NCBI GenBank assembly: GCA_951640165.1
Contig: OX621252.1
Location: forward strand, 26,619,934 to 26,683,933
Reading direction: 5' to 3'
Source: Pseudoips prasinana
Lineage: Eukaryota; Arthropoda; Insecta; Lepidoptera; Nolidae
Length of the DNA stretch: 64,000 nucleotides
Made by a program: the position numbers and the translations under genes. The notes beneath the pieces were generated by a model. That model did not search any database. It saw only the letters and a program-made list of their open reading frames with translations, and was not told the origin of the DNA. Positions 1 through 64,000 of this stretch are shown one piece after another. Positions within the stretch are counted from its first letter, which is position 1, and each line of letters starts with the position of its first letter.

Positions 1-170
1 CATGCTAATGTATAGGATTTAATTTATTTTTTTACATAATTTCAAGTTTACTTCAGCATTTTATTTTTATTATAAAGGCTTGCGAATTTAATATTATGTA
101 TTTTTTTGTTTATATGTTTACCGATATCTTCATTGTTTATTAACCGATTGTTTTTTAATTATTTTTGTTC

Positions 171-240
171 CATTTGTATGGTACCTACCACGCGTGAAGC
201 ATTGCCTAATGCTTCACGCGTGGTAGGTACCATACAAATG
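171..240. repeat. Perfect 33-bp inverted repeat (short hairpin)
   Basis: Arms at 171-203 and 208-240 are exact reverse complements (left arm begins CATTTGTATGGTACCTACCA) around a 4-base spacer, gcct. I find no mismatch over 33 pairs and the pairing stops abruptly on both sides. It sits in AT-rich sequence with no gene near it. It could be a very small foldback element, a hairpin-RNA precursor, or a cloning/assembly snapback; the sequence alone does not decide. Confidence 0.9.
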
Positions 241-1660
241 GTTGATAGAAATCAGATTACAAACTTAGGATTTCAAACGAAAAAGGTTAAGTAAGGGAAA
301 TGTAAAAAAAAATTGTTAAAATTAAACTTCTTTTTAAATTGTACGGTAAATAACGGCTGACATCTGCCCTTACAAGATAATAATGAAGGTAGAAATATGA
401 ATCCAACGTAATAAGATAATACCAGTTGAGTTAGACCTTTAGACCTGATTCTAGGTAAAACAAGTAAGCTAAGGTCAAACATGTCATGGTAATGTGCTCA
501 CGTTTGCTTACAGACTATAAAGTATTCTATTATCATAATAATATCTAAGCCATTAAGTAATACCTGATAAATATTGTATCAATCAAAGTCACTTCTTGTG
601 CTTGTAACTCCCGGCAGAAAGCGTTAATCGCATGACTACGTGTACGTGCATTCTGCCTATTGTGGCATCGTAGTTTCTTATTTGACGCGGCGATATCTAT
701 GCGGTTAGGATTGTCTCCCGCAGCAATTAAAACAGACATCAACTCGGTGCTAGCCTCATAGCACATTTAGATGTTTTAGACTATAATATAATAATAATCA
801 ACTAGCCTCCCGGCCGCGGCTTGGCTTGCGTTTTCCCTCGGAAACAATAATATATATATATATATATATATCCTATTCTGTACCTGTAAATTTTAATGTT
901 ATCTAACGTGTCTGCAAAGTATCATTATGCTTGACTTTTAAGGCAAAGCTTAATAAACAAATACACCCACGAATTTATAACTTTACTTAGGATTAGGATA
1001 TTAAATGTAATAAAAATCCTATCAAAATTAGGAAATTAAGAAAGAATTTAAACAATCCTGTCCACAACTAACAACTAGATACGACAACCCTAAGATTGAC
1101 TCTGTAGTTCTTGGTTAACAGCATCATTATACATTCACAGAACCGAGGGCAGCTTCAAGAACCTCGCGATTCTCACAAGAGATTACCAAGGAAGTGACAC
1201 GCCGAACACACAGCGGAATGTACACACAGAGCCTGGTAAAAGGAACGCTAGTAGCAAAGCTCGGAAGCATCCTCCGGTATTCCCTCATGCTACCAAAGCG
1301 TATAAACCTTCGGAAACGAGGAGATATTCACCGTTCCACTTCCCGGGCCAGGTAAATTAGATGAAGATTATTGGTATTACGCCCTAGAGCTGATAGATAT
1401 CATTATGCTCTTCAATGATATGAAGATCATCAACTTCTGTTCTTTAATTAAATATGAAAAGAGACCCAAATTCAAAGAAAGCGTATAATTCTGCTACACA
1501 AAAATAAAGTCCGTTTTCTGAACAGAAATCAGTAACCGCCCAAGAAGTTTTAAAAGATCATTTTCGAGTTTATTTTGTGACACGAACTTTTAGATCAATA
1601 TTTGTCGGATTCTAAGCTCTATGCTCAACCACTGAGTTCGAATTTAATTTAATTAATTCT
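241..1660. other. Intergenic, no gene seen
   Basis: AT-rich sequence. It contains a (TA)n run at about 849-871. The complement of 545-766 is open for 73 codons and is not low-complexity, but I recognise no family in it and do not call it a gene. Nothing else supportable. Confidence 0.6.
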
Positions 1661-1787
1661 AAGTCATGGATTTTTTCTATGTATATAAGTATTTATCTAT
1701 CTATATAAGTATGTATATCGTCGCCAGGTACCCATAGTACAAGCTTTGCTTAGTTTGGGGCTAGGATGATCTGTGTGACATTGTCCC
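1661..1787 (+). mobile_element. tRNA-SINE fragment (3' body)
   Basis: Matches the 3' body of the fuller SINE copies at 38549-38784 (+), 19994-20228 (-) and 45258-45494 (-): the stretch from the sequence aagtcatgga to gacattgtccc is shared, including the block around tagtttggggctagg. The tRNA-like head is missing, so this is a 5'-truncated copy, as expected for retroposition. Confidence 0.8.
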
Positions 1788-2189
1788 TATATATTATTAT
1801 TTGCGTAAAGTCAGTTGCTACTCCTTAACAATATCTAAAAAAAATTACTACAAGAGAAAATGTACTTTATTCAGTACAATTGGAGTTTGGAGTCGAATAC
1901 AGACATGTCTTAAGGCAGACGCTACATCGAAACCGAGTCTTAAGGAGTTCCCTTGAAACTTTTCTCGTTCCGTATAAATTCACCGAACACGGGCATTGGA
2001 AGTTTAAACTTAAACTTTGACTGGGATGGAAAATGTAAAATGGAAATATTGAAAACTTTTATGAAAACCATTTGCATTTAACTGTAACTGAATTTGTTAA
2101 CATAGAATACAGGCAGCGCGAGGGAGATAATTATACGTCGCGATGTACTGTTGCAGTTATTACATTCACAAGTTCAGTGAACCGTGAAT

Positions 2190-2330
2190 GTACAGACGCC
2201 AGCACATAAGGCTACCCCAATCTGTCAAATTTCCCCAATTGAAAGTGAACCTTATGGTTTTGTGATAAAGTTTAAAATCTATAAAAGGAATTGGAGAGAT
2301 TGGGGTAGCTGGATGTGCTGGCGTCTGTAC
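2190..2330. mobile_element. 141-bp MITE, copy 1
   Basis: Inverted ends begin GTACAGACGCCAGCACAT and end with its complement; the terminal blocks continue into CCCCAATCT/AGATTGGGG. A second copy of identical length lies at 43262-43402 with the same interior (both include the block ccaattgaaagtgaac). If the duplicated TA lies inside GTAC, the element would be CAGACGCC...GGCGTCTG, which fits a Tc1/mariner-type derivative; this assignment is inference. No coding capacity. Confidence 0.85.
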
Positions 2331-3248
2331 CAAACTCCAAAAAATAGTTACTTCAATATTAAATAGTAAATTTTTGTAGTCATGATTAAATTCCATCGTC
2401 TCCATGCTTATCTGCTCGTATCCTAAGCTTCCCTCTGTTAAAGGGACAACGAGTTCTCTGCACGGGAAATTTTTTAAGTAAAATTTTGCTCACGTTTGGC
2501 TTGGGAGTAGCTGGTGAATGCGTAAAGAGAGCGTTACGAAAAGTGTGATCGGGTACGGGGAAGAGGCGAACGGAAGTTGAGAGGGAGAGTTAAGTTAAAA
2601 ATAGAAAGAGAGAGAGTTACGTTTCGTATATTACGCAAGACACAAGGCGCAAGAGAGAGCGAATTTTATTTTATTTTAGCCACACTTGTTTATTTTTTTT
2701 AATTTTTAAGTTAGTTATTACTTCACCGGACTTAAAAAGCGAGCGAAGGCTCAAGTCGTAGCAAATAAGACTACAAGCTAAGTAACCCACGCTAGACGGT
2801 CTTTGGGGTTGAACCTCTACTCAAGCTGGTTACTAGGAAGATGCGCGGGACGTGTGTATTCAAACACTAGTGTACTACGGGCATGTTAAAACGACCACAG
2901 AGGGCAGACAATAGATCGTCGGTCTTACATGTTCTCCAAATCAAAAGGTTATACGCAACTTCTTAACAAGTGGCTTGAGTTTCAACTCTGAAGTCGCACC
3001 CAGGACTTTATCTGCAGTTGGTAATAGCTACCGCAGGACGAACTAGGCAATCATAGCAATACAAAAGTAGCGGTTCATGTAATATGTGCCTACAGCAATA
3101 AATAACATAATAATATATAATGTTCCGATCCGACTCATATATTATAAACCGTTGCTATATCTCGGATATTATTTGTTACGGTAAATATTTTAATAATATA
3201 TTCGCTCGCAGCCCTCGGGGCATTCCTCTACAAAGTTTATTATTATTG
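2331..3248. other. Intergenic, no gene seen
   Basis: No open frame, RNA or repeat that I can support. Purine-rich patches at about 2570-2660 and AT-rich sequence near 3100-3230. Confidence 0.5.
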
Positions 3249-3250
3249 AG

Positions 3251-3340
3251 CAGACTGCCTCGTTAGTTTAGCGGTACCATGTTCAACCGCAGCTAGTGAG
3301 GTCCTGGGTTCAAGGCTCTAAAAATTTAATGGGACTTTTT
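3251..3340 (+). mobile_element. tRNA-like SINE head (family 3)
   Basis: The segment gcctcgttagtttagcggta ... gtcctgggttcaaggctct carries an A-box-like and a B-box-like (GGTTCAAGGCT) promoter spacing but no complete cloverleaf. A related piece is at 41507-41610, also on the + strand. I read it as a SINE head, not a functional tRNA gene. Confidence 0.6.
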
Positions 3341-3720
3341 TTATATAAGAGGGCGACAAACGAGCAAGTGATGATGGTAAGTGATCACCGCTACCCATGG
3401 ACACTCGCAATACCAGAGGTGTCGCGAGTGCGTTGCCGGCCTTGAAAAGAGTCCGCAAATAAGTTTTGCTGATCCTCCCCACCCCTCCACCCCGATGAGC
3501 TCTTGCGACCTTACTCACACACAGAAACACAACGGAAATTAAGGAATTTCTTCTGTAAAGTGGAGGTACTTCCCCAGTGCCAGTGCACACGCAGTAACAG
3601 CAGATTCTGAAAGCTGAAGGTATTACACCCCCGAGGTTCGGATAGCACGTAAGGCTGGTTTTGTCCAATCGCCAACCCTCGAGTTATGAGACTGTGGGAA
3701 TAAAGAGTGCAGCAGTGTTA
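3330..3720. repeat. Degenerate dispersed repeat
   Basis: Starts with a block of the form gggcgacaaacgagcaagtg...ggtaagtgatcaccgctacccatgg, which I recognise as a common lepidopteran interspersed motif; a more decayed relative is near 35570-35660. The complement of 3318-3668 is open for 116 codons, but the residues look like random translation of GC-rich repeat sequence and I do not call a gene. The class of the element is not clear. Confidence 0.5.
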
Positions 3721-3888
3721 GTGCTTACACTTGAGCACTATAATATTTCCCGGTTAGTCTATGTTGAACGTCGAGCGAGTCAAATTTCAGTCCAAAGCTT
3801 ATTCAAATTTTATTTTAAGAGCTTTTCATAATAATATGACTATAGATAAGTAATGGAATCAGGCGTTACTTTGCGGAAATCCATAACA

Positions 3889-5257
3889 ATCAAAATACAA
3901 AATCAATATTTAGTTTTAATTCCGCTAATTGTCAGTTTAATCATGCTGGGATGCAATTTGCACCGCCCTCCCGCCCGCAAAAATGTGCACATGCAAAGAA
4001 GGACAATATAAAAAGCAAATTACATGCGCCAGTACGATACCCAACACGTGTTTCGGTCCTCCACGGACCATTCTCAAGGGCTGCTAACTCGTCGAGTGCT
4101 CGAAGGAGACTAAAAGTCAACGAGGCGAGCGCTCTTTTATATACTACCAGCCGCATGGACAATTATTTCTAACTACCCCCAAATATTCGTAGTAAAGGAG
4201 ATGAAACTAAATTTGTTTGGTCATTCAACAATGCGAAACTATTACTGCTATGTTTTAATATTTCTAATTGTTCCAACACACATAACCGGAAACTTTTATC
4301 ACAATTATGTAACATATTATACGTATTATTGTCGCCCAAGGAATGGCCAGTTTCAATTAAATGTTTGGCGTAATGAGATTTATCAGGATGGCCATTCCTA
4401 TAAGCAGCTACATGCTCTTTATACCGTATTTCAAAATTTCGGCCTGTCTGACCTATATATACCGCGTCACAATCATCGCAGACCAACCTATACACGCCGG
4501 ATTTCTTGCAATTTTCCAAATGATCTTTTCCATTACAAAGACGTCGTATAGTTTGGTCTGTCCGAAATGCAACGTGAATATTATTTTTACGGAGTAAATT
4601 GGCAATTCTATCTGAAATTGGGCCCATATAGGTCAGACTACCAACATATTTGTTAATACGGTCAGGGGGGCATGCATACAGTAAAGAGCGAACCCTACAT
4701 CTCTGATTATTTTTAATCAAATTATCAATAATAGATTTAGGATAACCGTTTGATAACGCGATTTCATAAAGAATATTAAGTTCTTTTATGTAATTCTCAT
4801 TAGACAAGGGGACCGACATTAACCTATGAACATAGCTGCGGAAGGCAGCTAGTTTATGTTGATTGGGGTGACAGGATGAAGCTGGAATAGCCATATCGGT
4901 ATGTGTTGGTTTCCGATAAATTTGAAATTCTAATTTATTATGGACATTAGTGATGGTGAGGTCAAGAAAATTAAGGGATTTTTGTGATTCTAATTCCAAT
5001 TTAAATTTTATTTTAGGGTGGAGATTATTTAATTTAGTAACAAATGAATCAATTTGACGTTTAGTACCAGACCAACAGATTATTATGTCATCAACGTATC
5101 TATAATAAAATAAAATGTTGGGTTCGCCCACTATATATCTACGTTCAAAATTATCCATAAATATCTCTGCCATTAGTGGACTTAACGGTGAACCCATGGC
5201 CAACCCTTCCTTTTGGCGGTAATATTGATTGTTAAAACGAAAATAATTTTGTTGCAT
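3889..5257 (-). mobile_element. Penelope-like element, inverted partial copy (left arm)
   Basis: This is the near-exact reverse complement of 5766-7134: positions pair so that x + y = 11023, with no indel over about 1.37 kb and only about two substitutions noticed (near 3912 and near 4233). It contains the element's 3' terminal region (about 3940-4168) and a truncated reverse-transcriptase/endonuclease frame. Penelope-like elements are known to carry partial copies arranged as tandem or inverted pseudo-LTRs, so this arm and the longer copy to its right are best read as one insertion. Confidence 0.9.
4169..5257 (-). pseudogene. Truncated Penelope RT/GIY-YIG frame (362 codons)
   Basis: Identical in translation to the last 362 codons of the frame at 5256-6854. 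It begins at the inversion junction, so it lacks the upstream fingers region and RT motif A (the LDVDSLFTN block). It keeps the AMGSPLSP block, the YVDD catalytic motif and the GIY-YIG nuclease domain (GVYRL ... AVYIGQTGR). With one of the catalytic aspartates missing it cannot encode an active RT by itself. The ATG at the start arises at the GCATGCAT junction and is probably accidental. Confidence 0.9.
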
Positions 5258-6854
5258 GCATTATTATGTTAATGATGTCATCCAGGGTGACGATTTTGAA
5301 TCCCTTGATTCCGATCCCACCAAAAAGTTTACGATTGAGTTAAAAGATGCTATTAAGGGTACGTCTTACATCTCTCCAGATCAATTAAAAAATATTATCC
5401 CCATGAACCCACGATCACCTGTTTTGTATGGGTTGCCAAAAACACATAAAGCAAACGTTCCTATTCGCCCTGTTGTCTCTCATATTGGTGCCCCCTCGTA
5501 TAATTTAGCCAAACAACTTAACGTCTTTTTAAGTAAAAAATCATCTTTTCAACCTCAATTCAGTTTAAAAAATAGTTTAGACTTAATTTCAAAAATTAAA
5601 GATACTCAAATTCCATCTTCCGCTAAGTTACTGTCCCTAGATGTTGATAGTTTATTTACCAATATCCCTCATGAGGAATGTTTACATATTCTGGGTGAAC
5701 ACTTTGAGAGACAACGGTTACATCCTGGAGAGATGTATGATCTACTTAAACTCACAAAAATATGCATGCAACAAAATTATTTTCGTTTTAACAATCAATA
5801 TTACCGCCAAAAGGAAGGGTTGGCCATGGGTTCACCGTTAAGTCCACTAATGGCAGAGATATTTATGGATAATTTTGAACGTAGATATATAGTGGGCGAA
5901 CCCAACATTTTATTTTATTATAGATACGTTGATGACATAATAATCTGTTGGTCTGGTACTAAACGTCAAATTGATTCATTTGTTACTAAATTAAATAATC
6001 TCCACCCTAAAATAAAATTTAAATTGGAATTAGAATCACAAAAATCCCTTAATTTTCTTGACCTCACCATCACTAATGTCCATAATAAATTAGAATTTCA
6101 AATTTATCGGAAACCAACACATACCGATATGGCTATTCCAGCTTCATCCTGTCACCCCAATCAACATAAACTAGCTGCCTTCCGCAGCTATGTTCATAGG
6201 TTAATGTCGGTCCCCTTGTCTAATGAGAATTACATAAAAGAACTTAATATTCTTTATGAAATCGCGTTATCAAACGGTTATCCTAAATCTATTATTGATA
6301 ATTTGATTAAAAATAATCAGAGATGTAGGGTTCGCTCTTTACTGTATGCATGCCCCCCTGACCGTATTAACAAATATGTTGGTAGTCTGACCTATATGGG
6401 CCCAATTTCAGATAGAATTGCCAATTTACTCCGTAAAAATAATATTCACGTTGCATTTCGGACAGACCAAACTATACGACGTCTTTGTAATGGAAAAGAT
6501 CATTTGGAAAATTGCAAGAAATCCGGCGTGTATAGGTTGGTCTGCGATGATTGTGACGCGGTATATATAGGTCAGACAGGCCGAAATTTTGAAATACGGT
6601 ATAAAGAGCATGTAGCTGCTTATAGGAATGGCCATCCTGATAAATCTCATTACGCCAAACATTTAATTGAAACTGGCCATTCCTTGGGCGACAATAATAC
6701 GTATAATATGTTACATAATTGTGATAAAAGTTTCCGGTTATGTGTGTTGGAACAATTAGAAATATTAAAACATAGCAGTAATAGTTTTGCATTGTTGAAT
6801 GACCAAACAAATTTAGTTTCATCTCCTTTACTACGAATATTTGGGGGTAGTTAG
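5256..6854 (+). CDS. Penelope-like reverse transcriptase with GIY-YIG endonuclease (5'-truncated)
   Basis: Open for 532 codons. In order: an N-terminal segment with the block PVLYGLPKTHK (about 56-65), RT motif A LDVDSLFTN (about 128-136), motif B GLAMGSPLSP (188-197), catalytic YVDD (224-227), a motif-D/E region with LNFLDLTI (265-272), then a GIY-YIG domain (GVYRL 424-428, AVYIGQTGR 435-443, and YKEH, SHYAKHLIETGHS after it). This order, RT then GIY-YIG, is diagnostic of Penelope-like elements, which retrotranspose by a target-primed mechanism. The family's single ORF is usually longer at its N-terminus; here the frame is cut at the inversion junction (about 5257), so the start codon is probably not the native one. 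No stop or frameshift is seen, in keeping with a recent insertion. It overlaps the inverted copy only at the junction bases. Confidence 0.93.
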   Translation: MHYYVNDVIQGDDFESLDSDPTKKFTIELKDAIKGTSYISPDQLKNIIPMNPRSPVLYGLPKTHKANVPIRPVVSHIGAPSYNLAKQLNVFLSKKSSFQPQFSLKNSLDLISKIKDTQIPSSAKLLSLDVDSLFTNIPHEECLHILGEHFERQRLHPGEMYDLLKLTKICMQQNYFRFNNQYYRQKEGLAMGSPLSPLMAEIFMDNFERRYIVGEPNILFYYRYVDDIIICWSGTKRQIDSFVTKLNNLHPKIKFKLELESQKSLNFLDLTITNVHNKLEFQIYRKPTHTDMAIPASSCHPNQHKLAAFRSYVHRLMSVPLSNENYIKELNILYEIALSNGYPKSIIDNLIKNNQRCRVRSLLYACPPDRINKYVGSLTYMGPISDRIANLLRKNNIHVAFRTDQTIRRLCNGKDHLENCKKSGVYRLVCDDCDAVYIGQTGRNFEIRYKEHVAAYRNGHPDKSHYAKHLIETGHSLGDNNTYNMLHNCDKSFRLCVLEQLEILKHSSNSFALLNDQTNLVSSPLLRIFGGS

Positions 6855-7134
6855 AAATAATTGTCCATGCGGCTGGTAGTATATAAAAGAGCGCTCGCCT
6901 CGTTGACTTTTAGTCTCCTTCGAGCACTCGACGAGTTAGCAGCCCTTGAGAATGGTCCGTGGAGGACCGAAACACGTGTTGGGTATCGTACTGGCGCATG
7001 TAATTTGCTTTTTATATTGTCCTTCTTTGCATGTGCACATTTTTGCGGGCGGGAGGGCGGTGCAAATTGCATCCCAGCATGATTAAACTGACAATTAGCG
7101 GAATTAACACTAAATATTGATTTTGTATTTTGAT
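5258..7134 (+). mobile_element. Penelope-like element, longer copy (spacer plus right arm)
   Basis: 5258-5765 is the unique part between the inverted arms and 5766-7134 is the right arm. After the ORF stop at 6854 the terminal region holds about 280 bases with the hairpin-like block GGTCCGTGGAGGACCGAAAC near 6954-6973. The arms end within the shared block atttagNgttaattcc / tgataatatg side near 7134. Degenerate relatives of the same terminal region occur at about 17930-18380. Confidence 0.85.
6945..7000 (+). ncRNA. Possible degenerate hammerhead-like motif in Penelope terminal region
   Basis: On the + strand a CTTGAGAA block is followed by a stem GGTCC/GGACC and then directly GAAAC, with a GTA triplet further on. 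Hammerhead ribozymes have the order CUGANGA, stem II, GAAA, stem III, NUH, and they are known from Penelope-like elements. The first core block here departs from CUGANGA, so the motif may be inactive or only hammerhead-like. The inverted arm carries the mirror copy at about 4023-4078. Confidence 0.35.
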
Positions 7135-7275
7135 AATATGACTATATATATTATAACTTTGTAAATATATAATGTAACTATGCCTGTAGCACCGCAGCTC
7201 CTAAACAGATATTCCCATATTTCTACGTTAATGTGTTCGATAAAAGCTTAGTTTCATGTTATCTGTTAAGCCATA

Positions 7276-7422
7276 TATAAGTAATTAAAATTATAATGTC
7301 CTCACATTTGCAAGTGGACAAATTAAGCGTCAAATAGTAAAAGGAGATGAGTCCTTTTACAATCTGACGGTTAGGTTATCCACTTGCAGATGTGAGGACA
7401 GTATATATTTTAATTACTTATA
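7276..7422. mobile_element. Foldback MITE, about 147 bp
   Basis: Almost the whole element is one imperfect palindrome: tataagtaattaaaatt at the left is mirrored by attttaattacttata at the right, and the blocks GTCCTCACATTTGCAAGTGG and CCACTTGCAGATGTGAGGAC are mirrored inside. The apex is about 7349. Ends lie in TA-rich sequence, which would fit a TA target duplication, but this cannot be proved from one copy. Confidence 0.8.
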
Positions 7423-7760
7423 AATGAGTTCAGTATAATAAGTCGGTATGATTGTCAAAAAAGTATATAAAGAAATATTTGAGGTAAAGTTACAAAAATT
7501 TTGGCCGCAGTAAAAAAAATTTACTTTTACAGCATAATCTAATTACTCACATTTTAATATTGCGTAGTTAATCTCTGCGGAGTCTCACTGATGGAGTAAA
7601 ATCTTTGTTAAGTAGAAGACATACCTGGAACAAGATAACAATCATATTAATATTTTTGGAACGAAGTTCCTTATCGCGCGTTGTAAAGGGGGTTAGACGG
7701 TAAATTTTTTTACGAAAAGTTGTCACGTCACTTTTTACAGCTGTGCGGCGTGCGCATGTT

Positions 7761-7791
7761 TCTCTGTCTGTCTCTCTCTCTCTCTCTCTCT
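7761..7791. repeat. (TC)n microsatellite
   Basis: Run of TC dinucleotides with two TG interruptions near its start. The surrounding region 7423-8043 otherwise holds no feature I can support. Confidence 0.9.
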
Positions 7792-8043
7792 GTTATAGAA
7801 ACCAAGCCAGATATTTTCATTTCTATTTCGCATTGAACAGTGTGGTGTCGCGACGATTATTTTTATTGAGTGTATACAGGTTTTTGTACATAATAAATAA
7901 TAAGAAATAACTTCGTTCCATCCGGGTGTCCCTTGACACCCCTCAAGTTTTTTTTTAAGAAAACGCTCGCACTCGGTTATACGCTTTTGCTTTTGGTAAG
8001 CAAAAAAACAAGTCACGTAATTGAAAATTGTATTGAATTTCTT

Positions 8044-8180
8044 GTCTGTTGGTCTAGTGGTCAGTAACCCTGACTACTAAGCCAGAGGTCATAGGTTCGA
8101 TCACCACCCAGGACAAATCTGTGTATGATAAACAATATTATTTGTTCTGTTTTTGGGTATATTATCTATATATATAATAA
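8044..8180 (+). mobile_element. tRNA-SINE (family 2)
   Basis: tRNA-like head: gttggtctagtggtcagtaa (A-box-like) and aggttcgatcacc (B-box-like), followed by the family body cccaggacaaatctgtgt...ttgttctgtttttgggta. Same family as the copies at 16945-17115, 19010-19215, 37268-37385, 41650-41960, 44585-44660 and 61831-61990. The head lacks a complete cloverleaf, so a functional tRNA is rejected. Confidence 0.8.
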
Positions 8181-8232
8181 AATGTTGTGTTAGCCTGTAA
8201 GTAATTGTCGCACTTATAAACGTGAAAGAAGA

Positions 8233-8469
8233 TTGACAAAAGAAGTATACCTGGCCTGTGTGAATGGGACAACCGGAAGGGGAAGACCACGTCGAACATT
8301 CTCTGACCAAATTGGAGATGTTCTCAAGAAAGGGCAGGTCAGAAGTACCCTAAACCGGCGAGCATGTATGAAGAATATAATGTCAGTAATCGAGGCAAAA
8401 GAAGTATGCAAAGATCGTGACAAATGGAAATCCGTTGTCTCTGCCTACCCCTCTGGGAAACAGGCGTGA
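8233..8469 (+). pseudogene. Non-LTR retrotransposon 3' end, C-terminus of ORF
   Basis: An open segment of 79 codons (including stop) reads through [51 protein letters not shown] and SGKQA before its stop. I recognise this tail from insect non-LTR retrotransposon polyproteins. It is followed directly by a (TATG)n run (about 8474-8492), a typical LINE simple-repeat tail. 5'-truncated; no RT core present. Two further truncated copies in the same orientation follow at 8550-8715 and 9209-9360. Confidence 0.75.
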
Positions 8470-8549
8470 GTCTATGTATGTATGTATGTATGTTATAAAC
8501 GTACCTACTAATAAGCCTGTATTACTTAAAATGTATTGTGAGACCGTAC

Positions 8550-8715
8550 TTAAGAAAGGTCAGGTCAGAAGTACCCTAAACCGGTGAGCATGTATGAAGA
8601 ATATTATGTCAGTAAACGAAGCGAAAGAGGTATGCAAGGATCGTGACAAATGGAAGTCCGCTGTCTCTGCCTACCCCTCTGGGAAACAGGCGTGAGTCTA
8701 TGTATGTATGTATTG
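8550..8715 (+). mobile_element. Same LINE 3' end, second copy
   Basis: Repeats the block aggtcaggtcagaagtaccc ... ctacccctctgggaaacagg of 8330-8470, with an early stop (cggtga) that interrupts the frame, and again ends in a TATG run. A single-strand head-to-tail spacing with 8233-8469 suggests a tandem-like arrangement of truncated 3' ends. Confidence 0.75.
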
Positions 8716-8756
8716 TGAGAACAATTGTTGGCTAACCTAAATAAATAAATAAATAA

Positions 8757-9069
8757 AGTAAAAACTCTACACTGAATATTTTTTTAAAAGGATACTTGGG
8801 GCGAGATCTGCCATCGATATCGAAGCCAAAAATATAGTTTTTAGAACATAGTTTTTATAGTTTTTTGTCTGTTTGTGTGTTTGCCTGTATGTATGTCCGG
8901 GCTTAACTCAAAAAGTACTGCATGGATTTTATTAAAATTTTGCATGAATATTACTAAGAGTCAACATATAGGCTACATATTATCACGCTATCACCTACGG
9001 GGGAGGAGCTGTGCAGCTCCTCGCTGTGTAATAAGATTTAACACGGGTAAAACCGCGGGGCACAGATAG
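8757..9069 (+). mobile_element. Helitron-like non-autonomous element (family A)
   Basis: Same sequence as the full copies at 12908-13228 and 37423-37743: shared blocks include ctctacactgaatattt, gcatgaatattactaagag, catataggctacatattatc and ctacgggggaggagctgtg. The 3' end is a hairpin (cggg taaaa ccgcg) followed by cacagATAG, a one-base variant of the CTAG terminus of its relatives. The 5' end has been lost. Confidence 0.7.
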
Positions 9070-9208
9070 TTTATCTATAATATGTATACGTGTCCCAAGA
9101 TGTTTAATTATATATTTATCTAAATTCGCGTACGTATTAGCTGCCCGCTGAATATTGGGCATTTAAGTAAGTTACTATCAAGTCCTATTAACACACATTC
9201 AAAAAAAT

Positions 9209-9360
9209 TTAGACCAGGTCATAAGTATACTAAACCGGCGAGCATGTATGAAGAATATAATGACAGTAAACGGCGCAAAACAGGGGTGCAAAGATAGTGA
9301 CAAATGGAAATCCGTTGTCTCTGCCTACCCCTTTGGGAAACAGGAGTGTGTCTATGTATG
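9209..9360 (+). mobile_element. LINE 3' end fragment, third copy
   Basis: Shares the block ctaaaccggcgagcatgtat ... ctgcctacccctttgggaaa with 8340-8470, with more substitutions. Ends in a short TATG run. The following 9361-9500 is GC-richer and unassigned. Confidence 0.7.
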
Positions 9361-9737
9361 GACATTCTAGGAACAATCTCCGGTACAACACGTGCTATCC
9401 AGGGGAGGGTAAAGAGAAATTAAACGAGGAGTTCGGGATCCGGTCGGTAATAGGTTTCGGGACGCCCGATAGCACAAGCTCTGTTTGGCACACGTGTTGG
9501 GTTCTTTAGGGCTGGCCACATTGTTTTATTTATTTGGTAATAGGTACTTTAGGTATTTAGTCTGGAATTGTTTGGGGTACGATACTCGCACAAGACAATA
9601 TTTTGTGTAAGGAAGTAACTACTATTGTAACATCAATTAAATATTAACATTGTAGCATTTTCTCTTTACAGTCACTACATTTTTTTAAAATTTAAATATT
9701 TATGGTGTACATCTAATTTTCCTGAAAGTATTTTATT

Positions 9738-9890
9738 TGAAAGTTAGGCAAGGTTAAGCACATAGCCACGCGGTCAGGGACCGCCAGATTCGGTTATATT
9801 TCTGGGCGTCTCCGTATTTCCACACAATGTAAAGTCAACTTATATTGGAAATGTATAGCTTGATATGTGGCCGTGTGTAGCATCAGTATA
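9738..9890 (+). repeat. Dispersed repeat pieces
   Basis: 9745-9810 resembles the repeat family at 31180-31350 and 62405-62640 (gtctccg block, cgcggtcagg block). 9829-9885 (acttatattggaaatgtata ... gccgtgtgta) is one half of the MITE that is complete at 14901-15033, so the other half has been lost here. Confidence 0.6.
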
Positions 9891-10282
9891 TTTAATATGA
9901 ATAGTGTTTACTGGCTTCTGTCACACGTTGCTAGGGGTACAGAAAAGGATGTCTTTCATAATCATGAAGTAAAGAGGCTGAAAATTGTATCATTTATTAT
10001 AATCTGTATCGATGTCTGCGCAATTAAGTCCTATCTCTATTTTGATACCATTTCACGGAACCTAATGATGTATTTGTTAAATTTATTAAATGCAGATGAA
10101 ACTTGTATTTGATACCAAAGAAATATTTGGCAAATGTTCAAAGCAAATTGAGTGAGCATGATATATGATTGCGGATATTATTAAAACCGAATATAATAGT
10201 TATTGTATTATTATACATTACACATTGTATCGTCATGTTACGCTTAAAACTGTTACCATCAAATGACAATAATAATAATTAT

Positions 10283-10725
10283 TATTATATCGGGACATTA
10301 TTTACACACGGCCATCTTGATCCCAAACTAAGCAGAGCTTGTTGTATGGAAACCAGATAACTGATATATTACATATTATTATACTACTTTTTTATTTGTA
10401 AATGCTTATATTATTATTATTAAAGCTGACGTGAGGTTCTAACATAATGAAAGATAGGGACATAACGGGTAACTCAATGTTGCGTCCCGTCTCGCGAGAC
10501 GGGTCGCATTCGCCCTGAAGATGACCTTCTAGAAGAAGACGAAACGGTTGGCCGAATCCAACATAAAATTAATTACGTGAGTTACCCGTTACTATCTTAC
10601 ATACTTATGTATATTGATAAATACACCCAGACTCAGGACAAACAGACATGTTCATGCACACAAATATCTGTCCTGGGTGGGATTCGAACCCACGAGCTGC
10701 GGCGTGAAAAGCAACCACGCCAACG
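10283..10725 (-). mobile_element. tRNA-SINE, minus orientation, interrupted
   Basis: 10283-10362 matches the complement of the SINE 3' tail (gatcccaaactaagcagagc) and 10606-10725 matches the complement of the body and tRNA-like head (gtcctgggtgggattcgaac is a B-box complement). The two parts would be contiguous if about 240 bases in between were removed; that interruption contains the structured element at 10450-10600. Confidence 0.65.
10450..10600. repeat. Structured palindromic element inside SINE
   Basis: Outer arms AACGGGTAACTCA (10464-10476) and TGAGTTACCCGTT (10578-10590) are exact complements and extend outward with aagatag/ctatctt. Inside is a perfect 18-base palindrome CCCGTCTCGCGAGACGGG (10486-10503) and then CTGAAGA ... 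GACGAAACGG, which has the spacing of a hammerhead core (CUGANGA, stem, GAAA). Stem II is imperfect, so a ribozyme is only a possibility. Confidence 0.6.
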
Positions 10726-11099
10726 GGCGCGTCATATGTGTATGTCGTATCATTCGTATAACGGTTGGAATTTCTTTATTTCTCAAAGATTTACAATCAC
10801 TACGAGGAGAAACAAGATACATAATTAATAAATATTACATAATTGAAAAGTTCACACTGCGCATAATATAAAGTAATTTGCTAAACAACGTAACATTAAC
10901 AATTGGTAAATAATGTAGTTGTGTAGGTAGGTAGTATAAATAAAATGATCGTTTTCTATTAGTTTCGAGTTCACTCTATTTCGTTTCTGATGATATACGA
11001 GCGTTGGTCAGCCCTAGCCCTCCAATTACGGTACAGAATTGAACGTAATCCGGACATCGGGGTAGCGCAATGTAGCGTGGACCAACAAAGTGGTTAGGC

Positions 11100-11734
11100 G
11101 GCTTATTCCGTTTATCCACCCTAAAAAAGCCACCCTAAGGAGGATACTCGGAAACGCGTGTCCTTCTATCCACCCTGAACGGGGTGGATAACCGTAATTC
11201 ATATAATATGTTTCTTCCGATTTTTTACCCCAAGTACAGTTGAATCAAATCAATATCTTTTAAGTTTTAATTTAATATTTATTGTTAAGCGAATAACATA
11301 AAATAGTCTTAAAATCTAAATTGTAGGTACATGGTACTATAAGATAGAAAGCCGAAGCGGGGCTGGTGGTTTTTTATAAATTTTGCAATATGTCCAGAAA
11401 ATGACCAACGCTTATTTCATTATTGAGTAGACGTAGTTGCGTATCCTGGATAAATTCGTCCCTTTTAATGTATATTATAGTAAACAAAACTATTTTCAGC
11501 TCAAAGAAGAAGGTAAGTATGTACATCTAAAGTATTTTAATGTTCACGAAGTTTCTTGGACTGGGTTTGTGTATGTTTTTGTGTTAATTACTGTACTTAG
11601 GCAGGTGAGAAAAACGGAAGAAACATATTATATGTATTACGGTTATCCACCCCGTTCAGGGTGGATAGAAGGACACGCGTTTCCGAGTATCCTCCTTAGG
11701 GTGGCTTTTTTAGGGTGGATAAACGGAATAAGCC
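11100..11734. mobile_element. Long-TIR non-autonomous DNA transposon with 8-bp TSD
   Basis: The left arm (11100-11222, starting GGCTTATTCCGTTTATCCAC) is mirrored at 11613-11734; positions sum to about 22834. Exact 8-base direct repeats GGTTAGGC flank the element at 11092-11099 and 11735-11742. The arms contain an internal inverted pair around ATCCACCC/GGGTGGAT. The interior (about 11223-11612) has no transposase-like frame. An 8-bp duplication fits hAT or P-type elements; long arms are unusual for hAT, so the superfamily is left open. Confidence 0.9.
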
Positions 11735-11742
11735 GGTTAGGC

Positions 11743-12907
11743 TCTTATCGTGCGAATTGCGGTTCGAAGCCATTCCTTCTGTGAACAACTGATTTAGGTA
11801 CTGTCCTCATTATTTAAATATTTTTCCGATTAACCTACATATTCTGCTGCGACAACCACCCTGATCCTTTGTTTACAGTCGTATCAACAACATGATAAAA
11901 AAATTTAAAATGATAGCTTAGTAACTTGTTATTTCGTTAAGGGTTTAAAAACGACGTATCATAACACAGACCGCACTGACGGACTAATTCAAATTTAGGT
12001 CTTCTCAGTTGAGTCGCACTGGCTTCTGTGGTAGCATTAAAGCACGCCCGTCGTTATAAACACAAGTTCCGTTATAATAATAATTATGAATTCTTACCTA
12101 AATATAGATAAGTGTAGTAAAATATATGAAAAACTAAAAAAAACAGAGTTAAACCTATAAATAATCTCTTTTGACAATAGCTTTAAATAAACAATCTAAA
12201 TAACTAAATCATTTACTATTATCAATTAAATGCTATTTCTAAATGTTGTCATACAATCCAGGTACCTAAATATCTATGTATACCTAGAAATAATTATACT
12301 TAACTATATTACTACCAACATGTTCTGACTATATACAAGCGCTTTTAAAAGTGTACGTGAACAAAAATCTGTTTTATTTGACACGGGTAACCACAACCCA
12401 CACAAAAAAAAACAAATCAAATTTAATAAGACCGCTTACAATAAAATTAATAGAATAACCTTTACATAATTAAAAGCGATATATCCACAGACAAAATATT
12501 TGACACAATCTCCTCACATTAATGGAAATTTGTTTCAGCTAACAAATTAAATTTCACGTCGAAACATGTTTACTGAGGCTACTCCAACAAAACAACTTTA
12601 TGATAACATCAAAGTTTAATTGTCTGACCGATTTGTATATTCTGTGGTAGGCGTAGCAACTTATTGTAAACAGTGTATCTGAGAGCCGATCCGGGTTACA
12701 AATCACAATGGAATCCCTTGCGTCACAGGACGTTGGTTACTAAATAAGTAATTCAGTAGGTACAGAATACGAATCGCGTGAATTACACTCCGTCTATAAT
12801 CGAATTGCTGGAATATTATATAGGGCATATTCCAAATGGAGAACGGAATTACTTTATGTGGGCGGTGGTTACCTAGTAGTCCTCTGACGATAGTTGGGTA
12901 AAGGATA
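11743..12907. other. Intergenic; one dispersed repeat copy
   Basis: 12243-12375 is repeated at about 45918-46050 (shared: cctaaatatctatgt, acatgttctgactat, tacaagcgctttt), both + strand, so it is an interspersed repeat of unknown class about 130 bases long. Otherwise AT-rich with nothing supportable. Confidence 0.55.
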
Positions 12908-13228
12908 TCTATACATATAATAAAATCGTAGGAAAGTCAAAACTGTACACTGAATATTTCTTTTTAAAGGATACCTGGTGCGTGATCTACAGTCGATATC
13001 GCAGCCAAAAATATAGTTTTTAGAATTTTTGTCTGTATGTCTGTTTGTATGTATGTATGTCCTGGCTAAACTCAAAAAGTACTGCATGCATTTACTTCAA
13101 ATTTTGCATGAATATTACTAAGAGGTCGGGTCAACATATAGGCTACATTTATCAGGCTATAACCTACGGGGGAGGAGCTGTGATAATTTATAAAATTTAA
13201 CGCGGGTAAAACCGCGGGGCACAGCTAG
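12908..13228 (+). mobile_element. Helitron-like non-autonomous element, full length (family A)
   Basis: 321 bases. Starts TCTATACATATAATAAAATC and ends with a hairpin (CGCGG taaaa CCGCG) and then cacagCTAG. It sits exactly between an A (12907) and a T (13229). TC start, CTRR end with a 3' subterminal hairpin, A/T insertion and no target duplication are the established Helitron signature. The copy at 37423-37743 has the same length on the other strand. No Rep/helicase coding. Confidence 0.82.
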
Positions 13229-13349
13229 TACTTAAATAAATATTTGAATTTATTTACATTTAAGATGATCAAAATGTAGACCGGAATTATTTTACTTCAT
13301 ATGGGCCGTGGTTACCTAGAGCCACCTAGAGTTATTGAAGCTGCCCAGT

Positions 13350-13460
13350 ATGAGAAGTGTCCTCTACTGCCGCCACGTGCAAGCAGCAGTTTGTAGCGCA
13401 GTCGCTATTCCGCACTGGCAGGAGTCGGCAATAGGGAAGGACAATCAACACCCTCCCAGG
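13350..13460 (+). CDS. Candidate first coding exon of the NDUFS7-like gene (mitochondrial presequence)
   Basis: Proposed from sequence only. An ATG at 13350 opens 37 codons (beginning MRSVLYCRHVQAAV) up to a donor AGG|GTGTGT at 13461. Phase 0 here joins the phase-0 acceptor of the next exon at 13803, giving ...HPPR followed by GTVEW. The peptide has arginine and histidine, few acids and alanine/valine-rich stretches early on, as in a mitochondrial targeting sequence, and yields a total of 193 residues, a little short of the 210-220 usual for the family. The frame stays open beyond the donor to 13643, which weakens the case. NDUFS7 presequences are poorly conserved, so homology cannot settle it by eye. 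Confidence 0.4.
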
Positions 13461-13802
13461 GTGTGTCCTGAATATCTGCGACGTGGTGCAAAAAGTGGGC
13501 ACCGGATCCACGTTCTCGGGACTTCTCCCATACGGCGCCAAGAGATATCCACGGCTTTACCTTTGGCTTTAGGTTTAGTCGGTGCGAGACCGACATACCC
13601 ACCACAGATTCTTTTTGCGGGTACATTCCACTGGTTCGTATAAAAAGGCCTCCCACATGGCTTATCTATAGATGGTATTAGCCTCAGTCCGAACTGAGAC
13701 CGACGGATTCACGTGCTTAACTTGTTGGTGCTTAACTTGAGCGGAGATGCCAATTGGCTATGACTGCCTTCATTGTTATGACTCTCCGTTTAACCGTTAC
13801 AG

Positions 13803-13930
13803 GGAACAGTGGAATGGGTGGTTGCCCGCGCGGACGACATCCTCAACTGGGGCCGGAAGGGCTCCTTATGGCCTCTAACCTTCGGCCTCGCGTGCTGTGC
13901 CTTGGAAATGATGCATTACGCGGCACCCAG
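13803..13930 (+). CDS. NDUFS7-like (complex I PSST/ND-20) exon with CC ligand pair
   Basis: After the acceptor ccgttacag, the frame reads [20 protein letters not shown] and continues [20 protein letters not shown], then AAP with AG of a split arginine codon at the donor AG|GTAACA. This is the conserved core of the PSST subunit of NADH:ubiquinone oxidoreductase, which holds the terminal iron-sulfur cluster N2 next to the quinone site, on the matrix side of the inner mitochondrial membrane. The tandem cysteines in GLACCA are two of the four N2 ligands. Family members I recall read CCAVEMMHIAAPR; this copy has [13 protein letters not shown] and ADDIL instead of LDDLL. The correct frame differs from the longest open frame over this exon. 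Confidence 0.92.
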
Positions 13931-14900
13931 GTAACAATCATACATTATTCATTGACACCAAAGTTCACACCAGAAACTTTAAAACTGCAATATAATAATA
14001 GATACTCGAAGATTATGATGTATCAATCGAATTTTCCTGCTAAATCTTAACACTACAAACACTATTCATAACAAGTTCTCATAATTACTCGAACAACGCC
14101 CACTTTGAGATTAAATAAAAAAGAACAATTTATATAACTTTCAACTTTGGACATATTACCCGTAGACTGCGGCTTGTAAGAAGTTTTAGGCTGTAAATTG
14201 AATTTGTAGGTCGTAAGTTCAACGATTTATTGTATAATTAAATTACTTTTATGTTACCTTATGTAGCCTTAACAGTTAAACTCAGTGTAATTTAAAAAAA
14301 ATGCTTAGTTATGCCATATAACAGAAGTATTTCGAAAAACATTAAAAGGTTTAGAATATAAACTTTTCCGTGGCAGGCCGGTTTAAAGCCAGAATTTATA
14401 GATCTCCTCCTCTCTGACGTCATCCCCATACATTGCCTCAACGCCCCCGTGTTTTCTCTGAGCCTTCTCTACTGCCTCCCTGAAATCCTTCAGCGATATA
14501 AGGCGTTGACTTACTTTGAGAGCGACTGGTATGAAAATGAGGGTACGACCGAGAACGAACTCCTCCTCTCAGAATACATTCATACCTTGGAGTTCATAGC
14601 ATTATTATATTTAATGCTGTCCTGGGTATAAATGAGTAAAGTCGTCAGACTTCTTCGAGGCGGGGAAAGGAACGCTTGAGTGATACAAATATGTATTGAA
14701 GGCTTCACAGGATACGGTTACCGCTGGCTTGTGGGCCGTAGCCTTTGAAACCTTTTAAATATTGTAAGTGATCGTTAAAACAATAAGCCATACATTCTAT
14801 TATCCATGACTATGTTACCGGTGACAAAAATATTCAAAAATAACAGTAACCTTTTTTCTTAAACTCTTATTTTATGTTCCTAATAGCTGTTCAATTTTCA

Positions 14901-15033
14901 ATGGTACACACGGCTACATATCAAGCTATACTATTCCAATATAAGCTGACCTGTCATTATATGGCAATCCTATACAACGTGAGATCAGCTTATACTGGAA
15001 ATGTATAGCTTAATGTGTAGCCGTGTGTACCAT
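14901..15033. mobile_element. 133-bp foldback MITE
   Basis: Begins ATGGTACACACGGCTACATA and ends with tgtagccgtgtgtaccat; the arms continue inward through AAGCTATAC and TATAAGCTGA with their complements. A half copy is at 9829-9885. No coding capacity; short enough to be wholly palindromic. Confidence 0.85.
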
Positions 15034-15607
15034 CCACATAATTTATCCGATCATCATGTCGAGATAAATGAATTAACACGTCCATATGATATAGTATCAC
15101 ATCGCATCGCTAACCGCGTAATCGATACGGGATCGGTATTCGTCTAGCTCAACACGGACGTGCACCGTCGCGCCCGGTTATTTACTCGCTACCTTGTCTC
15201 GTTGCATCAGTGACAAGTAACATGGTCATTGATAAATGGAGCAGCGGAAAATAGTTTTCTTAACCGTCTTCTGCCACCCTGGAAGCTCAATAGCTACGCC
15301 GCGCGCCGTTCAGAAAGACTATCGCATCCATGATTGGACGACTAAACTCCGCGAATTTTGCCAATGATTCGAAATTTCGAGATGAGCGCCACATACGAGT
15401 AAATTTTTGTTCCTACAATTGTCGACTACCCAAGCAATCTGAACGCCATAAGTACACTTTAAACATTAATATAAGTGGTTGTACATAGTAAGTATAAATG
15501 AAAATACTAAATGTAATATAGCCTCAATAAATAGTTGTATATATATTCACTAACTTTTCTTGTAGCATAGGTAAGAGTTCAGTACTCATTTTGACAATTG
15601 ATATATT

Positions 15608-15647
15608 CATCTAGCTGGACAAATGCGAATCTTTGTCCAGCTAGATG
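15608..15647. repeat. Hairpin with 16-bp perfect stem
   Basis: CATCTAGCTGGACAAA (15608-15623) and its exact complement (15632-15647) are separated by 8 bases; a weaker pairing extends the stem outward through TATC/GATA. It lies in the large intron of the NDUFS7-like gene. Could be a MITE remnant. Confidence 0.75.
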
Positions 15648-16944
15648 TATCAATCAACTGTTAATAGGCAGACGTGGAAGTTTTTATTTTTGACCACGAT
15701 ATAATTATAACTTACGCTATGCCTGTATGACATAAGGATATAACGTGGTCATATGCTTAAACACCATCTCGATTCATAGCTTTCTTGAAAATTGAACCAG
15801 CGAGACATTTTTTGTTAGAAGACGAATCTGTCATTAATAAATAATAATAGTTGCACTCTACCGCCTACAAAAGGTTTCCCAAAAAAACCTTTTACGAAAT
15901 TGTATTTATTTGTCACTCCATTTTCCAAAGCTTACACAAAAGTAACCGAGGTCCTCTTACAAGCAATATTCCTTTGATCAAACCTTTGAGGTGAATGAAC
16001 AAGAACGGTACAATTTATTTAAAAATCACAGTAAATAAATTCACGATATTGTGAACTTTTCTTCGCATTCAATCAAATACGTTGAGGTATCACGATCTTG
16101 AACAATGGCATGTTAGGCTAACGGATTCACGATCCAACCATGAAGGTTGAGAATTAACATTTCCTATCAAATGTCACAACTCAAATTCATTGGAAGACTG
16201 CATCATGACGATTATTGTAACTGAATACCAACGTGTTCACTCGTATTTTTTCTTAGAACTTATACTTTAATTGAAATAGGAACGTCTTTCAAACAAATTT
16301 CTAAGTCTAGAAGTTTCTACAAGGTTCTTTTACAATTATTTATATGGGATAGGTGCTTAAATCAAATCAAATAAATAAATATAAACATGTTAAGACCTGT
16401 TATTAGGGATTTCACCTATTTTCAAATAATTTTTGAACGGAGATATTACGGACAACAAGAGGCGTGATAAAGTAGTCTTCTGTGCTTTATAAAGTACTTT
16501 AATTAGAAGCAAATTAAGCTAAGTGTCTATAACGTGCGACAGACTATCCTAAAATTCAGGTCGTTCTATGTTATACAATCTAATATTATGGACAGGATGA
16601 GCTTTGATTTAACGCTTCATCGGTCATAGCGTGTTCATAATTCGCTGGTTTTAGATCTTATTACAACTCAATAGAGTTCAAAATGAGGTGGTAACTTTTA
16701 TACCTAGTTAATACCTAGTCCCTTATAGAGTACTCTTTTAAGAAGCCGGTTAAGGAACTGAATAAAGAAAAAGCTTTTCAGCTAATAGATATACGTTGCA
16801 GACCGAATTTGGAAGGTTGCCAAATAGGAATATTAAAAACATCCCCAACATACAAAAAGCGGGTTATCATGTTTTTTTTTACGTATCACAACTATTTATT
16901 TTACAAAAACGTGCTCCAAGCTACTAAAAAGAGCGGCCAATCTT

Positions 16945-17115
16945 GACAGTCGTGTTGGTCTATTGCTTAATACCCCTGACTGCTAATCGGTCGGTCAAGA
17001 GTTTGATCCCCACACATGACAAATCTTTTGTGATAAGTATGTTTATCATATTGCCGCACTAGTTACAGACTCTGCCTCGTTTGGGATCAGATGGCAGTGT
17101 GTTAATAGTCCCAAC
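16945..17115 (+). mobile_element. tRNA-SINE (family 2), decayed
   Basis: Head gtgttggtctattgcttaat ... gagtttgatcccc followed by body acatgacaaatcttttgtgataag and tail gtttgggatcagatggcag. Intronic, same strand as the host gene. Confidence 0.7.
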
Positions 17116-17247
17116 ATATTTATTTATTTAATCATTCATTTCAGCGTTTGATACATCCCTCTAACTTAGATATGTAATTCGAAAGCCAGAATATTGCACT
17201 TATTTAGTAGTCAACAGTATTAAAATGTTATAAATATATTTTTTCAG

Positions 17248-17473
17248 ATACGATATGGATCGCTTCGGCATGGTGTTCCGCGGGACTCCTCGACAGACTG
17301 ACGTGATCATTGTAGCGGGTACAGTTACCAACAAGATGGCGCCCATACTCCGGAAGACGTATGACATGATGCCGGATCCCAAATGGGTGGTGTCGATGGG
17401 CAGCTGTGCTAACGGAGGAGGGTATTACCACTATACATACTCTACCGTCCGTGGAGCTGATAGAATTATACCG
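17248..17473 (+). CDS. NDUFS7-like exon with GSCANGG ligand motif
   Basis: Completes arginine and reads [20 protein letters not shown], then through [39 protein letters not shown] and RGADRIIP, ending at donor CCG|GTGAGC, phase 0. The cysteine of GSCANGG is the third N2 ligand. Positions I recall as near-invariant in insects and mammals differ: FRGTPRQ for [20 protein letters not shown] for PALRKVYDQMPEP, and RGADR for RGCDR (that cysteine is not a ligand). The pattern, ligands kept but surface core changed, suggests a functional but fast-evolving paralogue. In Drosophila a diverged testis-biased ND-20 paralogue is known, which is a plausible parallel only. Confidence 0.96.
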
Positions 17474-17679
17474 GTGAGCTTATTAAGACACAGTTTTACT
17501 CTAAGGATTGGGGGTATAAATATATACATACATATGTACATAGACACACGACTGTGTCCCAGAGTTTACTGTCATTATATTCTTCATACATGCTCGCCGG
17601 TTTAGGGTACTTCTGATTTGGCCTTTCTTGAGAATGACTCCGATTTTAGAGAATTTCTACGAGCATTCGTTCGTATAAC

Positions 17680-18528
17680 GTATAAATACACGTATGTACA
17701 GTTGTTGGATCGAATAGGCGATATGGATGAAATTACTACTTGTCGCGAGAGGATCTATGGCGGAACTTGGTGGCATGTATTAGTTCGATCAATTTCTCAA
17801 AACACTACCCGTAATAAATTACGAGTATCCTATTCCCGTTCCCCCTAGCTTATAATTGTGAGAAATAACGCAGGGCACAGACAGTTTGTTATATATATGT
17901 AAATTTAATATTGTTCTTCTTAAAATACAAATCAACATCAAAATACAAATCAACATCAAAATACAAAATCAATATGTAGTGTTAATTTCGCTAATTGTCA
18001 GTTTAATCATGCCGGGATGCAATTCGCACCGCCCTCCCGCCCGCAAAAATGTGCACATGCAAGAAGGACAATATAAAAAAAAAGCAAATTACATGCGCCA
18101 GTACGATACCCAACACGTGTTTCGGTCCTCCACGGACCATTCTCAAGGGCTGCTAACTACTCGACTAAGTGCTCGAAGGAGTCAGTCTCCTTGCCGCTGC
18201 TTATTATTATATTATTAGCTGAATTAAAATTTAATGTTAATTCAGCTAATTGTCAGTTTAATCATGCCGAGATGCAATTTCTTTAACCTAAACCTAGAGA
18301 TGCAATTTGCATCGCCCTCGTAACGCGTCGAGTGCTCGAATGAGATTGAAGTCAGTCTCATTCGAGCACTCGACGAGTTAATAAATTACGGGTAGTGTTT
18401 TGAGCAATTGATCGAACTAATACATGCCACCAAGTTCCGCCATAGATCCTCTCGCGACAAGTAGTAATTTCATCCATATCGCCTATTCGATCCAACAACT
18501 GTACATACGTGTATATATGTATTTATAC
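17680..18528. repeat. Intronic inverted repeat, arms about 140 bp
   Basis: 17680-17815 and 18385-18528 are near-exact reverse complements (shared: tggatcgaataggcgatatg and ggatctatggcggaacttgg), with an 8-base tat-rich insertion in the right arm. The arms enclose the Penelope-derived segments. The arms themselves are not obviously Penelope sequence, so this may be an older element split by the insertion, or a foldback. Confidence 0.85.
17930..18380 (+). mobile_element. Decayed Penelope terminal regions (two pieces)
   Basis: 17985-18195 matches the terminal region at 3925-4110 (cgctaattgtcagtttaatc, aacacgtgtttcggtcctcc) with indels. 18225-18380 repeats the same start and ends in a hairpin: TCGAGTGCTCGAATGAGA and its complement at about 18329-18375. 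Both pieces lack coding sequence. They share orientation with the left arm at 3889-5257. Confidence 0.85.
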
Positions 18529-18611
18529 CGTGGGTATAGAGTAGATGCAGATGAAGTCCAGTAAACTAGATGTTTTAAGAATAGTTACTAATCAATATAA
18601 CAATTCCACAG

Positions 18612-18728
18612 GTGGATATCTACGTGCCAGGGTGTCCACCGACAGCTGAAGCCCTACTCTACGCCATGCTGCAGCTGCAGAGGAAAGTCAAGCGGATGCG
18701 GGTGTGCCAGATTTGGTATCGTAATTAG
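18612..18728 (+). CDS. NDUFS7-like terminal exon with PGCPPT ligand motif
   Basis: 38 codons and a TAG stop: [20 protein letters not shown] then [18 protein letters not shown]. The cysteine of VPGCPPT is the fourth N2 ligand. The C-terminus matches the family's QLQ(K/R)K(I/V)KR...WYR ending, so the gene reaches its native stop. YAML replaces the usual YG(I/V)L. An AATAAA at about 18975 could serve polyadenylation. With the two upstream exons the reading frame is unbroken, so I do not call it a pseudogene. Confidence 0.95.
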
Positions 18729-19009
18729 ACAACCTTTAGTTTAATATTATTCTTTGGATTAAATGATTGTTCTCGTTGAACTGAATTCCTTGTTTCCTAT
18801 TTACATGTGCTGAAGTGTCAAAGAGTCTATATAACACGATTCTACTCTGCTGACTATTTTGACTGTCTTGAAATCACCTTGAAGCCAGGTACCCTCTCCT
18901 CATATGTCACACTTCGCCACTGATGTTAAGATGTATTGCATATCAGGAGTATAAGAAGATCTTCTCGATAAGGAAATAAATATGTATATGATTGATTAAG
19001 ACTAACAAG

Positions 19010-19215
19010 TTATGACGGACGGGGTTACTGACGCTGACAGTTAAGCCAGGGGTCGTGGTTTCGATGTCCACCCAGGACAAATCTTTGTGTGATGAGCACG
19101 ATTATTTGTTCTGTGTCTAGGTGAAATTTATCTATAATATTTATGTATTTAGAAATATATAACTACGTTTTTCAGTTGTCTGGTTGCCAGTACCGGTTCT
19201 TCTCAGTAGATAGTG
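19010..19215 (+). mobile_element. tRNA-SINE (family 2)
   Basis: Body cccaggacaaatctttgtgt, gatgagcacgattatttgtt and tail cagttgtctggttgccagta as in its relatives; the tRNA-like head is degenerate (ggtcgtggtttcgatgtcc). Confidence 0.75.
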
Positions 19216-19993
19216 TATCTTAGTTGAGCCAAGATATTGATTTATTATTGTATATATATATCTCTAGTCTTAATGCGAGTCTCCGATCCGGGGACAATAA
19301 ATAGTAATAAATATTTTCTTTTGACCTTTTCAAGATAAAAACCTTAAGACAGGGTTATCTTAAAGGAGTACACAGCATGAATTATAAAATACACGGCTGT
19401 ATGCAGCATAAATCTTCACAAAGAATTCAATTTCCTTAATGTAAACGACCTGAGACTGCAATGGAATTTAAATAGAACACGGATATCTATTTGCTATTAG
19501 CTTTGAAGGATAGAACCCGGAAAATGCAGGAATTCTCCTTTGATAATCTCTGCATATCCCCCTGGAAAACAGGCGTGAATTCAAGGTAGACAAAAAAGTA
19601 TGAAATTTAAATAGCTTTATATACATAGATACATTAAGAGCACTTGTAAATTGTAAAAACTTTATTTGTATCTACTATTAAAACTATTCATATAAAATTG
19701 CTTATAATAAATTTGAAGATTAAACCTGGGATTAGGTTCGTAAGTTCAATTAAGTACCTACTTATTTTTTACAAGCTTTTCACTGACTTCACTAATTAAA
19801 GCCCCGATTTTACAGAACTTTGGGGGAGGCCCATGTAGAGCAGTGGACATGATTAAAATAATATGTCTGTCTTTGGATCACCGAATAAAAAATTCTACTT
19901 TATCAATTCTGTAGTTTCGAAGCAAATTAGCTGTCAGGCAAAGACGTGAGTGATCCTATATAATATATATAATAATAATATATAATATATATA
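19216..19993. other. Intergenic, no gene seen
   Basis: AT-rich. A scrap of the [12 protein letters not shown] LINE tail lies near 19540-19575 (ctctgcatatccccctggaa). An AT palindrome at about 19960-19993 precedes the SINE. Confidence 0.5.
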
Positions 19994-20228
19994 GGGACAA
20001 TGTCACACAGATCATTCTAGCCCCAAACTAAGCAATGCTTGTGCTATGGGTACCAGGCGACGATTTACATACTTATATAGATTAATAAATACTTAAATAC
20101 ATAGAAAACATCCATGACTCAGAAACAAATATTCGTGCTCATCACACAAATATTTGCACTTACCGGGATTCGAACCCAGGACCACCAGCTTCGTAGGCAG
20201 GAGCACTACCAACTAGACTACGGTGATC
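19994..20228 (-). mobile_element. tRNA-SINE (family 1), full length
   Basis: Complement of the copy at 38549-38784: tail gggacaatgtcacacagatc, B-box complement gggattcgaacccagg, and head ending in ctacggtgatcc. Internal tRNA-like promoter intact by eye. Confidence 0.88.
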
Positions 20229-20633
20229 CTATGCCAAAAACATCCGTTTTTTTTTCATTTTAAGGTACGGAACTCTAAATGAGACGATTTCTCTGACAAG
20301 GATGAGGCCGCCTTTAGTACGTGGTCTTAACCTGCCTATATTAAGTGGTTTTATCTCTTCTATCCTCATCAAACACTGTCGTTATAGTATTTTATTCATG
20401 TATATGACCCGTTCACTTAAACGGGCCGCAGCAGATCCATTATCATTATTTCTTAATTAGTAAATGGTCAAGTTTGTATGGTAATTTGATAGGGCCCGTG
20501 CGTAATTGAATAACTTTGTGTTTATTTTGGGATGAAACCGTAATGGCTTCATTAATTACTTAGCGTTATTATCATAATACACAGTTTGGGCGGGTACCTA
20601 CCTACCTAGACATCTTTGGAATATAAACAAATA

Positions 20634-20816
20634 TGACTAAGATTATAAAGGCGAAAATTTGTGAGTGTGTGAGTGTGTATGTTTGTTACTTCTTCACGTC
20701 TAAACGGCTGAAACGATTTTAATAAAATTTGGTATGAAGTTGGCTGACACCCTGGATTAACACATAGGCTATAATTTTTTAATTTTGACGCGAGCAAAAC
20801 CACGTGGCACAGCTAG
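20634..20816 (+). mobile_element. Helitron-like element (family B)
   Basis: Contains the family-B blocks ttacttcttcacgtctaaac, aaacgattttaataaaattt, acacataggctataa and ends cacagCTAG at 20816 preceded by gcgagcaaaaccacg. Relatives: 31614-31744, 39242-39393 (-), 40051-40189. The 5' end is not defined. Confidence 0.65.
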
Positions 20817-21446
20817 TCTAGAAATATATCATAGTATTTTATAGCTCATAGCTAGATGCTCTCACCGGTTCGTAATACTCCAGTAATCGGCGAGGTTAAG
20901 CAACTAGGCTCGCGGTCAGTCCATAGATGGGTCAATCCGCGGAAATCCATTAATGGCGAATATATGATAATAATAAATTAAATATCATAGCTGCATTTTT
21001 TTTTTACTTTACATGACATTTCTTAGATATTTTTACGTAAGGCTCCGCTCTTTAAAATAGTTAACTACCTTTATTTATTTTATTATTTCAGTTAACACGC
21101 ATCAAACGTCATCACCATTTACGAAAAAAAGTCGAGTATTAAACTTCCTTATTTATTTTCCAAAAAATGACAATGCAGTTCTTTTTTCGTCCGGGTCGTC
21201 AATGAGAACAGACGTGTTGCTAATTTTACTCTGAGTTTTTACTATCCAGCCATTCTAAATTATAACATAACATAACGACATAAAGTGCTTTTTAAACTTT
21301 TGTTACTATCACATAAAAGTGAAAGGTAAATCGACCGTGAACGCGGAGTGCCTGTGCGAGGAGTGCGTTGCAGTCATAATTGCCATCTCTGTCGCGTTAA
21401 CATCGGAAGCTTCTTGCGTAGCTTGTAACGTGATATTGTTATCAAC

Positions 21447-22409
21447 ATGTCGGTGCAACGATCGCCCGTGTCAAAAACTTCACCTATGGCGGAACACTCA
21501 CAGTCGGAAACCGACCTAAATACCATGCAAGAATGCGACGTATCATTTGTAAATGTTAAGCGAAATAAGCGGCTTCGTACCAACCGGCCTAGTTCACCTA
21601 AGATTGAACGAAATCTTGAGGAAGATATAATGGAATTGTTACATACCTGGAAAACGGAACTTCAGACAAAAGTAGATGAGATTTACAAAAGCCAAAACAC
21701 ACTTATTACTAAACTCTCCACCGATATTTTGGAACTAAAAGCTCAAAATAGTAAAATTCAAAAATCAAATGATGAAATGGTACTATCTATATCATTTATG
21801 AATAAACAATACGAGGAAATAAAAGCCGGTCTGGGTTGTTTACAAAAGGAACGACTAGAGCAAAATAGGTACATTGAAAACCTAGAGAGAAAAATACAAG
21901 ACCTGCAACTCAAATCCAGGTCTTCAAATATGGAAATCAGAAACATCCCACAGCATGTAAATGAAACTGTCACGACTCTTAAAAATACAGTTTGTAAGAT
22001 TGGACAGACCATTGGCACGCCAATCTCAGAATCTGATCTACGTGACATATATCGGCTACCAGGAAAACCTGGTACAACACGTCCGATAGTAGCAGAGTTC
22101 CAGACCGTTCAACTCAAACTGAACACATTGTCTGCCGTACGGGAATACAATAAAAACAAAAAGAGGGAGGATAAATTAAACACGGTGGCCCTCGAGATCC
22201 CCGGCCAACGTCAAGCCGTATATATTTCTGACTATCTACCTGCTAGCTCCAAGAAGTTGTTTCATTCGGCAAGAGAGTTTGCAAATCAGAACAGTTTTAA
22301 ATACTGTTGGACTCACAATGGAAATATCTTTCTTCGTAAAGCAGATGGTGAGAAACAAATACTCATTTCCTCAGAGAAGTTCCTGTTGGACTTGCGTAAA
22401 ACTCTGTGA
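21447..22409 (+). CDS. Non-LTR retrotransposon ORF1 protein
   Basis: 320 codons. Residues about 60-160 form a long heptad-type coiled coil (rich in L, I, E, K; e.g. ILELKAQNSKIQKSNDEM), which in LINE ORF1 proteins drives oligomerisation. Then SRSSNMEIRNIP (157-168) starts an RRM-like part, and the C-terminal 65 residues (ISDYLPASSKKLFHSAREFA ... TLRKADGE-like end) resemble the C-terminal domain shared by insect LINE ORF1 proteins and the baculovirus FP protein. Role: RNA binding and chaperone in the retrotransposition particle. No zinc knuckle is visible. The start is the first ATG in a frame that fits the coiled coil. Confidence 0.85.
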   Translation: MSVQRSPVSKTSPMAEHSQSETDLNTMQECDVSFVNVKRNKRLRTNRPSSPKIERNLEEDIMELLHTWKTELQTKVDEIYKSQNTLITKLSTDILELKAQNSKIQKSNDEMVLSISFMNKQYEEIKAGLGCLQKERLEQNRYIENLERKIQDLQLKSRSSNMEIRNIPQHVNETVTTLKNTVCKIGQTIGTPISESDLRDIYRLPGKPGTTRPIVAEFQTVQLKLNTLSAVREYNKNKKREDKLNTVALEIPGQRQAVYISDYLPASSKKLFHSAREFANQNSFKYCWTHNGNIFLRKADGEKQILISSEKFLLDLRKTL

Positions 22410-22611
22410 CTAACTCCTTGCTATATTACCAACTTATGTTTCTTACCTAATTTTATCACTGTATATCCTAGATTAATAATAAGTTACGTATATCCTTGCA
22501 TGTTAAATATTATATTGTATATCTGTGTTTTACCTGAATCAAAAATAATAATAGTTTGTTACCTATCACATAAAACAAAACGACACACTTTTTTGTACAA
22601 AAACACTTATA

Positions 22612-23899
22612 TTAGGTCTTTACCTATGAAATTGCCGTTCTGCAGTACTGGCCATTTCAAATCAAAATAATTTTTGTTTGGCTAAGAATTCTAATTTCAA
22701 ATTAATTTTATTTTAAAAACATGGATTCTTTTTTCCAAAAGTAGTCATTTCTTTATTGATTAGTGTTACATTTTCATCGCATTTCAATCTTTTTCGTCAT
22801 CATGGATACGTTAAAAATTCGAGTAATTATGGAATATGAGTACCGTCGTGGCAGCAACGCGGCACAAGCGGCACGCAACATCAACGACGTTTACGGAGCT
22901 AACACTACAAACCAACGCACCACCTGTTATTGGTTTGCTCGCTTCCGTTCTGGAAATTTCGACCTGAAAAATGAACCTCGCGGTCGTCCGAAGACTTTGG
23001 TCGACAATGACGAATTAAAGGCGGTTGTGGAAGCTGATGATACACAATCTACGGCTGAATTAGCAGCAGCTTTCGACGTTAGCGTCAAAACAATATTGGT
23101 CCATTTGCGTCAAATTGGCAAGGTAAAAAAGCTTGACAAATGGGTGCCCCACGAACTCAATGATCGCCAGCGCGAAGTACGCGTCGAGACGTGCCTTGCA
23201 CTGCTCAACAGACACACAAATGAAGGAATTTTGAACCGCATTGTTACCTGCGATGAAAAATGGATTCTGTTTGATAACCGCAAGCGCTCAGCAAGTTGGT
23301 TGGATCCTGGTTCAGCACCTAAACAATGCCCTAAACGAAAACTTACCCCTAGAAAAGTGATGGTCACTGTTTGGTGGTCTAGCGCCGGTGTGATTCATCA
23401 CAGCTTCTTACCAAACGGGGTGAGCATTACTGCAGATGTGTACTGTGAAGAACTGAGCACAATGATGGAGAAGCTGGCGCATCTCCAACCAGCATTGGTC
23501 AATCGCTCGTCTCCGCTGCTCCTGCACGACAACGCGCGACCTCATACTGCACAGCAGACGGTCTCCAAGTTGCAAGAACTGGGGTTGGAAGCTCTCCGTC
23601 ATCCGCCCTACTCACCAGACCTTGCGCCTACAGACTACTACTTTTTCCAGAATTTGGATAACTTCTTGGCGGGAAAAAAATTCAATACCCGAGAGGCAGT
23701 ACAAAATGCCTTTGAAGAATTTGTTGCCTCCCGTCCAGCTGATTTCTTTAAGAAGGGCATCAATAAACTGCCACTGCGATGGCAAAGATGCATTGATTGC
23801 ATGGGTGATTACTTCGATTAATACAAATAAAAAAATTCATGAAAAAAATTCGTTTAAATTTTTTCATACAAAACGGCAATTTCATAGGTAAAGACCTAT
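22612..23899 (+). mobile_element. Intact mariner element inserted in the LINE
   Basis: 1288 bases. Left TIR TTAGGTCTTTACCTATGAAA... and right TIR match over 28 bases with one mismatch at the first base; TA duplications at 22610-22611 and 23900-23901. Inserted between the two ORFs of the retrotransposon, so it is younger than that LINE copy. Confidence 0.95.
22802..23821 (+). CDS. Mariner transposase
   Basis: 339 codons without interruption, close to the family's usual 345. An N-terminal helix-turn-helix region (residues 1-110, with GRPKT at 61-65), the linker motif WVPHEL (114-119), and the catalytic triad D151 (CDEKW), D243 (HDNARPH) and D278 (PYSPDLAPTDYYFF). Exactly 34 residues separate the last two aspartates, the mariner D,D34D signature. 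It performs cut-and-paste transposition at TA. The start at 22802 (MDTLKIRV) is preferred over an upstream in-frame ATG at 22763 because mariner proteins begin close to this motif. All diagnostic residues are intact, so activity is possible. Confidence 0.96.
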   Translation: MDTLKIRVIMEYEYRRGSNAAQAARNINDVYGANTTNQRTTCYWFARFRSGNFDLKNEPRGRPKTLVDNDELKAVVEADDTQSTAELAAAFDVSVKTILVHLRQIGKVKKLDKWVPHELNDRQREVRVETCLALLNRHTNEGILNRIVTCDEKWILFDNRKRSASWLDPGSAPKQCPKRKLTPRKVMVTVWWSSAGVIHHSFLPNGVSITADVYCEELSTMMEKLAHLQPALVNRSSPLLLHDNARPHTAQQTVSKLQELGLEALRHPPYSPDLAPTDYYFFQNLDNFLAGKKFNTREAVQNAFEEFVASRPADFFKKGINKLPLRWQRCIDCMGDYFD

Positions 23900-24217
23900 T
23901 ATTACTTATCGTCTATTGATAGTATATTACCTAACAAATAATGCAAAAACACACAGATCTATGTACAAAATTACACATATTTTTAATACTAATCGTTCAC
24001 TAATAGCTTATTGTCTTAAATATAATATAAAAATATACATAATTTTCTACAAAAACACTCATATATCAATTATCATATTTGTACTTATAAAAATATACAC
24101 ACATTTACTTCAGTTTCAGCTATATAAGTTAAATAACCTTACATTCCCAAGCGCTAAAAAATGCACCTCGTCTCTGGTTTCGGTAGAATCATTATTTATT
24201 TTCTATTATTATTTAAA

Positions 24218-27157
24218 ATGGCAAATACAAATTACATAAATAAAGAATTAGATTCTAATTCCTACGCGCATTCATATATTTGTCATCCAGAGGATTGCAA
24301 AAGGTATCTTAATAGTAAAGCCCTTAAAATAATTCACTTAAATATATGCAGCATAAATAAAAACTTCGACCAATTTTGCGTAATGTTGTCTGTGGCAGAT
24401 GTTTCTTTTGATATAATTGTCTTGACTGAATGTTGGTTGAGTAAAGCTAAAACATTGCCTACCCTGGAGGGTTATGTAACACACGCCTCAAAATCATTAT
24501 TAAACCAAAATGATGGTATAATATTCTACATAAGTAAAGAACTTACATGTAAAATAAGTGAACCCCTCTTTAAAGGAGGAAGTTGCATGGTTTGTCAGAT
24601 TGACCAACTTTTTGGGATCGTGGCAATCTACCGTTCCCCATCTTTTAAATCTCCTAACGATCACCAAGATTTTATAGACAGTTTAAACAATATATACAAT
24701 AAACTGACGACGCAACACTCGATCCTTATAGGGGACATGAATATAAATATTTGTTCTAATAACTCCGATCCTTTAAGCGATGAATATTTAACAGTTAATG
24801 CAACTCACGGCTTCTTTCCCACACATTCGTACCCTACTAGAATCAGCCAAAAATGTGTAGACCACATATTTGTTAAATCAAATCTCCCCACTACAACATT
24901 AGTGCTTGAATCCCACATAACAGACCATACCCCCTTAGTTTTATTCTTGGATCAGTCGAGGTCCAGTCATAGTAGTCACTATTACACTAAAGCTTGTATC
25001 GATTTTCCTACTATAAAAACTGAAATAGAAAACACAGATTTCTCTTACTTACTACACTTAAATAACGCAAATTCTGCAATGAATAGCTTTATTAGTACAG
25101 TCTCTACCATCATATCCTCTCACACAAAAATCACTCATATCCCTAGGAAAAATAGAATACTTAAGCCATGGATGACACCAGGACTTGTACGTTGCTTAAG
25201 GAATCGAGACAAGTTGCATATTAAGTCCAGAAAATCTCCTGAAAATATGACGCTTAAAATAACGTACACCCGTTATCGCAACTTCTGCAATGGTCTCATT
25301 CGTAAGATAAAGTTGACTTACAACAAGAATCTCATAGACAGTGCAGGCTCTGACCCTAAAGCTCTCTGGAAAGCCATAAAAAACGTCACAAACACTCATA
25401 AAAATAATGACGGTCCTGAAGCACTCTTGAACATCCAGTCAGACCCTAAGCAGGCTACAAACTATGTTTGCAACTTTTTCTGTAGTATAGGCAGGAACTT
25501 AGCTAATAAAATTATCCATTCCAGTAATAGTACCACAGCTCTATTTCATGACTCAAACCTTTCAACATTCAAAGGAAGTAATTCAATGGTTTTATCAGAA
25601 GTATGCGAAGCTGAAATAGATAGTATAATATCTCAGTTACGTCTGAACTGTGCCGTGGGTTGGGATGGAATATCATCTTACGCCCTTAAACTAATCCGGG
25701 AAACTTTGGTGCCTCCTTTAACCTATATTTACAACCTTGCAATAAATACTGGTGTGTTCCCTGATGCTTTAAAAAAAGCACTTATACATCCGGTCTACAA
25801 GAGTGGGGACAGAGACTGTGTCAACAATTATCGGCCCATTTCGGTTTTATCCGCTTTATCCAAAATAATGGAAAGGTTTCTAAATAATTCATTAAAAAAG
25901 TATCTTAACAAATTCAATATTATTGCTAAAAATCAGTATGGGTTCAGGCCTGGTGTTTCCACTGAAGATGCTGTGATTGACTTAACCAATATTATTGTCA
26001 AGAACTTAGATCATAATAACAGATGCCTGTGCATTTTTTTGGATCTCTCCAAAGCATTCGACACTGTCTCTGTCCCAATACTACTTGATAAGCTGGAGAG
26101 CATTGGTGTTAGAGGCATTACCCACAAACTATTTAAGGATTACTTGTCGAATAGAACTCAAAGAGTAAAAATTGGTGATCACTTAAGTGATGAGTTTCAC
26201 GCCTCATACGGCACCCCACAAGGGAGTATCATAAGTCCCACACTCTTTCAGCTATACGTGAATGATCTCTGTACAATGTCACTTCCTCATACTGACATCT
26301 TTTGTTACGCTGATGACACTGCAATTGTCATAACGGGTCCTAACTGGCCACTAGTGAAAGAGAGAGCTGAATATTCTCTTAAACAAATTATGACCTGGTT
26401 GATGAACAATTTGTTAACGTTAAATCTCAATAAGACACTCTATATCCCATTTTCTTTATCCAAAACTAATACTCCACCTTGTGATTTTAGTATAGTCGCC
26501 CACAGTTGCCTCTCGGTTAATAACTGTGACTGTCAAAAATTAACTCAAGTCCATAACACAAAATACCTTGGAGTTCAACTCGACAGTAAACTGACGTGGG
26601 CCACTCAGGTAGATACGGTCAAAACTAGAGCTAGAAGGCTAATCTATGTCTTCAAAACTCTGCGTGACACAACCACCCACGACAAAGTCAAAATGGTTTA
26701 TCTGGCCCTCTGTCAGTCCATTCTCCAATATTGCATCCCGGTTTGGGGAGGGTGTGCTAAAACACATTTAATGGGATTGGAAAGAGCACAAAGAGCTGTG
26801 CTCAAAGTCATGAATAAAAAACCAATAAGGTATCCTACCTTTCAACTTTATGCCGAAAATAAGGTTCTAACAGTTAGGCAGCTCTTTGTGCTCAGAACGA
26901 TATTACTAACTCATCGGAATGTTCCACTCCCTGACGCTAATAAACGTAATAAACATCAGGTCTGCTCAAATAGCCGTATAAAAACCTCTTTTGCCAGAAA
27001 ACAATTCAAGAGTCTTGGATGCAAACTCTATAACACCTTAAATAAAAAAGAAAAAATTGTAGGACTAAATAGCCATGAGGTTAAAAAGAGAACTACTAGT
27101 TGGCTACTGCAACTGGACTACGAAAGTACCGAAGCGCTTTTAATTTTTTGGGATTAA
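24218..27157 (+). CDS. Non-LTR retrotransposon ORF2: endonuclease and reverse transcriptase
   Basis: 979 codons from MANTNY (an upstream in-frame ATG at 24161 is less likely). EEP/APE-type endonuclease: HLNICS (40-45), LTECW (69-73), GDMNINI (172-178), VDHIF (214-218), SHITDHTPL (232-240), with the catalytic E71, D173, N175, D215/H216 and D236/H237 in place. RT: NYRPISVLS (537-545), YGFRPG (574-579), FLDLSKAFD (607-615), GTPQGSIISP (665-674) and CYADD (696-700). No RNase H domain is seen after the thumb. It nicks target DNA and reverse-transcribes the element RNA in place. No stops or frameshifts. ORF1 lies upstream on the same strand with a mariner between. Confidence 0.95.
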   Translation: MANTNYINKELDSNSYAHSYICHPEDCKRYLNSKALKIIHLNICSINKNFDQFCVMLSVADVSFDIIVLTECWLSKAKTLPTLEGYVTHASKSLLNQNDGIIFYISKELTCKISEPLFKGGSCMVCQIDQLFGIVAIYRSPSFKSPNDHQDFIDSLNNIYNKLTTQHSILIGDMNINICSNNSDPLSDEYLTVNATHGFFPTHSYPTRISQKCVDHIFVKSNLPTTTLVLESHITDHTPLVLFLDQSRSSHSSHYYTKACIDFPTIKTEIENTDFSYLLHLNNANSAMNSFISTVSTIISSHTKITHIPRKNRILKPWMTPGLVRCLRNRDKLHIKSRKSPENMTLKITYTRYRNFCNGLIRKIKLTYNKNLIDSAGSDPKALWKAIKNVTNTHKNNDGPEALLNIQSDPKQATNYVCNFFCSIGRNLANKIIHSSNSTTALFHDSNLSTFKGSNSMVLSEVCEAEIDSIISQLRLNCAVGWDGISSYALKLIRETLVPPLTYIYNLAINTGVFPDALKKALIHPVYKSGDRDCVNNYRPISVLSALSKIMERFLNNSLKKYLNKFNIIAKNQYGFRPGVSTEDAVIDLTNIIVKNLDHNNRCLCIFLDLSKAFDTVSVPILLDKLESIGVRGITHKLFKDYLSNRTQRVKIGDHLSDEFHASYGTPQGSIISPTLFQLYVNDLCTMSLPHTDIFCYADDTAIVITGPNWPLVKERAEYSLKQIMTWLMNNLLTLNLNKTLYIPFSLSKTNTPPCDFSIVAHSCLSVNNCDCQKLTQVHNTKYLGVQLDSKLTWATQVDTVKTRARRLIYVFKTLRDTTTHDKVKMVYLALCQSILQYCIPVWGGCAKTHLMGLERAQRAVLKVMNKKPIRYPTFQLYAENKVLTVRQLFVLRTILLTHRNVPLPDANKRNKHQVCSNSRIKTSFARKQFKSLGCKLYNTLNKKEKIVGLNSHEVKKRTTSWLLQLDYESTEALLIFWD

Positions 27158-27188
27158 ATAGATAAATTTGAACTTACCACCCACCGCA

Positions 27189-27191
<3 letters not shown>

Positions 27192-27231
<40 letters not shown>
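27192..27231. repeat. (CA)n microsatellite
   Basis: About 20 CA units just after the ORF2 stop, within the 3' untranslated region of the LINE. Poly-A, poly-T and poly-T tracts follow at about 27250, 27270 and 27480. Confidence 0.95.
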
Positions 27232-27234
<3 letters not shown>

Positions 27235-27893
27235 ATATAATTCTTTACTAAAAAAAAAAAAAAATGTATTTTTTTTTGTTTGTTTGTTTATTAGTATTTG
27301 TATATTTATTGTTTGTATATTTATCTACTTTTAATTGTGATTGATACACGTCTGTCTATTGTATCACATCCTTGACTGAGCACTGTCTCCCAAGATACAG
27401 GCTTCAGCCTAGTTTGGGAACCAGGACCAGTACTTATTGTAATTCGTATGTATCATGGTAAAGAATCCGAATTTTGTAATTTTTTTTTTTTTTTTTTGTG
27501 GCAAATAAACATTTTATTATTATTATTATTATATAATATACTCTTCTGTAGTTTCCGTTTTTATTCTTATATTTCGAAAGTACACATTATCTTAAACAAC
27601 ATAATAAATCATGAAGTGATTTGACAACAAATAACATATAATAAAAAATAAAATAAATTTTGTCACAGAGATTCGTCAACACCGTTCCGGCACTGTCAAA
27701 ATTGTATTTCTCGAATGTTCTTACTACCTACCGCGATCGACAAGTCGACGCCTCCTTTCCTCGGTCCCCTCAGTCTCTCTTACGAAGTGAAGCGGAGCGC
27801 ACGTCCATTTGACCACGCAAATTTTTCGACTAACAGTAGTTTGTAAACGGTTTGTCAAATATTTAAGTCATCACCATTTCCACAGAAAACCAG

Positions 27894-28271
27894 GTAAGTA
27901 CCAATACAAGATCTTTTTTAAATATGCACATTTGTGTGTTTTAGGTACTTAATCATAAAAATGGCTGGTTGTGCGCTTTGTAGCTTGGTATTTAGGTACA
28001 AAAATCGTAAGAAGACACATACGTCATAACCATCATCATCATTACCATTTTTTCTGTGTTAATGGTAATGTTAAAATGTGAATGGTAATGACATACGGTG
28101 TGTTAATAAGTCCCATTTAATGCGTTTGCTTTAAAAAAATCGAAAAGTTAGTTTATTAAAGAAGTCTAGAAGCTAGACAGCCATTAACCTGCTAAAAACT
28201 CCACAGTATATTTATTTCTAGTTTACATTTTTACATGTAAATATTGATGTAAATTTTGTTTATTCTTTTAG
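27894..28271 (+). other. Predicted 5'-UTR intron of the 727-codon gene
   Basis: A strong donor ccag|gtaagta at 27894 and a pyrimidine-rich acceptor tttattcttttag ending at 28271, 8 bases before the ATG at 28279. 378 bases. It contains three of the ATTACCAT-type motifs. The GC-richer segment at about 27720-27840 upstream could hold the promoter. Splicing is predicted, not shown. Confidence 0.6.
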
Positions 28272-28278
28272 AAAAATC

Positions 28279-30462
28279 ATGGACAGAAAAAAGAAATCCA
28301 AGGAAAATAAGCGGTTAGAGAAGCAAAAGATTGCTAGAAGAATAAAATACTCTGAAATCAAGGCAGATCCAGTTCTCTACGAGTTAGAAAAGGAAAAAGA
28401 AAAAACAAGATATCAGAACAGAAAAGATCAAAAGAAAATTAAAAGCGTGAATGAACTAACTCCTCGCGATCAACGGGAAAAAAGGAAGAAATGGCGCGAA
28501 GCTTCAAAAAAATACAGAGAAAATAAGAAAGAAGAGTCTAAAAAAAAACCAGAGTTCCCTGAGGTAAGTGTATTTATTGATGCAACGATAAAAGACAGCA
28601 ATGAAATAGAGGCAAAGTATGAAGATCCCATAAAAATAAATAAATCTCCTCAAGCTGATGTAAAACTTCGAAGAATTCGATACATAGAACAGAAGAAAAG
28701 AAAGTACCTTATGAGAATAATTAAGAAGCTTAATGAGGAGAACAATCAGTTAAAAGTAAAGCTTAATATGTGTATGAGAGAAAAGAAGAATAAAGAAAAT
28801 AAATTAGAGTCAGCTGAAAAAGTTAAAAGAGTGATAAATAAAGAAAAGGGTAAAGAAGATAATCGAATTGGACAATTGGTAAGAAAAGTGCGCAACTTTT
28901 ATCTTGACGACTTAAACAGCACAATGGGAGCAGGAAAGAAAGAGTATATGACAAGATTGAAAGTACAAAAGCAAAAACGCTACATGACAAGCACACAAAA
29001 AGTATTGCATCAGAAGTTCATGACTAAATATCAAATAAAAGTTAGTTATAGCTTTTTTTGTAAGCATAGGCCGTTTTGGGTATTGACTCCTAAGAGTGCC
29101 CAAAGGGACACATGCAAATGCATCGTTCACGAAAATATTGATCTCATGGCCAAAGCATTGAAAACATCTTCTATAATAGACGAGCCAGACTGTGATGCAT
29201 TAATAAAGAGTATGTGTTGTTGTATATATGAAGAGAAATGTCTGAGGCGAGAGTGCCAATACTGTAAAGATAAGTTAGTACAGTTCAAGGAATTTTCTGA
29301 TGATCAAGATATTACTTACTGTAAATGGATACGTGCGAGAGAAACTGTTAAAACAAAAAAAGGCCAAAAAATTATAACAATCATGAAAAAAGAAGAGATA
29401 AAAGCCACGCCAAGAGAATTAATTAATGCTTTGATTGTAAGTTTACCAGCATTTTTTAAACATATTTACAAAATTCATAACCAATATATTAGCCTGAAGA
29501 AATTAAAGGATTCAACGCCTGTTAACTGTGCTGTAATTCACGCAGACTTTTCTGAAAACTATGGATTAAAATTTAATAAAGAAGTACAATCCATGCATTT
29601 TGGTGGAAGTCGAAAAGAAGTTAGCCTTCACACAGCAATAATCTACAGTTTTGATTTTGCAACTAGTTCAACAAAACCAAAATCAATTTGTACAACGAGT
29701 TCTTGTTTGAGGCATGACGCTCCAGCTGTTTGGGCACACTTTGTTCCTTTGATACAAAAAACCATCAAAGATAATCCATTTATTGACACCTTACATATTC
29801 AAACAGATTCCCCGACTTCCCAATATAGAAATAAATACATATTTCATATGATTCCACAATTACACAAAGAATTCCCACAAGTAAAAATAATGACGTGGAA
29901 CTATACTGAAGCTGGTCACGGCAAGGGTGCTGCCGATGGTGTCGGGGGAACAATAAAAAGGACAGTTGATTCCTGCGTCAATCATGGTATTGATGTAGGC
30001 AGCTATGACAAGTTTATGCGTGTGTGCCGAGAAAATATAACAAATGTGACCCTAATTGATGTACCCGAAGAAAACATCAGTGAGATAGAGAAGAAAATCC
30101 CAAAGAACTTGCAGCCATTCAGAGGAACTCTAGAAGTCCATCAAGTGTTGTGGAAAAAGGGAATCCCTACTTTAACATTTCGAAACGCAAGCTGCTTTGA
30201 ATGTGACTGCGGAATCATATGCGCCCATGGGAAACACCTTGGATTTTTTAATATACCACAAAGTTTGAGCTCGTCTCCTATTCCTGATACAGATAAAGTA
30301 ATACCCCTCATAGCTACAAAGAGTGATTATGGTAATGCAGTATTCGCAAATATTACTAACACGATGCAGGCGTCCACATCAACTGTAGACAATATTTGTG
30401 TTGCTGGACCTTCTAACATAAAGATTTTATCTAATAAAAGAGTTATAATAACAAAAAAATGA
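28279..30462 (+). CDS. Uncharacterised DDE-type transposase-like protein
   Basis: 727 codons, no interruption. Residues 1-90 are very basic (many K/R, e.g. KENKRLEKQK) and 130-190 are coiled-coil-like with a basic start, together suggesting DNA binding. 278-330 form a cysteine-rich block (TCKCIVHENIDLM, MCCCIYEEKCLRRECQYC) that may bind zinc. The core has HADFSENY (D423), LHIQTDSPTSQYRNK (D510) and NYTEAGHGKGAADGVGGTIK (E544, D553), with 33 residues between D510 and E544: an RNase H-fold DD(E/D) arrangement. A second cysteine cluster CFECDCGIICAH follows at 639-650. I recall similar SENY...HGKGA(A/P/V)DG(V/I)GG proteins as uncharacterised multi-copy proteins of animals, but cannot name the superfamily. 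The alternative is a domesticated host gene. Role in transposition is inference. Confidence 0.7.
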   Translation: MDRKKKSKENKRLEKQKIARRIKYSEIKADPVLYELEKEKEKTRYQNRKDQKKIKSVNELTPRDQREKRKKWREASKKYRENKKEESKKKPEFPEVSVFIDATIKDSNEIEAKYEDPIKINKSPQADVKLRRIRYIEQKKRKYLMRIIKKLNEENNQLKVKLNMCMREKKNKENKLESAEKVKRVINKEKGKEDNRIGQLVRKVRNFYLDDLNSTMGAGKKEYMTRLKVQKQKRYMTSTQKVLHQKFMTKYQIKVSYSFFCKHRPFWVLTPKSAQRDTCKCIVHENIDLMAKALKTSSIIDEPDCDALIKSMCCCIYEEKCLRRECQYCKDKLVQFKEFSDDQDITYCKWIRARETVKTKKGQKIITIMKKEEIKATPRELINALIVSLPAFFKHIYKIHNQYISLKKLKDSTPVNCAVIHADFSENYGLKFNKEVQSMHFGGSRKEVSLHTAIIYSFDFATSSTKPKSICTTSSCLRHDAPAVWAHFVPLIQKTIKDNPFIDTLHIQTDSPTSQYRNKYIFHMIPQLHKEFPQVKIMTWNYTEAGHGKGAADGVGGTIKRTVDSCVNHGIDVGSYDKFMRVCRENITNVTLIDVPEENISEIEKKIPKNLQPFRGTLEVHQVLWKKGIPTLTFRNASCFECDCGIICAHGKHLGFFNIPQSLSSSPIPDTDKVIPLIATKSDYGNAVFANITNTMQASTSTVDNICVAGPSNIKILSNKRVIITKK

Positions 30463-30932
30463 AAACTAATATTATAAGTAGTTGTAGTAAGTGTTTCAAA
30501 TTTGATCTCATTTAGTATTTTGATTGTCGAAGAATAGTTGACTGCAATTTGCAAATTTTTTTTAGTTCCTCTTCTATTTTATTTTTTTTTAATTCATCAA
30601 TGTGGATCATTCATATTGTCACCAATAAAAGAAATACTGGGCTGTTACGATGATTCCTAATTTGTTTTATAATTAAACATAGATTATATTTAGTAAACTA
30701 ATTGTACGAATGACTTAATTTCCAAAGAATTAGCCAAAAATCGTTTAATCAGTGAAAAATTTTATTGTTAGGATTTTTTTAAGTTACCTTTATACCATTT
30801 GGTTGTTATCGTTTAGAACATCTATACCTACCTACCTACCTACGAGTATGTATCAATCGTTGATTTGTGATATTTTATTATGATTATAGTGATTCATAGC
30901 AGAAAGATATAATATGTTATTTACTCTTTTTC

Positions 30933-31012
30933 ATCATTCCCATTAACATATTGTCATTCTCGTTAAAGAAAAGTCATTACCATGATATAAACGTCATTAC
31001 CACTTTAGTTAA
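30933..31012 (+). repeat. Four 20-bp-spaced GTCATTACCAT-type repeats
   Basis: Units begin at 30933 (ATCATTCCCAT), 30953 (GTCATTCTCGT), 30973 (GTCATTACCAT) and 30993 (GTCATTACCAC), exactly 20 bases apart. Two inverted units, both AATGGTAATG, lie at 28061 and 28081, again 20 apart. Spacing of about two helical turns suggests protein-binding sites, here probably for the encoded transposase. Confidence 0.8.
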
Positions 31013-31179
31013 ATAACTTTGAAAATCGATAACTTTTGATTCTCTTGTTGGATTTCAGTGCCTTCAGTAGTTTAGTAATGGTTATTATAAAAACTATTTC
31101 TTTTTTGCGTTTAGCACGCATTTCCGACCAGTTTAAAAAAAAATACAAAATAAATAATAGAGAATCAAAACGGCGGATC

Positions 31180-31350
31180 CACCCAGATGGGTGACCACCA
31201 AAGTGGTTTAATTTGTGAGCGTCTCCTTGCCTCGGAGAGAACGTTAAGCTACCGGTCCCAGTTGTAATAATTAGGCGACAGTCGTTAAGCCATGTCAGAG
31301 GCCTGGGCGGCTTGAAGAACTCTGGCACTAGGGTAACCACTCACTATGCG
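31180..31350 (+). repeat. Dispersed repeat (gttaagccatgtcagaggcc family)
   Basis: Contains gagcgtctccttgcctcgg, cgttaagctaccggtccc and gtcgttaagccatgtcagag, followed by gggcggcttgaa. Relatives on the same strand: 34100-34310, 48060-48235, 62405-62640, and scraps at 9745-9810 and 20870-20960. Probably the 3' region of a LINE family; not proven. The span 31063-31180 shows nothing else. Confidence 0.75.
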
Positions 31351-31613
31351 CTAAGTAAGATTGTACGTGTGGCGCAGTGCATCTGTTTGTGTGACCCACA
31401 AGTACTTGTTAGGAGTCTGGGTGAGTTTTTGCATGCGTGTTTGTAAAGTACACTGTGGCACAGGGAATGAATCCCTTATGGCGGCCGATATCTCAAAATA
31501 TCTGGCTACAGAGGCAAAGGTTTTCATATTCTAGCTAGACAATATTGAAGTCATATTTAGGGTTCCAGACCAAAATGTACTACGAGTACGTCCATCCATC
31601 CATCACACTAATA

Positions 31614-31744
31614 TTACTTCTTCACGCGAAAACTACCGAACGGATTTTGATGAAACTTTGCACTAATATAGCTTATATATTCGAATAACACATAGGCTAT
31701 AACTTATAAAGTTTAACGCGGGTGAAACCGCAGGGCACAGCTAG
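31614..31744 (+). mobile_element. Helitron-like element (family B), truncated
   Basis: Blocks cttcttcacgcgaaaactac, ataacacataggctataact, the hairpin-like cgcgggtgaaaccgcagggc and terminal cacagCTAG followed by T. The 5' end lacks a clear start. Confidence 0.7.
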
Positions 31745-34099
31745 TTTAGAATAGTATTGTATCAATAACACATACTTATGCAAATGAAAGGATTTTAAAA
31801 GTATTTACTTTTCAAAAGGGGTAATTCTAGTGAAGTACCAAAGGTCTAATTACAAAACATAAAGCTTTTATTTGTACTGGATATCGCACTTGTTCGAAAT
31901 TCGACCATTAAGGTTCTATTGTCAAACCTATAGATATTAAAGATAAATAATATAAATACAGATTTCTCAGTTTATCATCACTTCTCAGTTTGTCAAAACT
32001 AGTCAAAAGTACAGTAGTATGTGTAATGTCTTTTTTATTTGAATAATTTACTTCTAATGCAATGGGAATTTGAAGCAATTCGTCTAACCTAACATTGGTT
32101 TTTTAATGCTCATAAATACATTATTCATCGTAACATTATTTCAATATTAATTCTGAATACTCATTTTAAAGGCTTTGTGCTATTTTAATTACTCCATGTA
32201 AGTATCTTTCTGAACGATTTATCTCTACTAAGCTATTGTAAAACCAATATCTACAATGCTGGTACCCATCCCTCTAAAACTCGGGTCACGTAACAGCACG
32301 TGCGGGACCGCTCCGCCTTTCAGGAGACATGTCTTTGTAGCAAAGGAAGCGGATCAGACGCAATATTTATGTTCTGACACGGCACGACTTTTGTACGGCG
32401 ATATTGGCGACTGAGTATGATGCATTGAAAGGAAGGAAATGGATTATGGATAACAGTAGGAGACTATGTATGAAAGGTGTAAGGTAAAGTGAAAAGTAAG
32501 AAAATTTGATCTCTGTGTAAATATAAGATTTTTCGGTATTGGGTCTCATTTATTGAGGCTCTTGGAGCATGTTAGGACGTTAGTCCAGATTATCAAAAGA
32601 ACATTCGTCTTTAATAATTGTTAGAGGTAGTGAGCAGCTTAATAGAATGTTTGTTAGCCGTGAGAGGCTTTGGGCTAAAATGTTACTGACGGAAAAATAT
32701 TTATAATAATGAGAATATTACATTTGATTTGATTAAAATAAATTTCCAGCTGCAATTTATTTTGTGGTATAGAGGTATGAGTAAATATTTAAATCCAAGG
32801 TGAACTGTGTACCTAGCATGGCGACGAACACACACGCCACTCTTCAGCGTTCGACCAATTCCCATGGCCGCAGTCATAGCCACTTGGTTATCTGTAATTT
32901 CATTCGTCGAAGAGATATACATCAGTCTTCATCGCATTGCAACTCATAGAACGTATAAACGCTATGCTCTAGGGATCACTTGTTAGCGGCCAGTCTTAAT
33001 ACAGACGAGCAGTCTATGCTGGACGTAATATAGTGTGCAACTGTGTATGCAAACACAGTTGCAATCTCTGTTTATTCACTCTAATGATCCGGTGGGAAAG
33101 ACCAGCAATGATAGAAGGGAAGTCTCAAGGAAGGGATGGCTAAACGTGGTCTCCGAACCAAGGGGGTGTAATATAATGCCGTCAACTTACTGACTGATAG
33201 AAAAATTACAATTTAATACTTTTTGGCCTTAGAAAGCCAAGTAGTTTAAGGGTAGACATCGAGGTAAAGACTGGCCGAAATTAGACCAGGATTACATAAT
33301 TATTATCAGGTTATATCTTCTACACTCGGACTAACCGCAGCGCGTTAACCACAAAGTAGGTATTAAAGCTTAAAATATTTAGGTCAAACGCCACAAACTT
33401 GATCCAAAGTCGCCGATCACTTGTCAAAGTGTCCGTAGGCTTAAGCAGTTTAGACACCTCATGAATAAGGGCCGCGTGAAGGGTATTTATGAAGATAAAC
33501 GTATACCGCCCCTTCGGCTTTTCACAGCCACGTGAGTGCTTTCAGGGATGCGTAAGGGGACTTTAAGCATCGACACAAAAAGAAGAGTGTTATGAGTATA
33601 AAGCCTTAGTCTTTGTGTTGGCGCCATTGCCGACCACTTGGTTGGACTCATTTCACTGCGGTAGACTTTTAGTTGAGACCTAGTTCTATCGAGATGCATA
33701 GATAGATCAGATTTTTTTCATACACTTGCAAAACTCACAAGTAGTAAATTCCGATACAATATTTAAGCAATTTTCTACGAAATTAGATTAAAACCCAGTC
33801 CCACGAGTTTAGAATTACAATGTTAGAACTTACGTTTGTTAATTAATAAATTTGTTAAATATGTGAGAATGTTATGCTTTTACGCCTAAACTACTGAAGC
33901 GATTATTACACAAATTAGCACACACGTTGTCAGTGACAAAGTCCTAGTACCTACATATCTTAAATTTTATATTATAAATTGGAAACACCGAGGAGTTGTT
34001 GAGCACAGAGGGCTATGCAAAATTAGTTTGTTATTTAAGAGAGAATCACCTGAAGGAACCCTTACTGGATTCAAACTAAATAGAGGGGATGTGATCGCT
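31745..34099. other. Intergenic, no gene seen
   Basis: No supportable gene. A hairpin with an exact 11-bp stem (TGCAACTGTGT, 33036-33046, and its complement 33053-33063) is present. The complement of 33487-33699 and of 32701-32922 are open for about 70 codons each but have no family features I know. 33870-33950 may be a decayed Helitron-like scrap. Confidence 0.5.
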
Positions 34100-34310
34100 G
34101 GTACAGACAACGAGCCATCATATCCCAGGACAGGGATCCGAGGTTTAGCAACTAGGCTCACAGTCAGTGCGTGCTTCGGAGTGTACGTTAAGCTGTCGGT
34201 CCCGGTGGTAGTCATTAGACAAAAGTCGTTAAGCCATGTCAGAGGCCTAATGGGCGGCTTGAACTACTCTGACATAAGGGTAACCCCTGACCATCCGATA
34301 AGAAGACTTC
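34100..34310 (+). repeat. Dispersed repeat (gttaagccatgtcagaggcc family)
   Basis: Shares gcaactaggctcacagtcag, cgttaagctgtcggtcccgg and gtcgttaagccatgtcagag with 31180-31350 and 62405-62640. Confidence 0.75.
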
Positions 34311-37267
34311 ATTCTTAGCATGCCATATGGATTCACCGGGACCATCGCGTGGTAGAGGAGGGAACACTCGAACAGAGTCTGAGACTTGCGACTCAGATGT
34401 AGGTTTAAGGGGGCCCCCATGTGATGCATCAACCCTTACCTTCGCTATCTCTCAGTGTTCTCCCTCTTCCAAGCCTTTGGTAACATCCTAACAATGCAGC
34501 TTTGGATACTCGTTCTAATATGGAACTTACGGAAGTTCTTGATAATCCTAGGTCTTTTAATAGGTTATAGAGGGATTTTGCTGGTATACGTCTCGAACCA
34601 ACTTCCACGGCATATAAATTAACCAGAAAGCCGTTTCTGGCTAATTAATTTGATAAGTAGTAGTACTTGTTTGTCTTGAACGCATGATCTTTAGGGATGT
34701 TGCTTTCCCACGGTAATAAGTATATATATAATCTTGTAACAAGTTGGCAACCCTATAAACATACAATGTAATGGAATTTAAAGCTTAACGTACGGTGTCT
34801 GATAGCTGCTCGTATCTAGAGAAAAAGAAGAGAATACGTAACGTGCCGACACACAAAGTGACAAATGGAGCTTGTGCGGATATAATAGAATTTATGTATG
34901 TTTGTTCCCACAAAGACCGTGGAAAAAGTAAATTGCTTATCGAGTCTTTCAAAGAACAAATAAGAATAAAAGCATTTTAACAAAAGTTTTAAATGTGGTA
35001 GACATGTGACAGACACAGATTTGATGTTGCTTAGATAATCGATATATTTACGAATCGAGATGCCAGTGTCAGTCAATTCAGTATTAACGTAGGGCAAAAT
35101 TTCCAAAATCCCCGAAACAATACGAGTTACGACCCACTCACGCATCTCCCCGTCAGTAATCGCCCAGGGTCGAGGTTCGAACCCAAAAGTGATCTCCGGC
35201 GCGAGGACTTAATTTTTAGTTCTATTGCCTAGACGGCTTGAGCCCTCGCTGGTTAAAAAAATAGTATTAAAGTACTTTGGCCGTAGCCGAAATTCGGCCA
35301 AGAGCACTATTTGTTACTATAGTCCCAAAGAATATTTTCAATGAAAGAGCCGCAGAAATAAAGGGTCGCATACTAAATACTAATCTTTAGTGTACCCTTG
35401 TACCCTTTCGGTTGGCAACTCTTTATGGACAATGGGTTCGGTACTAACGTTTTATTGTACCTACTATTTTGGGTTGACCTTTGCTTTATTTTTTCTTCGG
35501 TAACATAAGTCATTGGACATTATTACTAAAGAGTTGTTCTATTTCATCATTACTTATTTCATACAACCAAGTAGGCAAACAAGCATATGTGACGATGGTA
35601 AGCGTTTATTGTAATTTTATCGCTTGCAATACATGATATCACTCGCTTTGCCCACCTTTCCAACGACATGCTTTGAATGATTGAATAAATGAATGATTTG
35701 ATTTATTTTGCCAGAATTGTAGTACCTATACATTACAGGTGTTGTTATTTAAAAGATGCTGTACATTTCACTATATAATAGCATGCAAACTTTGGCGGAA
35801 CTGACCCTCTTATGGCCTTTAGTCGAAGTTCCCATAGCAGGTACCCTCTGGGGCGAGTTACCCTACTTAGTTGGTAGTTTCATTTTGCCGGCCGACTTGA
35901 CCAATGGAAGTCGCCTAGGTTAACAGTAGGGTGGAGGTACCTTTCTACTCCAGCTGCTCATAACGCTAATAATCGCTGTGCCCTGACGAATTGTTAAAAC
36001 CTTGTAATAATGGTATCCAAAATCAGTAATCTTAATTAGTTCCAATACGGTAAAAGTACGGCTAGTTGGCAGTTTTCTAACTGCGCTAACTGCATTCAAA
36101 CTGCTGTTAGGCCTGGCTGAAGTTGCTAGTCAACAGTCCTTATACATCATGATATTCACTAACAATCCTTATACAAGAATAAGTGCACAGGAGGAAGAAG
36201 CAAAGAAGTGTTATCGCAAATGTTTGATGGCTTGAAGGAATCTAATTATACTAAGGTATAAACTAGACGATATCTGAGGTCGAATTGTCACTGTCTGTGA
36301 AGGTCTGCTTGTGCCAAAAACTGCCCAGTTAGTGTACCAGACGATAGTTCAGTTCTTACAGGAAGATTAATTGGTCGTCAGTTGGCTGACTGATTTGCAG
36401 CAAGTTTACAGGATAATAGATCAACCGCTGTAAAAGAGGGAAATTTATGTAGCCCCCGCTCCCCTCCCGCTTAGACCCGCTTTTCACAGGTATAGCGGTA
36501 AAAAGCGACATATTTTACCGTAGGTAAGTAAGCATATGTTCCCTTTTTACAGGACATCTATCTTCAAAATGGCTATCATTAATTTTCTTAATACCATTTG
36601 TAGCGTTTGCGAAGTAAATTGAATTTCAAGAGTAATAGCTAAGTGTACCACTTACATAAGCGTTCGACTTATAAATGAAAAGAACATAAATGTGAGAAAT
36701 ATTTAGGTACAGTCGACGTCATGTCATTTGATAAACCTGCCATACGAAAACAAACTTTACTGCTTACACAATAACACAGTAAATTCATCACGTGGCGTGC
36801 ACTGTAACAGTCGCGTCATTACAGGCATCATTTGAGGAGGTTTCATTGGGACGCTAATGAGTTTACTACTCTATCTATGCCATACATTCGCTTTGCTATG
36901 GAGAATAAAGAGTTTCAAATTATATTCATTACGGGTTCCAAAGGAGTTTATTTTTATTCCATGGCGAGATTAAGCATCAATGTTTAGAGCCTTGTTTGAC
37001 GGCGATTATTTAGCAATGACCCATTTGCTCATTTCAATGTATTTAAGACATAAAGTCACTGTATACAGTTTTCAAAAATGTGATTATGACAATTTTTAAG
37101 ACCAAATTCCCAAATATTCAAAACACGTTCTCGCTTTCATATATATTTTTGTATGACTACAAAATATGCGAAAGCCCGCTTTTACCACATATTTGCGGGT
37201 AATTAAATTAAATATACAAGTGAAGCACATTTTTTAAGGTGCATACAATATCCTTTAAAACATAATG
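34311..37267. other. Intergenic, no gene seen
   Basis: Contains scraps of dispersed repeats at about 35150-35240 (caggg tcgaggttcgaaccc, tRNA-like box), 35280-35310 (ccgaaattcggccaag, also near 53750) and 35570-35660. No open frame with recognisable content. Confidence 0.5.
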
Positions 37268-37385
37268 ACTGGCCTGTTGGTCCAGAAGTTAGTGACCCTG
37301 ACTGCTAAGCCAGAGGTCGTGGTTTCGACCCCACCCAGGACAAATCTTTGTGCGATGGGCACGATTATATGTTCGTTTCTTCTTC
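37268..37385 (+). mobile_element. tRNA-SINE (family 2), 3'-truncated
   Basis: Head ctggcctgttggtccagaag and cgtggtttcgaccccacc, body caggacaaatctttgtgcga. The tail is absent; the Helitron-like element follows closely. Confidence 0.78.
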
Positions 37386-37422
37386 AAGCATTGAGCTAAA
37401 CTCCTATACATAATATCTATCA

Positions 37423-37743
37423 CTAGCAGTGCCCCGCGATTTTACCCGCGTTAAACTTTATGAATTGTCACAGCTCCTCCCCCGTAGTTGATAGCGCGAT
37501 AATATGTAGCCTATATGTTGACCCGACCTCTTCGTAATTTTCATGCAAAATTTGAAGTAAATCCATGCAATACTCTTTGAGTTTAGCCCGGACATACATA
37601 CAGACAGACAGACAAACAGACAAAAATTCTAAAAAATATATTTTTGGCTTCGATATCGATTGTAGATCACGACCCAAGTATCTTTTAAAAAAAATATTCA
37701 ATGTACAGTTTTGACTTTCCTACGATTTTATTATATGTATAGA
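37423..37743 (-). mobile_element. Helitron-like non-autonomous element, full length (family A)
   Basis: Complement reads from TCTATACATATAATAAAATC (5' end at 37743) to the hairpin and CTAG end (37423). 321 bases, the same as the + strand copy at 12908-13228, and again placed between A and T on its own strand. The two copies define the element's limits. Confidence 0.85.
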
Positions 37744-38548
37744 TCAGACGATCACGGCTACAGTTTTATTGTGATGCAGTTGCGATCCGTTAACCACCCG
37801 GTTAGCGCATTATAATTGTGTAATCGCAGTATCTTGATTGATCCGTTCGTTACACAGCATAGATATCGATTAGTGCAAACAATGGTTGCCATGCGGTTGT
37901 AGTCTGTGGTCAAAGTGAAAGCTTTACGCGGGCTATACAGAATTAGCGCGTCTGGCAAAATAAAAACAGATCACGATGTGGCGTCTGCCATATTTTGAAA
38001 AGTAAATATTGCACTTGGATGCACAGGACGAATATCGTGCCACATGCAATAGTTAAGGAGGACACAATTGATAATGTCTGTTACAGTCGTATAAAAACTA
38101 ACTCACCGGCTGATTAAGATATAATGTGGCATCTTTAATAGATATTTAAGCTTAATGCATTATAACGCTAAGACTAATTTCTTTACTAAAGCAAGGAATT
38201 TAAAATGAGCATAAGCGTGGAGTTTTAAAACTTAGATACTTATACTAGTTTAAACATCAGCTATCAAGGGTAAATAACGGTGTGAAAAATGAGTCTAACA
38301 CGAATCAATTCAAAACAACTATTACTTTGGTATTTGTGAATCGAGGACTGAACTGTAAAATAATACTCATGGGAAGTTCATGCTATCGGTGTATTATTGT
38401 CCGAGCATCTTCAACACTCGACCGGCCGGCTCTCTGACGTAATACAAACGTCGATATCAAACCCCACTACCGTTCAGTACAGAGTCATCACGACGCACGT
38501 GCCCCTTACGCAAACTCTGAACCGTTGAATTAATATTTATTTATTGAC
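37744..38548. other. Intergenic, no gene seen
   Basis: Nothing supportable. Unique-looking GC-richer sequence at about 38390-38525 just before the SINE. Confidence 0.5.
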
Positions 38549-38784
38549 GGTCACCGTAGCCTAGTTGGTAGTGCTCCTGCCTACGAAGCTGGTGGTCCTG
38601 GGTTCGAATCCCGGTAAGTGCAAATATTTGTGTGATGAGCACGAATATTTGTTTCTGAGTCATGGATGTTTTCTATGTATATAAGTATTTATCTTTATAT
38701 ATAAGTATGTATATCGTCGCCTGGTACCCATAGTACAAGCTTTGCTTAGTTTGGGGCTAGGATGATCTGTGTGACATTGTCCCC
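38549..38784 (+). mobile_element. tRNA-SINE (family 1), full length
   Basis: Head ggtcaccgtagcctagttgg (A-box-like) and ggttcgaatcccgg (B-box), body gtgtgatgagcacgaatatt, tail tagtttggggctagg and gacattgtccc. This is the best-preserved copy and the reference for the others. Family 1 and family 2 share the 3' tail region (tagtacaagct...tagtttgggg), so they probably use the same LINE machinery. Confidence 0.88.
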
Positions 38785-39241
38785 AGATATAACAATGTTC
38801 ATAGTACAATGAGCACTTCATTTAATTTAATAGTCCCAATTTAACCTAAAGTAGCTCTAGGATCCCACAATTATTAACGGCTAAAATAGCGCAAGTGTTT
38901 ATGTTTGAATGGAGGAACAGACGCAGATACATATACCATCTTTTATTATATACCTCTCTTTGTTCCGCACTATGATCCGCTTAACGCCGAGATATACGCT
39001 CTTAACTTGGACCGTACCCTTGCTTCGTTCGTGTAATATACATAACAGACGATTCTTTTGTCTCGATTCTCTACATTCGCACGCCGATTTTTTTCTGTTA
39101 TGAATCTATTGTGTGCAGCTGTTGTCACGACAAGATTGTAATGGAATGATTTGTTGGAATTCGATTTTGTTCAGTCTTGTAAACTGAGAAATGAAGAATG
39201 TACAGCATATTCATTTCATCATTTGTTCAATATATACATAA

Positions 39242-39393
39242 CTAGCTGTGCCCCGCGATTTTACCCGTGTTAAACTTTTTAAATTATCAGCTAACTCCAT
39301 ACCAAATTTCAATAAAATCGCCCCAGCCGTTTAGTCGTGAAGAAGTAACAAACATACACTCCCAGAAAACTTTCGCCTGTATAATATTAGTGT
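39242..39393 (-). mobile_element. Helitron-like element (family B)
   Basis: Complement ends in cacagCTAG at 39242 with the hairpin-like cgggtaaaatcgcgggg before it; the block aaacggctggggcgatttta and gttacttcttcacgac match 20634-20816. Confidence 0.7.
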
Positions 39394-40050
39394 GATAATA
39401 TAATATGTATGGAGTTAAAATCCTACTAAATCTGATTTCATATTACAGAGACAAATTAGATTCATTGTATGTTTGTTTGTTTGCTTGTAATTAATACAAT
39501 TTAAAAAAATACATTAATCAGAGTATGATTTTACACTAGTAGTTCGTTTTCGATACTCTCTTGAAAAAAAAATCTTTTTGTTATAGAGCAGTATCTGATA
39601 TGTTGTGTGTGTCTTGTTATTTTTAGAACATTGAATGAATAAATTAGTAATAGTTATTAACAAAAGTAACTATGTTAAAGACCTGTAAAATAATGCTGTG
39701 AAAAATGCCAATATCATAGATAGCGAACTACTCTTGAACCTTCAGCAGAAGGTGAAGGCAAAATATTGATGAATATGACATGTAAATTTTCAGTCTGAAC
39801 ATTAGCCTGCAATGTAACTAAAAGCTTTTGAAAATCCATTACTTGATACCTATACATACAGATCAAGTAATTTATTATAAGAATAATATATTTAATGAAA
39901 AGAAACTTTAAAAAAGCTATTAGTCTAGAATATTAGTGAGACGAGGAATGTTTCCATTCATAAGTTTTTTGGGCACTAAAAGCAAACAAAATGCTTAGAA
40001 GTCTTAGAAGTTAACAAAGCAGTATCTATTAAAATAAATCCTCCTACTAT
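39394..40050. other. Intergenic, no gene seen
   Basis: AT-rich, no supportable feature. Confidence 0.5.
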
Positions 40051-40189
40051 AGTATAATATTAAGTAAGATGTGCTCTATCACGCAAAAACTACCGAACAC
40101 ATTTTGATAAAACATTGTAGTAATATAGCGTATATATCCGAATAAGACATAGGCTATTATTTATGAAGTATATCGCGAAGCACAGCTAG
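40051..40189 (+). mobile_element. Helitron-like element (family B), decayed
   Basis: Blocks tcacgcaaaaactaccgaac, gacataggctattatt and terminal cacagCTAG followed by T. The 3' hairpin has decayed (tatcgcgaag). Confidence 0.65.
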
Positions 40190-40779
40190 TGAAATATAAA
40201 AACACCAGAGAGTCAGTGGTCTTATTACAGTGACACTTAGTGTTACAATACAAAGAGAACATTGTACCATAGTTACTTACTTCTGTTTCTCATGTTTGTA
40301 CTGCTGTAAAATATAAAAATATGACGTCTTTTTCGAATTTCTGCCCTTCTAGCCATTTGCCCGCAGCGCAACACATATTAGAGTTAACAAGTGTCTGCTC
40401 AAACACAGGTGCATTTTCTATTCTCTCACTCTTATAATCCGATGGGACGGCTAGTATACACGGTCTAATACAGTTAAGAAGGTCAGTAAAGTTAGGATTA
40501 CAGGCCGTCCGAAGCACTAGGAGGTGATGATGTTCCATAATTACTTAGTAGTGGGACACCTATGCAGTAGTAAAAGTCTATACACAACACATCGACGTGA
40601 ACCCTTAACCAGTCTTTACTATATATTGATTTCATTGCTTTTAGACCTTATTTCATGGTGATATGGTTGATATTGATGTGGTCTCGTATCACAGCCTGTT
40701 TAAGGTTTAAGTTATTAACTGTAAAATCATATGCATTAAAGCATTATATATATTACACACTCACAATCCAATTATTATG

Positions 40780-40920
40780 CCAACTGAAAGACGTCTACTG
40801 CTGGACAAAACCTCTTCGCAGTTCGTGCCATAACCTAATCGTCCCGCTTGAAAAACGTGTTGGCAATTCCATTACTCAGAGAGCCGCTGTTGTCCGTTAA
40901 CTGGCAGATATGGGACTACG
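40780..40920 (-). repeat. RTE-type LINE 3' end scrap
   Basis: Begins aactgaaagacgtctactgctgg, the complement of the conserved 3' end also seen at 49697-49730 and 61420-61450, then diverges. The surrounding 40190-41500 holds nothing else I can support. Confidence 0.5.
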
Positions 40921-41506
40921 CCCCCTTCAAAAAACAACACATAAACCAACAATAATACCATGTATTTTGATAGCACTTACAAAAAGTAACTCTATTTCCC
41001 AGCCTTAAAAATAAACTTACCAAAGTCAAACTAAAAAGCAATATCAGTTAGAATGACTAGTGTAGAAATAAAAAGATATTGTAAAACAAGTAAAAGAGAA
41101 CGAAAGAAAAACAATAGATAGCGAAAAACACTATTAATAGAGATGTATGTAACATTTATTACAAAACAACACAACATTAGCTAGAGTATTTTGTACTGGT
41201 ACGGACTAGACAGAATAGAATCATCGCAACCGCAGTCTGGGAACATCTGCGCTTCTGTTATAGAGCTGTGTATAGACAATTTTGTTTCCACAAGGTTGAA
41301 TATAGTCTAGGTATATGGCTTTCGTAAGCGAAATAGCAGAAAGATCAGCGCTGCAGTAATACATGTCTTGCCGTAGCTAATGCTGAGATAGGGGCCGTTT
41401 TTTGACTCTCAACAATTTTTTCCTTTCTGCTGTATGGTAAGATTTCTTTTTGTCAAAATTAACAAAATTTTCATTTCAGTTCAAATACTTATAGAAATTC
41501 AATTGG

Positions 41507-41610
41507 ACTCGTTGGTTTATCAGTAGCGTGTTGATCTTCAGATAACGAGGTCCTAGGTTTAAATACTGGGTCGGACTAAAAACTGTTGTTTGGTATTTCC
41601 GGGTAAGAAA
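41507..41610 (+). mobile_element. tRNA-like SINE head (family 3)
   Basis: actcgttggtttatcagtag ... cgaggtcctaggtttaaata resembles 3251-3340. B-box-like GGTTTAAATAC. Confidence 0.5.
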
Positions 41611-41649
41611 AACTAGGAGCAGGCCGGAGTCTGGAAATTACCGTTCTAT

Positions 41650-41960
41650 ACTGACTGGCCTGTTGCTAAGTCGTGGATTCAATCTCTCAACCAGGACAAA
41701 ATTTTGTAAGATGAGCAGGATTATTATTTCTGTGTCTGGGTGTAATTTAACACTTTCGCAGCCGTGCCATGCAGCCCGGAAGTCGGATGTTGGAAATGCC
41801 AACGTGTCTACAACACACTGGTCGAATGCTGGGCATCGAAAGTGTTAATTATACTATGTTTGTATTTAGAAATATATACCTTAGTATTTTTATCTGTTGT
41901 CTGGTTGCCATAGTACAGGCTCTACTTAGTTTGGGATTATATGGCAGAATTAGTCGTCTC
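41650..41960 (+). mobile_element. tRNA-SINE (family 2) interrupted by a MITE
   Basis: Head and body at 41650-41746 (tgactggcctgttgctaagt, accaggacaaaattttgtaa), tail at 41849-41960 (tatctgttgtctggttgcca, cttagtttgggattatatgg). The MITE at 41747-41848 splits it. Confidence 0.75.
41747..41848. mobile_element. 102-bp MITE with TTAA ends
   Basis: TTAACACTTTCG at the left and CGAAAGTGTTAA at the right. Taking TTAA as target duplication leaves inverted ends CACTTTCG. TTAA duplication is known for piggyBac and Kolobok types. It lies precisely in a SINE tail, which supports the limits. Confidence 0.75.
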
Positions 41961-42149
41961 AAATTATTTATTCATTCAATTTGTACGAACGTGCCTCGGA
42001 GAGTACGTTAAACTATGTGCTTTATTTTATTTTTGTATTTTTTTATGATGAACTAACAATGTAATAACATTTAAAAAGTTGATTTTAAGCTACCTTTAAT
42101 TTGTCATCTGACGCGCAATTCGGACACGGAAAACGCTGCTTCATCATTA

Positions 42150-42345
42150 CAGCTAAATAAGTCCACTGCTGGACCAGCCTCCCTCAAGAATCGTCTTGGG
42201 GGGATATGCCATAATCGCCACGCTTGGCAGACGGGTTGGCGATCGTAGTAAGATGGTCATAGTAATCAGAAGGAAGCTGCTGCCCATCCTCTGGTAGATA
42301 TTCCCTCGGGTCGACTTCTACGCCCCCCACGGGATGAGATGGGGT
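42150..42345 (-). repeat. LINE 3' region, decayed
   Basis: Complement carries the motif ending in agcagtggac (taagtccactgctggaccag on +) and the block cccgtggggggcgtagaagt; a + strand relative at 43440-43660 has gtgggtgtcgtaaaaggcga and ggaggcctatgtccagcact. Both are 5'-truncated. Confidence 0.55.
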
Positions 42346-43261
42346 GATGATATTCTGATTCTGATATTTGTCGCCGTCACCACACAGCAGTGCTGCAAAC
42401 GCTGCAAACGCTGCTTATATTTATTTAAATCCAGATAAAAATGAGTTGAACAAGTCAGAAGGGGGAATGAGGAACCTCTCAATGACTTCGAGTTTGAATT
42501 AAGGGTCATTCGATTCGTCTTCACTTCGCAGCGATGTCAATTCAATTAATTAAATACCTAAACTAAATAATTATTATAATAAAAATCATGTTAACTGTTC
42601 ATTCCAATTTTTTTATAGCAAAAGATAAAAATAATGTTTTATTTACCAAAAACTTCATTTACAACACACCTATAAATAAGACGTTATCTACAATAGTAGA
42701 CTTCCCTAATTATATAAAAAAAAAACAATTAAAACAAAAACTCCGTTTCTAATCTATGGTTCACACGAACCAACAATAAAATGACGTCATATCTTGTCGG
42801 AACTCCTACGTTACCAGTTCTTAATTATTGGCACAGCAAGAGGTCATGATTTGTAGGTCTACCAAGGACATCTGCGAATTCTTCGTACAAGGAAACATTG
42901 TACCTATTATAAAAAACAAATATATGGAAATTATGCACGCACGACTCTACTACTTCCCTGTCCCAATATTTATATTTACCCTTAGTTCTCACATCTCAAT
43001 CAGACGGATCCAAACTACTGAAACGCCTTATTAGCTGTCACGAACGGATATTCTTAATAGCTCGAACCTTTTAGAGAACTTATGTCTCTATGTAGAGTCC
43101 GACCAATGAGATGACAGAAAAATACAATAATAATTGCGATTATTATTTGCGAGCATGGGGATTGGTGGAATGCTGTAGAGATATACGAGTCTTCCTCTTC
43201 GGGTACGCAGACGCTTAGAATTCAGATAAATAAATATCTATTAATATTTTTATAAAGGTAT

Positions 43262-43402
43262 GTACAGACGCCAGCACTTCAAGCTATCCCAATCTGTCAA
43301 ATTTCCCCAATTGAAAGTGAACTTTATGCTTTTGTGATAAAGTTGAAAATCTATAAAAGAAATTTGACAGATTGGGGCAGCTGGATGTGCTGGCGTCTGT
43401 AC
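43262..43402. mobile_element. 141-bp MITE, copy 2
   Basis: Same ends and interior as 2190-2330 and the same length. Right arm carries atttgacagattggggcagc. Confidence 0.88.
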
Positions 43403-43439
43403 ATCTAATTGCCGTGTGGTTTCCGGCCTAAAAAGAACA

Positions 43440-43660
43440 ACAGGGCCACCCTATATCATTCCGTGGGTGTCGTAAAAGGCGAGTAAGGGATACAGTAGTC
43501 GGGCAGCAGTGCTACCTGTGTACTATATCGACCACCTAACTGCGGTCGCCTACTCGCATGCCAAGCGCGGTAACTATGGCAAAGTCCTTCCAATAGTAAC
43601 GTTACAGAAACCTTTGGAGGAGGCCTATGTCCAGCACTGGACGATATCAGGCCAAAGATT
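43440..43660 (+). repeat. LINE 3' region
   Basis: Has the blocks ccgtgggtgtcgtaaaagg, cgcatgccaagcgcggtaac and ggaggaggcctatgtccagc, which I recognise as a lepidopteran non-LTR 3' region. No open RT frame. Confidence 0.55.
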
Positions 43661-45257
43661 TTGATGACATCTAATTTTATGAACATCCACAAATAAGTTT
43701 ATTACACACGTGACCCTTGGGTTATGCTAAATGGTAGAAAGAGTTAAGAAACAGAGGCTATATAATACCGTACTTTCGCTCTTTGACCTACTCGACCGGG
43801 GAAGTACCTCCACCTTATGGAATACATACCAGGTAATAGTACTATATTATATAAGTAATACTGTTTATTTGTTGTATTCCTGGGTGTCTGTAATGAGGCC
43901 TACATCTGAAGACACCATTCACGTCGAGAACACGCGAGTAATGCAATTGTCTTATTGTCTAAGGTAACCGATTCATCTACTGGTCATAGAAATAAAAAAA
44001 TAACACTTTATTTGTGTTAACAAAAAACAGAAAAGAACAAAAACATGCTTATGCAAAAATCTAACTGCTCCATTTCACTGCAGCTTCAAAAGCTAAATCT
44101 CTTGACAAATGCGAGCTGAGAACGGCGCTGCATTTAATACGCTAGCTCATTTCTCTCTCAAATTAATTCCCAACAACAGACAGTTTCATTTCCTACGCTA
44201 GCTCGCGAGTTTAATATAACGTATAATATTTTTATTTAATTATTACTTAATGCTGTTGCTACCGTATTGAAATGGACGCTTTAAAATTAACAGATGATGG
44301 TGTGAAGAGGTTAGAAACGATAAAACCAGAAGTTTATTGAATGTTTCGCTTTAGACTTTAGGAATGAAAATAATCCGAAATTGAGTGGCAAGTAGTTAAA
44401 TCCAGCAAACTAAAAGAGTTCTGAATTTGGGCAGACGTTAATATTTTATCCATCAATCCTGCTTGTCGAATTGCCTTTATAACGTCAGTTAAGACTTCGA
44501 AGAAGCATAAAAACGCTAACATAAAGCAGGAAGAGATTATTTTTAGAGAAACCGCCAGTCATTTATTTATTTATTTACATTTCATGACTGGCCTGTTGGA
44601 CGAGTGATACCGACTGCTAACTAACTAACGGAGGTTCTCAACGCCCCAGACCCCTTTTATTTTTAAAATCGCAAGCGATTATAAGAGTAAGGTAATAGAG
44701 AGTACACCCGTGTTTGAGCACACACTCCTCCACTAAAATGTGACCAGCGTAGTTGGCTAGTCCTTATTAAAATTGATGACGCCGAAATCGGGTCAAGACC
44801 ATATTGTGAACTGTCAATATTACCGCTCTTGACCTGAGTTAGTAAAGAAAAGAAGAGTTATGAATTGGATGACAAGATTATCTATTGCAGACGCTTGGAT
44901 AGACAATGTGACGCCGTGAGTCGACTTGCCGATGTGTCTCGCTACGCTCCACGTGTCCCGGGAATTCGGTCATTGCATATTGTCGAAGCTTCTACGGTTC
45001 AGATTCGTTCAAAGATCTCTTATAATTTACACATGTCTAGCTTTCTGCCCACAGCAATATAACTTCGATATATTAATTAGTTGGCAATATTTAAAGATTC
45101 AAATATTAGTTTGTTAGTTTACATACAACACTTATTTACTTAGAAAGTATAACATTATAATAATACCCAGTCATTTGTTTAAGAACATATAAAAACTTAT
45201 CAATTATCTAAAGTAACCCAACTTTAGATTTTTTTTTTTTAGTTTTTATAATATCTA
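43661..45257. other. Intergenic with a SINE scrap
   Basis: 44585-44660 is a SINE family-2 head (tgactggcctgttggacgag). 44690-44830 shares short blocks with the repeats at 40380-40510 and 59520-59600 (gtgtttgagcaca type). No gene. Confidence 0.45.
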
Positions 45258-45494
45258 GGGACAATGTCACACAGATCATCCTAGCCCCAAACTAAGCAAA
45301 GCTTGTACTATGGGTACCAGGCGACGATATACATACATACTTATATGGATAGATAAATACTTATATACATAAAAAACATCCATGACTCAGAAACAAATAT
45401 TCGCGCTCATCACACAAATATTTGCACTTACCGGGATTCGAACCCAGGACCACCAGCTTCGTAGGCAGGAGCACTACCGACTAGGCTACGGTGA
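45258..45494 (-). mobile_element. tRNA-SINE (family 1), full length
   Basis: Complement of the 38549-38784 copy, from gggacaatgtcacacagatc to ctaggctacggtga, with the B-box complement gggattcgaacccagg. Confidence 0.88.
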
Positions 45495-45591
45495 ATTGAT
45501 AACGATGAGCGCCTCAAAAGTAAAAACATACTGTAGCGTCATTGATGAACATTTCTTTAATATAATAATAACTTTTTTGTATTAGAATCAT

Positions 45592-45745
45592 CATCATCGT
45601 CATCGTATATGCTGAAGAAGTCTGTTGGACCAAGGCATCCCCCAAGGATCTCCATAATGGCAGGTCTTATGCTGCCCGCATCCAGCGGCTCACCGCGACC
45701 TTTGCAAGATCGTCGGTCCACCTTGTCAGAAGGCGTAAGAAACAA
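45592..45745 (-). pseudogene. RTE-type LINE 3' end fragment
   Basis: Complement-strand relative of 49697-50317: catcatcatcgtcatcg tail, then ggatctccataatggcaggt, gcccgcatccagcggctcac and gatcgtcggtccaccttgtc. Frame broken. Confidence 0.65.
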
Positions 45746-46076
45746 CAAAAGGTGCCGAGAATCCTATCCATTACAGACGCTAAGGCAGACAGTGACTTGA
45801 GGTAATCTCAAGTGGGCGCCGCGCTACGCACCATTTCTTGGGGAAGTCTTTGGGCACTATACAATGTGTACCTAAGCTGTTTATATATATTTTCATTAAA
45901 TCAAATAAATTTTATAAATGTTTTCATAGAATGTGTACCTAAATATCTATGTTACTAGAAATAATAATGTATACAACTATATTACCACAAACATGTTCTG
46001 ACTATTTACAAGCGCTTTTTCAAAGTCTACGTGAATAAAAACCTTTTTTATTATTATTATTATTTTATTTATTTAT

Positions 46077-46215
46077 TAATCACCAAAACGACGACCTCCC
46101 AAAGATCTCCACAATTGCCAGTATTGCGCTATCCAGCGGTTTCCAGCGACCCGCACAAGATCATCGGCCTATCTTGTACGCTGCGACTTCCAGTTCGTCG
46201 CCTGAACCTTTCTGC
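46077..46215 (-). pseudogene. RTE-type LINE 3' end fragment
   Basis: Complement-strand blocks cccaaagatctccacaattg, cgctatccagcggtttccag and cgcacaagatcatcggccta. Preceded by an (ATT)n-like run at 46049-46075. Upstream 45918-46050 is the second copy of the dispersed repeat at 12243-12375. Confidence 0.65.
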
Positions 46216-46502
46216 ACCAATTTTAAGAAAGTTAATCTAATGATATTCCTGTTTATAGCACACTCCGTCGCGGTAACCATTAATTAAAGTCCCCTACATT
46301 TACACTTTAATTTCATGTAAGAAACTCATGCAATTATACTGTATACCTAAGCTTTTTGTGGTAACAGTGTAACCTTTCCTCAATCACCGGATGCACCGGG
46401 TTTGAGTAAAGTTTATTCGTTGACTCCGTCGCGGTAAGCTTGCATTGAGGCTTCTGTCTGGCTACATTTTGCTTCACGCGAAAACTCCAAATTATATAAT
46501 GA

Positions 46503-46680
46503 TCGACGACGAAGACGCAGCGTGGGCAGGCCTCCTATAAGATGGACCGATGATCTTGTGAGGGTCGTTGGAGCCAGGAGGCCGCTGGACGCGGGTAGCG
46601 CAAGACCGGCAATTGTGGAGATCTTTGGGTAGGCCGTTGTTTAGCAGTGGGTGTCTTTCGGCTGATATGATGATGAAGAT
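46503..46680 (+). pseudogene. RTE-type LINE 3' end fragment
   Basis: + strand: gacgacgaagacgcagcgtg, aagatggaccgatgatcttg, ggcaattgtggagatctttg, ending with cggctgatatgatgatgaag. Same 3' end as 49697-50317, opposite strand. Confidence 0.7.
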
Positions 46681-46696
46681 ATACTGAATCTTTTTG

Positions 46697-47009
46697 TTTA
46701 TACATATAATAAAATCGTAGGAAAATCAAAACTGTACATTGTATGTTTTTTTTTAAATATACTTGTGGCGTGATCTACAATCGATAGCGACGCCAAAAAT
46801 ATAGTTTGTAGAATTTTTGTCGGTTTGTCTGTATGTATGTCCGGGCTAAACTCAAAAAGTACTGCACAGATTTACTTCAAATTTTGCATGAATATTCCTA
46901 AGAGGTCGGTTCAACATATAGGCTACATATTATCACGCTATCACCTACGGGGGAGGAGCTGTGATGATTTATAAAGTTTAACGCGAGTAAAACCGCGGGG
47001 CACAGCTAG
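46697..47009 (+). mobile_element. Helitron-like element (family A), near full length
   Basis: Shares the whole of family A from tatacatataataaaatcg to the hairpin cgagtaaaaccgcgggg and cacagCTAG at 47009; 313 bases, a little shorter than the 321-base copies. First bases changed. Confidence 0.8.
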
Positions 47010-47450
47010 TGATATATAAAATCCTTTACCGTGCTGTACCGTACCGCGACGTGAAGCAACACCGGCTCTTAGCTTTTTTGTGCTATAGTTCACCTTTAAT
47101 TAATTACTGGTGAAGCCGGAATAAAGATAAGTGATAGTGAATCCCTGTTAATAACAGATTCTGCTTCGGAATAAGGTTGCAACGAGTTCGCTGCCTTGTT
47201 ACGCTTTTTGTGTATGTCAATCTCATGCTATTGTAGAATATGTACCTAAGCTTTTTGTTGATATACAGTCACCTTATCTTAATCACCGGAAATACCAGAT
47301 TTAAGAAAAGTTTATTCAATTCATAGCAATAAGCTTGCATCATGATTGATGCCTCGTTACGTAATATTGCATAGGTATGTGTACAATTTTATTTTGTAAT
47401 TTTTTTGTTAAATAATAATAATAAGAAATATGTACAAAATTATATGTTAA

Positions 47451-47826
47451 TATTTAAATATAATTATTACCAAGCCAAGCTATAGACAGTTGGTGACTGT
47501 AATAGGTCAAACCTGTACCACAGGCATTCTAATGGTTTAAATAGTATACTTTTCCATTTTAAATGATAAAATGTAATAAGTCATTTTAACTTAATCACTA
47601 CAGACATCGGCTTTGAGACAAGTTATTAAATCTATACATATATTTAAATATAATTATCACCAAGTCAAGCTATAGACAGTTGGGTGTCTATACTAGGTTA
47701 AACCTGTACCACAGGCATTATAATGGCGTAAAACGTATAATTATCTATTTAAATGATATAGTGTAATAACTCATCTTAATCACTAGAGACATCGGCTTTG
47801 AGACAAGTTATTAGTTCTATATAAGT
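47451..47826. repeat. Tandem duplication, 190-bp period
   Basis: Unit 1 at 47451-47640 and unit 2 at 47641-47826: tatttaaatataattat, caagctatagacagttgg, cctgtaccacaggcatt, agacatcggctttgagacaa all recur in order. Divergence of perhaps 15-20 percent indicates age. Confidence 0.85.
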
Positions 47827-48059
47827 TCATAGCAGACGCTCGCACAGACAGATACGGTGAGTCATCCTTGTTGCATGGAGGTGGGCGCCTCGACACGCTC
47901 TACCTCTTGTGGAATCATCTTTTTATCGTGTAAGCTGTCATTTATATCAAGGTTATGACTGTTATGTCTGGGACCTTTTTATGACTGCACATTAAATTAA
48001 TCAGAGAGCGGAATAACTACTACTATCGGAAAATGATATAATGGTCTGGACTCTGAAGT

Positions 48060-48235
48060 ATTAGATTTCAGCAACCTGTAGGTAATCAGCGAGGTAACAG
48101 CAAGTTCTAAGCGTCTCTATGTTCGTTAAGCTGTTGGTCCCGAAGGTAGTCATAAAATAACAATTGCTAAGTCATGTGATAAGCCTACTGGGCGGCTTGA
48201 ACATCTCTGCCATTAAGGTAACCACTGGCCATATG
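48060..48235 (+). repeat. Dispersed repeat (gttaagccatgtcagaggcc family), decayed
   Basis: Shares gttcgttaagctgttggtcc, ctgggcggcttgaaca and aaggtaaccactggcca with its relatives. Confidence 0.65.
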
Positions 48236-49683
48236 ATAAATAAGTAAATAAATGCCAAGGAAAGGCCTACAATAAAAATATCAATAACTATATTAATAAT
48301 TATATCCCATCGAATAAAAACAGGTTTCCAAACAACAGAGAAATCACGTAACATACATACAAAAATAAATATACAATAGTCGAATGTAACATAATAATAC
48401 TCAAATACATAACCTCTTTCTATTTAAAGTCAGATTTAGCAACACTATTCATCAGTTTTTATTACATCTAGACAAAAAGTAACTTTTTAATGCCTGAACG
48501 AATTATTATGGACCGCAACAGAATTCGTTTAATAGGGACTATATGATAGAAATCCGCGTTAAAATCGATTTAGGAGTTACGATGCCGATTGCATACAGAA
48601 ACTTATACAAGCGTACAAGTATTACATTCCCCTTTTCGTGTCAGAGGTTAGTGTAGTTTATTACTAGCAACACCATTAACATAAATTCTTTATTACTATA
48701 TAATTTGCTCGACTATAACAATATCCAATTAACAACCAAAATAGAATTGACGCAACACAATTAAGGGCAAAAATACATATTCATAGAAAAGCTTCTCGGA
48801 ATCTCTTAGTAGTAGCTAGAACTAAAATAACTCGAGATACCACGACTAATTTCCATTGAGGCAGAATAAATAACACCACATCACACGCTACGTTGAAATA
48901 AAGCAAATATACAACTGTTAAAGTAACACGAACAGCCGGCGTAGACGTAACCATAGACAGTATGACTCACATAGCAACTTGCGGGGTGATCAGGTACACT
49001 ATTTTTGGACAGCGTAAACTAAAATAGGACGCCAATAAAACTACTATATAACCAATTGTTATTATCAAGAAACTCACATTGATTGGTTGTTTAATGTGGG
49101 CCAAAAAAAGAACGTGGTCGACTAAAGTGGTTATAAAAGCGTTGCTTGACGTTGCACTGACATTTTGAACCTGACATAAAGGCTACGGATACAGTGGCCG
49201 CACACCATTTGGTTGGGCATTCGTTTGTTTGGTGACTCAGTGGTGTAAAAAAAGAATGCGGTCGGGGGACAGTTAGCGGGAAAGAACAAAATCCTTCCAT
49301 AGGCAATATCCAAAATTGCAATAATGAGACAATACATCTTGTTCATAAGTGATGGATCTCCGTTAGAATTCATAAATATCTCACGCATAAATAATTATAA
49401 GTTAAACCATTTGTTGGAATTGGAGTCGAGCTTTGGATGCTATTATTTTATACTGGTTATCTTTTCCCAAACACAATAATTAATAAAGATCAATAAATAG
49501 TCTTCAATTATATTACGCTTATTCCATGTATTACGGAAGGTATGCTGTAGCTAACCTGCTATTCCTTTAGTTTGAGTTGAATTAAGCTAAGTGTCTATAG
49601 AAAGCGACTATCTAACATCATAATGAGTTCACTATATGTACTTAACCCATATACAGACAGCGTGAGCTCTGCTTTAAATCTAA
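48236..49683. other. Intergenic, no gene seen
   Basis: AT-rich with no recognisable coding or repeat content. Open stretches on the complement near 49091-49388 are unrecognised and overlap each other. Confidence 0.5.
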
Positions 49684-49696
49684 TAACGAGGGGATT

Positions 49697-50317
49697 CATC
49701 ATATCAGCCGAAAGACGTCCACTGCTGGACAAAGGCCTCCCTCAAAGATCTCCACAATTGCCGGTCTTGCGCTATCCGCATCCAGCGTTTTCCAGCGACC
49801 CGCACAAGATCATCGGTCCATCTTGTAGGGGGCCTGCCCACGCTGCGTCTTCCGGTTCGTGGTCGCCACTCGAGAACCTTTCTGCCCCAGCGGCCGTCGG
49901 CTCTACGAGCTATGTGCCCTGCCCACTGCCACTTCAGCTTGGCAATTCTTAGGGCTATGTCGGTGACTTTGGTTCGCCTGCGGATCTCATCATTTCTGAT
50001 TCGATCTCGCAGGGAAACTCCAAGCATAGCCCTTTCCATTGCTCTTTGGGTGACCTTGAGCCGCCTGATAAGGCCCATAGTTAGCGACCACGTCTCTGTT
50101 CCGTAAGTCATCACTAGCAACACACACTGGTCGAAGACTTTCGACTTGAGACACTGCGGTATTTGGGACGAGAAGATATTACGTAGCTTCCCGAACGCTG
50201 CCCAGCCGAGTTGGATTCTACGATTGACCTCCTTCTCGAAGTTGGACCTACCTAGTTGGATGGTCTGTCCTAGGTAAATATAGTTCTCTACAACTTCGAG
50301 TGCAGAGTCTCCAACCT
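49697..50317 (-). pseudogene. 5'-truncated RTE-type LINE insertion with 13-bp TSD
   Basis: Identical 13-base direct repeats TAACGAGGGGATT lie at 49684-49696 and 50318-50330. On the complement the frame runs from VGDSALEVVENYIYLGQTIQ through EVNRRIQLGWAAFGKLRNIF, VMTYGTETWSLTMGLIRRL, RAMERAMLGVSLRDRIRN and KLKWQWAGHIARRADGRWG to GRPPTRWTDDLVRVAGKRWM and a stop at about 49704, then the short tail with gatgatatgatga. This is the C-terminal end of an RTE-clade endonuclease-reverse transcriptase. The catalytic RT core is absent because of 5' truncation. The frame is uninterrupted, so the insertion is young. Confidence 0.9.
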
Positions 50318-50410
50318 TAACGAGGGGATTAACCTACCTTTAATATGATAAGCACCTCAAATATAGCCTAAAAAGGTTATATTTAGTTTCGTTAGATTTC
50401 TCAAGGTCAC

Positions 50411-50740
50411 CAAAGAGCAATGGAGAGGTATACAGAGATTCGAAATTCGAATCGGAAATGTCTAAACCGTAGACAAACTAAAGTACACTGCATAGACCGA
50501 AGAATTTCCAAACTGCAGTGGCAGTGGGCAAGGCACATAGCTCGTAGAACTGACGACGACTGGAGCAGAAAATTGGCTATCAGGTATCGAAAGGCGCAGG
50601 GTGGGTAGGCGCCGGACAAGGTGGACAGAAGATCCTGTGAGAATGTGGGTGTCGCAAGATCGGTAATTGTGGACATCTTTGGGAAAGGTCTTTGTCCAGT
50701 CGTGGACGTATTTTGGCTGAGATGATGATGGTGCTCATGA
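50411..50740 (+). pseudogene. RTE-type LINE 3' end, decayed
   Basis: + strand copy of the same region: caaagagcaatggagaggta, ctgcagtggcagtgggcaag, ggtaattgtggacatctttg and tttggctgagatgatgatgg. Several frameshifts. Confidence 0.7.
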
Positions 50741-51779
50741 TATTTAGTTTATTATTCCTAAGTGAACTATAAAACGTGTGAAAAGATTGCAAAAGGCTAA
50801 AAAAATGTTATAAAAACGATTAAAGCGATATTGCTGGTAGCATGCAAGCCACATTTATTATTCAAAGTAAGAACGGTTTAGGTTATTTTTAGACGACAAT
50901 AAAAAAGTCACGAATACCAGTTATCTTGAGCGTTCGATTAATCGGTGTCCTATCGATAATGCGACTGTCGAATGTCGATGCTGATAAATTGATATGTCAG
51001 ATTTACATTTATAGCAATTTGTCAAATAGAAATCAGAAATAAACGATTGGAATATGCCTGTTCATTTTTAAGTCTAAAAACAGTGTGGTGAAGGCGGAGT
51101 TTTGACGCCAACGCCGAAAAATGCATCGAGGCATTGCTTGTTTTTATTTAAACTGGTTTAAATTCGAGTTTTTATCTGATTGTGGATTTTTAGACATTTA
51201 ACGTCTTCGTCAACATACGCAAGAAGAGGCAAGTAACATATTGCCGTGAATTGTGAATTCAATGGTGACCTGTAATACCGGTTTGCTGCAAACCTACAAC
51301 AGGCACCAGTCTCTTACAAAGTCGGGTTTATATAATCATAGCAAAATTGCAATTGTTACTTAGCATAAGCCTACCAAAACTGTAGCTACTGAACCCTTTT
51401 GTGAAGAGAAAATAAAAATATTTTGTTTTTATTATTATTCTTAATTGTAAATTTTCGTGTTGAATCTAAAACCCCATAGACGCCTCTAGTGAAGTCTCCA
51501 CCGCCTTACTGGGGTAGAACTATACCAAAATAATATCCATTCACAGTTACCAATCCAAACTCAAATCCCCGACTCGTACGAAATTTTCCAAACAATAAAT
51601 TACTGCAAATAGTAAACACGCAGGTCTTATCATCAAACAATCTACAACACTACGAGCTGAAAATGTAAAAATAGCTTCGTGTATATAAATAGCAAAGTTT
51701 AAGCATAGGTACGAACCATAAATTACGTGATTACATGAATATTTATAAAATGTTATGTAAATTAATTAGGTGCAAATAT
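50741..51779. other. Intergenic, no gene seen
   Basis: No supportable feature. 51060-51140 is GC-richer. Confidence 0.5.
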
Positions 51780-52097
51780 ATAACTTGTAACAATAAAATA
51801 ATAAGACGTTTTTATTTTTAAAATGTCCAGGGATAGTTTATTAAGATTGTGTATTCTGAACATGGGTAATATTATTAAAAAAGGACTTTATTTCTTGTTG
51901 TAAATACACTCATTGGAATATCTGCCCCACAATAACTGGTACAAAAAATAATAAGACGTTTTTATTTTAAAAATGTCCAGGGATAGTTTATTAAGCTTGT
52001 GTATTCTGAACATGGGTAATATTATTAAAAAAAAGGACTTTATTTCTTGTTGTAAATACACTCATTGGAATATCTGCCCCAAAATAAATGGTACAAT
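51780..52097. repeat. Tandem duplication, 150-bp period
   Basis: Two nearly identical units (51781-51931 and 51931-52083): ataataagacgtttttattt, gtccagggatagtttattaa, cattggaatatctgcccc recur with few changes; a third unit is started (ataaatggtacaatg). A recent local duplication or a minisatellite seed. Confidence 0.9.
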
Positions 52098-52460
52098 GTT
52101 TTCATTAAACACGTTAGATTGAAATCAATATTATTGAAATATTTTTTCATAATGAATACCTTTATGTAGTTATAATAATATGTAGTACTTATATTAAAAC
52201 TATTAATAAGTAAAATGTAATTCAATGGCTTTTTTTATACAGATTATTATTAATAATATTAGATTATACTTAAGTTACTTTCTTTCGATTTTTTTAATAA
52301 GTTATACCTAGTGACTAATAAAAATTCAATTAGCTTATAATAAGAGTATCGTATAGAAGGTATTAGGGATACTTAATAGTAAATGTTAATAACCATGAAC
52401 ACCTAATATCTGTTTAATAAGAATTTAAAGCTAGTTTAATAGTTATTAAATGAGATAAGT

Positions 52461-53105
52461 TTGTTCAGTTTTGGTTTACCAATACTTATAACTCAAACGT
52501 ATACATATTATACACGTATACTAATACATAAAATTCTCAACAAGGATATACATACTAGTCTAAGCTTCGCCAAAAAGCGAAAATCACAAAAACTTAAATT
52601 AAGAAATTCAAATTACCTAATAACACGTCCACCTAGAACAAACTACGGTAAAAAGAACATTGAATTTGAAGGCGTGAAATTGTACAATCAATTACCAATA
52701 CCCATAAATGAGGCTAACACCATGTCAAGGTTCAAAAAACTACTAAAATTGTATATATACAATATGTAAATATATATACGCATATATATATGTGAATACA
52801 AACCTTAACTCTAAATATTTTTATGCAATAGTATTTTATCTACCTGATACCATAGATGCCGCATCCACTTTGATATTTGTAAGTGCATCCGTGTTTGGCC
52901 AGCGATGATGTTGTTGTATTGAACGAGTTTTATTTAATTATTTTTTAAGTATTTAAGCACCTACTTCTAAATTTATTTGATTGTTGTATTGTATAAATTA
53001 ATTAAACAATAGCTCTGTATGCTCATAATTTTAATGTTTAGTTATGTATATATTCTCAGTAAGTGAATTTATTGTAATTCTTATGAGAAATAAAGTATTT
53101 CTTAA
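52461..53105 (+). pseudogene. CR1/Jockey-like LINE 3' end
   Basis: The frame at 52461-52769 ends RPPRTNYGKKNIEFEGVKLY then NQLPIPINE and FKKLLKLYIYNM, the typical far C-terminus of CR1/Jockey-group reverse transcriptases, related in type to the end of the intact LINE at 27157 (LGCKLYNTL). A 3' region follows with an AATAAAG at about 53088. 5'-truncated. Confidence 0.6.
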
Positions 53106-54187
53106 TCTTATCTAAGAATAATTAAACTAAAAATAAACCGCAAATAAAACAAACCGCATTTAAATCTTTCACATACGTAGCCGTTTCATACGCCTAAAAC
53201 AAAAATAATACCCCTTTTTTATGCGATCAGATAACAACAAATATCACACAGACTAATAAATGACTACTAGTCACACAACGACGCATTTCCAGGACCCCTT
53301 TAAAGTGCGTCGTGATTAATGGATGGGCCCCAAAAGGTATATAATTAAAAGCACACAAAACGTCGACGTAGTTTAAAAGCACGTGGGTTTTAATGAGCCT
53401 CAGTTTTATGGCGGTTACTATAGTTTAGTTTAATTTTATAGTAAGTATTAAGGTAAATAGAAGTTATTAACAGATTTCAATTTGCTGTATTATAGAACTT
53501 TTACGTTTTACTATGATTTATTATAAGGCAAAGTGGTCAGGTTGGCCCAATGGAACACCCAGGAAGGTCGTGGGTGAATGAAGTGGGGACTTTGTGCCCA
53601 GCGACCCCTAGGAAGATGGCAGTGGGTGGTGGACACGTAATCTTGTACGCAGAGAGGATTTTATAGGCAATGTGTTTGCGCACACACTTGAGCACTATAC
53701 GTACCGTGCAGATGGCCAGTCTCCATTGAGACTGGCCGCCGTGTGGGCTTGGTCGAAATTCGGCCAGGAGGACATTAGTATACGGTATCCCTAAGTGTTG
53801 TGACGATATCCTCACATATCGATCGATCGATATCCGATCGTCTCTCTCAGTTAGTATAGTTATCCCTACACTAACTGGAAATTAGTATAGGGATAAATTA
53901 GGACATTCTATGCTTATTCATTTATAATTTCTAGCACTCAAAAACTAGAACGACGCAATACACTTATTGACATGTCACTCGCATGCCAAACTCATTAGAC
54001 GTCAGATACTACTCCCGCGACCACGATCACATATTTCACACATTCGTGTACAATATTCACTAGAAATCCAGCTGTGTACAAACACATTTCGGTGGCTAAG
54101 ATCCAAGTGTCAGTAAAGGCGTGATTCCGTATAAAGCGACAACGACACGTCGTTGCCATCCACAATAGATAATGCACATATAACTAC
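53106..54187. other. Intergenic; degenerate repeat and a small hairpin
   Basis: 53540-53790 is a GC-richer repeat-like block whose ending (gtcgaaattcggccagga) also occurs near 35280. 53860-53874 and 53882-53896 form a 15-bp hairpin (TTATCCCTACACTAA, one mismatch). No gene. Confidence 0.45.
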
Positions 54188-54203
54188 ATGACTCTGTTGG
54201 TAG

Positions 54204-55628
54204 CAGTGAACGCAAATAAACATGGAAGCATTACTTCAAGGAAACTAAGCGCAAATTTTGACCCAATATCCCAATCAAACTGACACAACGGAATAACGTC
54301 TCTGATTGGCCAAAAATTTACCGCTCAGATACACCTTTTAAAAGTATACTTTATGACGTCATGTTCGGGTCTAAATTACCATGTTCATGACATTCGCCGA
54401 GGGATGTTTTATGTTATAAAGTGCAACGAAAATAATTCACCGTGACATTGATATTATTCAAATAATAAAGAATTATGATAAAATATACAGTATCTTGAAC
54501 TTTACGGCAAGAGTTTTTCTAAGGTCTTTAAATAGAGCAGTATTTGGCGAGTAATGGGTTTATTTGCTATGATAATAGGTAAATAAAACAAGTTTGTGAC
54601 CAATTATTCACTAATTATTATTTACTATTTCCGTAGGTATACATAACACTTAAGTACTACTTTTTAGGGCCCCCTTCACTTCTTTATCCATCCGTCCGTC
54701 TGTCTGTCAATACCCTTTATCTTGAAAACGCGTGGACGGATCGACTTGAAATTATAGGTGATCTAGATATGCAGGGTTACTTGTAAAATACCAACGACCT
54801 CACAGGACTAGGAAGCTAACACCATAAGCAACAATTTACTCTACGGGCATCGCAAAGATTACGCAAGCCGCCTGGTTACATATTATTTACGATGCACGTA
54901 GAGTTATAAACATTCAAGTGGTAAATAAATTACTTAATATAGACTTTTTACAAAAACAAAAATACAAATTATCAAAAGTTGTAAAATAAATGTTGTTGCT
55001 TATGGTTTTAGCTATCTAGTCCTGTGAGGTAATTGGTGCTTTACAAGTTACCCTGTAAATATATAAATAAAATTGAATTGAATTCATTTCCAAACGAACC
55101 GTTTTCGTCCATAGTTCTCTTCGCTTTAGATCGAGTGGAAATTTGAAGAAACCAAGGTGTTTTAATACCACCTTTACCATTCTTTGTGCATACCCTAAAG
55201 ATGCTGAGTATTTGACCTAAGATTAAAATAATTGTAATAAATAAAAAAAACGTCATAATTTTTGTGTAGATAAATAAATTGATTCGTTTGCATAACATCA
55301 CCATATATTTTGTGTCAATTTGATTGACTTGATATTTAATAAAATTAAAATATATAGCGATGTACTTACTCGTAATAACTAATTCCAACACTCTTGTTAT
55401 GCAAATGAGATTTATTAATACACCACTTCACTGCACAGGAAGGCATTTTTGGAAATTAAACACGCTGAAACTAATAACTGACAGACGACCGCCATTGATG
55501 CCTGTAGTGCGCAAACTCGGTCCCACTCGGTCCGCGGCACAATTTTTAAGCCCCGCCTACCGCGGCACAATCTGAGTTGGGTCATTTTCACGAGCTAGGA
55601 ATGCTTCCATGTTTATTTGCGTTCACTG
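54204..55628. mobile_element. Non-autonomous hAT-like element with 8-bp TSD
   Basis: 1425 bases. Exact 29-base TIRs: CAGTGAACGCAAATAAACAT... at 54204-54232 and its complement at 55600-55628. Exact 8-base duplications GTTGGTAG at 54196-54203 and 55629-55636. The CAG start, short TIR and 8-bp TSD are the hAT signature. No transposase frame is present. Near the right end the motif cggcacaat occurs twice, possibly subterminal binding sites. It carries a further MITE at 54772-55055. Confidence 0.93.
54772..55055. mobile_element. MITE with about 65-bp TIR nested in the hAT-like element
   Basis: Left arm CAGGGTTACTTGTAAAATAC ... ctcacaggactaggaagcta ... ccataagcaac; right arm is its imperfect complement ending TTTACAAGTTACCCTG. 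Flanks TAGATATG and TAAATATA could be an eroded 8-bp duplication. CAGGG ends suggest hAT. Confidence 0.8.
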
Positions 55629-55835
55629 GTTGGTAGTGAAACCGACTTCTAATCCAAAGGTTGCGGGTCCGGTCTTCCCAGGCAAGACAATAGGTCTTGA
55701 TCTGGGCGTTTTATGTGTATTTTATGTACATAAATATTAACAAGAACTATCTAAAAACATTTATCGTTGTTTGCTATCCATAGTACAAGCTTTACTTTGT
55801 TTGGGCTAGATGGCGCTAGATGTATGATATGTACC

Positions 55836-56640
55836 GGATATTTCATTAGTATCATAATATCATTTTACCTATCCACTAAAATGTAACCAATATTACTTAC
55901 CTTGGCAGAGTTATGTCCTTGAGCAGGGTATTGGACAGTTTGTAATGAAGAAGAAGTCTCTTAAATGATTTTAAATGAGGCATGAACTATGAAAACCAGC
56001 ATGATATTTAAAAACACATCAAATGACACATAAAACAAAAGGCAAAGAAAAGGATTCTTATTCTCCGTAGTGCTTTAACTGTATGTAGTACTTGTGTATC
56101 GCACTTAGGTAGCAAAAATACCTAAATACACACAGAGAAAGTCAGAACCATACCTTTCCATTTGTCTTCAGCATAGGCATCGTTTTAACATTACGTGGAA
56201 TCACGACTCAACTAGTCACTCTAAACCAACATCGCCCTTTATAGCTATCGCCAAGAACGGAATCATGCCTTGATAATTATTCCACACGTGCAATAAGAGC
56301 AGTTAAACGATGACACGTGGCAAGTGGGCGTCAGCTTTGAACTTGATATTTGTACTACGACGGAATTTCTGTTCGTACAGATATTATGTTATTTACTAGC
56401 TATTACCCTGGGGCCCTACTGGCTAAGTCGCCGAACATCGATTTCTTAAATGGCGTTCAAATAAATAAAGGTTAAAAATTACTTAATCAACCGTTAAATC
56501 GCGATCACGACAGGCGGCGCGAAAAGCAAGCATTTACTAACCACGCCAATGGTTGCATGTTATACAGAATATTTCACGCAATTTGCGTTGCTTCGTCTGA
56601 GAAACTCAAACCCACAACATAAAAAAGACACGCAACACCC
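55836..56640. other. Intergenic, no gene seen
   Basis: No supportable feature. Confidence 0.5.
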
Positions 56641-56643
56641 AGA

Positions 56644-56763
56644 TATATTTTGTAACACACACCATTAAAACTGTCACTAACAGCCGGCGAGTAATTAACG
56701 AAGTTTGCGAACAGCGCCAAGTTCGTGACCTCAAACATTGTATGAAAGAATATTTAGTCTAAA
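56644..56763 (+). other. Repeated coding-like segment of unknown family, copy 1
   Basis: A frame reads THTIKTVTNSRRVINEVCEQ then RQVRDLKHCMKEYLV and a stop. The core is repeated in frame at 57640-57821 and 58940-59145. I do not recognise the family. This copy has lost one codon (SRRV for SRLRV). Confidence 0.5.
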
Positions 56764-57639
56764 TAATTGTTAATACTACTACTACTACTGGTAATACTTT
56801 AAGTACTCATAGATCATACAATCAAAAGAAAATCAACATTTTCAAAAAGGCGCTAAAAATCATCGCATTTATAAAAGTTAATTTTAAAAAGGTAAGCCAT
56901 TTACTTACCATACTCTGCGCGACTGTCATACTAAACTGGTAAACTGGTTTAAGTCATATATTGATGTAAACAAATGGTACACGGTTATAATAAACTTTAA
57001 AAACAAAGAAAACCACACAATAACTTCCCTTCTCCCACACACATCACAACGAGCTCTTGATATATTTTTTTTAACTCTCTCTTTATTTGGGGGCTTTTAT
57101 GTAAACAGACATGCCAACCCCTAAATATATATATATATGAATATCAAGACAACGCTCATTATTTTTAAATAAATATAAAATAATTGCCATGGCGCATATA
57201 GAACTACAACCGTAAGACACCTTACCGTAAACATCTCAATTAAGTCCCCGCACCACATCTCCAAACTCTTCCAAGATCAAAAATACTGCAAATACTGTCA
57301 CCAGCAGCCTGTGAGTTTATACGGAAGTTTACCAATGATGGCAAGTTTGCGATTTCCAAGCTTGTTTGAAATACCAATATGTTTACTTATTAGCTTATAG
57401 CTTTTATATTACAACGTGTTTATTTTGTACAAATTTAATTAACTAGTAGAGTACGCTGAAGCTCTAGAATGGTTTTTCCAGGAGACTACGATTTCTGACT
57501 GGTCGACAACACGCGGGTTATGCCCAGGTGCTACCATAGATTACAGCGATCGCTTAGCATGCCACCAGCTGGGCCGTATGCTTGACGCTAACTCGATTGT
57601 ATAAAAACATATTTTGCTCTGAGATTTTTTTTTTCCAGA

Positions 57640-57821
57640 TACTTGCCCTACACAATAATATTAAGCACGTCCTACGTGAGTGTGCAACGCAAACGTTAAA
57701 AACTATCATAGAAAGCTGCCTGCGAGTAATTAACGCAGTTTGCAAACAACGCCAAGTTCGCGACCTTCTGTGGATGAACAATTTATACACGCTCATAAAC
57801 TTTAAAGAAATATTAGTTTAA
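57640..57821 (+). other. Repeated coding-like segment of unknown family, copy 2
   Basis: Reads LALHNNIKHVLRECATQTLK then IIESCLRVINAVCKQRQVRD and a stop at 57821. It is preceded by a long pyrimidine tract and cag (ttttttttttccag, about 57626-57639), which looks like a splice acceptor. Either the last exon of a gene family or the 3' end of an unknown transposon. Confidence 0.5.
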
Positions 57822-58237
57822 CTACTTTTTATAATAAGATTATGTAGGTAAGTGTGTGTAATGTAATCGATTGGCTGTTAGCTCAATTGATTACATTTTT
57901 AACATTTTGTACATATGTGACTTAATATTTTACATATTCAGATACCTATTTCGAGGATTTTTGAGGGGTCACAACCGTAGGCTTTGGTTTTACGAGCCCA
58001 GCACGTTGACTCCTGGGAAGCGCTTAACGTTAGCTATAGGGTTTTATCGGTCTATGAGCAGAATACTTATAGAATACTCCTCAGTTAGTAGCATAATACT
58101 GTTATGTTTCTAGGTGTGAATAAGGTCGCATATTGATAGGGACCTGTTTGGTGTGCCGATATTTTTTTTTAATCATCGGAGAGGCGTATATGGTCGGTAA
58201 TATGTTACCCATGCGTTTCGCAAGCGTCATATGTTAC

Positions 58238-58894
58238 AAGTGTACTACGTGAGCTCGACAAATGGATGTGCGATTAACGCTTATGCGACGAACTGAAGAT
58301 CGACATCTCGCTAAACGATCAATAGGTTTAGGTTTGGTACGGTTCAAGCGAGCGTGCCGCGTCAGCGGCCGGCGCGGCGAAATGGCAGAAAGGCAATTGC
58401 TTTTTACGAGATGTCGATCTTCAGTGTGTCGCACTAGCGTGCATTCGAACTATGGTGAGTCGCAGTACAGTTTTTTCGCATATAGGGTTACCATATATAA
58501 ATAGAGCGATGCCTGTCTATGGTACCTAAAATGCCTGATTTTTCAGAAAAATGTCTGTCTGAAGCAAAACGCTGTAGGTAATAAGTAAAAGCCTGCAGAT
58601 AATAATGAAGAAGGATATTTATTATACATGTAAAATACTTCACAAGATACAGTTTTGTAATTTTCCTGTGTAATCAATATTGCTTTTACTGATTCAATTG
58701 TCAGCCGATTTCTGTCTTTACTCCACTGGGCGTTGACGGGAGCCTGCGAAAATGCCTGTCTCAGACCAATGCCAGCCGCACGCCTGTATAGACCTAAAAA
58801 TGCCTGTCAAATGCGGCTAACGCCTGTCATATGGTAACCCTAGTTGCATAAGCGTTAATCGCACATCCATTCGTCGAGCTCACATAGTACACTT
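58238..58894. mobile_element. Long-TIR element with about 9-bp TSD, containing nested palindromes
   Basis: Outer TIRs of about 50 bases: AAGTGTACTACGTGAGCTCG... and its complement ending GTACACTT. Flanking ATATGTTAC (58229-58237) and ATATGCTAC (58895-58903) form a 9-base duplication with one mismatch. Long TIRs with 9-bp TSD fit Mutator-like elements; no transposase is present. A second inverted pair lies inside (ctgaagatcgacatctcg, about 58292, and its complement, about 58417), and a separate element occupies 58483-58842. Confidence 0.85.
58483..58842. mobile_element. Inner element with TAGGGTTACCATAT ends
   Basis: Inverted ends TAGGGTTACCATAT and ATATGGTAACCCTA. The interior repeats the motif atgcctgtc/gcctgt in several places (58510, 58744, 58784, 58802, 58822). 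The base five GCATA occurs just outside both ends (58478-58482 and 58846-58850), possibly a target duplication. Confidence 0.75.
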
Positions 58895-58939
58895 ATATGC
58901 TACGGTTGCTATTTACTATCGGGTGGGCGGTAAGCTTGC

Positions 58940-59145
58940 TTATGAAAAATGTGAAGCAAGTCCCACATGAGTGTGAGACGCAAACCATTAAAACTGTCAC
59001 CGGCAGCCGCCTGCGAGTAATTAACGAAGTTTGCGAACAGCGCCAAGTTCGCCACCTTGTTTGTAATGAAAGTAAACGAATTAATTTGTGCCTCAGTTAC
59101 GAGGACTTGTTATATGACGGTAGATATTATGCCCTATTAATTTAA
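58940..59145 (+). other. Repeated coding-like segment of unknown family, copy 3
   Basis: Reads MKNVKQVPHECETQTIKTVT then SRLRVINEVCEQRQVRHLVC, with the same spacing as copies 1 and 2, and stays open to 59145. Conserved reading frame among three copies points to coding origin. Confidence 0.5.
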
Positions 59146-61403
59146 AGGCATTAATTAGGAATAATTTATCATATACTTACGTAATACTTAAATTAAATTC
59201 TCCTTTTATCTTAACGCGTTCTCATGACAAATTGTCGTATGAAATTCTGAGATAAAGTATGCAATATGAAAATTAAAGCCTATTTGGGTTCAAAGTAACA
59301 CACGACGGAATATGGTGTAATTGATTAGATGTAGGGTAAGAGTGGTCACTAGCAGTGCTGTAGGTTTCTTAGAAAATGATATTAACTCAGCTTCCCTTTT
59401 ATTTGACATTTCAAAAACATGGCTCATTGCGCCAGTGGTAGCAAATTCAACCGCAGATTATGGGGTCTTAAGTCCAAATCCCAGGATAGTTCCTGATGAT
59501 CTGTAGAGATAGGAGTTATATCGCGTTTTTGCGCAATCACAGGTACACTCTCCGTTTCCTCACTCTCATAAAAGTAATGGCAGGGCAATGAAATATAGTT
59601 GAGACGAGATTAAGATTACATCCAACCATAAAAGACACAGTACTGTCAAAGATTTCTAGACACAGAACCGCTACACATTACAATAACAACTTTTGGTCAG
59701 CACCGGGATTTGAACCTTCATCATCAGGGGTTCGCGTTCAACCCCGTGATCTATCTCTAGATCTACGAGGAAGCAGCCAGGAGCGAACAAATATGCAGTG
59801 TTACACCCCCGTGTCTTGAAGAGAACATAAATCCATCGGCCTAAACATAAATTAAATACCCCGTGTATTCTTCATAGTTTTTGTGTTTTATACTGTATTA
59901 ATGTCCTGCCCATGTGGCTAGACTCCATCGGAACTAGCCAACATGGCCAAAATTCGACAAAAACGACGTAACCCGTTCAATACATAGATTTTACGTCAGG
60001 CACTGGTCAATGAACTTTTAAATAGCACTCAGAGAGAACGCGAGTCACCTCTAAAATATGACAAAATTGAACGAGTCACCGGCAGGTCAACGCAATTAAG
60101 CTCACATTACATGCACGGCTGCAGCGACCCCTCTCAGTTCCATTTGTCAACACCCTACTGTGTGCCTACCCACTTACTGTAATAACATGCTAACCACTTT
60201 GAAATGTTTAAAACACATTACATGACTTGTTTTAAACGTAAAAAGTTGGTTTAAAAGTCGTTCTAAACAATACTTTTAACCGCTGATAAAGAAAGTGTTG
60301 TAAACTTAAGGGCTATCTGTCTACTTGTCTATTAAAGTACGGGTGGCCGGTACGGATATAATAGTATTAGGTAAGTAAAGTTATAGCAATAACCGCGTAC
60401 TCCAAGCTCTTCATAAACTCGTGGTATGCAGCAGTAGTATTGTGCAAACTTAGCGCCAATTGCTTCGGCCACTTGTGTCTCAACTTCTATATAGTTCTAA
60501 TAATAAGTACCTACATAACTTAAGTATTATGTTTATAAAGTCTAGTATAAGATTTGTAAAATACCACGACATTAGGGCTGCCATAGTGATCTTATTATTT
60601 TGGGGTTGCTCGACAGTCCCCACCTAGACATGTTTTCTTTGCTTGACCTTCACCTGATCCGGAGTTAATTTAGGGACTTCCAGATCGGCCACGGTAATTG
60701 ATGTCCAGGCTTTCGGAAGGCATGTCAAACTCAACAATCCAGTAATGATTTTACATGCTGCATCTTACTGTTGATGTATCAAAACAGCTATAACGCTTCT
60801 AAACTATTTTATGGCTATGAATGAACCAACTGAAACTCGAGACTGATTGTGGAAATCTAATTCCGTGCAATTTAAATTCACAGAAGGCAGCATCTGTTTA
60901 GGAATTAATCTTCACAAACCCGCTTAGGAGCCAAAGAAGAGCTTAAGTAGAAAACTTGTTAAGAGTGAAGTTTGAGGGTTGGAAAGTTTTATACGAGACA
61001 TAAATACTTTATAAGGCAAGAGGGTCGGTACTTATTTGATCGTCATGTTAGCAAGAAAAATCGTTTTCATCACTCAGCCGATAACGATAATATTCTAAGA
61101 AACAAAGTGGTTTTTTTTTATGAATCCTGTGACTTCGAAATTTTGATGGTTATGAAATATAGTATGAGCTAAAACCTATACAAATACAATGCAAAAAAAT
61201 AACGCTACAATATTTTATTTTTTCGTTAAAAATACAACGACTTTATTATTTCGAACAGAGTTATTTGTCAGTTCAAAGCGAGCTCCTCATAAATCTATGA
61301 TACGTCATGAAAATCTAAAACCTTGCTCAAACTTCACCATTACTGAATCAAGCGTAAAGTTATAAGTAACTAAAGGAAAAAAAATAGTATTCATCTCCAA
61401 CAT
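59146..61403. other. Intergenic, no gene seen
   Basis: Repeat scraps at about 59520-59600 and 59900-59960 (ggctagactcc, aactagcca). No recognisable gene. Confidence 0.5.
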
Positions 61404-61565
61404 CATTATCATCATATCGGCCGAAAAAAGTCCAGTGCTGGACAAAGGCCTCCCCCCAATGTGCCTCGTAAGATTTTCCACGTTGGTCCACTTTGTCGAG
61501 GGCCTGCCTTCACTGCGAGAACCTTTCCATCCCAAAGGCCGTCAGTTACATACGGCCCACCCGAT
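61404..61565 (-). pseudogene. RTE-type LINE 3' end fragment
   Basis: atcattatcatcatatcggc tail, then gtccagtgctggacaaaggc, gttggtccactttgtcgagg and cctgccttcactgcgagaac. Same 3' end as 49697-50317, shorter. Confidence 0.65.
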
Positions 61566-61830
61566 GGTACGAACGACGCCCTTGTGTGACACGTAATCTA
61601 ATAATAGACGTCATAGTAAAAATATATTCGGACACGGTCTAGGTCATCCTTAGTCAAGGTCCTATACAAGATCAGCTATGGCATGCGTACGAACAGTCTT
61701 GATGCATATAACAGCTGCGATACTCATGTTTTTCTCATTTCCGAGTGAAGTGAGCAAGTGTATTCACAGTATTATTTAGTTATCTCGCAGTAACATAACT
61801 AGAAAATTAAATAAACTATACAAGATGTAA

Positions 61831-61990
61831 CAAAGTTGGTCGAGTGGTTAGTGACTGGATAGCCAGAGTTCGTGGGTTAGATTCCCACCCAGGACAATCA
61901 ATATTTGTGCGATGAGCACGTTTATTTATTCTACGCCTATTTTACCCATAAGAGTAGTACTTACTCGTATTTGCTTTATCCAATGTATTG
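61831..61990 (+). mobile_element. tRNA-SINE (family 2)
   Basis: Head caaagttggtcgagtggtta and cgtgggttagattcccaccc, body aggacaatcaatatttgtgc and gatgagcacgtttattt. Confidence 0.75.
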
Positions 61991-62404
61991 AAGAATTTAA
62001 TTTAATTCAATTCAAATTTATTTATTTTGCGAGCCAATTATACTCCCTAATTTTGTTTGTAATGGCTTAAGACTATATTAACTCGAGATTAAGACATTTA
62101 TTATTTATTTATTAATATAGCATTTTTTAAGTCATGAAACTGAACTTAAATTCAAAAGCTACGATAAGTGTGGCTTTCAAGGAGTCCCACCGGACACTGA
62201 TCAATAAGCAAAAGATGGCTGACAAAATAATCTACAATCTTAAATCAAGAGTCAGAGAGAACTGCTATGCACATGCTTTGCTCGTGCGGACCGCTAATGC
62301 GTAGCAGATGTTTCCACTTAGGGCAAACTATCACACAACCGGAAGAAATACAAATACGCACTGCTCAGACAATCAGGACATACATACTTCCAGGACTAAG
62401 CAGT

Positions 62405-62640
62405 AAACAGCTAGATGCTCTCACCTTTCTGGAAGTGGTGGCGAGTTCAAGCAAGTAGGCTCGCGGTCCGTCCATTGATGGCCGCCGAAGTGGTTTAATT
62501 CCTGAGCGTCTCCGTTCTTCGGAGGGTACACTAAGGTTTCGGTTCCTGTTGTAGCGAATAGGCAACAGTCGTTAAGCCATGTCAGAGGCCTAATGGGCAG
62601 CTTGAACAACTCTGTCAGGGTAACCACTACCCATACGATA
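62405..62640 (+). repeat. Dispersed repeat (gttaagccatgtcagaggcc family), best copy
   Basis: Includes gctagatgctctcacctttc, aagtaggctcgcggtccgtc, gaagtggtttaattcctgag, gtcgttaagccatgtcagag and gcttgaacaactctg. All recognised copies lie on the + strand. Confidence 0.75.
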
Positions 62641-62969
62641 AGCAAGTCGCCCTGCTACAAGAGAGTAAAGAAACCGCCAAGGCTACAAGCCACACATTTA
62701 ACAATAATACACCAATTATACCAATCCGGCGCGGACGACACCCGTCTGTGTCACCTAATCTAAATATAGGCGCCATAGCTAAGATACATTATGTAGGTCA
62801 AGGTCCTGTACAAGGTCACCCATGGCATGCGTACTCTCTTTATATGGCAGCTATAAGACTCTTGTTTTCTCGTTTCCGAGTGAAGTGAGCAGTTGTCACA
62901 GTAATATTTAGACACGACACAGTAACTAAAGCACTAATAATGTTTTTAAACTTTCGCGATTTGTACACA

Positions 62970-63364
62970 TTTTTTTATACTGTGGACACGGGTCTCAATC
63001 GCGATAAAGATATAGGCAAATCATTATTGTATTATTAAGTATTCAACCGGGAAGACGGACACCGCCTCTCACCATCTTGGAATCCTGTAATAACGAAGTG
63101 CCATCGTCGCGTAACCAACGTGGTGCGCCCGGGCGCTGATGTCATTAGTGTCGTGTGTACCGACAGTTTCGTAAAAGGAAAAAAAATATCAAGACCATAC
63201 GAGGGTAGATACCCGGGTAGAAACCCGAGCTTCACGGAGACGACGCTGCCGAGCCACACCAGTCGACCCGTTGGTGCAATCCATGCCGAAACGTCGGGTA
63301 ACCAAGGTAATGATTTGCCTATATCTTTATCACGATTGAGACCCGTGTCCACAGTATATAAAAA
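62970..63364. mobile_element. Inverted-repeat element with about 56-bp arms
   Basis: 62971-63026 (tactgtggacacgggtctca, atcgcgataaagatataggc, aaatcatta) is mirrored at 63308-63363. The interior of 280 bases contains gcaatccatgccgaaacgtc then gggtaa, a CGAAACGTCGG hairpin-like motif reminiscent of the CGAAAC blocks in the Penelope terminal region. No target duplication is clear. Confidence 0.8.
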
Positions 63365-64000
63365 CAAAGCACTAGTACATACCTATGTCAATATAAAATT
63401 AGCGATATATCGATTATAGTAATGAGACATTATGGTAGTCAGTAAGTGATAAGACCGCCAATTTTACTTTTATTTAATATTATTAATTTAATCTTACAAA
63501 TAATGCGCTGTAAATGGTGTATTTATCTTACCTTGTTACTCAGAATCATTTTGTAAAAATGAATTCTTAGTAATTTATTAAATAAGTAGCTGAAATATCT
63601 AAAATCTTCATCGTTACACAGATGTATCTGAATCAAACAAGTCGCCTGATTTATTTTCAGCAATTTGAAATAGGCTCATTTAATGATTTCCATTTAAATA
63701 TCCACAAGAAATAAACGATCGGGCATAGTAGCAAATATCTATATAGGTTAAAAAAAACAGTCTAGTATTAAAAACCAGTGAAAATATGAGCTATATGTCA
63801 GCTAGAAATGGCTCTCAATTCTTTATATTATTTAAAGATCTAGTTTTTAGCTTAATACAGTTAAATAGGTACTTATTGTAACCCCAGCTGTAATGTTTTT
63901 AGAACGGGCAAATAGTTTAAAATGTTCCCCTGCAACGTCACTTTTTCATTTTAGCAATGTGTAAACAGTTTCTCATCTTATTGTAATCTGTGTTTCTAGG
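63365..64000. other. Intergenic, no gene seen
   Basis: AT-rich, nothing supportable to the end of the window. Confidence 0.5.

Follow-up and report, generated by a model that had tools for sequence, protein, structure and literature searches.

A probable Sola-type DNA transposon family in Pseudoips prasinana and the spacing of its subterminal motifs

A 727-codon open reading frame (ORF) with a transposase-like set of acidic residues lies in the 64,000-nucleotide stretch of Pseudoips prasinana DNA analysed here (the window), and raises the question of what kind of element encodes it, where that element ends and to which superfamily it belongs. A preliminary description, made from the sequence alone, had proposed an intact transposon at 27689..31062 carrying an unplaced DDE-type transposase. 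We conclude, with a probability of roughly 0.83, that the element is one copy of a Sola-type DNA transposon, young, autonomous and moving by cut-and-paste, and assigned to that type by its structural traits. Its copies share the exact ends GGGT...ACCC and are flanked by 4-bp duplications, and they encode one protein whose D-D-D set is conserved across relatives. The transposon, its parts, an inserted LINE and a related empty site, all described below, lie on the plus strand unless stated otherwise.

Boundaries, copies and an inserted LINE

Nine other two-ended copies in the genome placed the ends of the transposon at 20929 (GGGTCAATCCGCGG) and 31184 (CGGCGGATCCACCC). Both lie outside the range first proposed: the other two-ended copies all share sequence past its two bounds, and no aligned copy ends at 27689. 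Identity to the window reached left to 27547 and, where the stored piece included the right end, right to 31184–31187. This 3638-bp part of the transposon (27547..31184) is common to L001, L003–L010 and L024, with aligned pieces 98.9–99.9% identical. In the other copies the common sequence does not stop at 27547 but extends leftward for roughly another 245 bp, up to GGGTCAATCCGCGG, and the piece absent beside 27547 is found in the window at 20929..21180, the transposon's first 252 bp (99.6% identical to L003). At least 11 left ends of this family were found genome-wide. The terminal inverted repeats (TIRs), GGGTCAATCCGCGG at 20929..20942 and CGGCGGATCCACCC at 31171..31184, match at 11 of 14 bases and are bordered by the target-site duplication (TSD) AGAT at 20925..20928 and again at 31185..31188. 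A related copy of the host repeat at 62409..62646 lacks the element; it aligns through the junction of the joined flanks with a 76% match and represents an empty site. Aligning paralogous loci, which had been suggested as a check, defined both the ends and the target duplications. Attempts to set the ends from a single copy were rejected: a TIR and TSD scan near the original range scored at best 14.1 (maxima of eight shuffles, 9.2–12.9) with only a 2-bp TSD and in the wrong place, both true ends lying outside the scanned ranges.

The window copy is not intact, as had been supposed, being split at 21181..27546 by a 6.4-kb LINE that is not part of the transposon. The LINE sits after transposon base 252, is flanked by a 7-bp duplication (TGCAGTT/TGTAGTT), and carries an ORF1 with a Baculo_FP_2nd domain (21429–22409) and an ORF2 with endonuclease and reverse transcriptase (24161–27157). 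Within it lies a mariner at 22615–23896, whose TIRs match at 27 of 28 bases in a scan demanding TA on both sides. The LINE would have inserted after the transposon's arrival, leaving the left end and the first subterminal site 6.4 kb from the rest. The transposase ORF of the window copy is still open, and its sequence is identical to that of the L001 copy.

In the genome as a whole, the window's family (fam1) has ten two-ended copies on nine contigs and three more one-ended copies (L039, L043, L047). At least six copies, the window's included, have the full-length frame open, and several others are shorter or broken; all copy counts are lower bounds, with 61 of 910 candidates scored. The nine families delineated in total come from the 30 loci retrieved plus 4 of another 34 regions, and more are present among the 64 match rows. 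No ends were found within the stored flanks of L027, L028 or L029.

Three of the nine families are multi-copy, and 23 of their 24 two-ended copies carry the same 4 bp on both flanks. These comprise all 3 copies of fam2, all 11 of fam3 and 9 of 10 in fam1 (AGAT, GGTA, GTCT, AGCT, AACC, TGGT, AACC, ACCT, AGAC), the one unmatched copy being L007 (TGTT/GTAC). Since the ends of fam1–3 were set by comparing copies, the 4-bp matches constitute an independent test. The remaining six families have one copy each (fam4, L025; fam5, L030; fam6, L054; fam7, L055; fam8, L056; fam9, L057), with ends taken from the best-scoring pair in a scan where a 4-bp match was itself a requirement; their TSDs are accordingly not independent evidence. 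Elements of the nine families are 3.9–5.4 kb long and have a terminal GG[GT]T in common, GGGT in eight and GGTT in fam9. TIRs match at 13/14 bases in fam2, fam4 and fam5, 10/14 in fam3, 16/16 in fam6 and fam7, 13/16 in fam8 and 14/16 in fam9; those of fam1 and fam3 are short and imperfect.

These copies bear on whether the locus is instead a host gene, either single-copy and free of shared repeats, as the preliminary description had allowed, or domesticated from a transposase. The long, intact ORF and the annotation of its named homologues as hypothetical or uncharacterised would fit domestication. The ten two-ended copies, however, are nearly identical, lie on nine contigs, have TIRs and, in nine of the ten, TSDs, and include one interrupted by a LINE; they make that reading extremely improbable and show a multi-copy element with target-site duplications.

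Any two of the six intact ORFs show between 0 and 7 base differences, which points to recent activity and spread. Among their ten variable codons, 6 are nonsynonymous and 4 synonymous, nonsynonymous changes being no rarer, and this variation shows no sign of within-family selection. The eleven fam3 copies are 99.2–99.8% identical. Recent activity seems likely for fam1, fam2 and fam3 alike, making these multi-copy families candidate gene-transfer tools.

The transposase and its relatives

The transposase is encoded by a single ORF, running from ATG to stop at 28279..30462 and uninterrupted over 727 codons as first described; six frames between 27547 and 31184 hold no other ATG-initiated ORF of at least 80 aa. 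Two cysteine clusters noticed earlier correspond to conserved cysteines at residues 279–329 and 639–648, and the N-terminus is basic, as noted before, and helical. The acids of the three motifs that had been singled out are invariant or nearly so in relatives, with the exception of one candidate: the third acid had been given as E544 or D553, and E544 is Ala in 15 of 56 alignment rows. D553 is the conserved one, giving the triad D423, D510 and D553, so that the DDE-type transposase of the preliminary description is in fact DDD.

Structure prediction, the check then proposed, gave a high-confidence RNase H fold for the catalytic domain (core at about residues 417–568) rather than a fold lacking that core. 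Conservation and the predicted model together support an RNase H catalytic fold with D423–D510–D553 as its triad. The predicted fold resembles those of retroviral integrase and Mos1/mariner; unlike these, to which identity is about 10%, the third acid here is the D of HGKGxxDG and the TSD is 4 bp rather than TA. Foldseek comparison of the full-length model with the PDB and a fold search of BFVD gave no match at E ≤ 0.001, and a structure search with the domain model returned three rows, all herpesvirus terminase nucleases. No row in the structural match lists named Sola, which excludes nothing.

Sequence searches found 45 database relatives at E ≤ 1e-3, the named ones mostly from moths and also from a beetle, a planthopper and a spider. 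At 86% identity, a 499-aa hypothetical protein of Helicoverpa armigera is the closest of them. Starting from the divergent relative P0044, a second search added Daphnia, a stick insect and a click beetle; an ant, a parasitoid wasp and Hydra came from a third search, which used an alignment. Where named, relatives are labelled hypothetical or uncharacterised. Pfam gave no notable match to the window protein (best E 8.9) and none above cutoff for 9 of 10 tested relatives, the tenth, P0045, matching Pfam as a piggyBac protein. The analysis supplies this transposase family, for which Pfam gave no match, with exact ends and target duplications, a triad and a confident model of the catalytic domain. 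Thirteen pattern matches on viral contigs were also considered and rejected, as no true relative was among them.

Upstream of the ORF, sequence signals mark a probable 5'-UTR intron at 27894..28271 (GTAAGT...TTTTAG), in agreement with the preliminary description. Of the eight other families, six (fam2–5, fam7 and fam9) have a pyrimidine tract and AG directly ahead of the ATG, and acceptor-like sequence was not seen there in fam6 or fam8; a donor search covering fam1–5 found none in fam5. The intron also bears on retrotransposition of a gene family, which many scattered near-identical copies might suggest. Exact common TIRs, 4-bp TSDs and retention of the probable intron in the copies leave that origin hardly credible, and favour a DNA transposon.

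Placement by structural traits

TSDs of hAT and P elements are about 8 bp long. Those of MULEs are 7–12 bp and those of Tc1/mariner are a 2-bp TA, according to the available part of one source (PMC10741241), and piggyBac and Kolobok target TTAA in that of another (PMC9587614). The elements described here depart from all of these: the TSDs are 4 bp long and varied in sequence, and TTAA occurs once among the 23 TSDs of fam1–3. Sola reportedly agrees, in its founding description, with a DDD triad, a 4-bp TSD and the size and TIR traits considered here. As summarised in the accessible portion of a later paper, Sola elements have DDD transposases, 4-bp TSDs, lengths of mostly 2–9 kb, TIRs of at least 11 bp and very variable termini (PMC10741241).

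The traits of triad, TSD, length and TIR have counterparts in our families. The DDD triad of an RNase H-like transposase was found by conservation and predicted fold, the 4-bp TSD in the 23 copies with matching flanks, and lengths of 2–9 kb with TIRs of at least 11 bp in all nine families, imperfectly for the TIRs of fam1 and fam3. Calling the transposase unplaced was accordingly too strong: because DDD transposase, 4-bp TSD and size fit, we provisionally assign the element to Sola, compared by description only and from partly available sources. Most likely, the transposon adds to the known Sola group.

The Sola superfamily has been divided by Repbase into the three subgroups Sola1, Sola2 and Sola3 (PMC4455052, available in part), and the GGGT termini and non-AT TSDs of fam1 matched no subgroup as printed in the portions at hand. 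One comparison is with Sola2 of the amoebozoans Dictyostelium fasciculatum and Polysphondylium pallidum, which, in the part of the report available, has AT-rich 4-bp TSDs, TIRs of 12–21 bp, an 888-aa transposase and a Fanzor1 passenger (PMC3627910). TSD length, short TIRs and a transposase of similar size are shared with our element; unlike amoebozoan Sola2, it has no second ATG-initiated ORF of at least 80 aa between 27547 and 31184. TSDs are AT-only in fam6–8 (ATAT, TTAT and ATAT, from the scan that required a match) and mixed in fam1.

A DDD group with 4-bp TSDs outside Sola1–3, marked by GGGT/GGTT termini and the HGKGxxDG third-acid motif, is a further reading. It would account for a window protein with no Pfam match near the curated cutoff, for relatives of which 9 of 10 likewise had none above it, for TSDs that are not AT-specific as they are in the excerpted account of amoebozoan Sola2 (PMC3627910), and for the terminal GG[GT]T held in common by nine families. 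Sola as described in the accessible text, by DDD, 4-bp TSD and very variable termini, needs no new group to hold these traits (PMC10741241), and Sola2 has already been reported in an insect, a parasitoid wasp, in the part of that genome paper available (PMC7822920). We consider a separate group quite unlikely and retain the Sola placement.

Positions of the subterminal motifs

The short-motif clusters that had been noticed on either side of the gene are real. Allowing up to one mismatch, we counted 6 occurrences of TCATTACCA in the left part (977 bp) and 3 in the right part (717 bp), compared with means of 0.33 and 0.36 (maxima 3 and 2) in 200 shuffles. On the left, TCATCACCA lies at element positions 181 (21109..21117) and 567 (27868..27876), followed by two direct sites, TCATAACCA and TCATTACCA, at 723 and 738 (28024..28047) and two inverted sites 20 bp apart at 762 and 782 (28063..28091, minus strand). 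The right sites TCATTCCCA, TCATTACCA and TCATTACCA stand at −251, −211 and −191 from the right end (30934..31002). Scattered single matches also occur elsewhere at the mismatch levels used (e.g. fam1 +37, +594 and +685).

Other families carry motifs at similar positions, largely in sequences of their own. The motif TCATTACC of fam1 is also that of fam3; elsewhere it is GTCATTA (fam2), TCATTAGT (fam4 and fam5), TCTGTGG (fam6), GTGGACA (fam7), CATATCGGTG (fam8) and GTGTGTTA (fam9). Three positions on the left are each occupied in six of the nine families: +181–186 (fam1, 2, 3, 5, 6, 8), +376–384 (fam2, 3, 4, 5, 6, 8) and +565–576 (fam1, 2, 3, 5, 8, 9), with fam7 having a site at none of them. 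Direct sites at +721–781 and inverted sites at +759–805 are present in all nine. Right-end sites, often about 21 bp apart, fall between −267 and −173 in eight families and at −79 to −34 in fam9. A 51-bp piece shared by fam6 and fam7 is otherwise the only alignable part (E ≤ 1e-3) of the families' first 850 bases, and the proteins are 30–53% identical (pairwise BLASTP).

Averaged on the direct strand across +1 to +700, the profile obtained with hand-picked seeds peaked at 380, 185 and 566, and none of 5000 circular shifts reached either statistic. These seeds had been chosen after the whole region had been viewed; we therefore repeated the test blind, with a script picking seeds from +700–850 and the right end only and with +100–650 scored. 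The peaks fell at 379, 185 and 573, in 194-bp steps. The height of the top single peak was attained in 0.4% of shifts and the three-peak sum in 0 of 5000, and the reverse-strand control peaked at 5.2 versus 9.4–9.9 on the direct strand. The average retained the fam6 and fam7 seeds, which are AT-rich and probably wrong.

We read the motifs as putative transposase-binding sites on a fixed ruler, whose sequence changes while position stays largely constant. What is unusual and unexpected in this system is that sites largely specific to each family keep a nearly constant spacing. Positional subterminal sites are absent from the Sola descriptions examined, and we recognised no account of such arrays in the portions of the literature on Sola and on subterminal site spacing available to us.

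The motifs could instead be promoter or host-factor sites, several fam1 left sites lying within the probable 5'-UTR intron or close to it. Sites also follow the gene on its 3' side, where their distances from the right end are similar, and motif sequence varies by family under the host factors of a single genome while positions stay, so we regard this alternative as rather unlikely and prefer transposase binding. On that reading, the transposase, made from one ORF preceded by a short 5'-UTR intron, would bind a family-specific 8–9-bp motif at the subterminal sites and pair the two ends. D423, D510 and D553 would then cut at GGGT/ACCC with metal ions, and joining to target strands 4 bp apart would give the 4-bp duplication. 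The constant site-to-end distances suggest a fixed geometry of the two ends when the complex assembles.

More speculatively, and with still less confidence than we give to promoter or host-factor sites, the ruler may consist of transposase sites at about 185, 379 and 573 bp from the left terminus, a fourth cluster at about 720–805 and, in most families, a right array of about 21-bp steps ending at about 173–195 bp from the right terminus. Its left step of about one nucleosome repeat would then reflect synapsis on phased nucleosomes or nucleosomes placed by the transposase. If the arrays are indeed transposase sites, the nine families form a natural experiment on eukaryotic transposon-end geometry in which the recognised sequence is free to vary.

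The ends of Tn7 are asymmetric, with TnsB sites spread on the left and closely phased on the right. The ends described here are similarly arranged, with no sequence relation implied; unlike in Tn7, the nearest sites lie about 180–190 bp inside the termini in most families.

A tandem duplication among transposon copies

Copies of the Sola-like DNA transposon (fam1) differed in a tandem duplication of ~483 bp, corresponding to window positions 30131–30616 and covering the end of the ORF and the 3′ UTR. It was present in four copies with both termini (L001, L003, L004 and L006) as well as in L047, a right-end fragment, and was lacking from the window copy, L005, L007–L009 and L010/L024. This pattern can be read either as two subfamilies or as repeated gain and loss. 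Three fam1 fragments had a single end (L039, L043 and L047), comprising one left end (422 bp) and two right ends.

Naming of the Daphnia relatives

The Daphnia relatives of the transposase family (P0050, P0100, P0106, P0107 and P0109) are named "Cc8L18.2-like" in databases. We take Cc8L18.2 to be a clone name from a parasitoid wasp, apparently carried over to the Daphnia proteins; no use of the name was found in the literature searched.

Other mobile elements in the window

The LINE that splits the main transposon itself contains a mariner element (22615–23896), located between LINE ORF1 and ORF2. Its 353-codon frame is open and encodes HTH_48 and Transposase_1 domains. The two TIRs agree in 27 of 28 bases, and the element is flanked by TA on each side, which was a requirement of the scan. 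In addition, we found a 1381-bp inverted repeat at 3889–7134 (arms 99.6% identical), whose ORFs encode reverse transcriptase and also gave a GIY-YIG match that fell below the curated cutoff. This repeat is probably a pair of Penelope-like element copies arranged head-on.
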